Source of the DNA: Streptomyces mobaraensis NBRC 13819 = DSM 40847
GTDB taxonomy: Bacteria > Actinomycetota > Actinomycetes > Streptomycetales > Streptomycetaceae
DNA: 64,000 nt
NCBI RefSeq assembly: GCF_017916255.1
Contig: NZ_CP072827.1
Location: 2,108,001-2,172,000 of the forward strand
Reading direction: 5' to 3'
Below, piece after piece: positions 1 to 64,000 of the stretch. Positions within the stretch are counted from its first letter, which is position 1. Each line of letters opens with the position of its first letter. The position numbers and the translations under genes are program-made. The notes below the pieces were generated by a model. That model was not told the DNA's origin, searched no databases, and worked only from the letters and a program-made list of their open reading frames with translations.

Positions 1-1
1 G

Positions 2-850
2 CCGGGGGCGATCGAGCCCTGGCTGGCCGAGGCCCGGGCGCACGGCTGGATCCCGGCCGTGATGGGCGCGAGCGAGGAGGGCGGCACCGTCTACGCCCGG
101 CACGGCATGGACGCCCTCGAACTCGGTGACGAGGCGATCGTCGACACCGCGGAGTTCACCCTGGAGGGCCGGGCCATGCGGACCGTCCGCCAGGCGTTCA
201 ACCGGGTCAAGCGGGCCGGGTACACGGTCCGCATCCGGCGGCACGAGGACATCCCCGAGGAGGAGATGGCCGAGCTGCTGCGGCGCGCGGACGACTGGCG
301 CGACGGGGCGACCGAGCGCGGCTTCTCGATGGCCCTGGGCCGGCTGGGCGACCCGGACGACGGCCGCTGCGTGATGCTGGAGTGCCACGACGGGAAGGGG
401 GAGCTGCGGGCGCTGCTGAGCTTCGTCCCGTGGGGGCCCAAGGGGCTGTCGCTCGACCTGATGCGCCGGGACCGGGAGTCCGAGAACGGCCTGATGGAGT
501 TCATGGTGATCGAGCTCCTCCAGCGGGCGAGGGAGCTGCGCATCTCCCAGGTCTCGCTGAACTTCGCGATGTTCCGCTCGGTCTTCGAGCGCGGCTCCCG
601 GCTCGGCGCGGGGCCGGTGCTGCGGGCCTGGCGCTCGCTGCTCAGCTTCTTCTCCCGCTGGTGGCAGATCGAGTCGCTGTACCGCGCGAATGCGAAGTAC
701 CGGCCGATCTGGGAGCCTCGTTTCATGCTGTTCGAGAAGAGCAGTGACCTGCTGCGGATCGGCATCGCCAGTGCCCGCGCGGAGGGCTTCCTGGAGGCCC
801 CGGGCCTGCCGAAGTGGCTGAACCGCAAGCATCTGGAGAGCCGGCGATGA
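2..850 (+). CDS. DUF2156 / phosphatidylglycerol lysyltransferase-domain protein, 5' end outside window
   Basis: The frame is open from the first bases, so the start lies upstream and only the C-terminal ~282 residues are present. The visible part resembles the C-terminal (GNAT-fold, DUF2156) half of MprF-type lysylphosphatidylglycerol synthases: conserved stretches include the segment around [19 protein letters not shown] and the [11 protein letters not shown] block near residue 185, then [14 protein letters not shown] near the end. Family members transfer an amino acid from aminoacyl-tRNA to membrane lipid; whether this one keeps a membrane flippase part cannot be seen. The next gene overlaps by ATGA at 847-850, so the two are translationally coupled and probably work together at the membrane. 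An internal ATG at 62 is not the likely start because homologous-looking coding sequence continues to the window edge. Confidence 0.8.
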
Positions 851-1578
851 ACCGTGCGGCGCTCCGACGCGCCGCGCGCACCGAATGGGGACCGCTTCTC
901 ACCCGGGTCGACGAGGCGTTCGCCCGCGACCGGCTCCGCGCCATCCCGCTGACGCTCTCGGCGGTCGCCCTCATCTGCGTCTTCCAGCTGGTGCAGAACC
1001 AGTCGTGGGGCTACCACCCCGTCCAGGCGGTGGGCTCGGTACGGGCCGAGGTGCCCTGGTGGCTGGCGCTGCTGCGGACGCCGCTGTCGCTGTACGTCCC
1101 GGCGCTCGACCTGCCGGTCTGGGGGTCGCTCGCCCAGGTCCTGATCGTCTTCGGGGTCGCCGAGATCTGCCTGGGCCGGCTGCGGACGCTGGGCATCGCC
1201 TACGCCGCCACGCTGGCCGGGACGATGTACGCGCGGCTGGCCATCGCCCTGGGCCCGGGCTTCTGGGGGCTGCCGCCGCACGCGGCCAAGGTGGTCGACA
1301 CCGGTCCGTCGGCGGCCGTGGTGGGGCTGGCGGTGTACGTGTCCTGGCGCTACCGGGCCTGGATCACCTGCGGGGTGGTGGTGCTGGCGATGGTGGCCGA
1401 GGTGGCCGTCAAGCCGAATCTGGCGGGCAAGGAGCACATCGCGGCCGTCGTGGCGACGCTGGTGCTGAGCGCGGCGGACGAGGTGCGCAGGCGGCGCCGC
1501 AAGCCGCGGGACGACCGCTTCCGGGGCGGGCCGGGAAGCGGGGATCAGCGGTCGGGGGCGCCGGCGACGAGATCGTGA
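847..1578 (+). CDS. rhomboid-like integral membrane protein
   Basis: 243-residue membrane protein beginning at the ATGA overlap with the upstream gene; the longer open frame from 814 is less likely because it would run back inside the previous gene. Hydrophobic segments lie roughly at residues 26-44, 70-120, 125-142 and 155-185, followed by a basic [10 protein letters not shown] tail on the cytoplasmic side. The arrangement resembles the rhomboid-like membrane proteins often found beside DUF2156 genes in Streptomyces; no clear GxSG protease motif is visible, so proteolytic activity is not supported. Its 3' end overlaps the convergent gene at 1545-1578 by 34 bp. Confidence 0.65.
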
Positions 1579-2282
1579 AGCCGGTTGCGGACGGCGTTCC
1601 AGCGGGCGTCGTGCCGGTAGGCCCGTACCCGGGCCCGGCGGCGGGCGCGCGGGCGGTTGCGGTAGAAACGGCGGGCCCACGGCGAGCCGGGCCGGGCCAG
1701 CCGCACCGCGCCGATCAGCGCCACCAGCGGGACGACCGCGCCGATGAGGGCTATCCGCGGCTTGCCCTTGGCCAGGGCGAACAGCGCGATCAGGAAGTTG
1801 ATCAGTATGTTCGAGACGAGGATGCTGCGGCTGCGCAGTTCCTCGGGGGTCAGCTCGTTCACCCCGAAGGGGGAGAACCCGAAGAGGACCAGGGCGACCA
1901 GGGCCGCCGTCAGTACGACGATCTCCACGCTCTTGCGGCCCTGTTCGGTCCAGTAGACGTCGTCGAGGTGCAGGATCAGCGCGAACTCGTCCAGCACCAG
2001 CCCGGCGCCGGCGCCGAAGAGGACCGCCGCGATCAGCGCGCCCAGTCCGTGCCGGCCGGCCGCCACCGCGCCGAAGCCGCCGATTACCATCAGCACCACG
2101 CCGGGGACGACATGGTGGACGTGCAGACCGCCGGGGCGGATGTTGCGGAAGGGGCCCTTGCCCGCGCGGATCAGCCGGGTGATCACCCGGGTGACGAGGA
2201 ACGTCAGCACGAACGCGGCCAGGGCCGCCAGCAGCGGCAGCTTGCCCGGCTCGACGATATTGCGGTCAAGCCAGTGTTCCAT
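1545..2282 (-). CDS. conserved integral membrane protein
   Basis: 245 residues with about six predicted membrane segments: near residues 15-35, 58-72, 80-97, 122-140, 155-170 and 178-195. A His-rich HVHHVVPG motif near residue 54 and acidic loop LDEFALILHLDDVYW near residue 98 could bind metal, but I do not recognise a characterised family. The C-terminus is strongly basic (RNRPRARRRARVRAYRHD). It converges on the rhomboid-like gene and the last 34 bp overlap, so the two transcripts are antisense at their ends. Function unknown; the call as a real gene rests on length, third-position GC and coherent membrane topology. Confidence 0.65.
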   Translation of the reverse strand: MEHWLDRNIVEPGKLPLLAALAAFVLTFLVTRVITRLIRAGKGPFRNIRPGGLHVHHVVPGVVLMVIGGFGAVAAGRHGLGALIAAVLFGAGAGLVLDEFALILHLDDVYWTEQGRKSVEIVVLTAALVALVLFGFSPFGVNELTPEELRSRSILVSNILINFLIALFALAKGKPRIALIGAVVPLVALIGAVRLARPGSPWARRFYRNRPRARRRARVRAYRHDARWNAVRNRLHDLVAGAPDR

Positions 2283-2414
2283 CGGACTCCCGCACTTCCG
2301 AACTCCGCCCTGACGTGCAGTTTATCGACAACCGGGCACGCTCCCCCGTTCCTCCGCGGGCCCCGCGCCACCGCCGCCCGGGCCGCCCGTCACCGCCGGG
2401 ATACCCTGCCCGCG

Positions 2415-3221
2415 ATGACCGACACTCCCGCTTCCGGCGCCCCCCGCGCGACCGCCGGCGACGCCCTGCGGTTCGCCTTCGGCACCTTGACCGTACTGCC
2501 CGTCCGCCTCACCCGCTGGGACCGCCCGGCGGCGCGCGGGGGCATGCTCGCCGCCCCGCTCGCCGGCCTCGTCGTCGGCGCCTGCGCCGGTGCGACGGGC
2601 CGGCTCCTGCTGCTCCTCGGCGCGAGCCCCCTCGTCGCGGCGGTGGCCGCCGCCGCGGTGCCCGCGGTCCTCACCCGGGGGCTGCACCTGGACGGGCTGG
2701 CCGACGTGGCCGACGGGCTGGGCAGCGGCAAGCCCGCCGAGGACGCGCTGCGGATCATGAAGCAGTCGGACATCGGCCCGTTCGGCGTCGTCGCCCTGGT
2801 GTTCGTGCTGCTCGGCCAGGTCGCCGCGCTCGCCGGGGCGTACGCCGCCGGCGGGGCGCACGGCGCCCTCGCCGCCCTCGTGGCGGCCCTCGCCGCGCGC
2901 TGCGCCCTCACCCTCGCCGCCCGCCGCGGCGTCCCCGCGGCCCGCCCGGGCGGGCTCGGCGCCGCCGTCGCCGGGGTGGTGCCCGTCCCCGCCGCCCTGG
3001 CGGTGACCGCCGCGGCCTGCTGCGCGGCGGCCGGCGCCGGCGCGCTCCTCGGGCCGGGCGCCGCGCTGCGCGCCGGGGCCGCCGTACCGCTCGCGGTCGT
3101 GGCGGCCGAACTCCTCCTGCGCCACTGCCGGCGCCGCTTCGGCGGGGTCACCGGGGACGTCTTCGGGGCCCTGGCGGAGACCGCGGCCACCACCGCGTTG
3201 ATCGTCGCGACCCTGGGCTGA
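2415..3221 (+). CDS. cobS: adenosylcobinamide-GDP ribazoletransferase (cobalamin synthase)
   Basis: 268 residues, the usual CobS length. CobS joins alpha-ribazole (or its phosphate) to adenosylcobinamide-GDP in the last steps of vitamin B12 synthesis and sits in the cytoplasmic membrane. The N-terminal block FGTLTVLPVR, the conserved LHLDGLADVADGLGSGKP signature near residue 95 with its Mg-binding acidic residues, and the MKQSDIGPFGVVAL segment are diagnostic. Start chosen at ATG 2415; the open frame runs far upstream of it without support. No other cobalamin gene lies in the window, so it is separated here from the rest of the pathway. It is followed after 149 bp by pepA in the same direction. 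Confidence 0.92.
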   Translation: MTDTPASGAPRATAGDALRFAFGTLTVLPVRLTRWDRPAARGGMLAAPLAGLVVGACAGATGRLLLLLGASPLVAAVAAAAVPAVLTRGLHLDGLADVADGLGSGKPAEDALRIMKQSDIGPFGVVALVFVLLGQVAALAGAYAAGGAHGALAALVAALAARCALTLAARRGVPAARPGGLGAAVAGVVPVPAALAVTAAACCAAAGAGALLGPGAALRAGAAVPLAVVAAELLLRHCRRRFGGVTGDVFGALAETAATTALIVATLG

Positions 3222-3370
3222 ACGACCGCGCGGGGATAGGCTCGTGCCCGCCCGAAGGCCCGGAACCCGGCGGCGCACGCGCGGCGCATACGATGCGCGG
3301 TGGCGGCCGGCACGGCCTCGCTGTGCTTCCAAGCCGTGGAAACTCAACGGAAGTAGGGACACCCACCACC

Positions 3371-4897
3371 GTGACTGCTCTCACTCTCAGCACCTCCGGC
3401 GCGGCGACGCTGCGCGCGGACGCCCTCGTCGTCGGTGTCGCCAAGGGCCCGAAGGGACCCGTCCTCGCGCCCGGCGCCGAAGCCGTCGACCAGGCCTTCG
3501 ACGGCAAGCTGGCGGCCGTCCTGGAGACCCTCGGCGCCTCCGGCGAGGAGGGCGAGGTCACCAAGCTCCCGGCCCCGGCGGGCGTCAAGGCCGCCGTCGT
3601 GGTCGCCGCCGGCCTCGGCGGCGTCCCCGCCAAGGGCGACGGCTACGAGGGTGAGGCGCTGCGCCGCGCCGCGGGCGCCGCCGCCCGTGCCCTCACCGGG
3701 ACGAAGAAGGCGGCCTTCGCGCTGCCCGTGGCGGACGCGGACGACGCCGCGGCCATCGGCGAGGGCGCCCTGCTGGGCGCGTACGCCTTCACCGCCTTCC
3801 GCAGCGACGGCGGCGGCAAGGGCGCGTCGAAGAAGGGCGAGCCGCTGGCGGAGGCCGTAATCCTCGGCGGCAAGCCGCGCGACAAGGCGTTCAAGGCCGC
3901 CGTCGAGCGCGCCACCGTGGTGGCCGCCGAGGTCAACCGCGCCCGCGACCTGATCAACACCCCGTCGAACGCCCTCCACCCGGCCGCGTTCGCCGCCCTC
4001 GCCCAGGAGGCCGCCAAGGAGCACGGCCTCGCGATCGAGGTGCTGGACGAGAAGGCGCTGGTCAAGGGCGGTTACGGCGGTCTGATGGGGGTCGGCCAGG
4101 GCTCGGCCAACCCGCCTCGGCTGGTCCGCCTCGGCTACACCCACCCGGAGGCGGAGAAGACCCTCGCCCTGGTCGGCAAGGGCATCACCTACGACTCGGG
4201 CGGCATCTCGCTCAAGCCGGCCGGCCACAACGAGACCATGAAGTGCGACATGAGCGGCGCCGCCGCCGTGTTCGCCGCCGTGCTGGCCGCCGCCAAGCTG
4301 GGCCTGCGCGTCAACGTCACCGGCTGGCTGGCCCTCGCGGAGAACATGCCGTCCGGCACCGCCACCCGTCCGGGCGATGTGCTGACCATGTACAGCGGCA
4401 AGACCGTCGAGGTCCTCAACACCGACGCCGAGGGCCGGCTGGTGCTCGCCGACGCCCTGACCCGGGCGTCGGAGGAGAACCCGGACGCGATCGTGGACGT
4501 CGCCACCCTGACGGGGGCCATGGTCCTCGCCCTGGGCGACCGCACCTTCGGTGTCATGGCCAACGACGACGCGTTCCGCACCGCCGTCCACGAGATCGCG
4601 GAGGCGGCCGGCGAGCAGGCGTGGCCCATGCCGATGCCCGCCGAGCTGCGCAAGACCATGGACTCCCCGGTCGCGGACATCGCCAACATGGGCGTCCGCA
4701 ACGGCGGCGGCCTGATCGCCGGCCTGTTCCTCCAGGAGTTCGTGGGCGAGGGCATCACCTGGGCGCACCTGGACATCGCGGGCCCGGCCTTCCACGAGAG
4801 CGCCCCTTACGGGTACACCCCCAAGGGCGGCACCGGCTCCGCCGTCCGTACGCTCGTCCGGCTGGCCGAGCACACCGCCGAGGGCGACCTGGGCTGA
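3371..4897 (+). CDS. pepA: leucyl aminopeptidase (M17)
   Basis: 508 residues from GTG 3371; a longer open frame exists upstream but has no PepA-like sequence. PepA is a cytosolic dizinc/dimanganese exopeptidase that removes N-terminal residues, mainly Leu, from peptides, and some homologues bind DNA. The C-terminal catalytic domain is complete: GKGITYDSGGISLKP, the conserved M17 signature NTDAEGRLVLAD (N350 to D361) and DVATLTGAM. The N-terminal half is Ala/Gly/Lys-rich and less conserved, as usual. A strong hairpin at 4931-4970 ends the unit. Confidence 0.94.
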   Translation: MTALTLSTSGAATLRADALVVGVAKGPKGPVLAPGAEAVDQAFDGKLAAVLETLGASGEEGEVTKLPAPAGVKAAVVVAAGLGGVPAKGDGYEGEALRRAAGAAARALTGTKKAAFALPVADADDAAAIGEGALLGAYAFTAFRSDGGGKGASKKGEPLAEAVILGGKPRDKAFKAAVERATVVAAEVNRARDLINTPSNALHPAAFAALAQEAAKEHGLAIEVLDEKALVKGGYGGLMGVGQGSANPPRLVRLGYTHPEAEKTLALVGKGITYDSGGISLKPAGHNETMKCDMSGAAAVFAAVLAAAKLGLRVNVTGWLALAENMPSGTATRPGDVLTMYSGKTVEVLNTDAEGRLVLADALTRASEENPDAIVDVATLTGAMVLALGDRTFGVMANDDAFRTAVHEIAEAAGEQAWPMPMPAELRKTMDSPVADIANMGVRNGGGLIAGLFLQEFVGEGITWAHLDIAGPAFHESAPYGYTPKGGTGSAVRTLVRLAEHTAEGDLG

Positions 4898-5223
4898 GCC
4901 CCGGGCCCGCGTCGGCCCCCTTCGCGAAACCGCCGCGCGGCCCCGGGAATGCGTCCGGGGCCGCGCGGCGTTCGCTCAGGACGAACGCCCCGTGTCATCG
5001 CGCCGGCGGACATCTCTACGCGCGAGTAACCCCTCGAAGGTGACGCATCAGTCGCCCCTCAGCCCGGCCCGGCGTCCCGCCGTCCGTCAACAAGTGCGAA
5101 GATGTTGTCTCGGCAGGACAGGGCCCCCAGTAATCACAGGGCCGAAGCAAAAGCGGCCGAACGACAGCCGCCGCCCGGTCATCGACGACCGGCAACGGCG
5201 TACCCATGCATGGAGGACGTGAC
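4898..5223. other. pepA-lpdA intergenic region
   Basis: 326 bp without a credible gene. It holds the pepA terminator (4931-4970) and must contain the promoter of lpdA. Short open frames on both strands here lack coding character. No confident -35/-10 pair could be assigned. The lpdA ribosome binding site GGAGG is at 5212-5216. Confidence 0.5.
4931..4970 (+). terminator. rho-independent-type hairpin after pepA
   Basis: Perfect 16-bp inverted repeat: CGCCGCGCGGCCCCGG at 4931-4946 and its reverse complement at 4955-4970, loop of 8 nt. No U-tract follows, as is common for Streptomyces terminators. Confidence 0.75.
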
Positions 5224-6612
5224 GTGGCGAACGACGCCAGCACCGTTTTCGACCTAGTGATCCTCGGAGGCGGTAGCGGCGGTTACGCCGCTGCCCTGCG
5301 TGGAGCGCAGCTGGGTCTCGACGTCGCCCTGATCGAGAAGGACAAGCTGGGCGGCACCTGCCTGCACCGCGGCTGCATCCCCACCAAGGCTCTGCTGCAC
5401 GCCGGCGAGGTCGCCGACTCCGCCCGCGAGAGCGAGCAGTTCGGCGTCAAGGCGTCCTTCGAGGGCATCGACATCGCGGGCGTCCACAAGTACAAGGACG
5501 ACGTGATCTCGGGCCTGTACAAGGGCCTCCAGGGCCTGGTCGCCTCGCGCAAGGTCACCTACATCACCGGCGAGGGCCGCCTGTCCTCCCCCACGTCCGT
5601 CGACGTGAACGGGCAGCGCGTCGAGGGCCGCCACGTCCTGCTGGCGACCGGCTCCGTGCCGAAGTCGCTGCCGGGCCTGACCATCGACGGCAACCGCGTG
5701 ATCTCCTCGGACCACGCGCTGGTCCTGGACCGCGTCCCGAAGTCCGCGATCGTGCTGGGCGGCGGCGTCATCGGCGTCGAGTTCGCCTCCGCGTGGAAGT
5801 CCTTCGGCACCGACGTCACCATCGTCGAGGCGCTCCCCCACCTCGTCCCGGTCGAGGACGAGAACAGCTCCAAGCTGCTGGAGCGCGCCTTCCGCAAGCG
5901 CGGCATCAACTTCTCCCTGGGCTCCCGCTTCTCCGGCGTGGAGTACACCGCCGACGGTGTGAAGGTCTCGCTGGAGAACGGCAAGACCTTCGAGGCCGAG
6001 CTGCTGCTCGTCGCCGTCGGCCGCGGCCCGGTCTCCCAGGGCCTGGGCTACGAGGAGGCCGGGGTCGCCATGGACCGCGGCTACGTCCTCGTGGACGAGT
6101 ACATGCGGACCAACGTGCCGACCATCTCGGCCGTCGGCGACCTGGTCCCGACCCTCCAGCTCGCGCACGTCGGCTTCGCCGAGGGCATCCTGGTGGCGGA
6201 GCGGCTGGCCGGGCTCAAGCCCGTCCCGGTCGACTACGACGGCGTGCCGCGCGTCACGTACTGCCACCCGGAGGTCGCCTCCGTCGGTATCACCGAGGCG
6301 AAGGCCAAGGAGCTGTACGGCGCCGACAAGGTCGTCGCCCTGAAGTACAACCTCGCGGGCAACGGCAAGAGCAAGATCCTCAAGACCGCGGGCGAGATCA
6401 AGCTCGTCCAGGTCAAGGACGGTGCCGTGGTCGGCGTCCACATGGTCGGCGACCGCATGGGCGAGCAGGTCGGTGAGGCCCAGCTGATCTACAACTGGGA
6501 GGCCCTGCCCGCCGAGGTCGCGCAGCTCATCCACGCGCACCCGACGCAGAACGAGGCCCTCGGCGAGGCCCACCTGGCCCTGGCCGGCAAGCCGCTGCAC
6601 TCGCACGACTGA
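5224..6612 (+). CDS. lpdA: dihydrolipoyl dehydrogenase (E3)
   Basis: 462 residues from GTG 5224, chosen because GGAGG at 5212-5216 stands 7 nt upstream; the alternative ATG at 5206 would lie before that site. The enzyme reoxidises dihydrolipoyl groups of 2-oxoacid dehydrogenase complexes with FAD and NAD+. Visible are the FAD-binding GGGSGG at residues 15-20, the redox-active disulfide C46/C51 in GGTCLHRGCIP, the NAD-binding GGGVIGVEFAS, and the C-terminal HAHPTQNE containing the catalytic His-Glu dyad. It lies 48 bp upstream of the E2 gene sucB, so the two probably form one operon supplying E3 and E2. Confidence 0.96.
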   Translation: MANDASTVFDLVILGGGSGGYAAALRGAQLGLDVALIEKDKLGGTCLHRGCIPTKALLHAGEVADSARESEQFGVKASFEGIDIAGVHKYKDDVISGLYKGLQGLVASRKVTYITGEGRLSSPTSVDVNGQRVEGRHVLLATGSVPKSLPGLTIDGNRVISSDHALVLDRVPKSAIVLGGGVIGVEFASAWKSFGTDVTIVEALPHLVPVEDENSSKLLERAFRKRGINFSLGSRFSGVEYTADGVKVSLENGKTFEAELLLVAVGRGPVSQGLGYEEAGVAMDRGYVLVDEYMRTNVPTISAVGDLVPTLQLAHVGFAEGILVAERLAGLKPVPVDYDGVPRVTYCHPEVASVGITEAKAKELYGADKVVALKYNLAGNGKSKILKTAGEIKLVQVKDGAVVGVHMVGDRMGEQVGEAQLIYNWEALPAEVAQLIHAHPTQNEALGEAHLALAGKPLHSHD

Positions 6613-6660
6613 GTCCCGAGCGCACCACCATCCGCACTACTCGTAAGGAGCAACCGCACC

Positions 6661-8433
6661 ATGGCGGTTTCCGTAACCCTGCCGGCGCTCGGCGAGAGCG
6701 TGTCCGAGGGCACCGTCACTCGCTGGCTCAAGGCCGAAGGTGACCGCGTGGAGGTCGACGAGCCGCTGCTCGAGGTCTCCACCGACAAGGTCGACACCGA
6801 GATCCCGGCGCCCGCGTCCGGCATCCTCGCCTCCATCAAGGTGGCCGAGGACGAGACGGTGGAGGTCGGCTCCGAGCTGGCCATCATCGACGACGGCTCC
6901 GGCGCCCCCGCCGCCGCCGCGGCCCCGGCCGCCGCCGAGGCGCCCGCCGCCGAGCCCGCCCCGGCGCCCGCCGCCGAGGCCCCTGCCGCTCCGGCCGCCC
7001 CGGCCGAGGCCCCCGCCGCCGCTGCCCCGGCCGCCGGCGCCACCGGTACCGACGTCGTGCTGCCCGCGCTGGGCGAGTCGGTCACCGAGGGCACCGTCAC
7101 CCGCTGGCTGAAGGAGGTCGGCGAGGAGGTCTCCGAGGACGAGCCGCTGCTCGAGGTCTCGACCGACAAGGTCGACACCGAGATCCCGGCCCCCGCCTCC
7201 GGCGTCCTGCTGGAGATCGTCGTCGGCGAGGACGAGGTCGCCGAGGTCGGCGCCAAGCTCGCCGTGATCGGTGCCCCGGGTGCCGCTCCGGCCCCCGCCG
7301 CCGCCCCTGCCCCGGCTGCCCCGGCCGCCGCTCCGGCTGCCCCGGCCGCTCCCGCGGCTCCGGCTGCCCCCGCGGCCCCCGCTCCGGCTCCGGCTCCGGC
7401 CGCCGCTCCGGCCCCGGCCCCGCAGGCCCCGGCCGCTCCGGCTCCGGCTCCGGCCCCGGCCGCCCCCGCGGCTCCGGCCGCCCAGGCCCCGGCCGCCGCC
7501 GTGGCCAACGCCGAGGGCGCCTACGTGACCCCGCTCGTCCGCAAGCTCGCCGCCGAGAGCGGCGTCGACCTCGCGGGCGTCCAGGGCACCGGCGTCGGTG
7601 GCCGCATCCGCAAGCAGGACGTCCTGGCCGCCGCCGAGGCCGCCAAGGCCGCGCCGGCCCCGGCCGCCGCGCCCGCCGCCGCTCCCAAGGCCCCGGCCCT
7701 GGAGGCGTCCCCGCTGCGCGGTCAGACGGTCAAGATGCCGCGCATGCGCAAGGTCATCGCCGACAACATGATGAAGGCGCTGCACGGCCAGGCCCAGCTC
7801 AGCTCCGTGATCGAGGTGGACATCACCAAGATCATGCGGATGCGCGCCAAGGCCAAGGACGGCTTCGCCGCCCGCGAGGGCGTCAAGCTCTCCCCGATGC
7901 CGTTCTTCGTCAAGGCCGCCGTCCAGGCGCTGAAGGCCCACCCGGTCATCAACGCCCGGATCAACGAGGACGAGGGCACCATCACCTACTTCGACTCCGA
8001 GAACGTCGGCATCGCCGTCGACTCGGAGAAGGGCCTGATGACCCCGGTCATCAAGGGTGCGGGTGACCTCAACATCGCGGGCATCGCCAAGAAGACGGCG
8101 GAGCTGGCGGGCAAGGTCCGCACGGGCAAGATCAGCCCGGACGAGATGTCCGGCGCGACCTTCACGATCAGCAACACCGGCTCGCGCGGTGCGCTGTTCG
8201 ACACGGTCATCGTGCCCCCGAACCAGGTCGCGATCCTGGGCATCGGCGCCACGGTGAAGCGCCCGGTCGTCATCGAGACCGCCGAGGGCACGAACATCGG
8301 CGTCCGCGACATGACGTACGTGACGCTCTCCTACGACCACCGCCTGGTGGACGGTGCCGACGCGGCCCGCTACCTGACGACGGTCAAGGCGATCCTGGAG
8401 GCCGCCGAGTTCGAGACCGAGATCGGTCTCTGA
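6661..8433 (+). CDS. sucB: 2-oxoacid dehydrogenase E2, dihydrolipoamide acyl/succinyltransferase
   Basis: 590 residues with two N-terminal lipoyl domains (lipoyl lysines K43 and K170, each in [10 protein letters not shown]), two long Ala/Pro linkers, a peripheral-subunit-binding domain near residues 285-325 ([15 protein letters not shown]), and a C-terminal acyltransferase domain with catalytic H560 and D564 in SYDHRLVDG. In actinobacteria this E2 is known to serve the pyruvate dehydrogenase and to combine with the E1/E2-fused 2-oxoglutarate dehydrogenase, so the symbol does not fix its substrate. No E1 gene is present nearby. Ribosome binding site AAGGAG lies just before ATG 6661; terminator at 8451-8495. 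The lipoyl groups would be made by lipB/lipA at 16.7-18.6 kb. Confidence 0.94.
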
Positions 8434-8450
8434 TCCCGGCTCCCGCCCAG

Positions 8451-8495
8451 GGCGCGGCCCCGGCTCCGTACTCCGGTACGGGCCGGGGCCGCGCC
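8451..8495 (+). terminator. terminator hairpin after sucB
   Basis: Long stem: 14 bp (8451-8464 with 8482-8495), a one-base bulge at T8465, then 6 bp (8466-8471 with 8476-8481), loop TCCG. Followed by a short TTT. Confidence 0.75.
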
Positions 8496-8549
8496 GTTTC
8501 ACCCACCGGGATAATGGCCGGGCGAACGTCCGGCCGCCGAGGAGCGCCC

Positions 8550-9182
8550 ATGTCACCACCCGCCGTCCCCGTCGTGCACTCCCTGCGCGAGCAGATCCGC
8601 GAGCACATCCTGGAGGGGATCGTCAACGGCCGGTGGCAGCCGGGCGAGCGCATCGTCGAACGCCGGATCGCCTCGGAGCTGCTGGTCAGCCAGACACCGG
8701 TGCGCGAGGCGCTGCGCGAGCTGGAGTCGCTGCGGCTGATCGAGTCGTCCCCGAACAAGGGCGTCCGGGTCCGCGAGCTGACCGCCGCCGACCTCAAGGA
8801 GAGCTACCCGGTCCGCGCGGGACTGGAGCAGGTCGCCGCCGAACTGGCGGCCGAGGCGCTGGCCGAGGACGCGTCGGCGCTCGACCGGGAGGTCGAGCCG
8901 CTGTACGAGGCGGACCGCCGCGGCGACCGGGAGGCCCAGGTGCGACACACCGTGGCCTTCCACCGGGAGATCGTGCTGGCCTCCGGGAACTCCGTCCTCC
9001 TGCACACCTGGGAGTCGCTGGGCATCGAGGTGTGGACGACGCTCTCCATCCGCTGGCTGAGCCCGCGGCCGACGGCGCACGCGGACGACCACGCGGAGCT
9101 GGTGGCGGCGTTCCGGCGGCGGGATCCGCGGATCGGGGAGCTGCTGCGGACCCACGTGCTGGGCTGCGCACCGCAAATCTGA
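8550..9182 (+). CDS. GntR-family transcriptional regulator (FadR-like)
   Basis: 210 residues starting at ATG 8550 behind GAGGAG. The N-terminal winged helix-turn-helix (about residues 8-75) has the family pattern: LREQIREHILEGIVNGRWQPGERIVERRIASELLVSQTPVREALRELESLRLIESSPNKG, given here only as landmarks LVSQTPVREALR and GVRVREL. The C-terminal all-helical FCD-type ligand domain holds acidic/His residues (VRHTVAFHREIV, HADDHAELV) that often bind metal in this family. The ligand is unknown. A perfect 17-bp palindrome lies 20 bp after its stop codon and may be its operator. Confidence 0.85.
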   Translation: MSPPAVPVVHSLREQIREHILEGIVNGRWQPGERIVERRIASELLVSQTPVREALRELESLRLIESSPNKGVRVRELTAADLKESYPVRAGLEQVAAELAAEALAEDASALDREVEPLYEADRRGDREAQVRHTVAFHREIVLASGNSVLLHTWESLGIEVWTTLSIRWLSPRPTAHADDHAELVAAFRRRDPRIGELLRTHVLGCAPQI

Positions 9183-9201
9183 CGGAGCACCCCGGTCCGG
9201 T

Positions 9202-9218
9202 TGATCGATCATCGATCA
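9202..9218. promoter_or_regulatory. 17-bp palindrome, candidate GntR operator
   Basis: TGATCGAT (9202-9209), a central C, then ATCGATCA (9211-9218), a perfect palindrome. It stands between the GntR gene and the WYL regulator gene. The size and symmetry suit a GntR-family dimer; the link to this regulator is inferred from position. Confidence 0.45.
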
Positions 9219-9283
9219 GGGCGTATCGTCTCCGCGGAGCCGCGCCGCGCGCCCTGTCCTGTGTCGCGGAGCGGCTCAGGGGT

Positions 9284-9342
9284 GACGACAGGTCCTCGTC
9301 CGTCGACCGATGCCCTGGCTGGGCGTACGGGTACCTGTCGTC
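9284..9342. repeat. 10-bp inverted repeat upstream of WYL regulator
   Basis: GACGACAGGT at 9284-9293 and ACCTGTCGTC at 9333-9342, separated by 39 bp; imperfect matching continues outward (AGGGGT and TCCCCT). It ends about 42 bp before the WYL gene start and may be an operator pair or a leader stem. Confidence 0.4.
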
Positions 9343-9384
9343 GTCCCCTGATCCCGGGGGTGCCGATGACGGCATCATGGGCGC

Positions 9385-10368
9385 ATGCGAGCGGCCCGCC
9401 TGATCAAACTCGTCCTGCTGCTGCAGTCCCGCGCGTCCATGACGGGCGCCGAACTGGCCCGGCGGCTGGAGGTCTCCGAGCGCACCGTCGCCCGGGACGT
9501 CCTCGCCCTCTCCGAGGCCGGCGTCCCCGTCTACGCCGACCGGGGCCGCACCGGCGGCTACCGCCTCGTCGGGGGCTACCGCACCCGGCTGACCGGTCTC
9601 GGCCGCACCGAGGCCGAAGCCCTCTTCCTCTCCGGCGTGCCGACCGCCCTCCGCGCGATGGGCCTCGCCGACGCCGCCTCCGCCGCCCGCCTCAAGGTCT
9701 CCGCGGCGCTCCTCCCCGAACTCGGCGACGCCCCGGCGACCGCCGCCCAGCGCTTCCACCTCGACGCGCCCGGCTGGTGGCAGCCGGCCGACCCGCCCCC
9801 GCTGCTGCCCGCCACGGCCGACGCCGTCTGGGACGACCGCCCCCTGACCGTCCGCTACCGCCGCCGCGACGGCGCGGAGGTGGAACGGGACCTGGAACCG
9901 TACGGCCTCGTCCTCAAGGCGGGCGTCTGGTACCTGATCGCTTACGTCGCCGAGCCCCGCCCCGGCCACCGCGTCTACCGCGTGGACCGCTTCACGGCCG
10001 CCACGGCGGGTACGGGGCACTTCGACCGCGACGAAGCCTTCGACCTGCCGGCCTTCTGGGAGGAGCAGGCCGCGCTGTTCGCGCGTTCGCTGCTGCGCGA
10101 GACCGTCGTCCTGCGGCTGTCCCCGGAGGGCGCGCGCCGGCTGCCGTACGTCGCGGACCGGCGGGCGGGGCGGGATGCGGTCTCGGCGGCGGGGCCGCCG
10201 GATGCGGCGGGGTGGGTCACGGTGCGGCTACCCGTCGAGTCGCTCGATGTCGCCCAGGAGCAGCTCTCGGCCCTCGGGCCGGAGGCGGAGGTGCTGGAGC
10301 CCGCGGAGTTGCGGGGGCGGTTCGCGGAGGCGGCGCGGAGGAGTGCGGGGTTGTACGGGGTGGGGTGA
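9385..10368 (+). CDS. HTH-WYL transcriptional regulator (YafY/DeoR-like)
   Basis: 327 residues. The N-terminal helix-turn-helix (residues 5-58, MTGAELARRLEVSERTVARDV) is followed by a wing containing GGYRLVGGYR, and a central WYL domain near residues 150-200 (PYGLVLKAGVWYLIAYV, where the WYL triad is complete, then RVYRVDRFTAA). A WCX-type C-terminal domain closes the protein. WYL regulators sense nucleic-acid or small-molecule ligands and act as repressors or activators; the target here is unknown. The convergent SDR gene is the usual kind of target for YafY regulators but is separated by a palindromic repeat element. Confidence 0.85.
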   Translation: MRAARLIKLVLLLQSRASMTGAELARRLEVSERTVARDVLALSEAGVPVYADRGRTGGYRLVGGYRTRLTGLGRTEAEALFLSGVPTALRAMGLADAASAARLKVSAALLPELGDAPATAAQRFHLDAPGWWQPADPPPLLPATADAVWDDRPLTVRYRRRDGAEVERDLEPYGLVLKAGVWYLIAYVAEPRPGHRVYRVDRFTAATAGTGHFDRDEAFDLPAFWEEQAALFARSLLRETVVLRLSPEGARRLPYVADRRAGRDAVSAAGPPDAAGWVTVRLPVESLDVAQEQLSALGPEAEVLEPAELRGRFAEAARRSAGLYGVG

Positions 10369-10373
10369 GGAGG

Positions 10374-10584
10374 CCCCGGTCCCGCCCCTTCGCCGATTCC
10401 TGGGGCTGCGCCCCAGACCCCGCTTTTCGCGGCTCCGCCGCTCGTCCTCAAACGCCGGACGGGCTTGATTTTCGCGCCCGGGCGCACGATTCAGCCCGTC
10501 CGGCGTTTGAGGACAACCGCGCGGAGCGCGGTTTCGGGGGCTGGGGGCTCGCCCCCAGGAATCGGCGAAGGGGCGGGACCGGGG
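10374..10584. repeat. nested palindromic intergenic element, copy A (full length)
   Basis: Two nested perfect inverted repeats. The outer arms are 32 bp (10374-10405 and 10553-10584; core GCCCCTTCGCCGATTCCTGG). The inner arms are 22 bp (10444-10465 and 10493-10514; core CCTCAAACGCCGGACGGGC). Two smaller hairpins lie between the arms. It separates two convergent genes and probably works as a bidirectional terminator. Related copies are at 14738, 41204, 46104 and 50202. Confidence 0.85.
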
Positions 10585-10603
10585 CACAGCCCGCCGCAGG
10601 CGC

Positions 10604-11533
10604 CTACCGGTACGCCTCCGCCGTCCCCTCCTTCCCCCCGTACACGACGTCCAGGAAGTACCCCCGCGCGTCCGGCCGCGACCCGTCCACATCCGTCACC
10701 CCATAGTGAGCGGCCAACTGCCCGCTGAAGAGCGACTGCCCGTTCCACCGCCCCCGCTCCGGGTCGGAGGCCAGCGCGGCCACCGCCCGCCCGATGTAGG
10801 CCGGCGACTCCGCGACAGCGAAGTGCGGCTCCTTGGCGACCGCGTCCCGCCAGTTCGCCTCGGTCACCCCGAAATGCTCGAGCATCTCCTCGGAGCGCAG
10901 GAACCCCGGGCTGACGCACACGGCCGTCCCGCCGTGCGGCTCCAGCTCCTGGGCGAGCGCCCACGTCATCCGGATCGGCCCCCACTTGGCCAGGTCGAAG
11001 ACCATGTTCTCCCGGTACCGGGCGTTGTTGAACTCCTCCGTCCCGTCCGTGATCTCCACGACGAGCCCGCCCGGCCGCCGGATGAGCAGCGGCAGCGCGC
11101 AGTGGCTGGTGATGAGGTGCGCGTCCTGGGCGAGGCGCAGCATCCGCAGCGCCCGTTCCAGCTTCAGGTCCCAGACCCGGGTCTCGAACTCCAGCAGGTG
11201 GTCGCCGCCCCAGACGTCGTTGACGAGCACGTCGAGGCGGCCGTGGTCCCGGTCGACGCGTGCGACGAGCGCCCTGACCTCCTCGATCTCCAGGTGGTCG
11301 ACCCGGACGGCGATGCCGGTGCCGCCGGCGGCCGTGACCAGTTCGGCCGTCTCCTCGATGGTCTCGGGCCGGCCGACCTCGCTGCGGTGTTCGCGCGTGG
11401 TGCGGCCGGTCGCGTAGACCACGGCACCGGCCCGGCCGAGTTCGATCGCCATGGCCCGGCCCGCTCCCCGCGTGGCGCCCGCGACCAGTGCGACCTTGCC
11501 GTCGAGCGGCCTCGTTCCGGCGTTCACGTTCAT
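10604..11533 (-). CDS. SDR-family oxidoreductase with altered active site
   Basis: 309 residues; the start is the ATG at 11533 (MNVNAGTRPL), since the longer open frame has no SDR sequence. The cofactor-binding GATRGAGRA near residue 16 and the NDVWGGD motif place it in the DHRS1-like SDR group, which usually has a YDLxK active site. Here the corresponding codon (10997-10999) is TTC, giving F179 with K183 in FDLAK. If the alignment is right the catalytic Tyr is lost, so the protein may be inactive as a dehydrogenase or use a different residue (Y172 lies close). Substrate unknown. It ends next to repeat element A. Confidence 0.8.
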   Translation of the reverse strand: MNVNAGTRPLDGKVALVAGATRGAGRAMAIELGRAGAVVYATGRTTREHRSEVGRPETIEETAELVTAAGGTGIAVRVDHLEIEEVRALVARVDRDHGRLDVLVNDVWGGDHLLEFETRVWDLKLERALRMLRLAQDAHLITSHCALPLLIRRPGGLVVEITDGTEEFNNARYRENMVFDLAKWGPIRMTWALAQELEPHGGTAVCVSPGFLRSEEMLEHFGVTEANWRDAVAKEPHFAVAESPAYIGRAVAALASDPERGRWNGQSLFSGQLAAHYGVTDVDGSRPDARGYFLDVVYGGKEGTAEAYR

Positions 11534-11689
11534 GTCGCCCTTTCCGTTCCGTCCCCGTCGGCGCGGCGTCCGCCGCGCGAGGAGGATGGTGCCAGGAATA
11601 CCAGACACCTGCTGTCGTATTTTCCGGCGGCCGCGCGAGAACCCCCTCCGCGTGCGTTCCGGCAGGCCAGGGCGGATGCTGTTGCCGTG

Positions 11690-12208
11690 ATGGACGAGAC
11701 GGAGTTCTGGCTGCTGATCGACGAGACGCGGGCCGAGGCCGGCGGCGATCCCGAGGACCACGCCGATCTGCTGGTCGAGCGGCTGATGCGGCTCGACCCG
11801 GACCGCGTCACGGACTTCGCCCGGCACTTCGAGGTGCGCTACAACCGCGCCTACCAGTGGGACCTGTGGGGCGCCGCGACCGTGCTGCTGGGCGGGGCGT
11901 CGGAGGACGCCTTCGACTACTTCCGCTGCTGGCTGATCGGCCAGGGCCGGCACGTCTTCGAGGGCGCGCTGCACGATCCGGACCGTCTCGCCGAGCTGCT
12001 CGACGACTTCGACGAGGAGACGGACGGGGACGGCGAGGACCTCGGTTACGCGGCCGAGGAGGCGTACGAGCAGCTCACCGGCGCCGAACTGCCCGACCTC
12101 GCCCTCCCTCCCGCGCCCGCCGAGCCGCAGGGGACCCCGCTGGACCTGGCGGACGAGGACGCGCTGGCCGAACGCTTCCCCGCGCTGTGGGAACGCTTCC
12201 GGTCATGA
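11690..12208 (+). CDS. DUF4240 domain protein
   Basis: 172 residues from ATG 11690 (GTG 11687 in frame is an alternative). The pattern MDETEFWLLIDETR, then YNRAYQWDLWGAATVLLGGASEDAFDYFRCWLIGQG as landmarks, and a C-terminal YAAEEAYEQLTG, is that of DUF4240, a small acidic family of unknown function common in Streptomyces. Very acidic overall. It is divergent from the SDR gene and upstream of the epimerase gene with an 83-bp gap, so it may be transcribed with it. Confidence 0.8.
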   Translation: MDETEFWLLIDETRAEAGGDPEDHADLLVERLMRLDPDRVTDFARHFEVRYNRAYQWDLWGAATVLLGGASEDAFDYFRCWLIGQGRHVFEGALHDPDRLAELLDDFDEETDGDGEDLGYAAEEAYEQLTGAELPDLALPPAPAEPQGTPLDLADEDALAERFPALWERFRS

Positions 12209-12291
12209 CGGCCCTCCGATCCGCCCCAGCGGGGCGTGGACCCGGAACACCTGGGAAAGGTGTGACGGGACGCCACGGAAAGGTGTGACCC

Positions 12292-13206
12292 ATGCGCATC
12301 GCCCTCACCGGCTCGACCGGCCTCATCGGCACGGCGCTCATCCGCTCGCTGGAGGCGGACGGCCACCGCGTCACACGGTTCGTACGCCGCGCGCCCCGGG
12401 GCGAGGACGAGGCCGCGTGGGACCCGAAACGGCAGCGGGTGGACACCCGCGCGCTGGCCGGCTGCGACGCGGTGGTGCACCTCGCGGGCGCCGGCGTGGG
12501 CGCGCACCGCTGGACGGAGGCGTACAAGCGGGAGATCCGGGAGAGCCGGGTGCTGGGCACGACGGCGGTCGCCGAGGCCGTCGCGTGCCTCGACACCCCG
12601 CCGCGGGTGCTGGTGAGCGCGAGCGCCACCGGCTTCTACGGCGACGCGGGCGACCGCGTCCTCGACGAGGACTCCCCGCCGGGCCGCGGTTTCCTGGCCG
12701 GGGTCTGCCAGGAGTGGGAGGCGGCCACGGCCCCCGCCACCGAGGCGGGCGTACGGACGGTGCTGATCCGGACGGGGCTGGTGGTGAGCCGGAGCGGTGG
12801 CGCCTGGGGCCGGATGTTCCCGCTGTTCCGGCTGGGGCTCGGCGGGCCCCTCGGCAACGGCCGCCAGTACTGGAGCTTCATCTCCCTGCGCGACCACATC
12901 GCCGCCGTGCGCCATCTGCTGGACACCCCGGAACTGTCCGGTCCGGTGAACCTGACCGCGCCCGAACCGGTCACCAACCGCGAGGTGGCCCGCACGATGG
13001 GGCGCGTGCTGCGCCGTCCCGCGCTGCTCCCCGCGCCTGCCCCGGCGCTCCGGCTGGTGCTGGGGGAGCTCGCCTCGGACGTGCTGTCCAGCCAACGGGC
13101 CGTGCCCAGACGGTTGCTGGACTCGGGCTTCCGCTTCGCGCACCCGGACGTCGAGAGCGCCGTCCGCGCGGCACTCACCCCCCAGGGCCGCGCTTCCGGC
13201 CGATGA
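12292..13206 (+). CDS. NAD(P)-dependent epimerase, TIGR01777/YfcH family
   Basis: 304 residues. The N-terminal GSTGLIGTALIRSL is the Rossmann NAD(P) motif; the family marks LAGAGVGAHRWTEAYKREIRESRV, SASATGFYGD and EWEAATAPA are all present, with the C-terminal DUF1731 region near residues 245-300. Biochemical role is not established for the family. Directly upstream the 13-bp word GGAAAGGTGTGAC occurs twice (12254-12266 and 12277-12289); the second copy supplies the ribosome binding site, so the duplication may have copied a translation start signal. Confidence 0.88.
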   Translation: MRIALTGSTGLIGTALIRSLEADGHRVTRFVRRAPRGEDEAAWDPKRQRVDTRALAGCDAVVHLAGAGVGAHRWTEAYKREIRESRVLGTTAVAEAVACLDTPPRVLVSASATGFYGDAGDRVLDEDSPPGRGFLAGVCQEWEAATAPATEAGVRTVLIRTGLVVSRSGGAWGRMFPLFRLGLGGPLGNGRQYWSFISLRDHIAAVRHLLDTPELSGPVNLTAPEPVTNREVARTMGRVLRRPALLPAPAPALRLVLGELASDVLSSQRAVPRRLLDSGFRFAHPDVESAVRAALTPQGRASGR

Positions 13207-13374
13207 TTGACCGCCCCGAAACCGTAACCGTGCGACCGCCGTGCGACCGTGCTCTATCCGTGCGCGACTGTTATTGACCGGAATTCTCTCTACGGTCGAG
13301 GCGAACTCGCGCATCGCGCCAGCCGGTTGGGGGCATCACGCCCCCGAGCGAGCGGACCGACCCCGGGAGGCCAC

Positions 13375-14715
13375 GTGGCCAGCAGCGCACGCCACACCGC
13401 ACACCACGCCGATGTCGTCATCGTCGGAGCCGGCCTCGCCGGGCTCTCGGCAGCACACCAACTGACCTGCGCCGGCGTCGGCGTCACCGTCCTGGAGGCC
13501 GCGGACCGGCCGGGCGGCCGGATGACGACGGACCGGATCGACGGCTTCCGGCTGGACCGTTCCGGCCAGCTGCTCAACACCGCCTTCCCCGACCTGCGGC
13601 GCACCCCCGGTCTCGGCGCCCTCGCCCTGCGGCCGTTCCTGCCGGGCGTCCTGGTCCACGCCGACGGCCGCAACCACCGGATCGGCGGCGAGGCGCGCGG
13701 CGCGAAGAGCGCGAAGAGGGCGTTCACCACCGCCCGGGCGCTGGCCACGGCCACCCGCGCCTCCCGGGCCACCGGCCTCGACCAGGCCCGGCTCGACGCG
13801 GCGCTCGCCCGGCTCGCCACGCTGCCCACCGACCGGCTGCTGGCCCGCCCGGACCGCCCGACGGCCGCCACCCTCGCCGGCCGCGGGCTGCCGGCCCGTA
13901 CGATCGAGGGCTTCCTCCGCCCGCTGCTGGCCTCCCTGCTGTCCGACCCCGAACTCACCACGTCCAGCCGCTGCGCCGACCTGGTCCTGCGCGGCTTCGC
14001 CCGCGGCCGGCTCTGCCTCCCGGCGGGCGGCGCGGGCACGGTGGCCGAGTTGCTGGCGGGGCTGCTGCCGCCGGGGACGGTCCGGACGGGGGTCCGGGCG
14101 ACCTCCGCGGACATCACCTCCGTCACGACCGCCGACCACGGCGAGATCGGCTGCCGCTCGGTGATCGTCGCCACCGGCGCCCGGGCCGCTGCCGACCTGC
14201 TGCCCGGCCTCCGGCTGCCCGGTTTCCACCCGGTGACGGTGCTTCACCACACGGCCGCCGAGGCCCCGCCCTGCGACGCCGCCCTGATCGTGACGGGCGG
14301 CCGGGGCGGCCCCGTCGCCCACACCACCGTCGCCAGCGAGGTAGACCCCGAGCGGGCCCCCGCGGGCCGCGTCCTCATCACCTCCACCGTCCTCGGCCGC
14401 GCGGCGGGCACCCCCGTGCCCGAACTCGACCGCACGGCACGGGCGCAACTGGCCCGGGTGTACGGCCTCGCCCCCGACGACTTCGAGCTGCTGACCGCCC
14501 ACCACGACGCGGACGCCGTACCGGCCATGCCGGCGCCGCACGATGTGCGGCGGCCCGTGCGGTTGCTGTCGGGGCTGTACGTGTGCGGGGACCACCGCGA
14601 CACGAGCACGGTCCAGGGGGCGCTGTTCTCGGGCCGGCGGGCGGCGCACGCGCTCCTGCGGGACCTGGGGATCCGCCCGGAACAGGACGACGCGCAGGCG
14701 CTGCGGGTGGCGTAG
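13375..14715 (+). CDS. FAD-dependent oxidoreductase (amine oxidase/desaturase-like)
   Basis: 446 residues from GTG 13375, chosen for the GGGAGG just upstream (13365-13370); an open frame from 13249 has no family sequence. The N-terminus HADVVIVGAGLAGLSAAHQL with following E and GGRMTTD is the FAD dinucleotide fold plus the GGR loop of flavin amine oxidases and phytoene-desaturase-like enzymes. The C-terminus GLYVCGDHRDTSTVQGALFSGRRAA is the second FAD contact. Substrate unknown. Upstream, at 13228-13268, CCGTGCGACC is repeated with an 11-bp period (two exact copies and one altered), possibly a regulator site. Confidence 0.85.
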   Translation: MASSARHTAHHADVVIVGAGLAGLSAAHQLTCAGVGVTVLEAADRPGGRMTTDRIDGFRLDRSGQLLNTAFPDLRRTPGLGALALRPFLPGVLVHADGRNHRIGGEARGAKSAKRAFTTARALATATRASRATGLDQARLDAALARLATLPTDRLLARPDRPTAATLAGRGLPARTIEGFLRPLLASLLSDPELTTSSRCADLVLRGFARGRLCLPAGGAGTVAELLAGLLPPGTVRTGVRATSADITSVTTADHGEIGCRSVIVATGARAAADLLPGLRLPGFHPVTVLHHTAAEAPPCDAALIVTGGRGGPVAHTTVASEVDPERAPAGRVLITSTVLGRAAGTPVPELDRTARAQLARVYGLAPDDFELLTAHHDADAVPAMPAPHDVRRPVRLLSGLYVCGDHRDTSTVQGALFSGRRAAHALLRDLGIRPEQDDAQALRVA

Positions 14716-14737
14716 GGGCCCGGTATCCCGGTTTCCC

Positions 14738-14876
14738 GCGCCGGACGGGCTGATCATTCAGCCCGTCCGGCGTTTGAGGACGAGCGGCGAAGCCGCGATC
14801 AAAGGGGGGCTGGGGGCTTGCCCCCAGGAATCGGCGAAGGTGGGGGTACCCCCTCTGGGGGAGGGACTGGGGCACA
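14738..14876. repeat. nested palindromic intergenic element, copy B (right half)
   Basis: Holds the inner palindrome (CGCCGGACGGGCTGA at 14739-14753 with its complement at 14758-14772) and the right outer arm with CAGGAATCGGCGAAGG, but lacks the left outer arm. The end is altered by an extra GGGGGTACCCCC hairpin. It lies between two convergent genes. Confidence 0.8.
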
Positions 14877-14881
14877 CCCCC

Positions 14882-16417
14882 CTACAACACCGCCACCTTC
14901 TCCCGATAAGCCCGAACCGCCGCCGCGTCCCGATAAGGATCGAGCCGCCGCTCGAACTCCCGCACATACTCCACGGCCCGAACGGACCGCATCTCGGCCG
15001 CCGCCTGCGCCGCCTCCACCCCCAGCGCGCAAGCCTGCTCCAGCTCCCCGAGCCCCAGCCGCGCGGCGGCCAGCACCACCCGGCAGAAGAGCCTGCTCCG
15101 CGCGTACGCCGGAGCCCGGAGTTGCAGTGATCGCTCCGCATGCTGGGCCGCCGCCCGCCACTGCTGGAGATCGCGGTGGCAGTGCGCGAACTCGTCCGCC
15201 AGCTCCGCCTCGTCGAAGAAGCGGATCCAGTACGGCACGTCGTCCGAGGGCCGGGCCGTCTCCAGCGCCCGTTCGGCGCGGGCGAGCGAGGCCGAGCAGG
15301 CCCGTACCTCGCCGAGCACCGCGTGCCCGCGCGCCTCCACCGCGTGCAGCAGCGACTGCACGACGGGGGGTGCCCCGGACCCGACGCCCTGCTGGGCGAC
15401 GCGGGCGAGCTGCACTGCCTCCCGGCCGTGGCCGAGGTAGACGGCCTGGCGGCTCATGGTCACCAGGACATAGCTGCCGTACGCCCGGTCGCCCGCGGCC
15501 TGCGCCAGGCGCAGCGCCTGGACGTAGTACCGCTGGGCGAGGCCGTGGGCGGCGATGTCGTACGAGGTCCACCCGGCGAGCCGGGTGAGGTCCGCGGCGG
15601 CGCCGAACAGCCGGCGTCCCGTGGTCTCGCCGTACGTGCCGCGCAGCATCGGCTCGGCCTCGTGCTCCAGGTAGCGGACGAGCGCCTGCCGCGCGTGCCC
15701 GCCGCCGTACGCGTGGTCGAGCGTGCGGAAGAGCTCGCCGACGGAGCGCAGGGCCGCGATGTCGCCCATGGAGACGCGGCTCCCGGGCGCCCGTTCGGCG
15801 CGCTGCCGGGGGACCAGCGTCCGGCCCGTCGGTCTCTCGCCGACCCGGCCGCCGCCCTCGCCCGGCGGCGGGGGCCCGCCCGTACCCGGCCCCTGGGCGC
15901 CGGGGGCGCCCGGTGCGCCGGATGCGCCGGGGGGCCCGGCGGCCCCGGGGGGCGGGGCGGGTGTCCGGGCCACCCGGTCGTCGGCGCGTCCGATCAGCCA
16001 GTCGCGGCTGGGCACCACCAGCCCCGCGGGCGTGAACGCGATTTTCCGCAGCTCCGTGTGGCTGCCGGAGTCCTTGCGCCACAAGCCGCTCACGATGTCA
16101 ATGGCCTCCGCCGGCGACGCGGCGAATTCCAGCCCCGCGTACACCGGCGCACACGCGTCGAGCCCGAGGTCCTGTGCGGACAGCCGCCGTCCCAGCCGCC
16201 GGGTGAAGACCTCGGCGATCAACGCCGGTGTCGTGCCGCGCGGCTGCTGGCCGCGGAGCCACCGGGTGACGGAGGTCTTGTCGTAGCGCAGGTCGAGGCC
16301 GTGCTCCAGCCCTAATTGATCGACGCGACGTGCGAGCCCCGCGTTGGAGAAGCCGGCCTCCGCGATGAGCGCGGCTAGCTGGCGGTTGGGAATGCGCTGT
16401 GGGGGTCGTTCCGTCAT
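14882..16417 (-). CDS. XRE-type regulator with TPR-like domain, NsdA-like
   Basis: 511 residues from ATG 16417 (MTERPPQRIPNRQL); the frame stays open upstream to 16492. The N-terminal helix-turn-helix region (residues 5-80, AGFSNAGLARRVDQLG and TSVTRWLRG) precedes a low-complexity Pro/Gly/Ala linker near residues 160-215, then a long helical TPR-like domain (about residues 225-510) with HARQALVRYLEHE and a series of Ala-rich helical pairs. The architecture matches the Streptomyces NsdA/regulator group that represses sporulation and antibiotic production, but specific identity with nsdA cannot be shown. It is divergent from lipB. Confidence 0.7.
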   Translation of the reverse strand: MTERPPQRIPNRQLAALIAEAGFSNAGLARRVDQLGLEHGLDLRYDKTSVTRWLRGQQPRGTTPALIAEVFTRRLGRRLSAQDLGLDACAPVYAGLEFAASPAEAIDIVSGLWRKDSGSHTELRKIAFTPAGLVVPSRDWLIGRADDRVARTPAPPPGAAGPPGASGAPGAPGAQGPGTGGPPPPGEGGGRVGERPTGRTLVPRQRAERAPGSRVSMGDIAALRSVGELFRTLDHAYGGGHARQALVRYLEHEAEPMLRGTYGETTGRRLFGAAADLTRLAGWTSYDIAAHGLAQRYYVQALRLAQAAGDRAYGSYVLVTMSRQAVYLGHGREAVQLARVAQQGVGSGAPPVVQSLLHAVEARGHAVLGEVRACSASLARAERALETARPSDDVPYWIRFFDEAELADEFAHCHRDLQQWRAAAQHAERSLQLRAPAYARSRLFCRVVLAAARLGLGELEQACALGVEAAQAAAEMRSVRAVEYVREFERRLDPYRDAAAVRAYREKVAVL

Positions 16418-16523
16418 CAACCTGCCCGGTCTCCCTGATCGCCATTCTGGGAACGGCGTGAATTTAGCGGTCTCCGCCGCCCTGAACGCCACCTTCGCCC
16501 CGCATTCATCCGATCGTGTGAGG

Positions 16524-16542
16524 ACAGATCAGAGACAGATCA
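16524..16542. promoter_or_regulatory. direct repeat ACAGATCA with 11-bp period
   Basis: ACAGATCA occurs at 16524-16531 and 16535-16542, one helical turn apart, in the divergent region between the NsdA-like regulator and lipB. A possible operator for the regulator; inference from position only. A TACAGT at 16613-16618 could be a -10 element for lipB. Confidence 0.35.
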
Positions 16543-16717
16543 AATAGGCACGGAAAAGCGCCGCCAGACGATCTTGTAAGGGGCTCGACCGCAGCCCATT
16601 CGGAGGCCGCCGTACAGTGGCTTGGGCACGGCGTACGCGTCCGGGACGTTCGCGCCCGCCGGTGCCAGGGGTCCGGGACGGACCCGCGAGTACGGGAAGA
16701 CGGGAACAGGAGCTGCC

Positions 16718-17500
16718 GTGAGTGAGCTGCGCTTTGTCCATCTGGGCTTCGGGGCGGACGCCGTCGAGTACCAGGACGCGTGGCAGGAGCAGCGCCGCGT
16801 GCACGCGGCCCGGTTCGCGGACGAGATCCCGGACACCTGCCTGATGGTGGAGCACCCGGCGGTCTACACGGCCGGACGGCGCACGGAGGACAGCGAGCGC
16901 CCCCTGGACGGGACGCCGGTCGTCGACGTGGACCGCGGCGGCAAGATCACCTGGCACGGTCCGGGCCAGCTCGTCGGCTACCCGATCCTCAAGCTCCCGC
17001 GCCCGGTGGACGTCATCGCCCACGTCCGCCGCCTGGAGGAAGCCCTGATCCGGGCCTGCGCGGAGTTCGGCCTCGCCACCACCCGGGTCGAGGGCCGCAG
17101 CGGCGTCTGGGTCCTCGGCGAGGCCCGCGAGCGGGTCGGGACCGGCGGCCTCCAGCTCGACCTGGCGGCCCCCCGCCCGCCCGTCGACGAGTTCGACCCG
17201 CGCCTCAGCGGCCCCGAGTACGCCCCCTCCAACGCCGGGCAGCGCGGCGAGGACCGCAAGCTCGCCGCGATCGGCATCCGCATCGCCAAGGGCGTCACCA
17301 TGCACGGCTTCGCCCTGAACTGCGACCCCGACAACACCTGGTTCGACCGCATCGTGCCGTGCGGCATCCGGGACGCCGGAGTGACGTCTCTCTCGAACGA
17401 GCTGGGCCGGCGGATCACCGTCCGCGAGGCGCTGCCCGTCGTCGAGAAGCACCTGCGCGAGGTCCTGGAGGCGGCGGAGCCGCTGCCGCGGGCGGTCTAG
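16718..17500 (+). CDS. lipB: lipoyl(octanoyl) transferase
   Basis: 260 residues from GTG 16718, with AGGAG at 16708-16712. LipB moves octanoyl from acyl-carrier protein to lipoyl domains, the first step in lipoate assembly; LipA then adds sulfur. The conserved [17 protein letters not shown] motif, catalytic Lys K181 in RKLAAIGI and acyl-accepting Cys C215 in VPCGI are present. Compared with short LipB proteins there is an insertion of about 45 residues between GVWVLG and RKLAAIG, rich in Pro, Gly and Arg. I think related Streptomyces proteins also carry one. It is 206 bp upstream of lipA in the same direction. Confidence 0.95.
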
Positions 17501-17706
17501 CGACGGCCTGACGGGGTGGGCGGCGGCCGGTTTCGGCCACTCGGCGCCCCCTGGCCCGGGCCGGCGGGCCCCCGCCGCCGGGGCCTCCGCCCCGCACCCC
17601 TCCGGGAATGCCATCGCCGTCTCGCCGGTTCCCCGGGCGTAAGAACATCAGAACGAACGGGCGTACCCTGGTGTCCGCCGAAGAATCGAAGTCATAGGGA
17701 GCCGGA

Positions 17707-18645
17707 GTGTCCGCTGTCGCACCCGACGGACGCAAGATGCTGCGCCTTGAGGTCCGGAACGCCCAGACCCCCATCGAGCGCAAGCCCGAATGGATCAAGA
17801 CCCGGGCGAAGATGGGCCCCGAGTACACCGAGCTCCAGGGTCTGGTGAAGCGCGAGGGCCTGCACACGGTGTGCCAGGAAGCGGGCTGTCCCAACATCTA
17901 CGAGTGCTGGGAGGACCGCGAGGCGACGTTCCTCATCGGCGGCGACCAGTGCACCCGGCGCTGCGACTTCTGCCAGATCGACACCGGCAAGCCGCAGGCC
18001 CTGGACCGCGACGAGCCGCGCCGCGTGGCCGAATCCGTGCGGTCGATGGAGCTCAAGTACGCGACGATCACCGGCGTGGCCCGCGACGACCTGGAGGACG
18101 GCGGCGCCTGGCTGTACGCCGAGACCGTCCGCCAGATCCACGGCCTGATGCCGGACACCGGCGTCGAGCTGCTGATCCCCGACTTCAACGCCAAGCCCGA
18201 CCAGCTGGCCGAGGTCTTCTCGTCCCGCCCCGAGGTGCTGGCGCACAACGTCGAGACGGTTCCCCGGATCTTCAAGCGCATCCGTCCCGGCTTCCGCTAC
18301 GAGCGCTCGCTGGAGGTCATCACCAAGGCCCGCGAGGCCGGCCTGGTGACGAAGTCCAACCTGATCCTCGGCATGGGCGAGGAGCGCGAGGAGATCACCC
18401 AGGCCCTCCGCGACCTCCACGAGGCGGGTTGCGAACTCATCACGATCACCCAGTACCTGCGCCCGTCGCCGCGCCACCACCCGGTGGAGCGGTGGGTCAA
18501 GCCGCAGGAGTTCGTGGAGCTCCAGCAGGAGGCCGAGGAGATCGGCTACGCCGGCGTGATGTCGGGCCCGCTGGTCCGCTCGTCGTACCGGGCGGGGCGG
18601 CTGTACCGCCAGGCGATCGAGAAGCGGAGCGAAGCCGCAGCGTAG
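17707..18645 (+). CDS. lipA: lipoyl synthase
   Basis: 312 residues from GTG 17707. A radical-SAM enzyme that inserts two sulfurs into protein-bound octanoyl. The auxiliary cluster cysteines C56, C61, C67 and the SAM cluster cysteines C82, C86, C89 (CTRRCDFC) are all present, as is the C-terminal RSSYRAG whose first Ser ligates the auxiliary cluster. Its products would activate the two lipoyl domains of SucB in this window. The last codons (KRSEAAA and stop) lie inside the first unit of a 104-bp tandem repeat, so the C-terminus may be strain-specific. Confidence 0.96.
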
Positions 18646-18850
18646 GTCGGGGGGGCGTCCGAGGAACGAGGGCGGCCACCCGGCCGAAGCGGAGGCGCCG
18701 CGAAGCTCGACCGACCAGAGGTGCGAAGCGGAGCGAAGCCGCAGCGTAGGTCGGGGGGCCGTCCGAGGAACGAGGGCGGCCACCCGGCCGAAGCGGAGGC
18801 GCCGCGAAGCTCGACCGCACGGAGGTGTGAAGCGGAGCGAAGCCGCGGCG
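18621..18850. repeat. 104-bp tandem repeat starting inside lipA
   Basis: Unit 1 is 18621-18724, unit 2 is 18725-18828, and a partial third starts at 18829; units 1 and 2 differ at only a few bases. Each starts with GAAGCGGAGCGAAGCCGC. Unit 1 encodes the end of LipA and its stop codon, and unit 2 repeats that stop region without a gene. Together with the hairpins at 18861-18876 (ACGTCC stem) and 18886-18922, it fills most of the 448-bp gap from 18646 to 19093. Confidence 0.85.
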
Positions 18851-18885
18851 TAAGCGCCGAACGTCCCGCCGGACGTCGTGTGACA

Positions 18886-18922
18886 CGGCCCGGACGGTGC
18901 CCCGAGGGGCCCGTCCGGGCCG
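18886..18922 (+). terminator. terminator hairpin downstream of lipA repeats
   Basis: CGGCCCGGACGG (18886-18897) pairs with 18911-18922, and an inner GCCCC/GGGGC stem (18899-18910) continues it after one bulged T. Confidence 0.7.
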
Positions 18923-18941
18923 CGTCAACATTTCATAGACT

Positions 18942-18970
18942 TTGACCACTCGGACACGCGCCGGTAACAC
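18942..18970 (+). promoter_or_regulatory. sigma-70-type promoter for small gene at 19094
   Basis: TTGACC (18942-18947), 17-bp spacer, TAACAC (18965-18970). Downstream, in the likely leader, TGTGCGCGG (19017-19025) and its complement (19033-19041) form a 9-bp hairpin with 7-nt loop. The word GGTAAC appears twice around the -10 region. Confidence 0.55.
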
Positions 18971-19093
18971 CGTTCGGTAACGATGTGCGCACGAACAGTC
19001 GTACGCCCACCGGATTTGTGCGCGGCCACAAACCGCGCACAGAGCACCGCCGCTCCCCCACCTCTCACCCATCCGCCCACGAGAGGACACGAC

Positions 19094-19354
19094 ATGCAGG
19101 CCGCGCCCGCCCGCACGACGACGGCGACCGCCGCGCACGCCTTCTCCGCCCTGCCTTCCACGCTCGCCGTCCGGCCGCCCTCGGTGACGGGCGCGCTGCT
19201 GGCCCTGGAGCGCCTGCTGCTGCGCGGCGGCCAGCGCACCGCCCGCCGGAACGCGTGGACCGCCGTCCTGGAGGACCGCCGCCGGGCGAAGGACCGGCGC
19301 GAGGCCCAGCACCTCCTGGAAGCCGCGGCCGACCCCGGCCCGCGGGCCAGGTAG
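19094..19354 (+). CDS. small hypothetical protein
   Basis: 86 residues from ATG 19094, which has GAGAGGAC at 19081-19088 as ribosome binding site. The protein starts with a Thr/Ala-rich segment, then the helical ALLALERLLLRGGQRTARRNAWTAVLEDRRRAKDRREAQ, given as landmark helices near residues 34-72, strongly basic. I do not recognise a family, but a small protein at this position between lipA and the DUF4191 gene is usual in Streptomyces. The good promoter and ribosome binding site support a real gene. Confidence 0.65.
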   Translation: MQAAPARTTTATAAHAFSALPSTLAVRPPSVTGALLALERLLLRGGQRTARRNAWTAVLEDRRRAKDRREAQHLLEAAADPGPRAR

Positions 19355-19432
19355 ACGGCCCGGTCGCAGGCCGGGTGAGCGGCCCGCAGGCCACGTGAGC
19401 CGGCGGCCCCCGGGACACGTAAACTTCGCCAT

Positions 19433-20113
19433 ATGGCGAGGAAGGAAACATCCGAGAACCCCGGGCGACTGAAGCAGATCGCCCTGACCTACAAGATGAC
19501 CAAGAAGGTCGATTCGAAGGTCGGTCTTGTCGTCGCGGGCGTGGGCATTGTCACCTTCGGTGTCCTCCTCGCCATCGGCTTCTGGATCGACCACCCGATC
19601 TACCTGGGCATCCTGGGCTTCCTGCTGGCCTTCCTCGCGATGGCGATCGTCTTCGGCCGCCGTGCCGAGCGTGCCGCCTTCGGGCAGATGGAGGGCCAGC
19701 CGGGCGCCGCGGCGGCGGTGCTGGACAACATCGGCCGCGGCTGGACGACGACGCCCGCGGTCGCGATGAACCGCAACCAGGACGTCGTCCACCGCTCGGT
19801 CGGCAAGGCCGGCATCGTCCTGGTCGGCGAGGGCAACCCGAACCGGCTGAAGAGCCTGCTGGCCGCCGAGAAGAAGCGGATGGCGCGCATCGTCGCGGAC
19901 GTGCCGGTGCACGACATCGTCGTGGGCACCGGTGAGGGCCAGGTGCCGTTGAAGAAGCTGCGCACCACCCTGCTGAAGCTTCCCCGGGTGCTGCCGGGCG
20001 CGCAGGTGACGGTCGTGAACGACCGGCTGCGGGCGCTGGGCGACCTGATGAGCAACATGCCGATCCCGAAGGGTCCGATGCCGAAGGGCATGCGGATGCC
20101 GAAGGGCCGCTGA
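19433..20113 (+). CDS. DUF4191 membrane protein
   Basis: 226 residues. After a basic N-terminus (LKQIALTYKMTKKVDSK) come two close membrane helices at about residues 31-50 and 55-72, then a soluble domain with AAVLDNIGRGWTTTPAVAMNRNQDVVHRSVGKAGIVLVGEG, cited as landmarks DNIGRGW and HRSVGKAGIVL, and a Met/Pro/Lys-rich tail made of PKGP/MPKGM repeats. This is the actinobacterial DUF4191 family, function unknown, regularly linked to lipA. Ends at a strong bidirectional hairpin shared with the convergent RDD gene. Confidence 0.88.
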   Translation: MARKETSENPGRLKQIALTYKMTKKVDSKVGLVVAGVGIVTFGVLLAIGFWIDHPIYLGILGFLLAFLAMAIVFGRRAERAAFGQMEGQPGAAAAVLDNIGRGWTTTPAVAMNRNQDVVHRSVGKAGIVLVGEGNPNRLKSLLAAEKKRMARIVADVPVHDIVVGTGEGQVPLKKLRTTLLKLPRVLPGAQVTVVNDRLRALGDLMSNMPIPKGPMPKGMRMPKGR

Positions 20114-20155
20114 CGCCGCTGACACGACCGCTGCGAAAGGCGCGGACGGAGAGTG

Positions 20156-20200
20156 AGTGAGGGCGGGGCGGGACCGACACGGTCCCGCCCCGCCCTCACT
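20156..20200. terminator. 20-bp bidirectional terminator
   Basis: AGTGAGGGCGGGGCGGGACC (20156-20175) and its perfect reverse complement (20181-20200), loop GACAC. It lies between two convergent genes and serves both. Confidence 0.85.
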
Positions 20201-20221
20201 CCGTTGTCCTGGCGCGGTCTC

Positions 20222-20689
20222 TCAGATCCGCACCTGAACCGCCTTGGCGAGCCGGTCGTGCAGCCCGCGGGTGTCCCGGTCCCAGATGACGGCCGGGATG
20301 ACGATCACGAGGAGCACGCTGCGCAGCAGGGCCTTCGGGAAGGTCAGCCGGTCACCGGCCTCCCCGATGACCCGGATGCGGAGCAGCCGCTTCCCGGGGG
20401 TGAAGCCGACCGTGCCCACGGTCAGCACGCTGAGCAGGAAGAAGACCAGCAGCGCCCAGTTGCCGGCCCGGTGCATCTCCCCCCGGGCGAAGAGGCCGTA
20501 GGCGATGAGCATGCTCAGGCCCCAGTCGATGAAGATCGCGGCGAACCGCCGTCCGAGCGGGGCGACGGAGCCCGGCCCGTGCTCCGGCAGCCCGAGCTGT
20601 TCCCCGCGATAGCCGAAGTCGATGCCCATCTGCTCCGCCGCCGCGCGGGGTCCGGAGAGCCACGAGCCGATTGCCTGCCTTTTGTCCAC
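20222..20689 (-). CDS. RDD-family membrane protein
   Basis: 155 residues from GTG 20689 (VDKRQAIGSW); the same frame remains open far upstream, but that part is antisense to glnA. RDD features: LGRRFAAIFIDWGLSML near residue 45 (the R and D that name the family, here R-D spaced by the first helix), a second membrane helix NWALLVFFLLSVLTVGTVG, the GFTPGKRLLRIRV turn, and the HDRLAKAVQV end. Role of such proteins is not established. It is divergent from glnA, so the 198-bp gap holds both promoters. Confidence 0.85.
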   Translation of the reverse strand: MDKRQAIGSWLSGPRAAAEQMGIDFGYRGEQLGLPEHGPGSVAPLGRRFAAIFIDWGLSMLIAYGLFARGEMHRAGNWALLVFFLLSVLTVGTVGFTPGKRLLRIRVIGEAGDRLTFPKALLRSVLLVIVIPAVIWDRDTRGLHDRLAKAVQVRI

Positions 20690-20775
20690 CAGTCCACGGT
20701 ACTGGGCAGGCTTGCGATCACCGGCGGCCGGGTAGGCGTCGGAACCGAATCGATGATCATTTCGCGGCGCTCCGG

Positions 20776-20813
20776 TTAACCTCGGCGAAACAAATGGGTC
20801 ATGCTTGGGAAAT
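20776..20813 (+). promoter_or_regulatory. GlnR box of glnA
   Basis: Four half-sites with exact 6-bp spacing: TTAAC (20776-20780), GAAAC (20787-20791), GTCAT (20798-20802), GAAAT (20809-20813). This fits the known GlnR consensus gTnAc-n6-GaAAc repeated with 22-bp period, and it lies 74 bp before the glnA start. GlnR is the global nitrogen regulator of Streptomyces and activates glnA under nitrogen limitation. The glnR gene itself is not in the window. Confidence 0.85.
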
Positions 20814-20887
20814 CCGGTCTCTCTAGGGTCGGCCGCAGCACCACCGAAGCAATCCCCGACCGCTGGCGGCCGGGCTAGGAGGGTTGG

Positions 20888-22297
20888 ATGTTCCAGAACG
20901 GCGACGACGCCAAGAAGTTCATCAAGGACGAGGACGTCAAGTTCGTCGATGTCCGTTTCTGTGACCTGCCGGGTGTGATGCAGCACTTCACCATTCCGGC
21001 GGCGGCGTTCGACCCCCAGGAGGAGCTGGCCTTCGACGGCTCGTCGATCCGCGGATTCCAGGCCATCCACGAGTCCGACATGGCCCTGCGCGCCGACCTG
21101 TCCACGGCGCGCGTGGACCCGTTCCGCCGGGACAAGACCCTCAACATCAACTTCTTCATCCACGACCCGATCACCGGTGAGCAGTACAGCCGCGACCCGC
21201 GGAACGTGGCGAAGAAGGCCGAGGCGTACCTCGCGTCCACCGGCATCGCGGACACCGCGTTCTTCGGCCCCGAGGCCGAGTTCTACGTCTTCGACAACGT
21301 CCGTTTCGAGACGTCCGCGAACCAGTCCTTCTACCACATCGACTCCGAGGCGGGCGCCTGGAACACCGGTGCGGTGGAGAACAACCGCGGTTACAAGGTC
21401 CGCTACAAGGGCGGCTACTTCCCGGCCCCGCCGGTCGACCACTTCGCCGACCTGCGCGCCGAGATCTCCCTGGAGCTGGACAAGGCCGGCCTCCAGGTCG
21501 AGCGCCAGCACCACGAGGTGGGCACCGCCGGCCAGGCGGAGATCAACTACAAGTTCAACACCCTCCTCGCCGCCGCCGACGACCTGATGCTCTTCAAGTA
21601 CATCGTGAAGAACGTCGCCTGGCGCAACGGCAAGACCGCCACCTTCATGCCCAAGCCGATCTTCGGCGACAACGGCTCCGGCATGCACGTCCACCAGTCC
21701 CTGTGGAACGGCGGCGAGCCCCTCTTCTACGACGAGCAGGGCTACGCGGGCCTGTCCGACACCGCCCGCTACTACATCGGCGGCATCCTCAAGCACGCCC
21801 CGTCGCTGCTGGCCTTCACCAACCCGACGGTGAACTCGTACCACCGCCTGGTCCCCGGCTTCGAGGCCCCGGTCAACCTGGTCTACTCGCAGCGCAACCG
21901 CTCCGCCGCGATGCGCATCCCGATCACGGGCTCCAACCCGAAGGCCAAGCGCGTCGAGTTCCGCGCCCCGGACCCGTCCTCGAACCCGTACCTCGCCTTC
22001 TCGGCCCTCCTCCTGGCCGGCCTCGACGGCGTCAAGAACAAGATCGAGCCCGCCGAGCCGATCGACAAGGACCTCTACGAGCTCGCCCCCGACGAGCACG
22101 CCAACGTCCCCCAGGTCCCCACCTCCCTCCCCGCCGTCCTCGAAGCCCTCGAGGCCGACAACGAGTACCTCCAGGCCGGCGGCGTCTTCACGTCCGACCT
22201 GATCGAGACCTGGATCGACTACAAGCGCACCAACGAAATCGCCCCGATGCAGCTCCGCCCGCACCCGCACGAGTTCGAGCTGTACTTCGACCTGTAA
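20888..22297 (+). CDS. glnA: glutamine synthetase type I
   Basis: 469 residues, the standard dodecameric GSI-beta length, after AGGAGGG at 20877-20883. It makes glutamine from glutamate, ammonia and ATP. Visible signatures: [10 protein letters not shown], the metal/ATP region [26 protein letters not shown] (ATP-binding glycine loop) and the [10 protein letters not shown] loop. The adenylylation residue Y397 in DLYELAPDE is intact, so GlnE (50.4-53.4 kb) can modify it. Expression is probably controlled by the upstream GlnR box, and a hairpin at 22311-22353 ends the transcript. Confidence 0.98.
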
Positions 22298-22310
22298 GAA
22301 GCCGGCCTGA

Positions 22311-22353
22311 CAGCGAGGGCCGTTACCCCATAGCCGGGTATCGGCCCTCGCTG
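22311..22353 (+). terminator. terminator of glnA
   Basis: CAGCGAGGGCCG (22311-22322) pairs with 22342-22353; inside, TACCC (22324-22328) pairs with GGGTA (22336-22340) after a T-T mismatch, loop of 7 nt. Confidence 0.8.
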
Positions 22354-22549
22354 CTTGCTCGGGTTCCTTGTGACAGGACACGTCGTCGACCCGCGGCGAT
22401 TGTGATCACAGGCCGCTTGCCTCATGCCGCGTACGGGTCCCCGACGCTGCCCCGCCGCCGGACAGGAGCGGCCCTGTCCCGTATGCCCGTTCGCCCGCGG
22501 ACGCGACGGTGGGACGGATAGCATCCCGCCCACAACAGAAGGGGTGGGA

Positions 22550-23098
22550 ATGCGCAAGTACAACGTCCGTCCGGACATCGACGCAGCGGCCGAGAAAATC
22601 GCCCCCGCGATCGGATCGCGGAGGGAGATCGAGCAACTGCCCTCGGTTCTTTGGGAAGACGAGACGGTCGACATGCTCGCCAGCGGCGCGTACGGCAACG
22701 GGATCGGCCTGGTGGCCCTGACGAACCTACGGCTGGTGTTCTTTAAGCACGGGATCATGTCGCAAAGGCTAGAGGACTTCCCACTCGGCAACATCTCGTC
22801 GGTGCAGTGGTCGGCTGGCCTGCTCATGGGCACTCTGTCGGTGTTCGCGTCGGGTAACCGCGCGGACATCAAACAGGTTCCAAAGCCCCACGGTGAGGCG
22901 TTGTCGGGCCGGTTGCGGATGCTGATCGCCTCGCCGCAGGCGCCGGTCACCCCCACGGTGCCTGTACCCGCCGTAGTGCCGACTGGCGTGCAAGATGTGG
23001 CTTCACGCCTGGCGACGTTGGATCAGCTGCGGGTGGCGGGCGCGATCACGGATGCGGAGTACCAGGAGCGGCGGGCCGCGATCCTGGCGAGCATTTGA
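22550..23098 (+). CDS. bacterial PH-domain protein with C-terminal SHOCT motif
   Basis: 182 residues from ATG 22550 after GGGGTGGGA. The middle part (ETVDMLASGAYGNGIGLVALTNLRLVFFKHG, landmarks NGIGLVALTNLRLVFF) has the YokE/bPH-like pleckstrin fold pattern, followed by a Pro-rich linker (PVTPTVPVPAVVPTG) and a C-terminal SHOCT helix pair: LATLDQLRVAGAITDAEYQERR. SHOCT motifs usually mediate oligomer or phage-linked functions. Codon use is less GC-extreme than neighbours (TTT, AAA, CTA codons), which suggests acquisition. Upstream at 22401-22410 is the palindrome TGTGATCACA, and 22460-22479 holds a 7-bp inverted repeat GGACAGG/CCTGTCC. Confidence 0.75.
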   Translation: MRKYNVRPDIDAAAEKIAPAIGSRREIEQLPSVLWEDETVDMLASGAYGNGIGLVALTNLRLVFFKHGIMSQRLEDFPLGNISSVQWSAGLLMGTLSVFASGNRADIKQVPKPHGEALSGRLRMLIASPQAPVTPTVPVPAVVPTGVQDVASRLATLDQLRVAGAITDAEYQERRAAILASI

Positions 23099-23252
23099 AC
23101 GTGGTCCCGGCGGAGGACCGGCCCGGAGACGGGGCAAGCCTGGTCGACCGGGGCCAGCAGGGCCAGCAGGGCCCGAGCATTATGGGGTCTGCGACGCCAC
23201 CGGCGTCCCGTCGACCGTGACTCCGAACAGCGGCTCAACGACATGACCGCGC

Positions 23253-23295
23253 ACGACGAGGGCCGCTCCCCGTTCTGGGGAGCGGCCCTCGTCGT
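23253..23295. terminator. 19-bp terminator hairpin
   Basis: ACGACGAGGGCCGCTCCCC (23253-23271) with its perfect complement at 23277-23295, loop GTTCT. It separates the PH-domain gene from the convergent PAP2 gene and may serve both. Confidence 0.8.
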
Positions 23296-23316
23296 TGCTG
23301 TGGTGGGACCGGGCGG

Positions 23317-24702
23317 TCAGACCGGTTCGGGCTGCGGCTCTGGGCGTTGGGGTTCCGCCGCGGGTTTCGGGTCCGGGAGTGGGGTGAGGGGGTTCGCTTC
23401 CCACTGTCTGGTGATGCGGAGGTAGCTGTAGATGACCGAGAGGGTGGTCAGGATGAGGAGGGGGCCGAAGAGCCAGGGGCTTTCGGCCATCTCGACCGGG
23501 AGGAAGCGGTAGGCCAGCAGGAAGGCGGTGAAGACCGTCGTGCCGTAGGCGATGAACAGGATGCCCTTGCGGTCCGGGCCGCGGTCGTAGAGGCGCATGC
23601 CCGCCTCGATGGTGAGCGCGAAGACCACGCCGGCGATGACGTCCGAGCCGTAGTGGTAGCCGAAGCCCAGGGTGGCGCTGATGGTGGCGACCAGCCAGAA
23701 CGCGCCGCCGTAGCGGACCCAGCGGGGGCCCTTGCGGGAGTGGATGAAGATCGCGGTGGCCCAGGCCGTGTGGAGGCTGGGCATGCAGTTGCGCGGGGTG
23801 AGGTCGTCGTAGGTGAACGCGTGCGGGATGCCGATGGACGGCGGGGTGTGCGGCCAGATGTTGGCCGTCGCCCACTCCACGCCGCCGGTGCCGGAGGCGC
23901 CGGGGCCGTAGGCGAAGACCGGGCCGACGACCGGGAAGAGCATGTAGATGCCCGGCCCGAGGAGGCCGATCACCAGGAAGGTGCGGACCAGGTGGTGGCG
24001 CGGGAAGCGGCGCTCGGCGGCCACGTTGCGGAGCTGGTAGAGCGCGAAGATGATCGCGGCGACCGCGAGGTGCGCGTAGACCAGGTCGAGGACGTGCGGG
24101 CCGATCGGCTCGGCGGCCTTGAGGATGCGGCCGGCCGCCCACGACGGGTTGCCGAGGGCGTGGTCGGCGGTCGCCACGTACTGGTCGAGCACCTTCGGGC
24201 GGGTCTTCCACGTGATCATGAGCCAGGAGTCGCCGACCTTGCGGCCGGCCACCAGCAGCAGGCCCAGTCCGACGCCCTTGAGCAGCAGGGTGCGTTCCCG
24301 GCCGGTGCGGCGGGTGAGCGCGATGACCGCGACGCCCAGCATCACCCACAGCGCGCCGTTGCCGAAGTAACGGCCGTCGGTCACCTTGACGTCGGCCGCC
24401 CACCGCCCCAGGACGAAGAGGAGGTCGATGCCGACCGCCCAGGCCGCCGCGATGAGCCGTTGCCGCCAGGTGAGCACCACCATCGTCAGCGCCAGACCGG
24501 CGTACAGCGGGCCCGGCTTGGGCGGGAAGACCAGTTCCTTCGCCTGGGTGACCAGCGGGCCCGGCTCGCCGCCGACGCGGCGCGCGACGATCTCCAGCAC
24601 GATGAAGAACGCGAGCGTCACCACGCCCGCCACGGTCCACAGGATCACCCGTGGTTGCCGCCACGCGGCGAGCTTGTCTCTGCTGCTTATTCGCGCGAAC
24701 AC
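23317..24702 (-). CDS. PAP2-superfamily integral membrane protein
   Basis: 461 residues with about ten hydrophobic segments. The C-terminal half holds the phosphatase-type motifs of the PAP2 fold: CMPSLHTAWATAIF (PSLH) near residue 300 and GFGYHYGSDVIAGVVFA (the last His-Asp motif) near residue 340. The first basic KxxxxxxRP motif is not obvious, as in the aureobasidin-resistance/inositol-lipid subgroup. Likely acts on a phosphorylated lipid at the outer face of the membrane. C-terminal Pro-rich tail PEPQPEPV. It is one of three PAP2-type genes in the window (others at 27922 and 49338). Confidence 0.8.
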   Translation of the reverse strand: MFARISSRDKLAAWRQPRVILWTVAGVVTLAFFIVLEIVARRVGGEPGPLVTQAKELVFPPKPGPLYAGLALTMVVLTWRQRLIAAAWAVGIDLLFVLGRWAADVKVTDGRYFGNGALWVMLGVAVIALTRRTGRERTLLLKGVGLGLLLVAGRKVGDSWLMITWKTRPKVLDQYVATADHALGNPSWAAGRILKAAEPIGPHVLDLVYAHLAVAAIIFALYQLRNVAAERRFPRHHLVRTFLVIGLLGPGIYMLFPVVGPVFAYGPGASGTGGVEWATANIWPHTPPSIGIPHAFTYDDLTPRNCMPSLHTAWATAIFIHSRKGPRWVRYGGAFWLVATISATLGFGYHYGSDVIAGVVFALTIEAGMRLYDRGPDRKGILFIAYGTTVFTAFLLAYRFLPVEMAESPWLFGPLLILTTLSVIYSYLRITRQWEANPLTPLPDPKPAAEPQRPEPQPEPV

Positions 24703-24830
24703 TCAGGACACTATAGACGTCAACTGTTGCGATGATTTGGTCGGATCTGTGGCGTTCCGGTGCGGTCGGCCACTCTCCGTGACGGGTGGTGCGTGACCTA
24801 GGGCGATGGCGGCGCCCGTGGGGCGGATGA

Positions 24831-24876
24831 GCCGGAGGGCGGCGGCATCCGGTTTCCGGTGCCGCCGCCCTCCGGC
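24831..24876 (-). terminator. terminator of the transglycosylase gene
   Basis: GCCGGAGGGCGGCGGCA (24831-24847) pairs with 24860-24876, with inner CCGG/CCGG around a TTT loop. On the minus strand it follows the stop codon of the gene at 24897. A T-run on the plus strand (24883-24887) would also allow plus-strand termination. Confidence 0.7.
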
Positions 24877-24896
24877 GGTTCGTTTTTCGCTCTCCG

Positions 24897-25643
24897 TCAG
24901 TAGGCGGAGTTCACGTTGTCCATCGAGCCGTACTTGTCGGCCGCGTAATTGCAGGACGCGACGATGTTGGCCACCGGGTCGTAGATGTCCCAGGACGTGC
25001 CCTCGACGTGGTACGCCTTGAACGTCGGGTCGATGATCTGCAGCAGACCCTTCGACGGCACACCGTTCACGGCGTTGACGTCCCAGTCGTTGATCGCGTG
25101 CGGGTTACCGGTCGACTCCCGCATGATGTTCCGCTTCACACCGTCATAGGAAGCCGGGATGCCCTTGGCCTTCATGATGTCCAGCGCCTGGGCGATCCAG
25201 CCCTCCAGGTCATTGCCGTACGCCTTCGGCGCCGGAGCGGCCGGAGCGGCGGGCTTGCTCAGCGGCTTGCGGGTGGTGGAACGGTTCGCGGCCTGCTTCT
25301 CGGCGCGGTCCTTGTCGGCCTTGGCCTTGGCATCCGCCTTCGCCTTCGCGTCGGCCTTCGCCTTCGCGTCCGCCTCGGCCTTGGTCTTGGCAGTGTGCTT
25401 GGCCGCGGCGGCCTCGACCCGGGCCTGCTCGGCCGCCTTGTCGGCGGCGTCCTTCCGCTCGGCGTCCTGCGCCTGACCGAAAGCCTCCGCGCTCCAGGCG
25501 ACCGGCTTCACCGGCGCCGGAGCGGCCACCGCGTGCGAGGCCGCACCGAACGCGACAGCGGCGGCACCGGCGGCGGTCAGCGCCGCGGCGGAGAACTTGT
25601 GGGCCTTGGTCAGACGGGTATAGCCGGAGTGGGTGGAACGCAT
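24897..25643 (-). CDS. secreted transglycosylase-like (SLT) protein
   Basis: 248 residues from ATG 25643. A basic N-terminus and Ala-rich hydrophobic stretch (about residues 17-40, ending AVAAP) form a signal peptide. Residues 58-125 are a charged, coiled linker made of KA/DAKAKA repeats. The C-terminal domain (145-248) is SLT-like: NDLEGWIAQALDIM, then the catalytic Glu E176 in MRESTGNPHAIN, GVPSKGLLQIIDPTF and the terminal NYAADKYGSMDNV. Such enzymes cleave glycan strands of peptidoglycan during growth and spore germination. Promoter at 25743-25771. Confidence 0.88.
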   Translation of the reverse strand: MRSTHSGYTRLTKAHKFSAAALTAAGAAAVAFGAASHAVAAPAPVKPVAWSAEAFGQAQDAERKDAADKAAEQARVEAAAAKHTAKTKAEADAKAKADAKAKADAKAKADKDRAEKQAANRSTTRKPLSKPAAPAAPAPKAYGNDLEGWIAQALDIMKAKGIPASYDGVKRNIMRESTGNPHAINDWDVNAVNGVPSKGLLQIIDPTFKAYHVEGTSWDIYDPVANIVASCNYAADKYGSMDNVNSAY

Positions 25644-25742
25644 GAGAAGGAATGAACCTTTCGCATCGGGAAACCGCACGGGCCTGGACCGGCGCAGAGA
25701 AAAGCGCCGTTCTCGGTCGGACGGCGCCGTGCGGTCCACCCA

Positions 25743-25771
25743 TTCTTAGCGGCGGTCGAAAACCCCGACAA
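25743..25771 (-). promoter_or_regulatory. promoter and structured leader of the transglycosylase gene
   Basis: On the minus strand TTGTCG (25766-25771), 17-bp spacer, TAAGAA (25743-25748). The predicted leader of about 90 nt contains CCGCACGG pairing with a downstream CCGTGCGG and an inner GCGCCGT/ACGGCGC hairpin, so it may be regulated post-initiation. The conserved ydaO (c-di-AMP) riboswitch boxes were not found. Confidence 0.5.
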
Positions 25772-25973
25772 GCACTGTGACCTACTCCCCCACGTCGTTA
25801 TCAGCGCACCACTCCAACGAATTCCGCGGGGATTATGGGAGCGCACAGCACTAAAGAGATCCGTATGTGACCGGGGCCCTATGCGCGGCCTCACAGCAGT
25901 CGCTCCGCGTCGTCACCGCCCCCTCACGGAGAGGTGCGCGAAAAGGGTGTGGAACGGCCCCGGTCTCAAAGCG

Positions 25974-26933
25974 TCAGTCCATTACCAGCACCAGCTTCCC
26001 CGCCCGGCCGCCCCTCTCGCCCGCCGCGTGGGCCGTGGCGGCCTCGGACAGGGGGTGGGTGGCGGCGATCACCGGGCGGAGGCGGCCGGTCGACGCCAGG
26101 TCGGCCAGGGCGTTCATGCCGGCGTGGTCCGCCTCCACGATCATCACCTCGCCACGGACCCCCGCCGCACGGGCCGCCGCGGCCAGTTCCTCCGTGCCGT
26201 GGGGCTGGAGGGAGACGAGGGTGCCGCCGGGGCGGAGGAGGGGGAGGGAGCGGGTGCGGTAGTCGCCGCCTATGGGGTCGAGGACGACGTCGAGCCCGGC
26301 GAGCCCGGCCGCGAAGTCCGTCCGCCGGTAGTCGATCAGCTCGTCCGCGCCCAGGTCGCGCAGGAGGGCGTGGTGGGCGCCGCGCGCCGTGCCGGTCACG
26401 TGCGCGCCGCGGGCCTTGGCGATCTGGACGGCCAGGTGGCCGACGCCCCCGGCGGCCGCGTGGACGAGCACCCGGTCGCCGGGGCCGACACCGGCGACGT
26501 CCACCAGCGCCTGCCAGGCGGTCAGGCCCGCGAGGGGGAGGGCGGCCGCGTGGACGTGGTCCAGGGCCGCCGGTTTGCGGGCGAACGCGCGGGTCGGGCC
26601 GACCGCGTACTCCGCGTGCGCCCCCACCCCGTACGGGTGCGGCAGCATGCCGAAGACCTCGTCGCCGGGCCGGAACAGGGTGACGCCGAGGCCGGTCGCC
26701 ACGACCGTCCCGGAGACGTCCCAGCCCAGGACGAAGGGCGGCTCGCCGAGGAAGGCCGGGGCCGCCCGGTGCTTCCAGTCGGTGGGGTTGAGGCCCGAGG
26801 CCCGAACCCGGACCAGGATCCGGCCGGGTCCCGGCGCCGGGACGGGGAGCCGGACCTCCTTCAGGACCTCAGGGCCGCCGAAGGCGTCCTGGCTGATCGC
26901 CCGCATGGTGGCGGGGAGGGCGCTCGTGTTCAT
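25974..26933 (-). CDS. NADP-dependent zinc-free alcohol dehydrogenase (quinone oxidoreductase type)
   Basis: 319 residues of the medium-chain dehydrogenase family. The N-terminal substrate domain has PEVLKEVRLPVP and GLNPTDWKHR; the cofactor domain has VLVHAAAGGVGHLAVQIAKARGA (NADP motif AAAGGVG near residue 163) and GADELIDYR. Catalytic-zinc ligands are absent, as in quinone oxidoreductases. It ends with GGRAGKLVLVMD, the usual family C-terminus. It is 13 bp downstream of the SDR gene in the same direction, so the pair is an operon for a small redox function with unknown substrate. Confidence 0.88.
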   Translation of the reverse strand: MNTSALPATMRAISQDAFGGPEVLKEVRLPVPAPGPGRILVRVRASGLNPTDWKHRAAPAFLGEPPFVLGWDVSGTVVATGLGVTLFRPGDEVFGMLPHPYGVGAHAEYAVGPTRAFARKPAALDHVHAAALPLAGLTAWQALVDVAGVGPGDRVLVHAAAGGVGHLAVQIAKARGAHVTGTARGAHHALLRDLGADELIDYRRTDFAAGLAGLDVVLDPIGGDYRTRSLPLLRPGGTLVSLQPHGTEELAAAARAAGVRGEVMIVEADHAGMNALADLASTGRLRPVIAATHPLSEAATAHAAGERGGRAGKLVLVMD

Positions 26934-26946
26934 GCCGGCACCCCCG

Positions 26947-27717
26947 TCAGCGCCGCGGGAGCGAGCCGACGAGGCCGCCGTCGACGATCAGGTCCTGGCC
27001 GGTGATGTACGCGGCGTCGTCCGAGGCCAGGAAGGCCACCGCCGCCGCGATGTCCTCCGGCCGCCCGAGGGTGCCGAGCGGCACGTCGGCGGCGTTGCGG
27101 GCATGCTGGGCGGGGTCGGTGACGGACTCCCGGTACATGTCGGTGTCGATGTAGCCGGCGCTGACGGAGTTGACGCGGATGCCGCGCGGCGCGAAATCGG
27201 CGCCGAGCGTGCGGGCCAGGTTGTGCACGGCCGCCTTGCCCGCGGAGTAGACGGAGGCCACGGCCATGCCGCGGTGCAGGGTCCAGGAGGCGTTGAGGAC
27301 CACCGCGCTTCCCTCGCGCAGGAGCGGCAGTGCTTTCAGCACGGTGTGGAAGACGCCCTTCACGTTGACGTCCAGCATGAGGTCGACGTCGGCCTCGGTC
27401 AGCTCCGCGGCGGGCTTGAAGATGCCGACGCCCGCGTTGGCGAAGACCGCGTCCAGCCCGCCGCGCCACGACTCCACGCGGCGCATCAGCGCGTCGAGGG
27501 CGGCCGGGGAGGCGGCGTCGGCGCGGACGGCCAGGACGCGGTCCGGGTCCCCGCCGAGGGCTTCGCCGAGATCCTCGGCCGCGGCCTTGAGACGGGCGTC
27601 GTCCCGGCCGGTGATGGCCACGTACGCGCCCTCGTCGAGGAGGCGCCGGGCCGTGGCGAGGCCGATGCCGCTGGTACCGCCGGTGATCAGGACCGTCTTG
27701 TCGGTGAAACGATTCAT
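26947..27717 (-). CDS. SDR-family oxidoreductase
   Basis: 256 residues of classical SDR type: TGGTSGIG cofactor motif near residue 12, ANAGVG, catalytic Ser in VVLNAS and Tyr/Lys in YSAGKAA, and the C-terminal GRPEDIAAAVAFLASDDAAYITGQDLIVDGG (landmarks GRPEDIA and VDGG). Likely NAD(P)H-dependent. It is the first gene of an operon with the quinone-oxidoreductase gene. Substrate not predictable. Confidence 0.9.
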   Translation of the reverse strand: MNRFTDKTVLITGGTSGIGLATARRLLDEGAYVAITGRDDARLKAAAEDLGEALGGDPDRVLAVRADAASPAALDALMRRVESWRGGLDAVFANAGVGIFKPAAELTEADVDLMLDVNVKGVFHTVLKALPLLREGSAVVLNASWTLHRGMAVASVYSAGKAAVHNLARTLGADFAPRGIRVNSVSAGYIDTDMYRESVTDPAQHARNAADVPLGTLGRPEDIAAAVAFLASDDAAYITGQDLIVDGGLVGSLPRR

Positions 27718-27921
27718 GCCTCAGATCGTCGGATCGCGGGCAAGGGTGTGGGGAGCGTGTGCCGAACCTGTTGTCGGCACCACCACGCTCGCGCCGTCCG
27801 CCACCACCCGGTCGGCTCGCCGGGCTGGAACCTTCCCCTTCCCGGGGTCGTCTCCAGTCCCCGAGGCGCTCGCACAGGATGAAGGGATCCCAGCGGTGAC
27901 CGCAGTTCTTCGGGGATCGTC

Positions 27922-28875
27922 GTGAGCCGCGGGCGCGGCCGCCGTGCCGGGATCCCGGCCGGGGCCGCCCTGCTCGGGCTCGTCGTGCTGGCGGTGCTGG
28001 TGCTCCGGCACGGCAAGGGCGGCTTCGCGGTCGACGCGGACGTCCGCGCGTGGGCGCTCGCCCACCGGCCGGCCGTCGGCGTCGCCACCGCCCGTGCGGT
28101 CACCGCCACCGGCACCGGCCCCTTCCCCTACCTGCTGGCCCTCCTCGCCGGGTGGCTCGCCGTGCGCGGCGGACGGCGGAAGGTGTGGGCGGCGGGCGTG
28201 GCGGTGGCCGTCCTCGGCTGCGGGCAGGCCGTCCGGTACGGGGTGCTGGAGTCCGTCGCCCGGCCCCGGCCGCCCGTCGACGGCTGGGCGACGCACGCCG
28301 ACGGCTGGTCGTTCCCGTCCGGCCACACCTCCACCTCGGCCATCGCCGCGGGCCTGGTCGCCGCCGCCGTCCTGCTCCGCTCCCGCCGGGCCGCCGGGCC
28401 CGTGGTGGCGGTGGCCGGGTGCTGGGCGGTGGCGGTGGGGCTGAGCCGCGCGTATCTCGGCGTGCACTGGTTCACCGACGTCATCGGCGGCTGGCTGTTC
28501 GCCACGGCCTGGCTGGGTGCCTGCGCCTGGGCCGCCCTCCGCTTCCTCCCCGGCACGCGGTACGGGGCCGCCCTCGGCGAGCGTCGGAGGAAGAAGGAAG
28601 GCGAGGGCGGCGGCAAGGGAAGCGGGCGTGGTGGTGACGACGGTGGGGGTGACGACGGTGGGGGTGACGATGGTGGTGGTGACGACGGTGGTGGTCCCGC
28701 CGGTTCGTCGAGGGCGCTCCGTCGTGCTCACCCCACCGGCACCTCCGGCTCCACCAGCCCTTCCGGCTTCACTAGCCCTTCCGGCTCCACCAGCCCTTCC
28801 GGCTCCACCGGCCCTTCCGGCTTCACCAGCCCCACCGGCCCTTCCAGCACATCCCGCGCTTCCGGTTCCGCCTGA
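27922..28875 (+). CDS. PAP2-family membrane phosphatase with repetitive tail
   Basis: 317 residues from GTG 27922. Membrane helices lie at about residues 12-28, 50-75, 88-104, 138-155, 160-178 and 190-208. All three phosphatase motifs are seen: ARPRPP, FPSGHTSTSA and SRAYLGVHWFTDVIGG, so it is probably active on lipid phosphates or undecaprenyl pyrophosphate at the membrane surface. The C-terminal 85 residues are low complexity: KKEGEGGG, then GGGDD repeats, then TSPSGS/FTSPSG repeats. These come from short DNA repeats and probably vary between strains. Confidence 0.85.
   Translation: MSRGRGRRAGIPAGAALLGLVVLAVLVLRHGKGGFAVDADVRAWALAHRPAVGVATARAVTATGTGPFPYLLALLAGWLAVRGGRRKVWAAGVAVAVLGCGQAVRYGVLESVARPRPPVDGWATHADGWSFPSGHTSTSAIAAGLVAAAVLLRSRRAAGPVVAVAGCWAVAVGLSRAYLGVHWFTDVIGGWLFATAWLGACAWAALRFLPGTRYGAALGERRRKKEGEGGGKGSGRGGDDGGGDDGGGDDGGGDDGGGPAGSSRALRRAHPTGTSGSTSPSGFTSPSGSTSPSGSTGPSGFTSPTGPSSTSRASGSA
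28629..28850 (+). repeat. in-gene tandem repeats coding the PAP2 tail
   Basis: At 28629-28695 a 15-bp unit (GGTGACGACGGTGGG) is repeated about four times and encodes DDGGG. At 28740-28850 an 18-bp unit like TCCACCAGCCCTTCCGGC repeats about five times and encodes the TSPSG tail. Confidence 0.8.
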
Positions 28876-28961
28876 AGGTCCCAAGTCCCCAGCGGCTCAC
28901 CCGAATCCGCTCCCCCTAAACCGAAAGCGCACCAGCCCCGCCCGCCCCTAAGGTGACCCGC

Positions 28962-30014
28962 ATGCGCCCCCATCCCCCGTTCACGTACCCGTCGAAGCCC
29001 CGCCCCGGTGACCGTGTCGCCGTCGTGTCCCCTTCGTCCGGGCTGCCCGGGCTCCTCCCCCTCCCCTTCGAACTCGGACTGCGGCGGTTGCGGGAGGGGT
29101 TCGGGCTGGTGCCGGTGGAGTATCCGACGACCAGGAAGATGGGGGCGTCGCCGCGCGAGCGGGCGGACGATCTGCACGCCGCCTTCGCGGATCCGGACAT
29201 CACCGCGGTGTTCAGCAGCATCGGCGGCGACGACCAGCTCACCGTCCTCCCCCACCTGGACCGGGACCTGGTCCGGGCGCACCCCAAGCCCTTCTTCGGC
29301 TACAGCGACAACACCAACCTCCACGCCTGGCTGTGGAATTCCGGCATCGTGAGCTACCACGGCGCGAGCGTGATGGTCGAGCTGGGCCGGCCCGGGGCCC
29401 TGCACCCCGTGACCGCGGCCTCGCTGCGGGCGGCACTGTTCACCTCCGGGCCGTACGAGCTGGTCGAGGCGCGGGAGTTCAACGAGATCGACCGGCCCTG
29501 GGACGACCCCGAGACGTTCCTGAGCGCGCCCCCGACGCGCCCCTGTCAGGGGTGGACCTGGCGGAACCCCGACCGGGTGGTGGAGGGCGTCTCCTGGGGC
29601 GGCAACATCGAGATCCTGTCCTGGCTGCTCATGGCCGACCGGGAGATCCGCGAGCCGTCGGCGTACGACGGATGCGTGTTCTTCCTGGAGACCTCGGAGG
29701 AACAGCCGCGCCCCGCCGACGTGTACGGGATCCTGCGCTCCCTGGGCGAGCGGGAGATCCTGCGCCGCTTCCCCGCCGTCCTGGTGGGCCGGGCGAAGGG
29801 CTGGTCGCTGGACCGGCGACGTAGCCCCGAGGAGGCGGACGGCTACCGGCAGGCGCTCCGGACGGCGGTGGGGCGCGCGCTCGACGAGTACGCCCCCGAC
29901 GTGCCGGCCGTCTTCGACGTCGACCTCGGGCACACCGACCCGCAGCAGGTGATCCCCTACGGGGGCACGGTCCGGGTGGACGGGCCGGCGCGGCGGATCA
30001 CGGTGACGTACTGA
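28962..30014 (+). CDS. S66 peptidase: LD-carboxypeptidase / MccF-like
   Basis: 350 residues from ATG 28962, preferred over GTG 28953 because AAGGTGA at 28950-28956 is well spaced. The family Ser-Glu-His set is seen: nucleophile S115 in FGYSDNTNL, Glu in SWGGNIEIL and His in DLGHTDPQ. S66 enzymes either trim L,D bonds of muropeptides for cell-wall recycling or, in the MccF group, give immunity by cleaving microcin C-like peptidyl nucleotides. The sequence layout cannot separate the two roles. No signal peptide, so cytoplasmic. Confidence 0.88.
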   Translation: MRPHPPFTYPSKPRPGDRVAVVSPSSGLPGLLPLPFELGLRRLREGFGLVPVEYPTTRKMGASPRERADDLHAAFADPDITAVFSSIGGDDQLTVLPHLDRDLVRAHPKPFFGYSDNTNLHAWLWNSGIVSYHGASVMVELGRPGALHPVTAASLRAALFTSGPYELVEAREFNEIDRPWDDPETFLSAPPTRPCQGWTWRNPDRVVEGVSWGGNIEILSWLLMADREIREPSAYDGCVFFLETSEEQPRPADVYGILRSLGEREILRRFPAVLVGRAKGWSLDRRRSPEEADGYRQALRTAVGRALDEYAPDVPAVFDVDLGHTDPQQVIPYGGTVRVDGPARRITVTY

Positions 30015-30159
30015 CGCCGGGGGGGCGGCCGGGGAGACTTCCCGGCTCCCCGCCCCGGCTCCCCGACACCTCCCCCGCCCGGCACCCCCCCCCCGCGTTC
30101 CTGGTCACATGCCCGGAACGGGCCTGCTCCCCCGCCCGCGGCCATGCTTCAATAGGGGC

Positions 30160-30291
30160 ATGGCCAGCCACCGGAACATCGCGAAGGGTCGCAGCGACCT
30201 CGAGCCCTTCTGGCCGTCCCGTCAGCACCACGACTTCGACCGAGTGTGTTGTCGCGCGTGTCCTTCCGCGCAGGCCCACTCCCCTCGCTGA
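30160..30291 (+). CDS. possible cysteine-rich leader peptide
   Basis: 43 codons starting ATG GCC AGC CAC; the frame is open from ATG 30109. The C-terminal part contains SRQHHDFDRVCCRACPS, which resembles the actinobacterial leader-peptide pattern (RRHVDLxRVxxxxCR) whose Cys codons are read as a cysteine sensor. The ribosome binding site (AGGGG) is too close to ATG 30160, which is a weakness. If real it would control the winged-helix gene 94 bp downstream by attenuation. Confidence 0.35.
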   Translation: MASHRNIAKGRSDLEPFWPSRQHHDFDRVCCRACPSAQAHSPR

Positions 30292-30295
30292 CCCC

Positions 30296-30361
30296 GTCGA
30301 AGTCAGCCGCCGGCACCATTGCCGGCCAACGGCCCGCGCTCCAGCACGTCTCTTCGACGTC
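30296..30361 (+). promoter_or_regulatory. possible attenuator: mutually exclusive stems
   Basis: GTCGAAG (30296-30302) can pair with CTTCGAC (30353-30359), but ACGTC (30347-30351) can pair with GACGT (30357-30361), overlapping the first. A fixed hairpin GCCGGCA-ccat-TGCCGGC lies at 30310-30327. The set begins 5 bp after the leader-peptide stop. Confidence 0.3.
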
Positions 30362-30384
30362 CCCCGCGCGAAAGAGCTGAGCTC

Positions 30385-31035
30385 ATGTCGAACCTCCGTA
30401 CGCTGACCACCGCTGCGACCCCGACCCCCTCCCCCCTCCATCCCGTTCGCCCCACCCATCCCGCCCACCCCGCCGCCTCCTCCCTCCCCGCCCAGCGCCA
30501 CCGTCTCCGCGCCGTCGCTCCCGACGAGGCGCCGCCGGTCGCCGACCTGCTGCACCCGGGGGCGACCTGGCTGCCCGCGCCGCAGGAGGCGCTGCCGGTG
30601 CTGCCGGGCCGGCCGCCGATGGTCGGCTACCTGGTGCTCGTACCGGCCGAGCGGCAGCCCGTCGGCGGTACCGGCGGTACCGGCGCCGCCCCTGGGACCG
30701 CCGGGGAGCCGGCCCGGAACGCCCCCGCCGCCGGCCGGGGCGACGGCCTGGTGAGCATCGATCCCGAGCAGCGCATCGCCCGCGTCGCGGGTCGGCCGCT
30801 GGACCTCACTTACCTGGAGTTCGAGCTGCTGGCCCATCTGGTGGCCCACCCCCACCGGGTGCACACCCGCGACCAGTTGGTGACCACCGTGTGGGGTTAC
30901 GGGCACGTGGGCGACGGCCGTACGGTCGACGTCCACGTGGCCAGGCTCCGCCGCAAGATGGGGGCGGAGCACCGGTCGTCGATCGTCACCGTGCGCCGCG
31001 TCGGCTACAAGTACGCGCCCCCGGCGTCCATCTGA
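30385..31035 (+). CDS. winged-helix (OmpR/PhoB-type) DNA-binding protein without receiver domain
   Basis: 216 residues from ATG 30385. The first 120 residues are Pro/Thr/Ala-rich with no recognisable receiver domain. The C-terminal ~95 residues form a Trans_Reg_C winged helix: VSIDPEQRIARVAGRPLDLTYLEFELLAHLVAHP (landmarks LDLTYLEFELLAHL), VHTRDQLVTTVWG, DGRTVDVHVARLRRKMG and TVRRVGYKY. It probably binds DNA without phosphorylation control. The last 31 bp overlap the convergent MMPL gene. Confidence 0.82.
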   Translation: MSNLRTLTTAATPTPSPLHPVRPTHPAHPAASSLPAQRHRLRAVAPDEAPPVADLLHPGATWLPAPQEALPVLPGRPPMVGYLVLVPAERQPVGGTGGTGAAPGTAGEPARNAPAAGRGDGLVSIDPEQRIARVAGRPLDLTYLEFELLAHLVAHPHRVHTRDQLVTTVWGYGHVGDGRTVDVHVARLRRKMGAEHRSSIVTVRRVGYKYAPPASI

Positions 31036-33266
31036 CGCCGCGTCGGCTCATCACCCCTCCTCGGCGAGCGCGTCCGCCAGCCGCGCTCGCCGAGGAGGGC
31101 CAGCACCGCCGGCAGCAGCACCATCCGCACCACCGTGGCGTCCAGCAGGACGGCGACCGCAAGGCCCACGCCCATCTGCTGCATGTCCTGCATCGACAGG
31201 GTGGCGAAGACCGCGAAGACGGCGACCATGATGGCGGCGGCGCCGGTGACGGCGCCGGCCGTCGAGCGGACGCCGTCCCGGATGGCCTCCTGCGCGCCGA
31301 GCCCGGCCAGCCGGGCCTCGCGGATCCGCGAGACGACGAAGACGTGGTAGTCCATCGACAGTCCGAAGAGGACGACGAGCACGAACAGCGGCAGCCACGC
31401 CTCGACCGCCCCGGCGCTCTCCACGCCCAGCCACGACGCGCCCCAGCCGTGCTGGAAGACGGCGGTGAGCACCCCGTACGCGGCGGCCACGGACAGCAGG
31501 TTCAGCAGCACCGTGGCCGCCGCCACGGGCCAGGACCGGAACGAGGCGAGCATCAGCAGGAACGTCACGGCGGTGATGAACAGGAAGACCGGCACGATGC
31601 CGTCGCCGAGCCGGTCGGTGAAGTCGGCGGAGGACGCGAGCGGCCCGGTGACCCTGGCCTCGCGGGCCACGGGCTCCAGGGTGCGCGGCACCAGGTCGTC
31701 CCGGAGCGTGTCCAGGGCGCGCCGGGCGGCCCGGTCCGTACCCCCGCCGTCACCGGAGCCCGCCAACGGCACCAGGATCTCGGTCACGTGCTGCCGCGGG
31801 TGCGGCGTGACGGTGACGTCCTTCCCGAACCGTCCGCTCTCCGCCACCCGCCGCCCGAACTCCGCGACGGCCGCGGTGAACCGGGGCGAGGTGACGTCGT
31901 CCGCCCGGACCACGACCTTGGCGGGGGCGGGCCCGCCCGGGAAGGCGGCGGTGATCCGCTCGTACGAGGTGCGCAGCGGCGCGTCGGAGGGCATCTGCCG
32001 GTCCAGGCCGAGCTGTTCGGTCCGCATGCCGAGGGCGGGCAGGGCGAGGACGAGGAGGACGGCGGTCGCCGCGACGGCCATCAGCCCGGGGCGGCCGAGG
32101 ACGGGCCGGAGCACCGCGCCGGAGATCCGCCCGGCGGGACGCGGGCGGGCCCGCCGGCCGCGCGGCAGCGGCAGCCGGCCCTTGGCGACCCGGTCGCCCA
32201 GCCAGGAGAGCAGCGCGGGCAGGACGGTGACGGAGCCGGCCATCGCGATGAACACCACGAGGATGGTGGCGAGCGCGAACCCTTCGAAGAGCATCAGCCC
32301 GGAGAGGAACATCCCGGCCATCGCGACCATCACGGTGAGCCCGGAGACGAGGACGGCCCGGCCGCTGGTGGCGGCGGCGATGCGCAGCGCGGTCCCGGGG
32401 TCGCGTCCGGCGGCCCGTTCGTCGCGTTCGCGCCGCAGGTAGAAGAGGCAGTAGTCGACGCCGACGGCGAGGCCGATGAGCAGCATCACGGAGCCGGTCG
32501 TCGGGGACACGTGCAGGGCGTGGCTGGCGAGGGCGAGCAGGCCGTTGGCGGCGATGAACGCGGTGACGGCGAGGCCGACGGGCAGCAGGGCGGCGACCAC
32601 CGCGCCGAAGACGACGAGCAGGATGCCGAGGGCGAGGGGGACGGCCGTCCACTCGGCGGTGGCGAAGTCGTCGCCGAGCACGTCGTCGAGCCACTTCCCG
32701 GCGACGGCCTCGCCGTACTCGTCGAAGACCAGGCCGGGGTGGGCCTTCCGGGCCGCCGCGACCGCGTCGGTGACGGGCCCCACCCGCTCCCCGGCCGTCG
32801 CCGGGTCGCCCTTGACGGCGAACCGGATCAGGGCGGCACGGCCGTCGGCGGACGGAACCGGCGGCTTGCGGCCGGTGGTGACGCCGGTGGCGTCGAGGGC
32901 CCGGCCGAGGCCGTCGGCGGCGGCCCGCCAGTCGCCCGGCGCCCGCCCGGAGACCATGACCGTCTCGCCGGCGGGCTCCTCGATGCCCGCGTCGGCGAGG
33001 ATCCGCTCGGCCCGGGCGGAATCCCCGGCGCCCTGTTCGGCGGTGGTCATCTCGGCCGTGCCCGCCATGCCGCCGAGCACGGACGCCAGCACGACGAGCA
33101 GCAGCCAGCCGAGGACGGCGGTCCGGCGGTGCCGGGCGCTCCACAGCCCCAGCCTGGCGGCCGTGTTGAGGCGCGGGGCGGGGCCGGGCGGGGGTGCGGG
33201 GCGGGACGCCGTCGGGGAGCCGGTTACGGCCCGGGGCGCCGGCCCGGGGTTCGTGGGGATCGTCAT
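31005..33266 (-). CDS. MMPL/RND-family transporter
   Basis: 753 residues from ATG 33266 (MTIPTNPGPA). Two repeats of one helix, a large extracellular loop and five more helices. The proton-relay Asp-Tyr pairs of actinobacterial MMPL proteins are present in GVDYCLFYLRRERDE and GLSMDYHVFVVSRIREA. Family members export lipids or hydrophobic metabolites. It is divergent from the sensor-kinase gene, so the kinase-regulator pair may control it. In the shared 214-bp gap, GGGTGT (33346-33351) and ACACCC (33360-33365) form a possible operator. Confidence 0.9.
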   Translation of the reverse strand: MTIPTNPGPAPRAVTGSPTASRPAPPPGPAPRLNTAARLGLWSARHRRTAVLGWLLLVVLASVLGGMAGTAEMTTAEQGAGDSARAERILADAGIEEPAGETVMVSGRAPGDWRAAADGLGRALDATGVTTGRKPPVPSADGRAALIRFAVKGDPATAGERVGPVTDAVAAARKAHPGLVFDEYGEAVAGKWLDDVLGDDFATAEWTAVPLALGILLVVFGAVVAALLPVGLAVTAFIAANGLLALASHALHVSPTTGSVMLLIGLAVGVDYCLFYLRRERDERAAGRDPGTALRIAAATSGRAVLVSGLTVMVAMAGMFLSGLMLFEGFALATILVVFIAMAGSVTVLPALLSWLGDRVAKGRLPLPRGRRARPRPAGRISGAVLRPVLGRPGLMAVAATAVLLVLALPALGMRTEQLGLDRQMPSDAPLRTSYERITAAFPGGPAPAKVVVRADDVTSPRFTAAVAEFGRRVAESGRFGKDVTVTPHPRQHVTEILVPLAGSGDGGGTDRAARRALDTLRDDLVPRTLEPVAREARVTGPLASSADFTDRLGDGIVPVFLFITAVTFLLMLASFRSWPVAAATVLLNLLSVAAAYGVLTAVFQHGWGASWLGVESAGAVEAWLPLFVLVVLFGLSMDYHVFVVSRIREARLAGLGAQEAIRDGVRSTAGAVTGAAAIMVAVFAVFATLSMQDMQQMGVGLAVAVLLDATVVRMVLLPAVLALLGERGWRTRSPRRGDEPTRRQMDAGGAYL

Positions 33267-33480
33267 GTCCCCGACGCTAGGAACGGAAGCCGCGCCTCCC
33301 CAGCCGTCCCGCACCCCTGTCGGCGGGAGGGAAGGCCAGGTGAGAGGGTGTTGCCAGGTACACCCCCGGTCCGCCGCCTGCACCCCGTGACCGGGCGTCC
33401 GTCGGAGCGGCAGACTGGGGGCCGATCCGGGGACGACCGCCCCGGACGGGATCACGGAACGACGGGGGAACGGACAACCC

Positions 33481-34746
33481 ATGAGGATCAGCAGAGCTTT
33501 CAGCGCCCTCGCGAGGGCCACGGGACTCGCGTGGTCGGGGCTGGTGGGGTCGATCCTCGTCTACACCTACGTGGTGACGTCGCTCTGCCTGGTCCCCGTC
33601 GGGATCGGCGTCCTCACCACCCCGCACGCCATGAAGGTCCTGCGGGCCTACGCGGACCGGCGCAGGGCGCGGGCCCTGGAGTGGGCGGACATCCGGATCC
33701 CCAGCCCGTACCAGCCGCTGCCCACGCGCGGCGGCTTCGTGGGGCAGGCCGAGCGCACCCAGGCGCTGCTGCGCGACCCGGCCACCTGGCGCGACATCCA
33801 GTGGCTGCTGGTCGACATGGTCGCCGGCTTCTTCCTCGCCGTGCTGCCGTCCGCGCTCGTCCTCTACCTGCCGTGGGGCCTCGTCCTGGCCGCCGGCGTG
33901 TGGAAGCCGATCGTCGAGGCCGGCGGCAACGTGTGGTTCACCTTCCTGCCCATCAGCGACCAGAACACGGCCAATATGGCCGCCGCCCTGGGCGCGGTGT
34001 ACGCGGTCCTCGGCGTCGCCTTCGCCCCGGCCCTGCTGCGCGCCGACTTCCGGCTGGCCCGCACGCTCCTGCGGCCCACGCCGCAGCGGGAGATGGCGCT
34101 GCGCATCGAGCACCTGACGGAGACCCGGCACGACGCCGTGGACAGCTCCGCCGCCGAACTCCGGCGCATCGAGCGGGACCTGCACGACGGCGCGCAGGCG
34201 CGGCTGGTCGCCATGGGCATGAGCCTGGGCACCGTCGAGGCGCTGATCGAGAAGGACCCGGAGCAGGCCAAGCGGCTGCTCGCCGCCGCCCGCGCGGACT
34301 CCGCCGAGGCCCTGACCGAGCTGCGCGACCTGGTCCGCGGCATCCACCCGCCGGTGCTGGCCGAACGCGGCCTCGGGGACGCCGTCCGGGCCTTGGCGCT
34401 GCGGCTGCCGCTGCCCGTCGAGACGGCGGTGGACCTGCCGGGCCGGGCGCCCGAACCGATCGAGTCGGCCGCGTACTTCGCGGTGAGCGAGCTGCTCACC
34501 AACGCCGTCAAGCACTCCGGCGCCCGGATGATCCGGATCGACCTGTACCACGCCGACGGGATGCTGCGGGCCGCCGTCGGCGACGACGGCCACGGGGGTG
34601 CCGACGTCTCCGGCGGCACCGGGCTGCTGGGGGTCGAGCGGCGGCTCGGGGCGTTCGACGGGGTGCTGGCGGTCAGCAGCCCGCCGGGCGGGCCGACGCT
34701 GGTCACGATCGAGATCCCGTGCGCTCTGACGGCGGCGGCCGGCTGA
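33481..34746 (+). CDS. sensor histidine kinase (HisKA_3/NarL type)
   Basis: 421 residues. Membrane segments near residues 15-45, 118-145 and 165-195 precede a dimerisation domain with the phosphoacceptor H235 in ERDLHDGAQARL and an HATPase_c domain (NAVKHSG, VGDDGHGG, GLLGVERRL). It should phosphorylate the LuxR-type response regulator at 35390, separated only by a cupin gene. No large sensor domain is visible, so the signal is probably sensed in the membrane. It is divergent from the MMPL exporter. Confidence 0.9.
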   Translation: MRISRAFSALARATGLAWSGLVGSILVYTYVVTSLCLVPVGIGVLTTPHAMKVLRAYADRRRARALEWADIRIPSPYQPLPTRGGFVGQAERTQALLRDPATWRDIQWLLVDMVAGFFLAVLPSALVLYLPWGLVLAAGVWKPIVEAGGNVWFTFLPISDQNTANMAAALGAVYAVLGVAFAPALLRADFRLARTLLRPTPQREMALRIEHLTETRHDAVDSSAAELRRIERDLHDGAQARLVAMGMSLGTVEALIEKDPEQAKRLLAAARADSAEALTELRDLVRGIHPPVLAERGLGDAVRALALRLPLPVETAVDLPGRAPEPIESAAYFAVSELLTNAVKHSGARMIRIDLYHADGMLRAAVGDDGHGGADVSGGTGLLGVERRLGAFDGVLAVSSPPGGPTLVTIEIPCALTAAAG

Positions 34747-34874
34747 GGGGGCGTCTCCGGGGTCCCGGGGGTGGCTGACACCTCATTCGTCCATCCGTGA
34801 AACGCCCGCCCCGCCCGTACCGCCCGTCGCATCGCCGGGCGGCGGCGGGGCCGGCGCGGTGGCACAGTGGACGC

Positions 34875-35303
34875 ATGCCGGAGACCTCGCCCCTGGTGGC
34901 CCTCTACGGACTGCGCCCGCACGAGGAGGGCGGCTGGTTCCGCGAGACCTGGCGGACCTCCCGCGCCGCCGTGCCCGACGGCTATCCCGGGCCGCGGCCG
35001 TTCGCGACGGCGATCCTCTACCTGCTGCACCCGGGCGAGCGCTCCCGCCGGCACCGGGTGCGCTCCGACGAGCTGTGGCTGTGGCACCGCGGCGGCCCGC
35101 TGCGGATGCGTCTGGAGGGCACCGGCGACGAGGGGGACGCCGAACGGCTCCTCGGGCCGGTGGCCGAGGCCGGGCAGTGGCCGCAGGCGCTGGTCCCGGG
35201 CGGGGTGTGGCAGTCGGCCGAGCCCGCCGGCGACGAACCGGTGCTGGTCTCCTGCGTGGTGGCCCCCGGCTTCGACCACGCGGACTTCACCCTGGATCCG
35301 TGA
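34875..35303 (+). CDS. cupin-family protein (DUF985)
   Basis: 142 residues from ATG 34875. The cupin pattern EEGGWFRETWRT, RPFATAILYLLHPGERSRRHRVRSDELWLWHRGGPL (landmarks YLLHPGERS and DELWLWHRG) and VVAPGFDHADFTL at the end is typical for DUF985, a small beta-barrel family of unknown role that may bind metal or sugar. It lies between the kinase and the regulator in the same orientation, which suggests a single transcription unit or a later insertion between partners. Confidence 0.85.
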   Translation: MPETSPLVALYGLRPHEEGGWFRETWRTSRAAVPDGYPGPRPFATAILYLLHPGERSRRHRVRSDELWLWHRGGPLRMRLEGTGDEGDAERLLGPVAEAGQWPQALVPGGVWQSAEPAGDEPVLVSCVVAPGFDHADFTLDP

Positions 35304-35389
35304 CCGGAGCGGGGCGGGCCGCCGATGGGCGACCATAGTGCGACCGGGCCCACGGGGGGCACGGGCCTGATCATCACCGTGGAGCCGTT

Positions 35390-36037
35390 GTGCGCGTCGT
35401 CATCGCCGAAGACCTCTTCCTGCTGCGCGACGGGCTGGTGAGGTTGCTGGAAGCGTACGACTTCGAGGTCGTCGCCGCGGTGGAGAGCGGCCCCGACCTG
35501 AGCCGGGCGCTGTCCGAGCTGCGACCGGACGTGGCGGTGGTGGACGTCCGGCTGCCTCCGTCGTTCACCGACGAGGGCCTGCAGTGCGCGCTGGCCGCGC
35601 GCAGGGCCGTCCCCGGGCAGCCGGTGCTGGTGCTGTCGCAGCACGTGGAGCAGTTGTACGCGCAGGAGCTGCTGGCCGACGGCACCGGCGGGGTCGGCTA
35701 TCTGCTCAAGGACCGGGTCTTCGACGCGGAGCAGTTCGTGGACGCGGTACGGCGGGTGGCCGGTGGCGGTACGGCGATGGACCCGCAGGTCATCTCCCAG
35801 CTGCTGACCCGGCGTTCGCAGGACGCGCCGATGGGCCGGCTGACGCCGCGCGAGCGCGAGGTGATCGAGCTGATGGCCGAGGGCCGGTCGAACACGGCCA
35901 TCGCGGAGCGGCTCGTCATCACCGAGCGGGCGGTGGCCAAGCACACCTCCAACATCTTCGGGAAGCTGGGGCTCGCCCCCTCCGACGACGACAACCGGCG
36001 GGTGCTGGCGGTGCTGGCGTATCTGGACCGGGGGTGA
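35390..36037 (+). CDS. LuxR/NarL-family response regulator
   Basis: 215 residues from GTG 35390. The receiver domain has the acidic pair E7/D8, phosphorylated Asp D52 in VVDVRL and the conserved Lys in YLLKDRV. The C-terminal LuxR helix-turn-helix (residues 150-210) has LTPREREVIELMAEGRSNTAIAERL and KHTSNIFGKLGL, cited as landmarks. Partner of the histidine kinase at 33481. Possible targets are the adjacent MMPL exporter or its own operon. Confidence 0.92.
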   Translation: MRVVIAEDLFLLRDGLVRLLEAYDFEVVAAVESGPDLSRALSELRPDVAVVDVRLPPSFTDEGLQCALAARRAVPGQPVLVLSQHVEQLYAQELLADGTGGVGYLLKDRVFDAEQFVDAVRRVAGGGTAMDPQVISQLLTRRSQDAPMGRLTPREREVIELMAEGRSNTAIAERLVITERAVAKHTSNIFGKLGLAPSDDDNRRVLAVLAYLDRG

Positions 36038-36446
36038 GGCGGGGCGCGGCGATACGGGGTGGTGGTGCGGCGGGGGCGCCCACCCTGCGCGTACCCGGCG
36101 CGCGTCCCGTACGCCGTGCGCATCCCCGCACCGCGCGCCCTTTGAGGCTTCCGAAACTCACTGTTGCCGGTGTGCATCCTGGTGCTATCGTCAACGGCGC
36201 TGCGCAGCAAGGGACTTCCACTCATAAAGAAGGAAGTCTTCCGCTTTTTCCGACCGTTACCCGATCTGCACGCCACGTACGGCACGCACACGGTCCCGCC
36301 GCTCCGGCGGCCGGTGACCCTGAACCCGGTCCGGCCCTTCCATCCCCCCACCCACGCACCGGACGCGCCGCCGGCTCCAGGTCGGTCTCCTTCGCCCTGC
36401 CCGACCGGCAGGGGTCAGACGTTCACGGATCAGGAGAGCACCCGTC
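36038..36446 (+). other. promoter region of the secreted-protein gene
   Basis: 409 bp without a gene. A candidate promoter is TTGCCG (36164-36169), 16-bp spacer, TATCGT (36186-36191). Downstream, GACTTCC (36213-36219) and GGAAGTC (36232-36238) make a hairpin in the leader. The leader is long (about 240 nt) and ends in a ribosome binding site AGGAGA just before 36447. Confidence 0.45.
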
Positions 36447-36941
36447 ATGCGACTGTCCATGAAAACCGCCGTCATCGCCTCCACCGCCCTGCTCGGCCTG
36501 GGCGCCGCCGCTCCCGCCATCGCGGCCCAGGAGTGCGCCGTCAAGCAGTCCGCCACGGCGCAGTACGACTGCGGCCAGTTCGGCGTGCTGAACATCAGCC
36601 TGGAGGGGTCCGCCGAGAACGGCGTCGGCTCCCTCTACCTCAGCAACGACCAGCACCTCTTCCCGGTGGACATCCCGGCCGACTCCACCTCCACGTCGCT
36701 CACCCTGCAGCGCCCCGACGGCAGCACGGTGACCTTCTCCGGCACCTCGAACCCGGCCATCCCGGCCAACACCAAGGTGACCGTCGGCCCGCTGAAGGCC
36801 CAGGTCAAGGCGGGCGACAAGCTCGACTCGTACATCCCGGCGGCGGGCAGCCCCGACGTCTCGGCGAGACTGTCCATCCTGGGTGTCAACAACACCTGCA
36901 AGGCGGTCACCAAGCAGACGCCCGGCCCGTTCAGCTTCTGA
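36447..36941 (+). CDS. small secreted protein of unknown function
   Basis: 164 residues with a clear signal peptide: MRLSMKTAVIASTALLGLG, then cleavage after APAIAA near residue 27. The mature part is Ser/Thr/Asn-rich and beta-like, with Cys residues near 30, 42 and 151. It looks like the Streptomyces secreted, Greek-key-like proteins of unknown function. A terminator follows at 36970-37007. Not part of an obvious operon. Long structured leader suggests regulated expression. Confidence 0.75.
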   Translation: MRLSMKTAVIASTALLGLGAAAPAIAAQECAVKQSATAQYDCGQFGVLNISLEGSAENGVGSLYLSNDQHLFPVDIPADSTSTSLTLQRPDGSTVTFSGTSNPAIPANTKVTVGPLKAQVKAGDKLDSYIPAAGSPDVSARLSILGVNNTCKAVTKQTPGPFSF

Positions 36942-36969
36942 GCCCACCGGGCGGCGCGGCCGTCAACCG

Positions 36970-37007
36970 CGCGGGGTGCGGGGCATCGTACGGCCCCGCA
37001 CCCCGCG
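36970..37007 (+). terminator. 15-bp terminator hairpin
   Basis: CGCGGGGTGCGGGGC (36970-36984) with its perfect complement at 36993-37007, 8-nt loop. Confidence 0.78.
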
Positions 37008-37232
37008 TCCGCCCTCTCCCGAGGCCGTACGGAGTACGCGCGTCCGGCCCGGGAGGGGGCGTCCGGCTTTTCCGCCGCATCGCGGCAGGGCGCCCGCACC
37101 TCCCCGCGCCCCCGTGACGCGACCCTCGCACGGTGGTGCCGTCGCGGGCTCGGCTACCGTTCTCCACAATAAAAGTGGAAAGCGGAAAAACGCCCGCGAC
37201 AGTGCGAAGGCCGACAAGAGGGAGACGCGCGC

Positions 37233-38027
37233 ATGCCGCAGTTCGACGCCTCGACCATCATCAACCTCCGCGACCTCGGCGGCATCGCGCTCGTGGGCAA
37301 CTCCGCCGTCCGGCCCGGCCTGCTGCTGCGGTCCGGCCAGCTCGACCGGCACGACCCGGCCGCGGACCCGGCCGTCGCCGCGCTCGGCATCCGCACGGTG
37401 GTCGACCTCCGCAGCGAGAACGAGCGCCGCGAGCACCCGGACCGGCTGCCGCGCGGTGCCCGGCTGATCGTCGCCGACGTCCTCGCCGAGGGGACGCTCC
37501 CGGGCGGCGCCGCGATGCCCGCGCGCATCGAGTCGGTGCTCGGCAGCCCGGCCGCCGCGGACGAACGCCTCGGGGGCGGCAAGGCGGAGAAGCTGATGTG
37601 CGAGTCGTACCGCGCGTTCGTCACCTCCGAGGCCGCCTGCCGCGCCTACGGCCGGCTGTTCACCACCCTCGCCGAACCGGACTGCGGGCCGCTGCTGTTC
37701 CACTGCACGGCGGGCAAGGACCGCACCGGCTGGGCCGCGACGGTCCTCCTGCTGCTGCTCGGCGCCTCCCGGGAGACCGCGGAGGAGGAGTACCTGGCGG
37801 TCGCCCCCGCGGTGCGGGCCGCCTTCGCCCCGATCACGGACCGCTTCGCCGAGGCCGGCGGCGACCCCGAGATCGCCTCCGCCGTCTTCGGCGTCCGCCC
37901 GGCGTACCTGGCGGCGGCGCTGGAGGAGGTACGGCGGCTGTACGGGACGGTCGAGGGCTACGTACGGATCGGCCTGGGCGTCCCGGACGCGGCCGTGAAC
38001 CGGATCCGCGCACGGTACGTGGCGTAG
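37233..38027 (+). CDS. tyrosine/lipid phosphatase (MptpB-like)
   Basis: 264 residues. The N-terminal INLRDLGG motif and the active-site loop HCTAGKDRTGWAA (C158, R164; the CX5R signature with the Lys and Asp of the MptpB/Tyr_phosphatase3 group) identify it. Family members remove phosphate from phosphotyrosine, phosphoserine/threonine and sometimes phosphoinositides. There is no signal peptide. The last codons (VA, stop TAG) lie within the first unit of a 22-bp tandem repeat. Ribosome binding site GAGGGAG-like, 8 bp upstream. Confidence 0.9.
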   Translation: MPQFDASTIINLRDLGGIALVGNSAVRPGLLLRSGQLDRHDPAADPAVAALGIRTVVDLRSENERREHPDRLPRGARLIVADVLAEGTLPGGAAMPARIESVLGSPAAADERLGGGKAEKLMCESYRAFVTSEAACRAYGRLFTTLAEPDCGPLLFHCTAGKDRTGWAATVLLLLLGASRETAEEEYLAVAPAVRAAFAPITDRFAEAGGDPEIASAVFGVRPAYLAAALEEVRRLYGTVEGYVRIGLGVPDAAVNRIRARYVA

Positions 38028-38098
38028 GCGCGGGGTGCTTGCGGCGTAGGCGCGGGGTGCTTGCGGCGTAGGCGCGGGGTGCTTGCGGCGTAGGCGCG
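38022..38098. repeat. 22-bp tandem repeat overlapping the phosphatase stop codon
   Basis: Unit GCGTAGGCGCGGGGTGCTTG plus CG, in three exact copies (38022-38043, 38044-38065, 38066-38087) and a partial fourth. The first copy contains the stop codon at 38025-38027, so each later copy repeats that stop. Confidence 0.9.
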
Positions 38099-38457
38099 GC
38101 ACCGCGCGGGGCACGGGGCGGACGGACCCTCGGGGCGGGCGGACGCGCGCGAGGCGGAGAGCCACGCGCGGCGCATGGACGTGAAGGCGCGCGTGTGTCG
38201 GGACCTGGCGCCCCCGCCCGGGCACTCCGCGCGCAGGGCGCCGCGTGCGACGGGCGGGCGCGCCGCCACGCGGGGCGTACGAGTGTGTGGGCGCGCGCCT
38301 CTTGAGACCTGGTGGCCCCGGGGCGCTCACGCCCCGAAAGCGCCGCCCCGCGCAGGCGCGCGCGTCGCCGCCGAGGGTGTTCGGGCCCGTCGCGGGGCGC
38401 CGACGCTCCTCCCCCGGCCGGGTGGCGCACCCGTGCGCCGTCGCTCGGCGGGGTGAG
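38099..38457. other. intergenic region upstream of the large membrane-anchored protein
   Basis: About 360 bp after the repeats. Very GC-rich with several short open frames on both strands, none with a ribosome binding site or family resemblance. No promoter could be assigned with confidence. Confidence 0.4.
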
Positions 38458-40479
38458 GTGACCATCCCACCATTCACTCGTTCTACCGACGTGGAGCAGC
38501 AAGCGACAGCCCCCCGGCCCCCCGCCGGTCACCCCAGCGCCCCCGACCCCCTCAGTCCCCTCGACATCGAGCAGGCCGAGGCGGCGATCGTCGAGCACTA
38601 CCCCCGTCTGGTGCGGCTGGGCTACCTCGTACTCCCCGCCGGTCTCGGCCGCAACCGGAGGGTGCTCACGGCGCACGCGCTGGTGCAGCGGTCCCTGCCG
38701 CGCAACCGGGTGAGCCTCGTCGAGTGCGCCCCGGACGCCGTCCCGGGCCCGCGCGGACCGGAGGAGCGGCGGAACGACGACCCCGGTTACGCCTACGTCC
38801 GGCTGCGAGTCGTGCGCGGCGCGCTGGCGGCGGGCCGGCCGCGCGGCCGGCTGTGGCCGCCGCGGCCCGGGCTGCTGCCGCCACCGCTGCCGCAGGTGTG
38901 GGGCCTGCGCCTGTTCCCCCGCTCGGGAGGCGCCGACGAACTGGCCCTGGACCAGGCGCTCGGCCGCCTCTCGCCGCCCGCCCGGGCCGCGTTCGTGCTG
39001 CGCGCCCTGGAGCTGCCGTCCGACCGGGAGGTCCGGGCGCTGCTGGCGGCGGCCGGGGTGGCCGAGCCGGGCGCGGCCCTCGCCGAGGCGGCGGCGGTCC
39101 GGGTGCCGGCGGGGTCCCGCGACGGTTCGCTGCTGGAGTCGGCGGAGTTCGACGCCTGCTCGCTCCAGGCCCGTCCCACCGACCTGATGCGCCGCCGCCA
39201 GCACCTGCGCGCCGCGGCGGCGGCCCTCGCGGCGGCCGTCGTCTGCGGCGGGCTGCTCGCCGTACCGGGCGGCGGCTGGGGGCCCGACGGCGCCGCGGCC
39301 CCGGCGTACGCCCGGAACGCCGCCGCCGAACAGGCCCTGGACCCGGGGCGGTTGACGCGCGCCCCCGCCGACGCCTGGCGCCGCGCCGACCGCCCGGGCT
39401 TCGCCTCCTGGCCCGCCCGCGGCGACCGTACGGACGACGAGGCGCTGCTCCGCCGGGCGCTGTCCGTCTGGGCCCGCCCGGGGAGCACGGTCCAGGTGAC
39501 CGCCACCCCCGGCACCCCGGCCGGTCCCGCACCCGGCCCGCCGCAGCTGCTGTACGCGGGCGCGGTGGACTCGGCGGTGGTCGTCCTGCTCTACGACGGC
39601 CTGCGCGTCGTCCGGTACGCCGAGCCGAGGAACGGCGACGCCACGGCCGCCGCCCTGGACTTCGCGCGGACGGACGCGGCGGACGAGGACGCGGCGACGG
39701 CCGTCGTCCTCGGCCGCACCGACGGCAACGTCCGCTACCTGACGGCCCCTTGGGTCTCCTCGGCGGCCGTCCGCGACCTCCTCGACCCGGCCGGGGCCGC
39801 CCAGCCGCTGCACCGGGGCGCGGACGGGGTGACGGACCCGACGGCCGGTCCTGCGGCGGCGGGCGACTGCCGGTCCTGGCCGGTGCTCCAGCTGGGCGGC
39901 CGGCTGGCGACGGACCTCGGGGAGCTCGTCCCCGCGCGGCTCACGAGCGGGGCGCCCGCTTCCGGCGCCGCGGGGCCGGACCGGACGGCGGCCGGGGCCG
40001 CCGAGCGCGCCGTCTGGGCGCACACCGCCTGCCTGCTGCCGAGCCTGCGCTCGCAGGGCGTACGGTCCGTCAACGCCTGGGAGTTCGCCCGGCAGCCGCT
40101 GCCCGGCGGGGCCGGTGTCGCGGAGTGGCTGTGCACCCGCGCGGAGACCTGGCGCGGGGCGGGCGGGCGCGCGGTCGCCGGGTTCCTGACGCCCGGCGGC
40201 CGGCCCGGCGCCCAGGCGGCCGTCGTCGCCCGCGCCGAGGACACCCCGGCCTGCGGCGCCCGCCAACCGCACGTCCTGGCGGGCGCGTTGTGGAAGTCGC
40301 CCGGCGGGAACCGGTACGCGCTGGCGGCGGGCAGCCCGGACGTCGTCTCGATCACCGCGACGGGCGGGGTGCGCGGCACCGGGGCCGGTCCGCTGCTCGC
40401 CCTCCCGGCCGGGCAGGGCGCGGTCGCCCGGCTGGCCGGGCGGACGCGGGACGGGAAGCGGGTGGCCGCGTTGAAGTGA
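38458..40479 (+). CDS. large single-pass membrane protein, sigma-factor-like N-terminus
   Basis: 673 residues from GTG 38458 (GTG 38491 is an alternative). Residues 35-220 look like a degenerate sigma-70 region 2/4 layout: AEAAIVEHYPRLVRLGYLVLP, LTAHALVQRSLP and LGRLSPPARAAFVLRALELPSDREVRALLAAAGV (landmarks PPARAAFVLRALE). A single membrane helix follows near residues 240-262, then a large extracytoplasmic part rich in Ala, Pro and Gly. The design recalls ECF-type regulators fused to a sensor segment, but DNA-binding ability is doubtful. Known as a conserved Streptomyces protein; function unknown. Confidence 0.72.
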   Translation: MTIPPFTRSTDVEQQATAPRPPAGHPSAPDPLSPLDIEQAEAAIVEHYPRLVRLGYLVLPAGLGRNRRVLTAHALVQRSLPRNRVSLVECAPDAVPGPRGPEERRNDDPGYAYVRLRVVRGALAAGRPRGRLWPPRPGLLPPPLPQVWGLRLFPRSGGADELALDQALGRLSPPARAAFVLRALELPSDREVRALLAAAGVAEPGAALAEAAAVRVPAGSRDGSLLESAEFDACSLQARPTDLMRRRQHLRAAAAALAAAVVCGGLLAVPGGGWGPDGAAAPAYARNAAAEQALDPGRLTRAPADAWRRADRPGFASWPARGDRTDDEALLRRALSVWARPGSTVQVTATPGTPAGPAPGPPQLLYAGAVDSAVVVLLYDGLRVVRYAEPRNGDATAAALDFARTDAADEDAATAVVLGRTDGNVRYLTAPWVSSAAVRDLLDPAGAAQPLHRGADGVTDPTAGPAAAGDCRSWPVLQLGGRLATDLGELVPARLTSGAPASGAAGPDRTAAGAAERAVWAHTACLLPSLRSQGVRSVNAWEFARQPLPGGAGVAEWLCTRAETWRGAGGRAVAGFLTPGGRPGAQAAVVARAEDTPACGARQPHVLAGALWKSPGGNRYALAAGSPDVVSITATGGVRGTGAGPLLALPAGQGAVARLAGRTRDGKRVAALK

Positions 40480-40504
40480 GGCCGGTTCCCCGACCGGCAC
40501 CGCT

Positions 40505-41164
40505 TCAGAGGGCGGCCAGTGCCGTCGCCGCCTCGGTGAACGGGCCGTCCGCCGGCTCCTCGGCCACGATCCGCCGCAGGACGGCCGCCATCCCGTCGTC
40601 GTGCGCCGCGCCCACCGCCGTCAGCGCCACGAACGAGTGCACGAGCTGCGACTCCAGTTCCGCGCGCGGGATCCGGCGGCCGTCCGGCCACCAGCGGGCC
40701 GCCGTCTCCGCGACCGAGATCCACGACCGCAGGACCACCTCCAGGCGGGGGCCCGGCGTCTCGACGCCCAGGTGCGCCAGCAGTTGGCCGTACGCCGCGT
40801 CACGCACCTCGTCGATCAGGTCCGGGTGCGCGCGGAGCAGCGTGAAACGGCCGGCGCCATGCGCCTCGACGAAGTCGAGGAACCGGCCGGCGACGGCCAG
40901 CAGCCCCTCGCCCGGCGGGAGTTGCTCTGACGCCGTGAGGAGCTCGGTGAGGTCGTCCGCCGCGCGGCGCAGGGTCGCCTCGTAGAGGCTCCGCTTGCCC
41001 GCGAAGTAGTGGTAGACGAGGGGGCGGGAGATGCCGGCCGCCGCGGCGATGTCGTCGAGGGAGACATCCTCGGGGGGCCGTTCGCTGAACAGGTCGAGGG
41101 CTACGGTGATCAGTTGCCGGCGGCGCTGTTCCACGTCCATTCTGCGGGGCGGCCGGGGGTTCAT
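40505..41164 (-). CDS. TetR-family transcriptional regulator
   Basis: 219 residues. Helix-turn-helix at residues 14-60: RRRQLITVALDLFSERPPEDVSLDDIAAAAGISRPLVYHYFAGKRSLYEA, cited as landmarks AAAGISRPLVYHYF. The C-terminal ligand domain is helical with a Trp-rich patch (WISVAETAARWWPDG). The target is unknown; no divergent gene stands next to it, since repeat copy C and the amylase gene 3' end are upstream. It converges on the 38458 gene with a 25-bp gap. Confidence 0.88.
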   Translation of the reverse strand: MNPRPPRRMDVEQRRRQLITVALDLFSERPPEDVSLDDIAAAAGISRPLVYHYFAGKRSLYEATLRRAADDLTELLTASEQLPPGEGLLAVAGRFLDFVEAHGAGRFTLLRAHPDLIDEVRDAAYGQLLAHLGVETPGPRLEVVLRSWISVAETAARWWPDGRRIPRAELESQLVHSFVALTAVGAAHDDGMAAVLRRIVAEEPADGPFTEAATALAAL

Positions 41165-41203
41165 GGGGGCATCCTAAGCGGTCGGTTGGGGGTGGGGGGT
41201 GGG

Positions 41204-41315
41204 TGCCCCGGTCCCGCCCCTTCGCCGTTTCCTGGGGCTGCGCCCCAGACCCCGCTTGTCGCGGCTTCGCCGCTCGTCCTCAAACGCCGGACGGGCTGAA
41301 CAGCCAGCCCATCCA
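41204..41315. repeat. nested palindromic intergenic element, copy C (left half)
   Basis: Contains the left outer arm (GCCCCTTCGCCGTTTCCTGG) and the left inner arm (CCTCAAACGCCGGACGGGC) but only a decayed right side (AGCCAGCCCATCC). It lies between the TetR gene start and the amylase gene end. Confidence 0.75.
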
Positions 41316-41326
41316 GGGCACCCCAC

Positions 41327-42688
41327 TCACCGCCGCGCCCCCACGTGCAACACCAGCGCCGTATCCGCCGCCACGGACGCCGTAAACCGTCCGTCCCGCC
41401 CCACGTGCACCCGCCGTCCGCTCAGGACATCACGGTAATCACCGGCCGGCAGCGCCGTGGCGAAGGTACGGGCGACGGCACCGCGACCACGGTTGATGAC
41501 CACAAACCCCTTCGCACCCCGCCCGAAAGCGACCGCGTCCGCCCCGTCGTCCCACCACCGCACCACACCAGCCCCCCGCACCGCCGCCCGGAACCCGACC
41601 ATCCCCGCCGTCTCCCGCCGCCGGTGCTCGTACGTCCACCCGTCCCCCGGCGCCCCCGCGTCGCGGTCGGTGAAGGCGTATCCGGAGTGGACGTCGGGCG
41701 AGCCGTACGGCCAGGCCAGCATGGCGACGTTGGCCAGCGCGTACGCGGGGCCCGTGGTGCGGTTGAGGGTGCTGCCGTCGCGTTCCGTGTCCCAGTTGTC
41801 GACGAAGACGGACGCCTTGCCGCCGGGCACCCAGCCGCGTGCCTCGCCGAAGGTCCGCAGTTCGGCCAAGTGCCCCTGGCCGGGCGTCATGACGCGCTTG
41901 AGCTCGCGGGCGTAGCGGAACTCCTGGACGTCGCCCGTGCCGAGGTACTCCTCCGGCCGGACGGCCTCCCCGGCGCCGTAGATGGTCTCCTGCTTCCAGT
42001 AGACGTCCGGTGTGCGCAGCCGCGCCTTGACGGCCGCGAGGTCGGCGGCCGGGATGTGCTTGGCGGCGTCGATCCGGAAGCCGTCCGCGCCGAGCGCGAG
42101 CAGGTCGTCGAGGTGGCGGGCGAGCCGGTCGCGGACCGTCTCGCTGCCGGTGTCCAGGTCGGCGAGGCCGACGAGTTCGCAGTTCTGGACGTCGTCCCGG
42201 CTGGTGTAGTCGGAGATGGGCCGACGGCAGCGGTGGAAGTCGCGGTCCCCGTACGTACCGGGGTAGTCGTACTTGGTGTACGCCGTGCCGCCGGTACCCG
42301 TACCGGAGCCGGCGGACATGTGGTTGAGCACCGCGTCCACGACGACCTTCACCCCGGCCCGGTGGCAGGCGGACGCCATGTGCGCGAAGGAGGCCCGGTC
42401 GCCGAGCCGGCCGGCGATGCGGTAGCCGACGGGCTGGTACGAGGTCCACCACTGCGGGCCCCGGATGTGCTCCTGGGGCGGTGAGACCTGGACGTAGCCG
42501 TACCCGGCGGGACCGAGGGCGGCGCCGCACTCGCGGGCCACGTCGTCGTACCGCCACTGGAACAGGACGGCGGTGACGTCCCGTCCGCCCGGCGCGGCGG
42601 CCCGCGCCTCGGGCGCGGGGACCACGGCCCCGGCCAGCAGGGCGAGGGCGGCGGCCAGGGCGCGCCGGAGGGCGGTGGTGCGCGGCAT
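41327..42688 (-). CDS. secreted alpha-amylase (GH13)
   Basis: 453 residues from ATG 42688, with a signal peptide ([27 protein letters not shown], residues 4-30 as landmarks). GH13 active-site blocks are complete: [17 protein letters not shown] with the nucleophile Asp, the acid Glu in YWKQE, and [10 protein letters not shown] with the third Asp. The position usually His in FVDNHD is Trp here. There is no starch-binding domain, so this is the short form. It breaks external starch to maltodextrins that the divergent malEFG genes import. The operators at 42749 and 42871 lie in its promoter region. Confidence 0.93.
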
Positions 42689-42748
42689 GACGGCTCCCGG
42701 GGTGGCGGGTGGCGGATGGCTGAACGCGCGCGAGGGCTGCGAGGCGGC

Positions 42749-42763
42749 TGCAAGCGCGTTGCA
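42749..42763. promoter_or_regulatory. MalR-type operator near the amylase promoter
   Basis: TGCAA-n5-TTGCA, a perfect dyad (42749-42753 and 42759-42763), flanked by CTGCAAG and TTGCAAG words. LacI-type MalR of Streptomyces is known to bind TTGCAA/CTTGCAG repeats at amylase and maltose promoters. Confidence 0.6.
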
Positions 42764-42870
42764 AGAAGGCGGCAACCCGGCCGCGCCCCGAGACCGTACG
42801 AGCCCCACCCGCCCCGGTCAACCCCTCAGGACACGGTCCGGTGACGGCGCGGAAATCCCCGCTTTCCCTC

Positions 42871-42909
42871 CTTGCAAGGTCTTTCGCAAGAGATTGCAGC
42901 CTGTTAGCT
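42871..42909 (+). promoter_or_regulatory. malE promoter with triple TTGCAA-like repeats
   Basis: TTGCAAG (42872-42878), TCGCAAG (42884-42890) and TTGCAG (42894-42899) form three direct repeats. TTAGCT at 42904-42909 could be the -10 element, with the middle repeat at the -35 position. Binding here by MalR would block malEFG. Confidence 0.6.
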
Positions 42910-42966
42910 TCCTCCTCAGCTCGGGCCGCCCGCTCCAGGATCGGCCCTCGTGAAGAGGAGAACCGG

Positions 42967-44271
42967 ATGCGAAGAGGCATATCGGTCGCCGCCGTCGTCG
43001 GTGTGCTGGCCCTGACCGCGACCGCCTGTGGTGGCGACGGCGGTGGCGGGGGGAGCGACGGGTCCAAGGCGGCCAAGGATCCGGGCAGTGTGAGCGGGAC
43101 GGTCACCTGGTGGGACACGTCGGACGCGACCAACGAGGCGCCCGCGTTCAAGAAGCTGGTGAAGGACTTCGAGGCCAAGTACCCGAAGATCAAGGTCGAT
43201 TACGTCAACGTGCCGTTCGACCAGGCGCAGCAGAAGTTCAAGACGGCCGCGTCCACCGGCAAGGGCGCCCCGGACGTGCTCCGTTCGGACGTCGGCTGGA
43301 CGCCGGGATTCGCGCAGCTCGGCTACCTCAAGGACCTCACCGGCACCCCGGCGCTGGACAAGACGGACGACTTCCTCGAAGGGCCGCTGAAGAACGCGGC
43401 GTACGAGGGCAAGACGTACGGCGTCCCGCAGGTCACCGACACCCTCGGGCTGCTCTACAACAAGGACCTCTTCAAGAAGGCGGGCGTGGACAAGCCGCCG
43501 GCCACCTGGCAGGAGGTCAAGGACGCGGCCAAGAAGGTCAAGGAGAAGGCGGGCGCGGACGGCATCGGTCTCAGCCCGGACAGCTACTACTCGCTGCCGT
43601 TCCTCTACGGCGAGAAGAGCGACATGGTCGACGCGGCGGCCAAGAAGATCACCATCTCCGACGCGGCGTCCCGCAAGGGCATCGAGACCGCCGTCGACCT
43701 GGTGAAGTCCGGCGCGGCGCCCAAGCCGGCGGGCACCGACGGGTACAACGCGCTGAAGACGGACTTCAAGAACGGCAAGCTGGCGATGCTGATCGACGGT
43801 CCCTGGGCGACCAAGGAGCTGTTCGGCGGCGAGGCGTTCAAGAACAAGGACAACCTGGGCATCGCGGCGGTGCCGGCGGGGTCGACCGGGGTGGCGGGGG
43901 CTCCGGTGGGCGGACACAACCTGGTGGTCTACGCCGGTTCGGGGAACTTCGACGCGTCGTACCTCTTCACGCGGTTCATGACGGACGCCGAGCACCAGAC
44001 GGAGATCTCGAAGTCCATCGGGCTGCTGCCGACGCGCAAGTCGGCCTACACGCCGGAGGTGCTGGCCGACCCGGTCCGCAAGTCCTTCCACGAGGCGCTG
44101 GCCACGGCGCACCCGCGCCCGCCGATCCCGCAGGGCGGCGACCTGTTCACCGTCTGGCTCCAGCACTACACCCGGATCCTGACGCTCAAGGAGGAGCCGC
44201 AGGCGGGTCTGGACGCCACGGCCAAGGAGTGGAAGTCCGCCCTCCTCAAGGACTACGCGGTCCAGGAGTAA
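42967..44271 (+). CDS. malE: maltose/maltodextrin ABC transporter substrate-binding lipoprotein
   Basis: 434 residues from ATG 42967, with AGAGGAGAA at 42953-42961. Signal peptide with lipobox LTATAC, lipidated C21, then a Gly/Ser linker. The periplasmic-binding-protein type-1 sugar fold is shown by VTWWDTSD, the APDVLRSDVGWTPGFAQLGYL segment, TYGVPQVTDTLGLLYNKDLFKKAG and GKLAMLIDGPWA. It delivers maltodextrins to MalF-MalG. The ATPase is missing nearby; in Streptomyces a shared MsiK usually energises such transporters. First gene of a malEFG operon, divergent from amylase. Confidence 0.94.
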   Translation: MRRGISVAAVVGVLALTATACGGDGGGGGSDGSKAAKDPGSVSGTVTWWDTSDATNEAPAFKKLVKDFEAKYPKIKVDYVNVPFDQAQQKFKTAASTGKGAPDVLRSDVGWTPGFAQLGYLKDLTGTPALDKTDDFLEGPLKNAAYEGKTYGVPQVTDTLGLLYNKDLFKKAGVDKPPATWQEVKDAAKKVKEKAGADGIGLSPDSYYSLPFLYGEKSDMVDAAAKKITISDAASRKGIETAVDLVKSGAAPKPAGTDGYNALKTDFKNGKLAMLIDGPWATKELFGGEAFKNKDNLGIAAVPAGSTGVAGAPVGGHNLVVYAGSGNFDASYLFTRFMTDAEHQTEISKSIGLLPTRKSAYTPEVLADPVRKSFHEALATAHPRPPIPQGGDLFTVWLQHYTRILTLKEEPQAGLDATAKEWKSALLKDYAVQE

Positions 44272-44275
44272 TGCC

Positions 44276-45244
44276 GTGACCGCTGCCGTGACCACGACCG
44301 CGCGCCCCCGCCTGGTGACACGCGCCCGCCGGTCCTTCGACACCCACTGGTACGCCTGGGCGATGGTGCTGCCGGTGGTCGTCGTCCTCGCCGTCCTCGT
44401 CGGATACCCGCTGGGCCGAGGCATCTACCTGTCGCTCACCGACGCCAACGAGGCCAACGTGGGCCGGACGATCGGCGTCAACCACATCCCGTCGACGTAC
44501 GAGTTCGTCGGGCTGGACAACTACTGGAAGGTGCTCTCCGGCCAGGAGGGCCACTTCTACGGCCGGCTCGGCTGGACCGTCGTCTGGACGGCCGCCTGCG
44601 TCTTCCTGCACTACGCGATCGGCCTCGGGCTGGCCCTGCTGCTCAACCGCAGGATGCGCTTCCGGGCGCTGTACCGGGTGCTGCTGATCCTGCCGTGGGC
44701 GGTGCCGGCGTTCGTCGCCACCTTCTCGTGGCGGCTGATGTTCAACGAGAAGTACGGCGTGCTCAACGCGATGCTGGAGAAGCTGGGCGTGGGCGCGGTG
44801 GACTGGCTCGGCGACAGCACGCTGCAGAAGATGTCGGCCGTCGCGGTCAACGTGTGGCTGGGCGTGCCGTTCATGATGGTCGCGATCCTCGGCGGGCTGC
44901 AGTCCATCCCGGCCGAGCTGCACGAGGCGGCCGAGATGGACGGCGCCTCGCCCTGGCAGCGGTTCCGGCACGTGACCCTGCCCGGGCTGCGGCCGGTGAG
45001 CGGGACGGTGATCCTGCTGGGCACCATCTGGACGTTCAACATGTTCCAGGTCATCTACCTGCTGATCGGGCAGGGCGCGAGCTCCGAGAGCGAGATCCTC
45101 GTGACGTACTCCTACCGGCTGGCCTTCCAGGGCATCCGGGACTACGCGGGCTCGGCGACGTACGGGATCCTCATCCTCTCGCTGCTGCTGGTGTTCGCCG
45201 TGTTCTACCGCAGGCTGCTGGCCCGGCAGGAGGAGGCGCGATGA
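44276..45244 (+). CDS. malF: maltose ABC transporter permease
   Basis: 322 residues from GTG 44276, 4 bp after malE. Six to seven membrane helices, and the permease EAA loop AAEMDGASPWQRFRHVTLPGL near residue 225 that contacts the ATPase. Extra N-terminal residues and a large second loop (YWKVLSGQEGHF) are typical of MalF. The TGA stop overlaps the ATG of malG (ATGA at 45241-45244). Confidence 0.94.
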   Translation: MTAAVTTTARPRLVTRARRSFDTHWYAWAMVLPVVVVLAVLVGYPLGRGIYLSLTDANEANVGRTIGVNHIPSTYEFVGLDNYWKVLSGQEGHFYGRLGWTVVWTAACVFLHYAIGLGLALLLNRRMRFRALYRVLLILPWAVPAFVATFSWRLMFNEKYGVLNAMLEKLGVGAVDWLGDSTLQKMSAVAVNVWLGVPFMMVAILGGLQSIPAELHEAAEMDGASPWQRFRHVTLPGLRPVSGTVILLGTIWTFNMFQVIYLLIGQGASSESEILVTYSYRLAFQGIRDYAGSATYGILILSLLLVFAVFYRRLLARQEEAR

Positions 45245-46086
45245 CCCGGAAGGCCCGTGCGCGCGGGGAGCGCTCCCGGGGCGCGTCCGTCGCCCTGCAC
45301 GCGACGCTGGTCGTGGCCTCGCTGGTGTCCCTCTTCCCCGTCCTCTTCATCGTCTTCGTGTCGCTGCGGGGGCGGGACGGCTGGCAGGAGCCCACCCGGT
45401 TCTCGGGGTTCGGGTTCGGGAACTACAGCCACATCTTCCACGAGACCAAGTTCCTGACCTGGTTCGGGAATTCGGTGATCGTGGCGCTGGGGGCGACCGT
45501 CGTCGGCGTGCTGATCGCGGCGACCGCCGGGTACGCGGTGTCGCGGCTGCGGTTCCCGGGCAGCCGGCCGCTGATGTGGACGTTCCTGGTGGTGCAGATG
45601 TTCCCGATGGCGGTGCTGATCGTGCCGCTCTACAACATCCTCGGGCAGTTGAAGCTGCTGGACTCCTACGGCGGGCTGATCCTCACCTACTGCTCGATCT
45701 CCGTGCCGTTCTGCGCCTGGATGCTCAAGGGCTACTTCGACTCCATACCTGCCGAGATCGACGAGGCCGGGCGGGTCGACGGGCTCACCCCCTTCGGTAC
45801 GTTCTGGCGGCTCATCCTGCCGCTGGCCCGGCCCGGCCTGGCCGTCACCGGCTTCTACTCCTTCATCACCGCCTGGGGTGAGGTGGCCTTCGCCAGTCAG
45901 TTCATGAGCAGCGAGGAGCACTACACCTTGGCGGTGGGGCTTCAGACGTTCGTGGGGCAGCAGAAGGCCGAGTGGGGGCTGATGACGGCTGCCGCCGTGC
46001 TGATCACCGTGCCGGCGGGGCTGGCGTTCTTCTTCGCCCAGCGGCACTTGGTCGCCGGGCTGACGGCCGGCGGTACGAAGGGGTAG
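45241..46086 (+). CDS. malG: maltose ABC transporter permease
   Basis: 281 residues. Six membrane helices, with the EAA motif EIDEAGRVDGLTPFGTFWRLILP near residue 180 and a C-terminal MalG-like end (FFFAQRHLVAGLTAGGTKG). Forms the inner-membrane channel with MalF. Translationally coupled to malF by ATGA. Repeat element D follows, so transcription to aglA may be partly stopped. Confidence 0.94.
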   Translation: MTRKARARGERSRGASVALHATLVVASLVSLFPVLFIVFVSLRGRDGWQEPTRFSGFGFGNYSHIFHETKFLTWFGNSVIVALGATVVGVLIAATAGYAVSRLRFPGSRPLMWTFLVVQMFPMAVLIVPLYNILGQLKLLDSYGGLILTYCSISVPFCAWMLKGYFDSIPAEIDEAGRVDGLTPFGTFWRLILPLARPGLAVTGFYSFITAWGEVAFASQFMSSEEHYTLAVGLQTFVGQQKAEWGLMTAAAVLITVPAGLAFFFAQRHLVAGLTAGGTKG

Positions 46087-46103
46087 CCCTTCGGGCGGGG
46101 GTT

Positions 46104-46303
46104 GTGCCCCGGTCCCGCCCTTTCGCCGTTTCCTGGGGGCAAGCCCCCAGACCCCCCTTTTTCGCGGCTTCGCCGCTCGTCCTCAAGCGCCGGACGGGCT
46201 GATACAGCCCGTCCGGCGTTTGAGGACAACCGCGCGGAGCGCGGTTTCGGGGGTGCGGGGGCTTGCCCGCGCAAGAAACGGCGAAAGGGCGGGTCCGGGG
46301 CAC
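46104..46303. repeat. nested palindromic intergenic element, copy D (full length)
   Basis: Outer arms of 29 bp with one mismatch (46104-46132 and 46275-46303), inner palindrome around CCGGACGGGCTGATACAGCC and flanking hairpins. It stands between malG and aglA, two genes in the same direction, so it probably lowers read-through within the maltose block. Confidence 0.85.
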
Positions 46304-46357
46304 CAGCCCGCCGCAGGCGCCCCACCACCACCTTCCCCTCCACCCGATAGGACCTCC

Positions 46358-48001
46358 ATGACCCAGAAGAACCTCGCACCCACCCCCACCACACCCCCCA
46401 CCCCGTCCGGCACGGACGAGTGGTGGCGCCAAGCCGTCATCTACCAGATCTACGTCCGCTCCTTCGCCGACAGCGACGGCGACGGCATCGGCGACCTGCG
46501 CGGAGCCAGGCAGCGGCTGCCGTACCTGGCGGAGCTGGGCGTGGACGCGGTGTGGCTGACGCCGTTCTACGCGTCGCCGCAGGCGGACGGCGGGTACGAC
46601 GTGGCGGACTACCGGGCGGTCGACCCGCTGTTCGGCGACCTCCAGGACGCGGACGACCTCGTCCGCGAAGCGCACCGCCTCGGCCTGCGCGTCATCGTGG
46701 ACATCGTGCCCAACCACACCTCCGACCGGCACGCCTGGTTCCGGGAGGCGCTGGCGGCCGGGCCGGGGAGCCGGGCGCGGGCGCGCTACCACTTCCGTCC
46801 CGGCCGGGGAACGAACGGCGAGCTGCCGCCGAACGACTGGGAGTCCGTGTTCGGCGGCCCGGCCTGGACCCGCACCGCGAACCCCGACGGCACGCCCGGC
46901 GAGTGGTACCTCCACCTGTTCGCCCCCGAGCAGCCGGACCTCGACTGGGACGACCCCGAGGTGCGCGCGGAGTTCGAGTCCGTGCTCCGCTTCTGGCTGG
47001 ACCTCGGCGTGGACGGCTTCCGCATCGACGTGGCGCACGGCATGGTCAAGGCACCCGGCCTGCCCGACATCGGGCGAAAAGAACAGGCCAAACTCATCGG
47101 TGCCCAGGTACTGCCGTTCTTCGACCAGGACGGCGTCCACGAGATCCACCGCTCCTGGCGCCGGCTGCTGGACTCCTACCCCGGCAACCGGATCGGCGTG
47201 GCGGAGGCATGGGCGCCGACCTCCGAGCGGCTGGCCCTGTACGTCCGCCCGGACGAGCTGCACCAGGCGTTCAACTTCCAGTTCCTGACGTGCGCCTGGG
47301 GCGCGGCGCCGATGCGCGAGGTGATCGACGCGTCACTCGCCGCCACCCACTCCGTCGGCGCGCCCACCACCTGGGTCCTCTCCAACCACGACGTGGTGCG
47401 GCACGCCACCCGCTACGGCGGCGGCGAGCGGGGGACCCGCCGGGCCCGCGCCGCCGCGCTGCTGATGCTGGCGCTGCCGGGATCCGCCTACGTCTACCAG
47501 GGCGAGGAACTCGGGCTGCCGGAGGTCGTGGACCTGCCGGACGAGGTACGCCAGGACCCGGCGTTCTTCCGGGGGGACGGCCAGGACGGCACCCGTGACG
47601 GCTGCCGGGTACCGCTCCCGTGGTCGGGCGAGGAGGCCCCGTACGGCTTCGGGCCGGGCTCCGGGGCGGAGGGCAGCTGGCTGCCGCAGCCCGCGGAGTG
47701 GCGGACGCTGTCGGTGGAGGCGCAGTCCGGCGACCCCCGCTCGACGCTGGAGCTCTACCGCTCCGCGCTCGCCCTGCGGCGCGCCCTGCCCGGGCTCGGC
47801 GCCGGGGAGATGACGTGGCTGGCGGCGCCGGAGGGCGTGCTGGCGTTCTCCCGGCCGGGGTTCGTCTGCACCCTCAACACCCTCCCGGAAGAAGTGGAAC
47901 TGACAGTTCCGGGGCGTCCGGTGCTCGCCACCGCGGCCCTGGAGTTCCACGGCGGAGCCGCCCGGCTGCCCGCGGAAACCTGCGTCTGGTGGGAAGTCTG
48001 A
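46358..48001 (+). CDS. aglA: alpha-glucosidase (GH13)
   Basis: 547 residues from ATG 46358 (AGGAC upstream). Cytoplasmic GH13 oligo-1,6/alpha-1,4-glucosidase-like enzyme: QIYVRSFADSDGDGIGDL, VDIVPNHTS, GFRIDVAHG with nucleophile Asp, acid Glu in GVAEAW, and SNHDVVRHATRY. It cleaves maltose and small dextrins brought in by MalEFG. The upstream repeat D separates it from malG. MalR follows at once, so the block may include aglA and malR. Confidence 0.93.
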   Translation: MTQKNLAPTPTTPPTPSGTDEWWRQAVIYQIYVRSFADSDGDGIGDLRGARQRLPYLAELGVDAVWLTPFYASPQADGGYDVADYRAVDPLFGDLQDADDLVREAHRLGLRVIVDIVPNHTSDRHAWFREALAAGPGSRARARYHFRPGRGTNGELPPNDWESVFGGPAWTRTANPDGTPGEWYLHLFAPEQPDLDWDDPEVRAEFESVLRFWLDLGVDGFRIDVAHGMVKAPGLPDIGRKEQAKLIGAQVLPFFDQDGVHEIHRSWRRLLDSYPGNRIGVAEAWAPTSERLALYVRPDELHQAFNFQFLTCAWGAAPMREVIDASLAATHSVGAPTTWVLSNHDVVRHATRYGGGERGTRRARAAALLMLALPGSAYVYQGEELGLPEVVDLPDEVRQDPAFFRGDGQDGTRDGCRVPLPWSGEEAPYGFGPGSGAEGSWLPQPAEWRTLSVEAQSGDPRSTLELYRSALALRRALPGLGAGEMTWLAAPEGVLAFSRPGFVCTLNTLPEEVELTVPGRPVLATAALEFHGGAARLPAETCVWWEV

Positions 48002-48149
48002 GATGGCGTCCGGTGGAAAGCGCGGGACGGCGGCGGCCGGCGGAAAGCGCGGGACGGCAGCCGGCGGTAAGCCCCGGACCGCGTCCGGCGGGAGGCCGGG
48101 AACGGCCGCCGGTGGGAAGTCCGGGACGCGACCGGTACAGTCACCTCCC

Positions 48150-49295
48150 GTGACCGCACGGCTGGCCGATATCGCAGCCCAGGCGGGTGTCAGCGAAGCA
48201 ACCGTCAGCCGCGTCCTCAACGGCAAGCCGGGGGTGGCCGCCTCCACCCGCCAGTCCGTGCTGGCCGCGCTCGACGTGCTCGGCTACGAACGGCCGGTGC
48301 GGCTGCGGCAGCGCAGCGCCGGCCTGGTCGGGCTGATCACCCCCGAGCTGGAGAACCCCATCTTCCCGGCCTTCGCCCAGGTGATAGGGCAGGCCCTGAC
48401 GCGTCAGGGCTACACGCCCGTACTGGCCACCCAGACCCCCGGCGGCTCCACCGAGGACGAGCTGACCGAGATGCTGGTGGAACGCGGGGTCGCCGGGATC
48501 ATCTTCGTCTCCGGCCTGCACGCCGACACCTCCGCCGACATGCAGCGCTACGAGCGGCTGCGGGCGCAAGGCGTCCCGTTCGTGCTGATCAACGGTTTCT
48601 CGGCGCAGGTGAGGGCGCCGTTCGTGTCCCCCGACGACCGGGCCGCGATGCGGCTCGCCGTCACCCATTTGGCGGAGCTGGGCCACCGCAGGATCGGCCT
48701 GGCCCTCGGCCCGCGCCGGTACGTGCCGGTCCAACGGAAGATCGAGGGGTTCCTGCGGAGCGTGGAGGACCAGCTCGGCCTGGCCGCCGGCGACGCCGCG
48801 GAACTGATCGAGCACTCCCTGTTCACCCTGGAGGGTGGCCAGGCGGCCGCCGCCGCGCTCCTCGAACGCGGCTGTACGGCCGTGGTGTGCGCCAGCGACA
48901 TGATGGCGCTGGGCGCGGTCCGCGCGGTCCGCAGGGCGGGCCTGGACGTCCCCCGCGACGTCTCCGTCGTCGGTTTCGACGACTCCCCGCTGATCGCCTT
49001 CACCGACCCGCCGCTGACCACGATCCGCCAGCCCGTCCGGCCCATGGGCCAGGCGGCGGTGCGGGCCCTGCTGGAGGAGATCGGCGGGACGCCCGCGCCG
49101 CACAGCGAGTTCGTGTTCCTGCCGGAGCTGGTCGTCCGCGGCTCGACGGGCTCGGCTCCGGCCGCGCGGAGCGGCGCCCCGGGCACCACCGTCGCGGGCA
49201 CCACCGCCGCGGACACCGCCGTCCCGGGCACCGCCGTCCCGGGCGCCCGTACGACGTCCGCGCGCCCGGCCGAAAGCGCGCCAAACCCGACTTGA
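48150..49295 (+). CDS. malR: LacI-family maltose regulator
   Basis: 381 residues from GTG 48150, where the LacI helix-turn-helix (TARLADIAAQAGVSEATVSRVLNG) begins, as in known MalR proteins. An ATG at 48003 in the same frame, 1 nt after aglA, would add 49 residues of GGKRGTAA-like repeats. TACAGT at 48135-48140, 9 bp before GTG 48150, could be a -10 for a leaderless transcript. The ligand domain (residues 60-340) has SLFTLEGGQAAAAALLERG, VVCASDMMALGAVRA and VVGFDDSPL; the C-terminal 45 residues are low complexity. It represses maltose and amylase genes. Confidence 0.9.
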   Translation: MTARLADIAAQAGVSEATVSRVLNGKPGVAASTRQSVLAALDVLGYERPVRLRQRSAGLVGLITPELENPIFPAFAQVIGQALTRQGYTPVLATQTPGGSTEDELTEMLVERGVAGIIFVSGLHADTSADMQRYERLRAQGVPFVLINGFSAQVRAPFVSPDDRAAMRLAVTHLAELGHRRIGLALGPRRYVPVQRKIEGFLRSVEDQLGLAAGDAAELIEHSLFTLEGGQAAAAALLERGCTAVVCASDMMALGAVRAVRRAGLDVPRDVSVVGFDDSPLIAFTDPPLTTIRQPVRPMGQAAVRALLEEIGGTPAPHSEFVFLPELVVRGSTGSAPAARSGAPGTTVAGTTAADTAVPGTAVPGARTTSARPAESAPNPT

Positions 49296-49337
49296 GGTCG
49301 ATCTGCGCTCCTGCGGACTCTGGCACACTGTGGGCCT

Positions 49338-50186
49338 ATGGGTGAAGCGACAGCAAGGACCCTGGAAGGCCGCACGGCTCCCCCGCCGCCCAACGGGGAA
49401 AGCGGGGACAGGCCGCCCGCGGACCGGCCGTCGCGGCGCGGGCCGCGCACGCCGCGCCGCCCGCGGCTGTGGTTCGAGGTGCTGCTCATCGCCATCGGCT
49501 ACTGGACCTACTCCCTGGTCCGCAACGCCGTTCCGGAACAGCGGGCCGACGCGCAGCGCAACGCCGACTGGGTCTGGTCCACCGAGCAGACCCTCCACAT
49601 CGCCGTGGAGCACACCGTCAACAAGGCCGTGAACTCGGTGACGTGGCTCATCGTCGGCATGAACTACTACTACGCCACCCTGCACTTCGTGCTCACCATC
49701 GGCGTGCTCGTCTGGCTCTACCGCCGGCACCCCGGCCGCTACGGCGCCGCCCGCCTCGCCCTCTTCGCCACCACCGCCGTCGCCCTCCTCGGCTACTACC
49801 TGTATCCCCTCGCACCCCCACGGCTCATGGACGGCGGCCCCGGCTTCGTCGACACCGTCCTCGTCCACCACACCTGGGGATCCATGGCCTCCGGCAACCT
49901 CGCCGACGTCTCCAACCAGTACGCGGCGATGCCGTCCATGCACATCGGGTGGTCCCTGTGGTGCGGCGTCACCATCGCGCTGCTGGCCCGGTGGATGTGG
50001 GTGCGGATCCTCGGCGCCCTGTACCCGGTGGCGACGCTCGCCGTCATCGTGTCGACGGCCAACCACTTCTGGCTGGACGCGGTCGGGGGGCTGCTGTGCC
50101 TCGCCTTCGGGTTCGCGGTGTCGTACTCGTGGTACCGGGCGTTCCCGTACCGGCTGGCGCGGCAGGTGGCTTCGGCTTCGCGGTGA
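49338..50186 (+). CDS. PAP2_3-type membrane protein (inositol-phosphorylceramide-synthase-like)
   Basis: 282 residues. After a Pro/Arg-rich, charged N-terminal tail come about six helices. The motifs AAMPSMHIGWSLW and STANHFWLDAVGGLL near the C-terminus are the His-containing parts of the PAP2 fold as found in the aureobasidin-A-resistance group (also seen in bacterial phosphoinositol/trehalose-lipid pathways). Likely moves or removes a phosphoryl-head group on a lipid. It ends at repeat copy E, convergent with glnE. Confidence 0.8.
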   Translation: MGEATARTLEGRTAPPPPNGESGDRPPADRPSRRGPRTPRRPRLWFEVLLIAIGYWTYSLVRNAVPEQRADAQRNADWVWSTEQTLHIAVEHTVNKAVNSVTWLIVGMNYYYATLHFVLTIGVLVWLYRRHPGRYGAARLALFATTAVALLGYYLYPLAPPRLMDGGPGFVDTVLVHHTWGSMASGNLADVSNQYAAMPSMHIGWSLWCGVTIALLARWMWVRILGALYPVATLAVIVSTANHFWLDAVGGLLCLAFGFAVSYSWYRAFPYRLARQVASASR

Positions 50187-50201
50187 GGGTGCCCCTTACG
50201 G

Positions 50202-50384
50202 GGCAAGCCCCCGCACCCCGGAAACCGCGCTCCGCGCGGTTGTCCTCAAACGCCGGACGGGCTGGATAGCGCCCCCGGGCGCACCACTCAGCCCGTCCGG
50301 CGCTTGAGGACGAGCGGCGAAGCCGCGATCAGGGGGTCTGGGGCGCAGCCCCAGGAATCGGCGAAGGGGCGGGACCGGGGCACA
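50202..50384. repeat. nested palindromic intergenic element, copy E (left arm decayed)
   Basis: Contains the inner arms (left around 50241-50270, right around 50287-50310; CCTCAAACGCCGGACGGGC type) and the full right outer arm CCAGGAATCGGCGAAGGGGC, but the left outer arm is lost. It lies between the convergent PAP2_3 and glnE genes. Confidence 0.8.
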
Positions 50385-50389
50385 CCCCC

Positions 50390-53300
50390 CTACCCCCCGT
50401 AAAACCGCTCCTCGACCACGGCCCGAGCCCGCCGAGTAACCCGCCGGTAATCGTCAAGCATGTCCCCGACGTGCCCCGGCTCGTACCCCAGATACCGCCC
50501 CACCGCCGCCAACTCCCGAGGATCACCCGGAAACGTATCCCCGGGCCTCCCCCGCACCAACATCACCGCATTCCGCACACACGTCGCGAGCACCCACGCC
50601 TCGTCGAGGATCCGCGCCTCGTCGGCGTCCAGGAAGCCCGCGGCGTGGGCGGCCGACAGCGCCTCCCGGGTACGCGTCGTCCGCAGCCGCGGCTCCGCAT
50701 GCCCATGCCGCATCTGCAACAGCTGGACGGTCCACTCCACATCGGAAAGCCCCCCACGCCCCAGCTTGGTGTGGGTGGTCCGATCGGCTCCCCGGGGCAG
50801 CCGCTCCGTCTCCATCCGCGCCTTGAGCCGCCGGATCTCCCGGACGGCGTCCTCGGACAGCCCTTCCGCCGGATACCGCAAAGGATCGATCATCTCGACG
50901 AACCGCCGCCCGAGGTCCGCGTCACCGGCGACCGGCTCCGCCCGCAGCAGCGCCTGGCTCTCCCAGACCAGCGACCACCGCCGGTAGTACGCCGCGTAGG
51001 AAGCGAGACTGCGCACCAGCGGCCCCGACTTCCCCTCCGGCCGCAGATCCGCGTCGATCAGCAACGGCGGGTCCGTCGTCGGCAGTTGCAGCAGCCGCCG
51101 CATCTCGTTCGCGACGGCGAAGGCGGCCTTGGCGGCCTCTTCGTCGCCGACGCCCTCCCGGGGCTCGTGCACGAGCAGGACGTCCGCGTCGGACCCGTAC
51201 CCCTGCTCGCGCCCCCCGAAGCGGCCCATGCCGATGACGGCGAACCGCGTGGGCAGGGTGTCGCCCCACTCCGCGCGGACGGCGGCGCGCAGGGCCCCCG
51301 CCAACGCGGCGGCGTTCAGGTCGGAGACGGCCCGGCCGACGAGGTCGCAGCGGGCGCCGTGGTCGCGCGACCCGTTTTCCGGCGCGGGCGCGCCCGGGCG
51401 TCCGTAGGCGCCCACGATGTCGGCCGCGGCGGTACGGAACAGCTCCCGCCGCCGCACCCCCCGCACCGCGACGATCGCCTTCTCCGCGTCCTCGGCCCGG
51501 CCGACGGCCGCCAGCGTCTCCTGCTCCAGCGCCTCGCGGTCGCGCGGTCGCAGCCCTTCCGGGGCGCCGAGCAGGGCGACCGCCTCGGGGGCGCGCAGCA
51601 GCAGGTCGGGGGCGAGCCGCCCGGCGGACAGGACGCGGGCGAGGTTCTCCGCGGCGGCGCCCTCGTCGCGCAGCAGCCGCAGGTACCAGGGTGTCTTGCC
51701 CAACGCGTCGGAGACCTTGTGGAAGTTGAGCAGTCCCGCGTCGGGGTCGGAGGAGTCCGCGAACCAGCCCAGCAGCACGGGCAGCAGCGTACGCTGGATC
51801 GCCGCCTTCCGGGTCACTCCCGAGGCAAGCGCCTCCAGATGGCGGAGCGCGGCGGCGGGGTCCGCGTACCCCAGCGCGCCCAGGCGCTGCCCGGCGGCCT
51901 TCGGACTGAGCCGGATCTCGCCCGGTTCGAGCTGGGCGACGGCGTCCAGCAGCGGCCGGTAGAACAGCTTCTCGTGCAACCGGCGCACCTCGCGGGCGTG
52001 CCGCCGCCACTCCTTGCCCAGTTCGGCGACGGGTTCCGTCCGGAAACCCAGCGACCGTCCCAGCCGCCGCTGTTCGGCCTCGCTCTCGGGCACGAGGTGC
52101 GTACGCCGCAGCCGGTGCAGCTGGATGCGGTGTTCCATGGCGCGCAGGAAGCGGTAGGCGGCGTCCAGCGCGGCGGCGTCGGCCCGTCCCACGTACCCGC
52201 CGGCGGCGAGCGCGGCCAGCGCGTCCAAGGTGCCGCCGCTGCGCAGCGTGGCGTCGCTGCGGCCGTGCACGAGCTGGAGCAACTGGACGGCGAACTCGAC
52301 GTCCCGCAGCCCGCCGGGCCCGAGTTTGAGCTCGCGGTCGAGCCGGTCGGCGGGGATGGAGGCGACGACGCGGCGGCGCATCTGCTGCACGTCGGGGACG
52401 AAGTTCTCGCGCTCGGCGGCCTGCCAGACGAGCGGCGACACGGCGTCCGCGTACTCCTGCCCGAGCCCGGGGTCGCCGGCCACCGGCCGGGCCTTGAGCA
52501 GCGCCTGGAACTCCCAGGTCTTCGCCCACCGCTGGTAGTACGCGAGGTGGCTGCTGAGCGTGCGCACCAGGGGCCCGTTGCGGCCCTCGGGGCGGAGGTT
52601 GGCGTCGACGGGCCAGATGGTGCCCTCGGGGGTGATGTCCGAGCAGACCCGCATCATGCGGGAGGCGAGCCGGGTGGCGGCCCGGAGCGCGGTCCCCTCC
52701 GGGGTGTCGCCGCGCGGTTCGGCGACGAAGACGACGTCCACGTCCGACACGTAGTTGAGTTCGTGGCCGCCGCACTTGCCCATGCCGATGACGGCGAGCC
52801 GGCAGGCCGCCGCGTCGTCGGGGTGCTCGTCGGTGGCGATGGCGAGGGCGGCGCGGAGGGTGGCGGTGGCCAGGTCGGCGAGTTCGGCGGCGGTCTCGGC
52901 GACGTCGGTGGTGCCGGTGACGTCCCGGGCGGCGACGGTGAGCAGGCAGCGCCGGTAGGCGGCGCGCAGCGCGTCGGACGGCACGAGTCCGGCCTCCCGG
53001 CCGGCCGCGGCCCCCTCGGCGAGGGCGCGCTCGAACTCGGCCGTTCCGGGATGGAGATCGGCCCGCTCGAACGTGACGAGCGCGTGCCAGTCGCCCGGGT
53101 GCCGGGCGAGGTGATCGGCGAGCGCCTCGGACGCGCCGAGCACGCCCAGCAGCCGGTCGCGCAGGGGTTTCGCGCTGACGACGGTGTCCAGCAGCTCCTG
53201 CCGTTCGGCCGCCCCGCGCTTCGCCTCCAGCGCCTCGGCCAGCCGGACGAGGCCGAGCAGCGCGAGATCGGGGTCGGCGGTCGCGCCCAGCGCGTCCAGG

Positions 53301-53446
53301 AACACGGGATCGTCGCGCAGCGCCGCCAGCCCGTCGGCGTCGTCGAGCAGCCGCTCGGCGGCGGCCGGATCGACGAACCCGCTCCGCACGAGCCTGGTGT
53401 ACGTGCTACCGCGCCGGCTCTCGGGCCGCCCGTCCGGCACTGTCAT
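50390..53446 (-). CDS. glnE: glutamine synthetase adenylyltransferase/adenylyl-removing enzyme
   Basis: 1018 residues from ATG 53446 (MTVPDGRPES). Two nucleotidyltransferase domains: the N-terminal one with GMGKCGGHELNYVSDVDVVFV near residue 235 (adenylyl removal) and the C-terminal one with GMGRFGGREQGYGSDADVLLVHE near residue 735 (adenylylation). The linker carries the GlnD_UR-like helical bundles. It modifies Tyr397 of GlnA (20.9 kb). GlnA2, next to it across the island, lacks that Tyr. Homologous to GlnE of other Streptomyces; not obviously part of an operon. Confidence 0.96.
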   Translation of the reverse strand: MTVPDGRPESRRGSTYTRLVRSGFVDPAAAERLLDDADGLAALRDDPVFLDALGATADPDLALLGLVRLAEALEAKRGAAERQELLDTVVSAKPLRDRLLGVLGASEALADHLARHPGDWHALVTFERADLHPGTAEFERALAEGAAAGREAGLVPSDALRAAYRRCLLTVAARDVTGTTDVAETAAELADLATATLRAALAIATDEHPDDAAACRLAVIGMGKCGGHELNYVSDVDVVFVAEPRGDTPEGTALRAATRLASRMMRVCSDITPEGTIWPVDANLRPEGRNGPLVRTLSSHLAYYQRWAKTWEFQALLKARPVAGDPGLGQEYADAVSPLVWQAAERENFVPDVQQMRRRVVASIPADRLDRELKLGPGGLRDVEFAVQLLQLVHGRSDATLRSGGTLDALAALAAGGYVGRADAAALDAAYRFLRAMEHRIQLHRLRRTHLVPESEAEQRRLGRSLGFRTEPVAELGKEWRRHAREVRRLHEKLFYRPLLDAVAQLEPGEIRLSPKAAGQRLGALGYADPAAALRHLEALASGVTRKAAIQRTLLPVLLGWFADSSDPDAGLLNFHKVSDALGKTPWYLRLLRDEGAAAENLARVLSAGRLAPDLLLRAPEAVALLGAPEGLRPRDREALEQETLAAVGRAEDAEKAIVAVRGVRRRELFRTAAADIVGAYGRPGAPAPENGSRDHGARCDLVGRAVSDLNAAALAGALRAAVRAEWGDTLPTRFAVIGMGRFGGREQGYGSDADVLLVHEPREGVGDEEAAKAAFAVANEMRRLLQLPTTDPPLLIDADLRPEGKSGPLVRSLASYAAYYRRWSLVWESQALLRAEPVAGDADLGRRFVEMIDPLRYPAEGLSEDAVREIRRLKARMETERLPRGADRTTHTKLGRGGLSDVEWTVQLLQMRHGHAEPRLRTTRTREALSAAHAAGFLDADEARILDEAWVLATCVRNAVMLVRGRPGDTFPGDPRELAAVGRYLGYEPGHVGDMLDDYRRVTRRARAVVEERFYGG

Positions 53447-53649
53447 CCCATCGCCCCATCGCCTCCAGCTGACCATGCCCGGTCAAGGCCCGATCTCCAG
53501 CGTATCGACAGCGGCGCCGGGGTGAGAGGCGGCACCCACCCCCGATCGGGGCCGAAACCCCGGTTCCCGCCCCGGGCCGTCGCCGTGCCTGCCACGCTGC
53601 CGACCAGCACCGCGGGGACGCCGGTGGCCGGTACGTGGAGGTGGCGCGA

Positions 53650-54489
53650 ATGAGTGACGAGAACGGGTGGGAGCTCGACCCCGACGACGAGTCCGTGGTG
53701 CTGGTCGCCGCGGTGGGACGGCAGCTGAAGCTGTGGCGGGAGGCGGCGGGAATGGACGCGGCGGCACTGGCGGCGGCCCTCGGCTACGGCAGGGAACTGA
53801 TCTACAAGGTGGAGCGGGGCGAGCGCGTCCCCCAGCCGCGCTTCCTGGAGAAGGCGGACGAGTTGCTGGGGGCGGGCGGGAAGCTCGCCGCCATGCGGGA
53901 GGACCTGACGGAGGCGCGCTACCTGAAAAAGGTCCGGGACATCGCGAAGCTGGAGCGGGACGCCGTCGAGCTGTGGGCGTACGACAACTCCGTCATCGAC
54001 GGACTCCTCCAGACGGAGGCTTACGCACGGGCGGTGTACACCAACCGCCGCCCGCCGTTCGCCCAGGACGAGATCGAACGGCGCGTGGCCGCGCGGATGG
54101 CTCGGCAGAAGACCGTCACGGCTTCGGCGCGACACCCCTCCTTCAGCTTCGTGCTGTGCGAGGCGACGCTGCGCCGCACCATCGGGGGCGGAACGGCCAT
54201 GCGGCAGCAGCTCCGCCACCTGCTGGAGATCGGCCGACGGCCGAACGTGGAGCTCCAAGTCCTGCCCCTGCGCAGCGAGGAGAACTGCGGCCTCGACGGG
54301 CCGTTCAGACTGCTGAAGCTCACGAACGGCACGATGGTGGGACTGTACGGGGTGCAACTCTTCAGCCGCGTGGTCACCGACGCGAAGGAGCTCCAAGTCC
54401 TGGACCTGCGCTACCGAGCCGCCCGGGCGCAGGCGCTCGGACCGCAGGAGTCCCTGGTCTTTGTCGAGAAGGTACTGGGGGAAACATGA
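53650..54489 (+). CDS. XRE-family regulator with DUF5753 domain
   Basis: 279 residues from ATG 53650 with GGAGG at 53637-53641. N-terminal helix-turn-helix (VGRQLKLWREAAGMDAAALAAALGYGRELIYKVERG, landmarks LGYGRELIYKVERG) and C-terminal DUF5753 (AYDNSVIDGLLQTEAYARAVY, then VLCEATLRRTIGG and FVEKVLGET). In Streptomyces such genes usually have a small DUF397 gene at their 3' end. Here only a 15-codon frame (54486-54533) overlaps the stop by ATGA, so the partner is lost. That loss coincides with the CRISPR-like repeat and the island downstream. Confidence 0.88.
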   Translation: MSDENGWELDPDDESVVLVAAVGRQLKLWREAAGMDAAALAAALGYGRELIYKVERGERVPQPRFLEKADELLGAGGKLAAMREDLTEARYLKKVRDIAKLERDAVELWAYDNSVIDGLLQTEAYARAVYTNRRPPFAQDEIERRVAARMARQKTVTASARHPSFSFVLCEATLRRTIGGGTAMRQQLRHLLEIGRRPNVELQVLPLRSEENCGLDGPFRLLKLTNGTMVGLYGVQLFSRVVTDAKELQVLDLRYRAARAQALGPQESLVFVEKVLGET

Positions 54490-54577
54490 CCCTCGGGTCT
54501 TCCGGAGAGGATAGAGCGGCGATGAGGAAGTGAAGGAAAACGCCGTCGCTCCACAGGAACGATGCAGGTCACGAAGT

Positions 54578-54606
54578 GTGGTCCCCGCGCACGCGGGGAT
54601 AGTCCG
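54578..54606 (+). CRISPR. isolated type I-E-like CRISPR repeat, copy 1
   Basis: 29 nt with palindromic centre CCCCGCGCACGCGGGG (54583-54598) and an ending GTCCG, as in Streptomyces type I-E repeats. A weaker, altered copy seems to start about 60 bp later (54637-54665). No array, no cas gene. It is 24/29 identical to the copy at 58075. Confidence 0.5.
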
Positions 54607-54745
54607 CGCCGGGCGGTGACTTCGCGGGCCAACGTGGGGCCCACAGCGCGCAGCGACACCCCCGGCACCACTACCTGGGCCCGCAGCTACCAACCGCGAG
54701 CCCCGCCACACCCCTTGAGGCGAGAACCCCCGCCCGCCCCCCGAC

Positions 54746-54950
54746 CTAAAGAACCGGCAGCATCTTCCTCGGCTCGAACGCCGTGACCTCCGACCGGTAC
54801 TCCTCCCACTCCTGCTTCTTGTTGCGCAGGAAGAAGTCGAAGACGTGCTCGCCCAGCGTCTCCGCGACCAGTTCGCTCCGCTCCATCAGCTCGATCGCCT
54901 CGCCGAGGTTCTGGGGCAGGGATTCGATGCCCATGGCGCGACGTTCTCGT
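54746..54950 (-). pseudogene. displaced 3' fragment of glnA2
   Basis: Encodes RRAMGIESLPQNLGEAIEL to the stop, the last ~65 residues of GlnA2. In the last 60 residues only two differences from the intact gene are seen (Ser for Pro after GIE; Pro for Leu in FEPRKML). At DNA level I count roughly 16 mismatches over 200 bp, mostly silent. It has lost all upstream domains. Offset to the intact gene is exactly 3414 bp. Confidence 0.85.
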
Positions 54951-54989
54951 TCGACAGCAAGACCGTGGCTTCGAACGACACAGTGAGCG

Positions 54990-56282
54990 CTACCGGGCGG
55001 GCAGCCCGATGCCCGCAGCAAGTTCCCGCCACCCAGCCGTGTGGGGGTGCCGGTTGACCAGATCAACAGCGACGCGGCGGATCGCCGGCCGGTCCGTAAC
55101 CTCGGCCGGGGAAGTACGCAGGGCCTCCAGCAGGGCGTCGGCGGTCTGCTGGGGCTTGCCCCACTGCCACCAGGCGCGGGCCAGGTCGGTGTGCATGCGG
55201 GCCCTCCGCTCGGCCGTCGGGAACTGCCCCGGGCGCAGCTCACGGCCGACGTGGAGGGCTGCGCCGGCGTCCCCGAGGGCCCAGTGGACGCCGACTTCAT
55301 AGAGGGTGACGGCGGCCGGGCTGATGGAGAAGGCGGCTCCCGTCGGCGGGATGTGCGGCAGGCGGCGGGCCGCGCGCGAGGCTTCGGAGATCAGGGCGAG
55401 GGCCTGGTCGCGGTGACCGGCCCGAGCGGCGGTGTACGAGGTGGTGCACAGCATCTGCGCGTACGCCATGCTCTGCGCCCGGGTGGACAGGCCGGTCCGC
55501 TCGACGGCGGCCAAGGCACTGTCCACGAGGCGCTGGGCGGCGTCCGGCCGGCCTTGGTGCCGCAGGACGATGCTCAGCTCGCGGGACGCGGCGGCGGTGG
55601 CGATCGGGTCGCCGGAGAGGTCCGCGTAGGTGATGGCCCGGTCGGCGGTGATCCGGGATCGCTCGTAGTGGCCGATCTTCGTCAGCACGCGCGAGGCCAG
55701 CGAGTAGCAGGACGACAGGGTCGCGTACGTGGCCTCCGTGCGGGCGGCGGTTGCGGCGCGGGCGTCGGCCAGGAGCGCGGGCAGTGCTTCGAGGAGCTGG
55801 GCGTGGCGGCCGGCGTCGAACAGGCCGTGGGCGCGGGCCAGGCGCGGGGCGACGGAGGCCGGAGGGCTGTGCGGTTCGGGTGGAGCGGCGAGCGCCTCGT
55901 CGATGCCGGCCAGGAGCTGGAGGGGGACGGCGGTTCCGGCAGCGGCGAGCAGTGAGCGGCGGCGCAACGGGTCCTCCTCGGCATGACGCTGACCGGACGG
56001 CGCCACTGTAGTGGGCGCCCCCGGCCCGAGGCCGACGGTCGCGGCCAGAACATCTGTCGGTAACCCCACCTCGCGGGCGGCGCGCCGCAGCAGCCCGATG
56101 TCGGGGGTGCCGCTGCGTTCCAGGCGGGAGACCGTGGAGGCCGAGCAGCCCACCCGGCGGCCGAGGTCGGCTTGCCGCCACCCGAGATGGACCCGTCCGA
56201 GCCGGATGAGCGCGCCGGCTCGGCGGTGGCCGATCAGGGCGACGGCTTCGGGGGTTCTCCACAGCGCATCGGTGTTCACCAC
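54990..56282 (-). CDS. XRE-family regulator with TPR domain
   Basis: 430 residues from GTG 56282 or GTG 56279 (both GTG; GGAGGT is immediately upstream, so the second is better spaced). Helix-turn-helix at residues 22-75: LIRLGRVHLGWRQADLGRRVGCSASTVSRLERSGTPDIGLL, landmarks GCSASTVSRLERSG. Next comes RRRSLLAAAGTAVPLQLL near residue 110, then TPR-like repeats. This is a common Streptomyces orphan regulator type. It is divergent from the Cys-rich gene, with palindrome GTGCAG-CAT-CTGCAC at 56348-56362 between them, a probable operator. Confidence 0.85.
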   Translation of the reverse strand: MVNTDALWRTPEAVALIGHRRAGALIRLGRVHLGWRQADLGRRVGCSASTVSRLERSGTPDIGLLRRAAREVGLPTDVLAATVGLGPGAPTTVAPSGQRHAEEDPLRRRSLLAAAGTAVPLQLLAGIDEALAAPPEPHSPPASVAPRLARAHGLFDAGRHAQLLEALPALLADARAATAARTEATYATLSSCYSLASRVLTKIGHYERSRITADRAITYADLSGDPIATAAASRELSIVLRHQGRPDAAQRLVDSALAAVERTGLSTRAQSMAYAQMLCTTSYTAARAGHRDQALALISEASRAARRLPHIPPTGAAFSISPAAVTLYEVGVHWALGDAGAALHVGRELRPGQFPTAERRARMHTDLARAWWQWGKPQQTADALLEALRTSPAEVTDRPAIRRVAVDLVNRHPHTAGWRELAAGIGLPAR

Positions 56283-56347
56283 ACCTCCAGCGGGCGCAGG
56301 ACCGGCGCGCCAACCGTACGTGCGGGCCCGGCGGCCGTCGAGAGCGC

Positions 56348-56362
56348 GTGCAGCATCTGCAC
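56348..56362. promoter_or_regulatory. palindrome in divergent promoter, candidate XRE-TPR operator
   Basis: GTGCAG (56348-56353), CAT, CTGCAC (56357-56362), a perfect 6-bp dyad between divergent genes. Confidence 0.5.
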
Positions 56363-56471
56363 ACCGTGTGCGACCAGCGGCAATCGATCACCACGGGCCC
56401 GCGGCCGGCGGTGTACTGGGGGCACGCCCCCGGCTCGCGGGGCGGCAGGTCCGAGCAGCAGGGAGGACAGT

Positions 56472-56918
56472 ATGGCAACGGCAGTCGAGGCCAGGCCGAA
56501 GGTCCGTGATCCTCGGGACTACGTCAAGCCCGAGGTGTGGGAGCGGGAGATCCAGCTGCTGATGCGGGACTACCCCTTCGACGAGGTGTACGCGAACAGG
56601 CTCTTTCACGCGGCCGTCTCATACCTGATCACGGCGATGGAGAAGTGGGGGCAGAAGCTGGAGATGTGCTGCGGCCGGACCGTGGACATCGCCGTTCACA
56701 CCTTCATCCTGGACACCCGCAATTACCGCGAGTTCTGCCACGAGCACTTCCAGGGCCGGTTCCTGGAGCACATCCCCGAGATCGCGTTCAAGTACGACGG
56801 GTCGGTCGAACGCACCGCGAAGATCATCGCCGAGAACGGGTTCGAGGTGGACTGGAAGCTCTGGGAGGCGGACTACGCCAAGTGCGGGCCGTGCGCCCCG
56901 GGCACCAGCTGCCACTGA
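56472..56918 (+). CDS. Cys/His-rich small protein, GRDP-like (DUF1399-like)
   Basis: 148 residues from ATG 56472 with GGGAGGA at 56461-56467. The centre AVSYLITAMEKWGQKLEMCC, then TVDIAVHTFILDTRNYREFCHEHFQGRFLEHIPE (landmarks VDIAVHTFILDTRNY), has the pattern of glycine-rich-domain-like proteins: VD..HTF..DT..Y..FC. The C-terminus AKCGPCAPGTSCH adds three Cys. Six Cys and several His suggest a metal site. It is conserved-looking and sits beside a SAM methyltransferase gene and a divergent regulator. A precursor-peptide role for the Cys tail is possible but unsupported. Confidence 0.7.
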   Translation: MATAVEARPKVRDPRDYVKPEVWEREIQLLMRDYPFDEVYANRLFHAAVSYLITAMEKWGQKLEMCCGRTVDIAVHTFILDTRNYREFCHEHFQGRFLEHIPEIAFKYDGSVERTAKIIAENGFEVDWKLWEADYAKCGPCAPGTSCH

Positions 56919-57071
56919 GCGGAGCGGAACGGTCAGGCCCGGGGGCGCCGCGAGCGTCCCCTGGCCCCTTCGTGGGCCGAGCGGGCGGAGTTCGGCGAAC
57001 ACGCCTCGGCGGCGGGGCGGCGCCGGTACGGTGGCGAACTCACGTGGCCCGCCGTTCCCGCGAGGAGCCCC

Positions 57072-57743
57072 ATGCCCCGCCCGCCCCTCACCCCCGCCGA
57101 ATACTGGGACCTCTACAAGCCCCACCGCGGCGAGGGCGACCAGCCGGCCCCGCCCGTCGGCCCGTTCGAATGGACGCAGTTCCCCGGTCACGGGCCCGGC
57201 CCCGAACTCCTCGGCACGCCCCGCACCGTCCTGGAACTCGGGCCGGGAGAAGGCACCGACGCTGTCTACCTCGCCCGCCGCAGCGCCCAGGTGACCGCCG
57301 TGGACTTCTCCGCCCACCAGATCGAACGGGCCCGACGCTGGTGGGCGGACGAGCCTGGCGTCACCTTCGTCCACGCCGACGTGTGCCACTTCCTGATCAC
57401 CGAGGCCACCGAGTACGACGCGATCTACTCCATGTGGGGCGCGGTCTGGTTCACCGACCCCGACCGGCTCCTGCCGCTGGTCGCCAAGCGGCTCACCGCC
57501 GGCGGTGTCTTCGTCTTCAGCCACGCCGAGCCCACCCCCGATGTGTACGGGCCCCAGCAGATGCGCGGCAAGTGGCTGGAAGGACGCGAGCGCGAACTGA
57601 CCGTCCTGCGCTGGCAGTACGCCCCCCATATGTGGGCTGACCTGCTGAAGCGCCACGGCTTCGACGACGTCGACGCCCGAATCCTCCCGCCGCCGGGCGA
57701 CGAGGCCCTGGGCACGCTGCTCGTGCGCGCCTCAGTGGGCTGA
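57072..57743 (+). CDS. class I SAM-dependent methyltransferase
   Basis: 223 residues. The SAM-binding motif LELGPGEGTDAVYLARRSAQVTAVDFSAHQIERAR (landmarks ELGPGEGTD and AVDFS) and the later motif YDAIYSMWGAVWFTDPDRLLPLVAKRL, GGVFVFSHAEP are class I. The N-terminal YWDLYKPHRGEGDQ is that of a small-molecule methyltransferase group. It lies 153 bp downstream of the Cys-rich gene in the same direction, so may act on it or its product. A hairpin at 57777-57812 ends it. Confidence 0.85.
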   Translation: MPRPPLTPAEYWDLYKPHRGEGDQPAPPVGPFEWTQFPGHGPGPELLGTPRTVLELGPGEGTDAVYLARRSAQVTAVDFSAHQIERARRWWADEPGVTFVHADVCHFLITEATEYDAIYSMWGAVWFTDPDRLLPLVAKRLTAGGVFVFSHAEPTPDVYGPQQMRGKWLEGRERELTVLRWQYAPHMWADLLKRHGFDDVDARILPPPGDEALGTLLVRASVG

Positions 57744-57776
57744 AGGGTCCCTGCCCTTTGCGGTTATCACGAAGAG

Positions 57777-57812
57777 AAGAGGCCCCGGCGGGTACTGCCG
57801 ACGGGACCTCTT
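57777..57812 (+). terminator. terminator of the methyltransferase gene
   Basis: AAGAGG (57777-57782) pairs with CCTCTT (57807-57812); the inside continues with an imperfect CCCCGGCGGG/CCGACGGG stem. Confidence 0.55.
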
Positions 57813-57986
57813 GACGCCTTACCGATCTTTCGGCGCTTGTTCAAGCCGGTTCTCCCTCTCCGGCTCCGATGATCCCGCGGGCGAGCACCGCCCCGCCGGT
57901 GTCCGCCTTCCCGGCGGCCCGCAGGGACGGTTCCTCCTCTTCAACGGCCGTGCGGCGGTCGTCGGCTACGGCCTCGGCCTCGGCCC

Positions 57987-58079
57987 GTCAAGGCCATCGC
58001 CCAAGAGCCCGCCGAGGACGTACGACAGGTGGAGCTGGAGCGCCTCGACCAACTGTATGAGCGCGCGGTCAAGAGCGGC
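57987..58079 (+). pseudogene. coding remnant of unknown gene cut at the CRISPR-like repeat
   Basis: 31 codons reading VKAIAQEPAEDVRQVELERL and DQLYERAVKSG have strong coding character (charged amphipathic helix, no start codon). The pattern recalls the middle part of small phage/plasmid proteins, but I cannot name a family. It stops exactly at the CRISPR-like repeat at 58075. The rest of 57744-58159 (416 bp) shows no gene. Confidence 0.4.
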
Positions 58080-58103
58080 CCCCGCACACGCGGGGACATT
58101 CCG
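58075..58103 (+). CRISPR. isolated type I-E-like CRISPR repeat, copy 2
   Basis: 29 nt, centre CCCCGCACACGCGGGG; 24 of 29 bases match copy 1 at 54578. It is 57 bp before the glnA2 stop. No cas genes or array. Confidence 0.5.
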
Positions 58104-58159
58104 GCAGCAGTACCTGAGCCCACAACCAAAACGCGGAAAACCCCGCCCGCCCCGCCGGG

Positions 58160-59521
58160 CTAAAGCACCGGCAGCATCTTCCGGAGCTCGAACGCCGTGA
58201 CCTCCGACCGGTACTCCTCCCACTCCTGCTTCTTGTTGCGCAGGAAGAAGTCGAAGACGTGCTCACCCAGCGTCTCCGCGACCAGTTCGCTGCGCTCCAT
58301 CAGCTCGATGGCCTCACCGAGGTTCTGCGGGAGGGGCTCGATGCCCATCGCGCGCCGCTCCGCGTCGGAGAGGGCCCAGACGTCGTCGTCGGCGCCGGCG
58401 GGAAGTTCGTAGCCCTGCTCGATGCCCTTGAGGCCGGCGGCCAGCAGGACCGCGTACGTCAGGTACGGGTTGGCGCCGGAGTCGATGGAGCGGACCTCGA
58501 CGCGCGTCGAGCCGGTCTTGCCGGGCTTGTACATGGGGACGCGGATGAGGGCGGAGCGGTTGTTGTGGCCCCAGCAGATGTAGGACGGGGCCTCGCCGCC
58601 CGCGCCGGCGGTGCGCTTCGAGCCGCCCCAGATGCGCTTGTAGGAGTTGACCCACTGGTTGGTGACGGCGGAGGTCTCGGCCGCGTGCCGGAGGAGGCCG
58701 GCGATGAAGGAGCGGCCGACCTTGGAGAGCTGGTACTCGGCGCCGGACTCGTGGAAGGCGTTGCGGTCGCCCTCGAAGAGGGAGAGGTGGGTGTGCATGC
58801 CCGAGCCGGGGTACTCGGAGAACGGCTTCGGCATGAAGGTGGCGTGCACGCCCTGCTCCAGCGCGACCTGCTTCATCACCAGGCGGAAGGTCATGATGTT
58901 GTCGGCCGTGGAGAGCGCGTCGGCGTACCGCAGGTCGATCTCCTGCTGGCCGGGGGCGCCCTCGTGGTGGCTGAACTCGACCGAGATGCCCATGGATTCG
59001 AGCATGGTGATGGCCTGGCGGCGGAAGTCCATGCCCACGTTCTGCGGGGTGTGGTCGAAGTAGCCGGAGGAGTCGGCGGGCACCGGGCGGGTGCCGTCCA
59101 CCGGCTTGTCCTTGAGCAGGAAGAACTCGATCTCGGGGTGGGTGTAGAAGGTGAAGCCGAGGTCGGAGGTCTTGGCGAGGATCCGCTTGAGGACGTAGCG
59201 GGGGTCCGCGTACGACGGGGAGCCGTCCGGCATCAGGATGTCGCAGAACATCCGGGCGGTGCCGGGGGCCTCGGCGCGCCAGGGGAGGATCTGGAAGGTG
59301 CCCGGATCCGGCTTGGCGATCATGTCGGATTCGTACACACGAGCGAATCCCTCGATCGCGGAGCCGTCGAATCCGATGCCCTCGTCGAACGCCTGCTCAA
59401 GCTCCGCCGGGGCGACGGCGACCGACTTCAGGTAGCCGAGCACATCGGTGAACCACAGCCGCACAAAGCGGATGTCGCGCTCCTCGAGGGTGCGGAGCAC
59501 GAACTCCTGCTGCTTATCCAT
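58160..59521 (-). CDS. glnA2: gamma-glutamylpolyamine synthetase, GlnA2-type glutamine-synthetase homologue
   Basis: 453 residues from ATG 59521. Glutamine-synthetase fold signatures: FDGSAIEGFARVYESD, HPEIEFFLL, PFSEYPGSGMHTHLSLF and NNRSALIRVP. The adenylylation Tyr is replaced (DDDVWALSDAE), so GlnE should not act on it. Position next to glnE matches GlnA2 of S. coelicolor, shown to glutamylate polyamines such as putrescine. The last 65 codons are also found 3414 bp away as a fragment. Its own 3' end might therefore be the copy brought in by the island; that cannot be decided here. Confidence 0.92.
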   Translation of the reverse strand: MDKQQEFVLRTLEERDIRFVRLWFTDVLGYLKSVAVAPAELEQAFDEGIGFDGSAIEGFARVYESDMIAKPDPGTFQILPWRAEAPGTARMFCDILMPDGSPSYADPRYVLKRILAKTSDLGFTFYTHPEIEFFLLKDKPVDGTRPVPADSSGYFDHTPQNVGMDFRRQAITMLESMGISVEFSHHEGAPGQQEIDLRYADALSTADNIMTFRLVMKQVALEQGVHATFMPKPFSEYPGSGMHTHLSLFEGDRNAFHESGAEYQLSKVGRSFIAGLLRHAAETSAVTNQWVNSYKRIWGGSKRTAGAGGEAPSYICWGHNNRSALIRVPMYKPGKTGSTRVEVRSIDSGANPYLTYAVLLAAGLKGIEQGYELPAGADDDVWALSDAERRAMGIEPLPQNLGEAIELMERSELVAETLGEHVFDFFLRNKKQEWEEYRSEVTAFELRKMLPVL

Positions 59522-59852
59522 AGCTACCAATCCTCGCTGGTCAGGCCGTCCGCTCCCGGCCGCGGGGCAGGCCGGGGGCACATCAGCATCCCACCACACG
59601 ATTTCGGACGCGTTGCGCACGGGCGTCCCGCGGTGGTCGGTTCCATTGTGGGTGCCGCCGGGAGCGGACGCAGGGGGTGGGGCCCGCCACCGGTGCCGAA
59701 CGCGACGGAAGGGGCGCCCCGGCACTCGCCCCGGCACTCGCCGCGAAACCCGTCCCGGCACCCGCCCGGCACCCGCCCGGCACCCGCGGCGACCGGGCCC
59801 GCCGCCCGTATATCCGTTCGTCTCCCGGTGATCCTCTCTGTACGCTCCTCGC
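59522..59852. other. divergent promoter region glnA2 / AraC regulator
   Basis: 331 bp. Holds tandem 11-bp units CCGGCACCCGC (three at 59755-59787) and two related CCGGCACTCGC units at 59719-59741. These may be regulatory or a replication-slippage product. No GlnR box found here. Confidence 0.5.
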
Positions 59853-60698
59853 GTGCCGAGCACCGGGGGAACGGGCCGTTCACGGTTCACGGCGTGGCGC
59901 CCGGGCGTCGGGGGCGTCGCGGAGGTGCTGCACGCCCGCTTCTTCGAGCACGCGTACCCGATGCACACCCACGACACGTGGTCGCTGCTCATCGTCGACG
60001 CCGGCATGGTCCGCTACGACCTCGAACACGATGAGCACGGGGCACTCCACGACCAGGTGACGCTGCTGCCCCCGCACGTACCGCACAGCGGCTCCCCGGC
60101 GACGCCCGGCGGCTTCCGCAAGCGGGTGCTGTACCTCGGCGCGGACGTGCTGGGCGAGCGGCACATCGGCGCCGCGGTGGACCGGCCGACGCTGGCCGAC
60201 CCCCTGCTGCGCGACCGCGTCCACCGGTTGCACACGGCCCTGGCCGAACCCGGCGGGGAGCTGGAGGCGGAGAGCCGGCTGGCGTTCGTCGCCGAGCGGC
60301 TGGTGCGCCACCTGGACCTGCGGTCCGCGCCCCGGCCCGCGCCGGGCGGACGGGACGCGGCCGTCCTCGCGGACCGGCTGCGGCAACTGCTCGACGCCCG
60401 CGTCGTGGAGGGGCTGACGCTGCGGGAGGCGGCGGCCCGGCTGCACGCCCATCCGACGCACCTGGTGCGGACGTTCAGCCGGGCGTACGGCATCGCCCCG
60501 CACCAGTACCTCATCGCGCGCCGCGTCGACCGGGCGCGCCGGATGCTGCTGGACGGGGTGCCGCCGCACACGGCGGCGGTGGCGGCCGGGTTCTACGACC
60601 AGTCGCACCTGACGCGGCACTTCAAGCGGATCGTGGGGGTGGCTCCGGGGCGGTACGCGGCGGGGGCCGCCGTCCTCAGCCGACAGCGGCCTCGGTGA
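59853..60698 (+). CDS. AraC-family transcriptional regulator
   Basis: 281 residues from GTG 59853. N-terminal cupin-type sensor (HAYPMHTHDTWSLLIVDAGMVRYDL, landmark HTHDTWSLLIV; LLPPHVPHSG) and C-terminal two-helix-turn-helix AraC domain (residues 185-275: TLREAAARLHAHPTHLVRTFSRAYGIAPHQYLIARRV, landmarks GIAPHQYL; then FYDQSHLTRHFKRIVGVAPGRY). Ligand unknown, likely a small organic molecule. Its 3' end overlaps the MerR gene by 23 bp. Confidence 0.88.
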   Translation: MPSTGGTGRSRFTAWRPGVGGVAEVLHARFFEHAYPMHTHDTWSLLIVDAGMVRYDLEHDEHGALHDQVTLLPPHVPHSGSPATPGGFRKRVLYLGADVLGERHIGAAVDRPTLADPLLRDRVHRLHTALAEPGGELEAESRLAFVAERLVRHLDLRSAPRPAPGGRDAAVLADRLRQLLDARVVEGLTLREAAARLHAHPTHLVRTFSRAYGIAPHQYLIARRVDRARRMLLDGVPPHTAAVAAGFYDQSHLTRHFKRIVGVAPGRYAAGAAVLSRQRPR

Positions 60699-61029
60699 CC
60701 GCGAGGATCGCCGCCAGCCCGGCCCGGTTCTCCTCCAGCTCGGCGATGCGCTCCTCCATGCCGCGCAGTTGCTCCCGGAGCCGGTCGCTCACGCACGGGT
60801 GCACGAACAGCCCGTCCCCCTCCACACAGGGCAGCACCTCGCGGATGACGCGCGTGGGCAGCCCCGCGTCGAGCAGCGCCCGGATCCGGCGGACCGCCAG
60901 CGGCGCCTCCGGACCGTACGAGCGGTGGCCGCCGGGCGTGCGGACGGGGGTGAGCAGCTCCTGCTCCTCGTAGTAGCGCAGCAGGCGGACGCTGACCCCG
61001 GTGGCCGCCGACAGTTCTCCGATCTTCAT
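60676..61029 (-). CDS. MerR-family transcriptional regulator
   Basis: 117 residues. N-terminal MerR helix-turn-helix: MKIGELSAATGVSVRLLRYYEEQELLTPVRTPGGHRSYG, landmarks GVSVRLLRYYEEQELL. C-terminal coiled coil EQLRGMEERIAELEENRAGLA. Two Cys (near residues 68 and 79) could be sensing sites. Transcribed divergently from the aldo/keto reductase gene with a perfect operator at 61067-61090, so it almost certainly controls that operon and perhaps itself. Confidence 0.9.
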   Translation of the reverse strand: MKIGELSAATGVSVRLLRYYEEQELLTPVRTPGGHRSYGPEAPLAVRRIRALLDAGLPTRVIREVLPCVEGDGLFVHPCVSDRLREQLRGMEERIAELEENRAGLAAILAVTEAAVG

Positions 61030-61064
61030 GGACGGTGATCCCCCTCACAGTGCCGGGTTCCGGC

Positions 61065-61096
61065 TTGAAGCTCACACATGTGTGAGCTTCTAACTT
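61065..61096 (+). promoter_or_regulatory. MerR-type promoter and operator
   Basis: -35 TTGAAG (61065-61070), spacer of 20 bp, -10 TAACTT (61091-61096). The perfect 24-bp palindrome 61067-61090 (half GAAGCTCACACA) fills the long spacer, as expected for MerR-family DNA distortion. A start site about 7 nt after the -10 is the ATG 61104 itself, so the transcript may be leaderless. Confidence 0.8.
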
Positions 61097-61103
61097 CTCC
61101 GGC

Positions 61104-62030
61104 ATGCAGCAGAACACAGCGCACACCACGGCCACCACCCACCCCCTCACTCACACCATCGGCGACGATCTCGTCGTGCCGCGCATGGGCTACGGCGCCA
61201 TGCGCCTCGCCGGCCACCCGGACGAGCGGCGCGGCTTCACGGCCCCGATCTGGACGGCCCCCACCGACCGCGCGGAGACCGTCGCGCTGCTCCGGCGCGC
61301 CGTCGAGCTGGGGATCCGCTTCTTCGACACGGCGGACGCGTACGCGCTGGGCGAGAACGAGAAGGTGGTCGCCGAGGCGCTCCGCCCGTTCGCGGGCGAG
61401 GTCGTAATCGCCACCAAGGTGGGCGTGGTCCGGCCCTCCCCGACCGAGTGGGTCACCCACGGCCACCCCGCCTACCTGCGGCAACAGGCCGAACTGAGCC
61501 TGCGCCGGCTCGGCACCGACCGCATCGACCTGCTCCAGCTGCACCGGATCGACCCCGCGTACCCGCTGGCCGACCAGGTCGGCGCCCTGAAGCTGCTCCA
61601 GGACGAGGGGAAGGTCCGGCACATCGGGCTGTCGGAGGTGACCGTCGAGCAGATACGGGAGGCGTCCGGCATCGTCCCCGTCCGGACCGTCCAGAACGTC
61701 TACAACCTCGGCGAGCGCGGCCACGACCCCGTCGTCGACCACGCGGCCGCGCACGGGATCGCGTTCCTGCCCTTCTGGCCCCTCGCGATGGGCGACCACG
61801 CCGGGCCGGACGGCCCGGTGACGGTGGTGGCGGCCGTGGCGCGGGAGCTCGGGGCGACCCCGGCGCAGACGGCCCTGGCGTGGATGCTGCACCGCTCGCC
61901 GACGGTGATCCCGATCCCCGGCACCTCGTCCCCCGAGCACCTGGCGGAGAACCGGGAGGCGCTGGACCTGCGCCTCACCGCCGAGCAGTACACCCGCATC
62001 GACCGGGCCACGACCCCGGCCGCGTCATGA
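61104..62030 (+). CDS. aldo/keto reductase
   Basis: 308 residues. AKR barrel with GYGAMRLAG, catalytic Asp/Tyr in FFDTADAYALGE, Lys in VIATKVGV, and His in LLQLHRIDP; C-terminal NADPH site IPIPGTSSPEHLAENREAL. It reduces aldehydes or ketones with NADPH; substrate unknown. The MerR-type operator upstream suggests induction by a toxic aldehyde or oxidant. The next gene starts inside its stop (ATGA at 62027-62030). Confidence 0.92.
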   Translation: MQQNTAHTTATTHPLTHTIGDDLVVPRMGYGAMRLAGHPDERRGFTAPIWTAPTDRAETVALLRRAVELGIRFFDTADAYALGENEKVVAEALRPFAGEVVIATKVGVVRPSPTEWVTHGHPAYLRQQAELSLRRLGTDRIDLLQLHRIDPAYPLADQVGALKLLQDEGKVRHIGLSEVTVEQIREASGIVPVRTVQNVYNLGERGHDPVVDHAAAHGIAFLPFWPLAMGDHAGPDGPVTVVAAVARELGATPAQTALAWMLHRSPTVIPIPGTSSPEHLAENREALDLRLTAEQYTRIDRATTPAAS

Positions 62031-62449
62031 ACGCCAACCCCTTCAACCTGCGGGTGATCGAGGAGTTCCGCGCCAACGGGGGCGCGGTGGGCGGCGAGTT
62101 CGCCGGCACGCCGCTGCTCCTGCTCACCACCCGGGGCGCCCGCAGCGGCGAACTCCGCACCACGCCCCTGGTGTACCTGCCGGACGCCGACGGCCGCCCG
62201 CACGTCTTCGCCCTCAACGGCGGCGCGCCGGTGGCCCCCGCCTGGTACCACAACCTCCGCGCCCACCCGGAGTCGCTCCGCGTCGAGCTGGGCGGCGACG
62301 CCTTCCCCGCGCGGGCGGTGGAGGTGACGGACCCGGCGGAGTACGAGGAGCTGTGGCGGCGGCAGACCGCGGCCGAGCCGAAGTTCGCCGCGTTCCGGGA
62401 ACGGGCGGGACGGGCGATCCCGGTGGTGCGGCTGGAGCGCCGGGGGTAG
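62027..62449 (+). CDS. deazaflavin-dependent nitroreductase-family protein (Ddn-like)
   Basis: 140 residues from ATG 62027. The pattern GTPLLLLTTRGARSGELRTTPLVYLPD (landmarks LLLTTRGARSGELRTTPL), HVFALNGGAPVAPAWYHNLRAHPE (landmark PAWYHNLRAHP) and EYEELWRRQTAAEPKFAAF is that of F420-dependent Ddn proteins. Likely uses F420H2 to reduce a quinone or nitro compound. Translationally coupled to the aldo/keto reductase and under the same MerR promoter. Confidence 0.88.
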   Translation: MNANPFNLRVIEEFRANGGAVGGEFAGTPLLLLTTRGARSGELRTTPLVYLPDADGRPHVFALNGGAPVAPAWYHNLRAHPESLRVELGGDAFPARAVEVTDPAEYEELWRRQTAAEPKFAAFRERAGRAIPVVRLERRG

Positions 62450-62450
62450 C

Positions 62451-62648
62451 GCGGGGTACGCGGTCGCGTCCGCCTTCGTCGGCCTGGAACTGTACGAGGG
62501 CGTGGACGCCGACGGCGCCCTGCGCGCGCTGGACGCGCTGGACCAGCTCTCCGGGCTGGTGGCCGTACTGGAGGGCCTGGGCCCGGTCGCCCAACGGGCG
62601 GTCCGCGCCCGCCTGCGGCGCGGGGCGGGGGGCCGGGGACGGGCGTGA
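62451..62648 (+). pseudogene. C-terminal fragment of a TetR-family regulator
   Basis: 66 codons reading AGYAVASAFVGLELYEGVDADGAL and ending GLGPVAQRAVRARLRRGAGG to a stop at 62646-62648. This is the C-terminal region of a TetR regulator (FVGLELYEGVD, helix). Its DNA-binding N-terminal part is missing because the frame starts directly after the Ddn stop. No start codon or ribosome binding site. Confidence 0.6.
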
Positions 62649-62749
62649 CACGAGGGCGTTCCGCGGCGGGCGTGACGCCGGAAGGCAAGGGTACGGACGT
62701 GACGCGGAGCGCCCGCCGCCCCCGAACCCTCGGCCGGCCTCAGCCGACC

Positions 62750-63148
62750 TCAGGCGCCCTCGGACACCCCGTCCTCACCGCTCCCGTCCTCCACCCGGTA
62801 CCCCGGCACGGACGGCCACCGCACCGTCAGCACCACCGACTCCTCCTCGGCGCGCCAGGAGTGGTCCACCCCCTCGCCCCACACCACGTAGTCGCCCTGC
62901 TCGCTCAGCAGCACGCTGCGGCCCGGGAGTTCGACCCGGAAGCGGCCGCTGATGAGCACCAGCAGGGCGGTGCGGGCCTCGCCGGTGACCCAGCGGGCGC
63001 GCTCGTCGCCGGGCGGGTGGACGCCCCACTTGATCTCGACCGCCTCGCTGTGGCGGGGGTCGGAGACGTCCTTGAAGTGACCGAGCAGCCAGCCCCGGTC
63101 GAGGGCCGCGTCCTTGCCCGCGTTGCCCACGTACACCGTGTCGTTCAT
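62750..63148 (-). CDS. small cupin-domain protein
   Basis: 132 residues. Single cupin barrel: HSEAVEIKWGVHPPGDERARW (landmark KWGVHPPGD), TALLVLISGRFRVELPGRSVLL, and GDYVVWGEGVDHSWRAEEESVVLTVRW (landmarks WGEGVDHSW). Proteins of this type are sometimes mis-named signal peptidase I. Binding of a metal or small ligand likely. Convergent with the region from 62450, no operon partner. Confidence 0.78.
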   Translation of the reverse strand: MNDTVYVGNAGKDAALDRGWLLGHFKDVSDPRHSEAVEIKWGVHPPGDERARWVTGEARTALLVLISGRFRVELPGRSVLLSEQGDYVVWGEGVDHSWRAEEESVVLTVRWPSVPGYRVEDGSGEDGVSEGA

Positions 63149-63170
63149 GGTTCGCGACCGTATCAGCAGG

Positions 63171-64000
63171 TCAGGGGCGGTCTTCCAGGGCCGCCACGAT
63201 CTCGGCCGCCCGGCCCGCGCCGTCCTCCCGCGCGACCCGGTCCGCCAGCCGGCGGGCCGCGTCCGCGTACGGCCGTTCCGTCACCGCCCGGCCCAGCGCG
63301 TCGGCCAGGCCCTCCGCCGTGAGCCTCCGGAAGGGGACGGCGGCCGGGGCGGCGCCCAGGGCGACCAGGCGAGCGGCCCAGAAGGGCTGGTCCGCCATGA
63401 CCGGAACCGGGACGGACGGGACGCCCGCGCGCAGTGTGGCGGCCGTGGTGCCCGCGCCCGCGTGGTGGACGACGGCGGCCACGCGCGGGAACAGCAGCTC
63501 GTGGGGCACGTCCCCGATCGTCAGGACGTCGTCCGCGTCGGCGGCCAGTCCCGCGCCGCCGGACTGCAGGACGCCGCGGAGGCCCGCGCGGCGCAGCGCG
63601 TCCACGACGCGGGCGCTCAGCCGCTCGCGGTCGCCGGCGGGCATGCTGCCGAAGCCGACGAAGGCCGGTGGCGGGCCGGCGGCCAGGAAGTCCTCCAGGA
63701 CGGCCGGGAGCCGGTCGGTGTCCCGGTGCGGCCACCAGGTCCCCGTCACGGTGTGGCGCGGGTGCCAGTCCGCCGGGCGCGGCACCAGGGCCTCGCTGAA
63801 GCCGTACAGCACCGGGCGGCCCGTCTCCTCCTGCCGGCGGCGGACGGCGGCCTGCTCGGCCGGCGGCAGGCCGAGTTCCGCCCGCAGCGCCCGGGCGGCG
63901 CCGGCGAAGACGCGGTCCGTCACCCGCAGCGAGAACCGGCCGACGGCCCGGTTCCCCCACCGGCCCAGCGTGCGGGTGCCGCTCACGACGGGCGGGAAGT
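63171..64000 (-). CDS. family 1 glycosyltransferase, N-terminal part outside window
   Basis: The last ~276 residues are present; translation continues past the window edge upstream, so the true start lies beyond 64000. The GT1 (UGT/MGT-type) C-domain is clear: PAFVGFGSMPAGD, VLTIGDVPHELLFPRVAAVVHHAGAGTTAATLRAGVPSVPVPVMADQPFWAARLVALGAAP (landmarks HHAGAGTTAATL and PVMADQPFWA), and CVTERPYADAARRLADRV-like end. It glycosylates lipids, sterols or antibiotics using NDP-sugar; the acceptor is decided by the missing half. Confidence 0.88.
   Translation of the reverse strand, partial: FPPVVSGTRTLGRWGNRAVGRFSLRVTDRVFAGAARALRAELGLPPAEQAAVRRRQEETGRPVLYGFSEALVPRPADWHPRHTVTGTWWPHRDTDRLPAVLEDFLAAGPPPAFVGFGSMPAGDRERLSARVVDALRRAGLRGVLQSGGAGLAADADDVLTIGDVPHELLFPRVAAVVHHAGAGTTAATLRAGVPSVPVPVMADQPFWAARLVALGAAPAAVPFRRLTAEGLADALGRAVTERPYADAARRLADRVAREDGAGRAAEIVAALEDRP

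Follow-up and report, generated by a model that had tools for sequence, protein, structure and literature searches.

A second, diverged glnA2 3′ end bounds a possibly foreign island at a predicted AICE attachment site in Streptomyces mobaraensis

In Streptomyces mobaraensis NBRC 13819, two diverged copies of the glnA2 3′ end enclose an island that sits between glnE and glnA2, within the 64,000-nucleotide stretch analysed here (the window). We tentatively favour the reading that this island is foreign streptomycete DNA which recombined into glnA2 at an AICE hotspot and was not inserted by an integrase. As to the hotspot, comparison of genome sequences strongly supports the glnA2 3′ end as the predicted attB of an AICE-type tyrosine integrase clade in Streptomyces and relatives.

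The intact gene (58160–59521, minus strand, 453 aa, with the Pfam domains Gln-synt_N and Gln-synt_C) is one we take to be glnA2, following the initial call from the sequence and the gene's synteny with glnE; glnA2 is an amine-metabolism gene of Streptomyces. Its 3′ end and 24 nt beyond the stop form the near copy (58136–58360, minus strand). The distal copy (54722–54946, minus strand) is a displaced glnA2 3′ end comprising nt 1–201, counted from the stop, and likewise 24 nt beyond it. The two make a direct repeat of 225 nt at 90% identity and a spacing of 3414. The preliminary description had reported a duplicate of about 200 bp at this offset, mostly silent differences with two residue changes, and further matches beyond each stop; all of these hold, as does the start at 54746, while the end at 54950 was slightly overstated, the real one being 54946. 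The coding part (201 nt) is 92.5% identical with 15 differences in 14 codons, of which 12 are silent and two change the residue, and third codon positions hold 12 of the 15 (P 0.0003). Beyond the stops about 24 nt are homologous, 16 of 24 being identical (P ~0.0003 when compared with random 24-mers drawn from this region), and at the other end homology stops at nt 201. Among 3,000 random pairs drawn from 95 unique glnA2 tails, 14% match at 92.5% or better. This species-level identity, together with the third-position bias, argues that both copies diverged as working genes.

Evidence that glnA2 serves as an integration site comes from other genomes. In a 33-member tyrosine integrase clade (support 100/99), 30 members lie near glnA2, 27 at 75–80 nt from its stop, and integrases adjoining glnA2 occur both in other Streptomyces and among the Streptosporangiaceae. 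One exception within the clade, L148, has no glnA2 within 9,994 bases downstream, and L188 was discarded as a glnA2-adjacent integrase, its neighbour being only a 32% paralogue. A second glnA2 3′ end was present in 18 of 19 such genomes searched, 7.3–33.1 kb away and ending at nt 85–88; the zone of nt 67–88, in which these second copies end, corresponds to 58226–58247 (minus strand) of the window. On the gene side, all 16 AICE near copies carry the arm motif CTGACCTG with no more than one mismatch, where the background is 0.5%. Of 11 loci that have either an integrase, a remnant of one or a short duplicate, three (L092, L114 and L118) are without the motif. The earlier suggestion that glnA2 could be a non-tRNA attachment site is therefore upheld for other genomes, by the integrase clade, repeats of up to 88 nt, elements of 7–33 kb and empty sites. 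No report of glnA2 as an integration site was found in the literature searched.

Besides int, the elements at glnA2 carry a xis-like HTH gene, and some of them rep and tra genes too. Of 17 fetched elements, 16 have an integrase; the exception, L243, was fetched in part only. Relatives of three Tra queries occur in 12 of the 17 and are absent or divergent in the other five, relatives of two rep queries occur in 13 (the L228 and L231 proteins are without a Pfam match), and int, rep and tra relatives come together in eight. A TraB (NF041214) in the L228 element scores 970 bits against a cut-off of 800, and the L233 element encodes D5_N and DUF5906 domains. Of the features by which AICEs are recognized, a tyrosine or serine integrase next to one att site, an FtsK/SpoIIIE-type transfer protein and flanking direct repeats are represented; a replication protein (RepSA, RepAM or Prim-pol/RepPP) may be a further one. 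Since the glnA2 3′ segment is present in 195 of 199 Streptomyces genomes, an integrase clade that restores its target gene could provide Streptomyces vectors with a new integration site of broad use. AICE insertion may also explain why the glnE–glnA2 interval varies so strongly across the genus, from <10 bp to >12 kb in 60 regions, and elsewhere past the end of the fetched sequence.

The island lacks the marks of these elements. Both window copies read through the AICE crossover point, with nt 67–88 uninterrupted in each; the distal copy runs on to nt 201, past the AICE break, and neither copy has the arm motif (3 and 4 mismatches). Nt 89–201 are doubled only in the window's own genome among 199. 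No integrase gene was recognized by Pfam between the two copies, in agreement with the preliminary description, and a remnant search with the L083 integrase gave a best tblastn E-value of 0.13 in 54481–58260; nucleotide matches of this integrase in the island were scattered and of low identity (E 0.002 and above). That description had also proposed a mobile unit entering glnA2, which fits the locus but does not simply apply to the island, whose integrase and arm motif are missing and whose 201-nt duplicate is unique among 199 genomes. An empty site, the lack of which in any genome it had named as a refutation, does exist: in the five relatives nearest by glnE (292 of 392 genomes scored), glnE directly adjoins glnA2 in a compact, empty junction with the genes nearly touching. 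Even the nearest relative shares only 84% identity in glnE, which leaves intermediate states unseen. Three pairs (G042/G214, G199/G266 and G202/G230) seem to be the same genome twice, with identical contig and coordinates, so the samples of different searches overlap.

To the left of the island lies glnE (50390–53476, minus strand, Pfam), and between it and the distal copy an HTH_31/DUF5753 regulator gene (53650–54489, plus strand, Pfam). The two copies enclose a cassette of three genes: a 430-aa XRE regulator with a TPR-like region (54990–56282, minus strand; Pfam, TPR_12 below cut-off), a 148-aa protein with no Pfam match (56472–56918, plus strand) and a 223-aa class I SAM methyltransferase (57072–57743, plus strand, Pfam). 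This cassette recurs elsewhere. In nine other loci with relatives of the 148-aa protein (at least 73% identity), the methyltransferase gene adjoins in all nine and the XRE regulator gene stands beside the two in five; none of the nine is near glnA2, seven being on another contig and two >1.5 Mb away.

The preliminary description placed a 29-nt CRISPR-like repeat on each side of the island. The two do match at 24 of 29 positions, and the left one (54578–54606, plus strand) is type I-E-like: it reads as a true leader with one repeat, the leader-like stretch gaagtgaaggaaaac ... gcaggtcacgaagt (54527–54577, plus strand) matching the leaders of this genome's other arrays, five of which were inspected. 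It has neither the spacer nor the second repeat that a type I-E array would have. The right one (58075–58103, plus strand) is a repeat-like palindrome of doubtful standing, since neither a leader nor a second repeat is there. The further proposal that a CRISPR remnant recombined at glnA2 finds no support past this one spacerless leader–repeat unit. Of 27 spacers taken from the genome's remaining arrays, none matched the fetched loci more than partially, at best over 19–22 nt. Isolated CRISPR-like motifs do occur near glnA2 in L088 (4 mismatches) and L125 (3 mismatches); those in L109 and L119 were loose-pattern matches that failed a consensus scan at 4 mismatches and were dropped.

How might the island have arisen? 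In the reading we favour, a segment from another streptomycete would have brought along its own glnA2 3′ end (201 nt) with the downstream flank and the cassette of XRE-TPR regulator, 148-aa protein and methyltransferase, and would have recombined into the glnA2 already present. If the molecule was circular, one Campbell-type crossover would leave an intact gene (the near copy) and a displaced 3′ end (the distal copy). The crossover probably fell inside the 79 identical nucleotides at nt 27–105; this part of glnA2 is generally conserved, with 2.7% of random tail pairs identical there, and so it points to the position only weakly. What is inferred here is the donor and the circular form of its DNA, along with the enzyme and the point of crossover. 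That a mobile circle docked without an integrase, using a piece of a host gene as homology arm at an integrase hotspot, seems to us rather doubtful. Against recombination as a whole, one event does not explain the CRISPR leader or the XRE-DUF5753 gene to the left of the distal copy.

Also against it, the searches for a donor found none. When the distal copy, together with the flank to its left, was compared with 392 genomes, none of the matches listed extended left of ~54716, and with 57744–58360 as query in 61 relatives, the matches left of the glnA2 flank were short and weak (E no better than 1.7e-5). Relatives ranked by their glnE and glnA2 segments gave too noisy an order to reveal a mosaic. 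A phage origin was rejected: eight phage records match 54490–58200, seven of them in the methyltransferase alone, and the unannotated record MT835553 matches the glnA piece at 71.5%; viral contigs showed neither an integrase relative nor an exact match to the 26-nt core. A plasmid origin was rejected as well, for the left half (54490–56300) that served as query: 31 records matched, the best 20 of them in regulator genes at 67–71%, and none among the matches listed covers 80% of it; 54540–54960 also matched 31 plasmid records, two in glnA and 29 in the leader–repeat (26 of these from Streptomyces).

Other origins have to be weighed. The island could be a strongly decayed AICE scar that has shed int, xis, rep and tra while retaining its cargo, with att ends altered later or an attP that gained a longer glnA2 end through faulty excision. 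The locus is indeed an AICE site, short second tails occur within 15 kb in six of 60 regions, some with integrase remnants, and for another AICE site PMC9513070 describes decay that leaves cargo, a partial integrase and two direct repeats. We nevertheless regard such a scar as less likely: the near copy is without the motif that all 16 AICE near copies carry, the break at nt 201 is unique among 199 genomes, and an integrase trace was not detected. The missing motif is not decisive by itself, because L092 and the decayed cases L114 and L118 are without it too.

Local tandem duplication within the lineage, followed by cassette insertion between the copies, appears improbable. The copies share their orientation and a rare A at nt 4 (1 of 95 unique tails), but silent, third-position-biased differences at species level are unexpected in a free fragment, and no cassette-free duplicate was found among 199 genomes. 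Even less credible is a different, unsampled integrase family, lost here, that used a longer glnA2 piece; direct repeats with coding continuity would suit integrases whose elements bring a replacement 3′ end for the target gene, yet none of the other genomes among the 199 has a second copy of nt 89–201. Finally, an assembly artefact, for which we saw no sign, deserves hardly any credence with a single contig of 7,574,085 bases and copies differing at 15 of 201 positions. The window suggests that some insertions at such a hotspot are not integrase scars.

Compared with known systems, the glnA2 elements resemble AICEs of the pSAM2 type in having a tyrosine integrase, a xis-like HTH gene and mostly rep or tra relatives, and in entering a gene 3′ end with direct repeats; unlike those, they target a protein gene instead of a tRNA gene. 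The window's island has none of the AICE genes and no junction marks. With the decayed AICEs (DAICEs and remnants) of Choufa et al. 2022 (PMC9513070), it shares cargo between direct repeats at a protein-coding gene and empty sites in relatives, whereas truncated integrases persist there and none was detected here; its repeat is also longer than the AICE repeat of the glnA2 site. Tn7, according to PMC4046053, likewise exploits the 3′ end of a conserved metabolic gene, glmS, as a safe insertion site; it inserts downstream of glmS, whereas in the window the glnA2 3′ end itself is duplicated.

The glnA2 3′ end occurs twice in the window, as a direct repeat of 225 nt at 90% identity (54722–54946 and 58136–58360, spacing 3414), in agreement with the ~200-bp, mostly silently diverged repeat of the preliminary description. 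In the 201-nt coding part, the near copy (the intact gene end) and the distal copy (the displaced one) differ at 15 positions, 12 of them third codon positions (P 0.0003 versus one third); 14 codons are affected, 12 silently. The matches said to continue past both stops are likewise real, with homology over ~24 nt (16/24 identical), and within the gene homology ends at nt 201, counted, as throughout, from the glnA2 stop into the gene. Since a free fragment is not expected to diverge silently, one copy probably belonged until recently to the functioning gene of another lineage. The divergence is about that of random tail pairs, of which 14% are equally or more similar. The identical run at nt 27–105 could mark a crossover site, though it is conserved in any case, 2.7% of random pairs also being identical there. 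The distal fragment also closes a 184-aa ORF with its start inside the island (54746–55300), which is probably meaningless. The genome assembly is a single contig of 7,574,085 bases.

An empty site, whose absence from every genome would have counted against the preliminary description, was found in the closest relatives. When 292 of 392 genomes were scored by glnE DNA, the five closest (G018, G059, G035, G274 and G257; 83–84%) all had the glnA2 stop only about 33–48 nt from the glnE match. The gap in the window is 4,684 bp and holds an XRE-DUF5753 gene, a CRISPR unit and the island; among the matches listed for the 392 genomes, only the window’s own extends left of about 54716.

The proposal that glnA2 is a non-tRNA attachment site is well borne out in other genomes. 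The region downstream of glnA2 was fetched from 60 of 199 sampled genomes, picked from the upper similarity list and hence non-random. In six of these regions the glnA2 3′ end recurs no more than 15 kb away, with its second copy running to nt 85–90; in G015 and G058, also among the 60 genomes, such a copy lies at 17.5 and 26.2 kb. An integrase or remnant is present in seven, the weakest being L092 (E 2.5e-6); in L083, a tyrosine integrase lies ~75 nt from the stop. A species-genome scan with the integrase of another region, L091, gave 250 relatives, and a tree of the best 80 contains a clade of 33 integrases (support 100/99), 30 of them near glnA2, with a distance to the stop of 75–80 nt for 27 and of 1.1–4.5 kb for three. 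As for the remaining members, the contig of L141 stops 79 nt past the integrase, the glnA2 tail of L151 is interrupted by an N gap, and L148 (Streptosporangium violaceochromogenes) has no glnA2 in 9,994 bases downstream, so its integrase may have changed site. None of the other 47 integrases of the tree has glnA2 in its fetched DNA; L188 was rejected as a glnA2-adjacent case, its neighbour being a 32% paralogue. Separately, a 66-nt inverted glnA2 3′ end lies ~5.8 kb from glnA2 in G014 (L275). Exactly one extra 3′-end copy, in the same direction, ending at nt 85–88 and 7.3–33.1 kb from the gene, was found in 18 of 19 genomes searched, the sole exception being G210. Taken together, these sequence data make it very probable that glnA2 serves elsewhere as the attachment site of elements of the actinomycete integrative and conjugative (AICE) type.

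Seventeen of these 18 elements were fetched. At the far boundary, 16 of 17 copies break after TTGTTGCGNAGGAA, with L245 deviating. On the gene side, an arm motif, CTGACCTG (at most one mismatch), lies no more than 16 nt from the stop in 16/16 AICE copies and occurs in 29 of 31 integrase loci having the full tail, against 0.5% of random 16-mers. Three of 17 distal copies (L228, L232 and L235) carry it as well, which suggests successive integrations (accretion). Among the 60 regions it occurs in 22, namely 5/7 with an integrase or remnant, 3/4 with a duplicate only and 14/49 with neither. These last 14 are possibly ghost footprints of lost AICEs; alternatively, the motif could be native to some lineages.

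How, then, did the window island arise? The preliminary description had a mobile unit entering glnA2. The hotspot is real elsewhere, and Choufa et al. 2022 (PMC9513070) describe AICEs so decayed that their cargo remains with a partial integrase and a pair of repeats. However, an altered AICE scar, the main rival, seems the less likely origin here, given that nt 85–88 are uninterrupted in both window copies, and that the nt 89–201 segment is double only in the window’s own genome among 199 searched (single in 194, not found in four). The arm motif is missing from both copies (3 and 4 mismatches), but this does not by itself decide the matter, as the motif is also missing from L092, L114 and L118. 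That no integrase is left was confirmed: Pfam found none between the copies, and the L083 integrase gave a best tblastn E of only 0.13 against the island. We tentatively prefer, at somewhat under even odds, that foreign DNA comprising a 201-nt glnA2 3′ end plus a cassette would have recombined at glnA2, which its use as an AICE site would have made permissive.

The cassette (54990–57743) consists of three genes, a divergently oriented one for an XRE regulator that has a TPR-like region and those for a 148-aa protein and a methyltransferase. Relatives of the 148-aa protein occur in 112 of 199 genomes, the window’s own counted. In the nine best other loci (L209–L217; 73.9–83% identity), the methyltransferase gene always adjoins the 148-aa gene, in opposite orientation in L216, and the XRE-TPR gene is adjacent in five. 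None of the nine was seen at glnA2, which lies >1.5 Mb away in two and on a different contig in seven, where adjacency across a contig end is still conceivable. On this basis, the cassette seems to be a recurrent Streptomyces unit that moved here. The stretch 57744–58070 has no clear gene, and its matches in 61 relatives are short and weak.

Of the CRISPR-like repeats reported on both sides, the left one stands. It comprises a leader and one repeat (54527–54606; repeat 54578–54606) with no spacer, and we take it as a genuine minimal array. The preceding stretch resembles the leaders of five other own-genome arrays inspected (L276–L280), most with a GCAGGTCACGAAGT-like leader end just ahead of the repeat; these have 2 to 9 repeats each, unlike the single-repeat type I-E unit here. 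Of 31 matched plasmid records, 29 match the leader-repeat part, 26 of them from Streptomyces. Four were inspected: L263 has a 19-repeat array adjoining cas1e and cas2e, L264 and L266 have three and two repeats, respectively, and in L265 three repeat-like units lie scattered. The right palindrome (58075–58103) has no leader and is a doubtful case, as a few of the 60 regions also contain isolated motifs of comparable quality.

In the open-access literature searched, glnA2 was not found described as an attachment site. Choufa et al. 2022 count 36 tRNA, 14 protein-gene and one intergenic sites, and the word “glutamine” is absent from the main text; the main text of Ghinet et al. 2011 (PMC3218068), which gives AICEs with pSLS-subfamily integrases as the one exception to tRNA integration, does not mention glnA. 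As to content, L228 (S. toxytricini) encodes TraB (NF041214, 970 bits, cut-off 800), a NUDIX-GntR protein and an integrase. Relatives of int, xis, rep and tra were found in 16, 16, 13 and 12 of the 17 elements, and of int, rep and tra jointly in eight; few queries were used, so that divergent genes may have escaped these counts, and the sequence of L243 is incomplete. By definition, an AICE combines an integrase module with one for replication and one of the FtsK/SpoIIIE type (PMC3218068).
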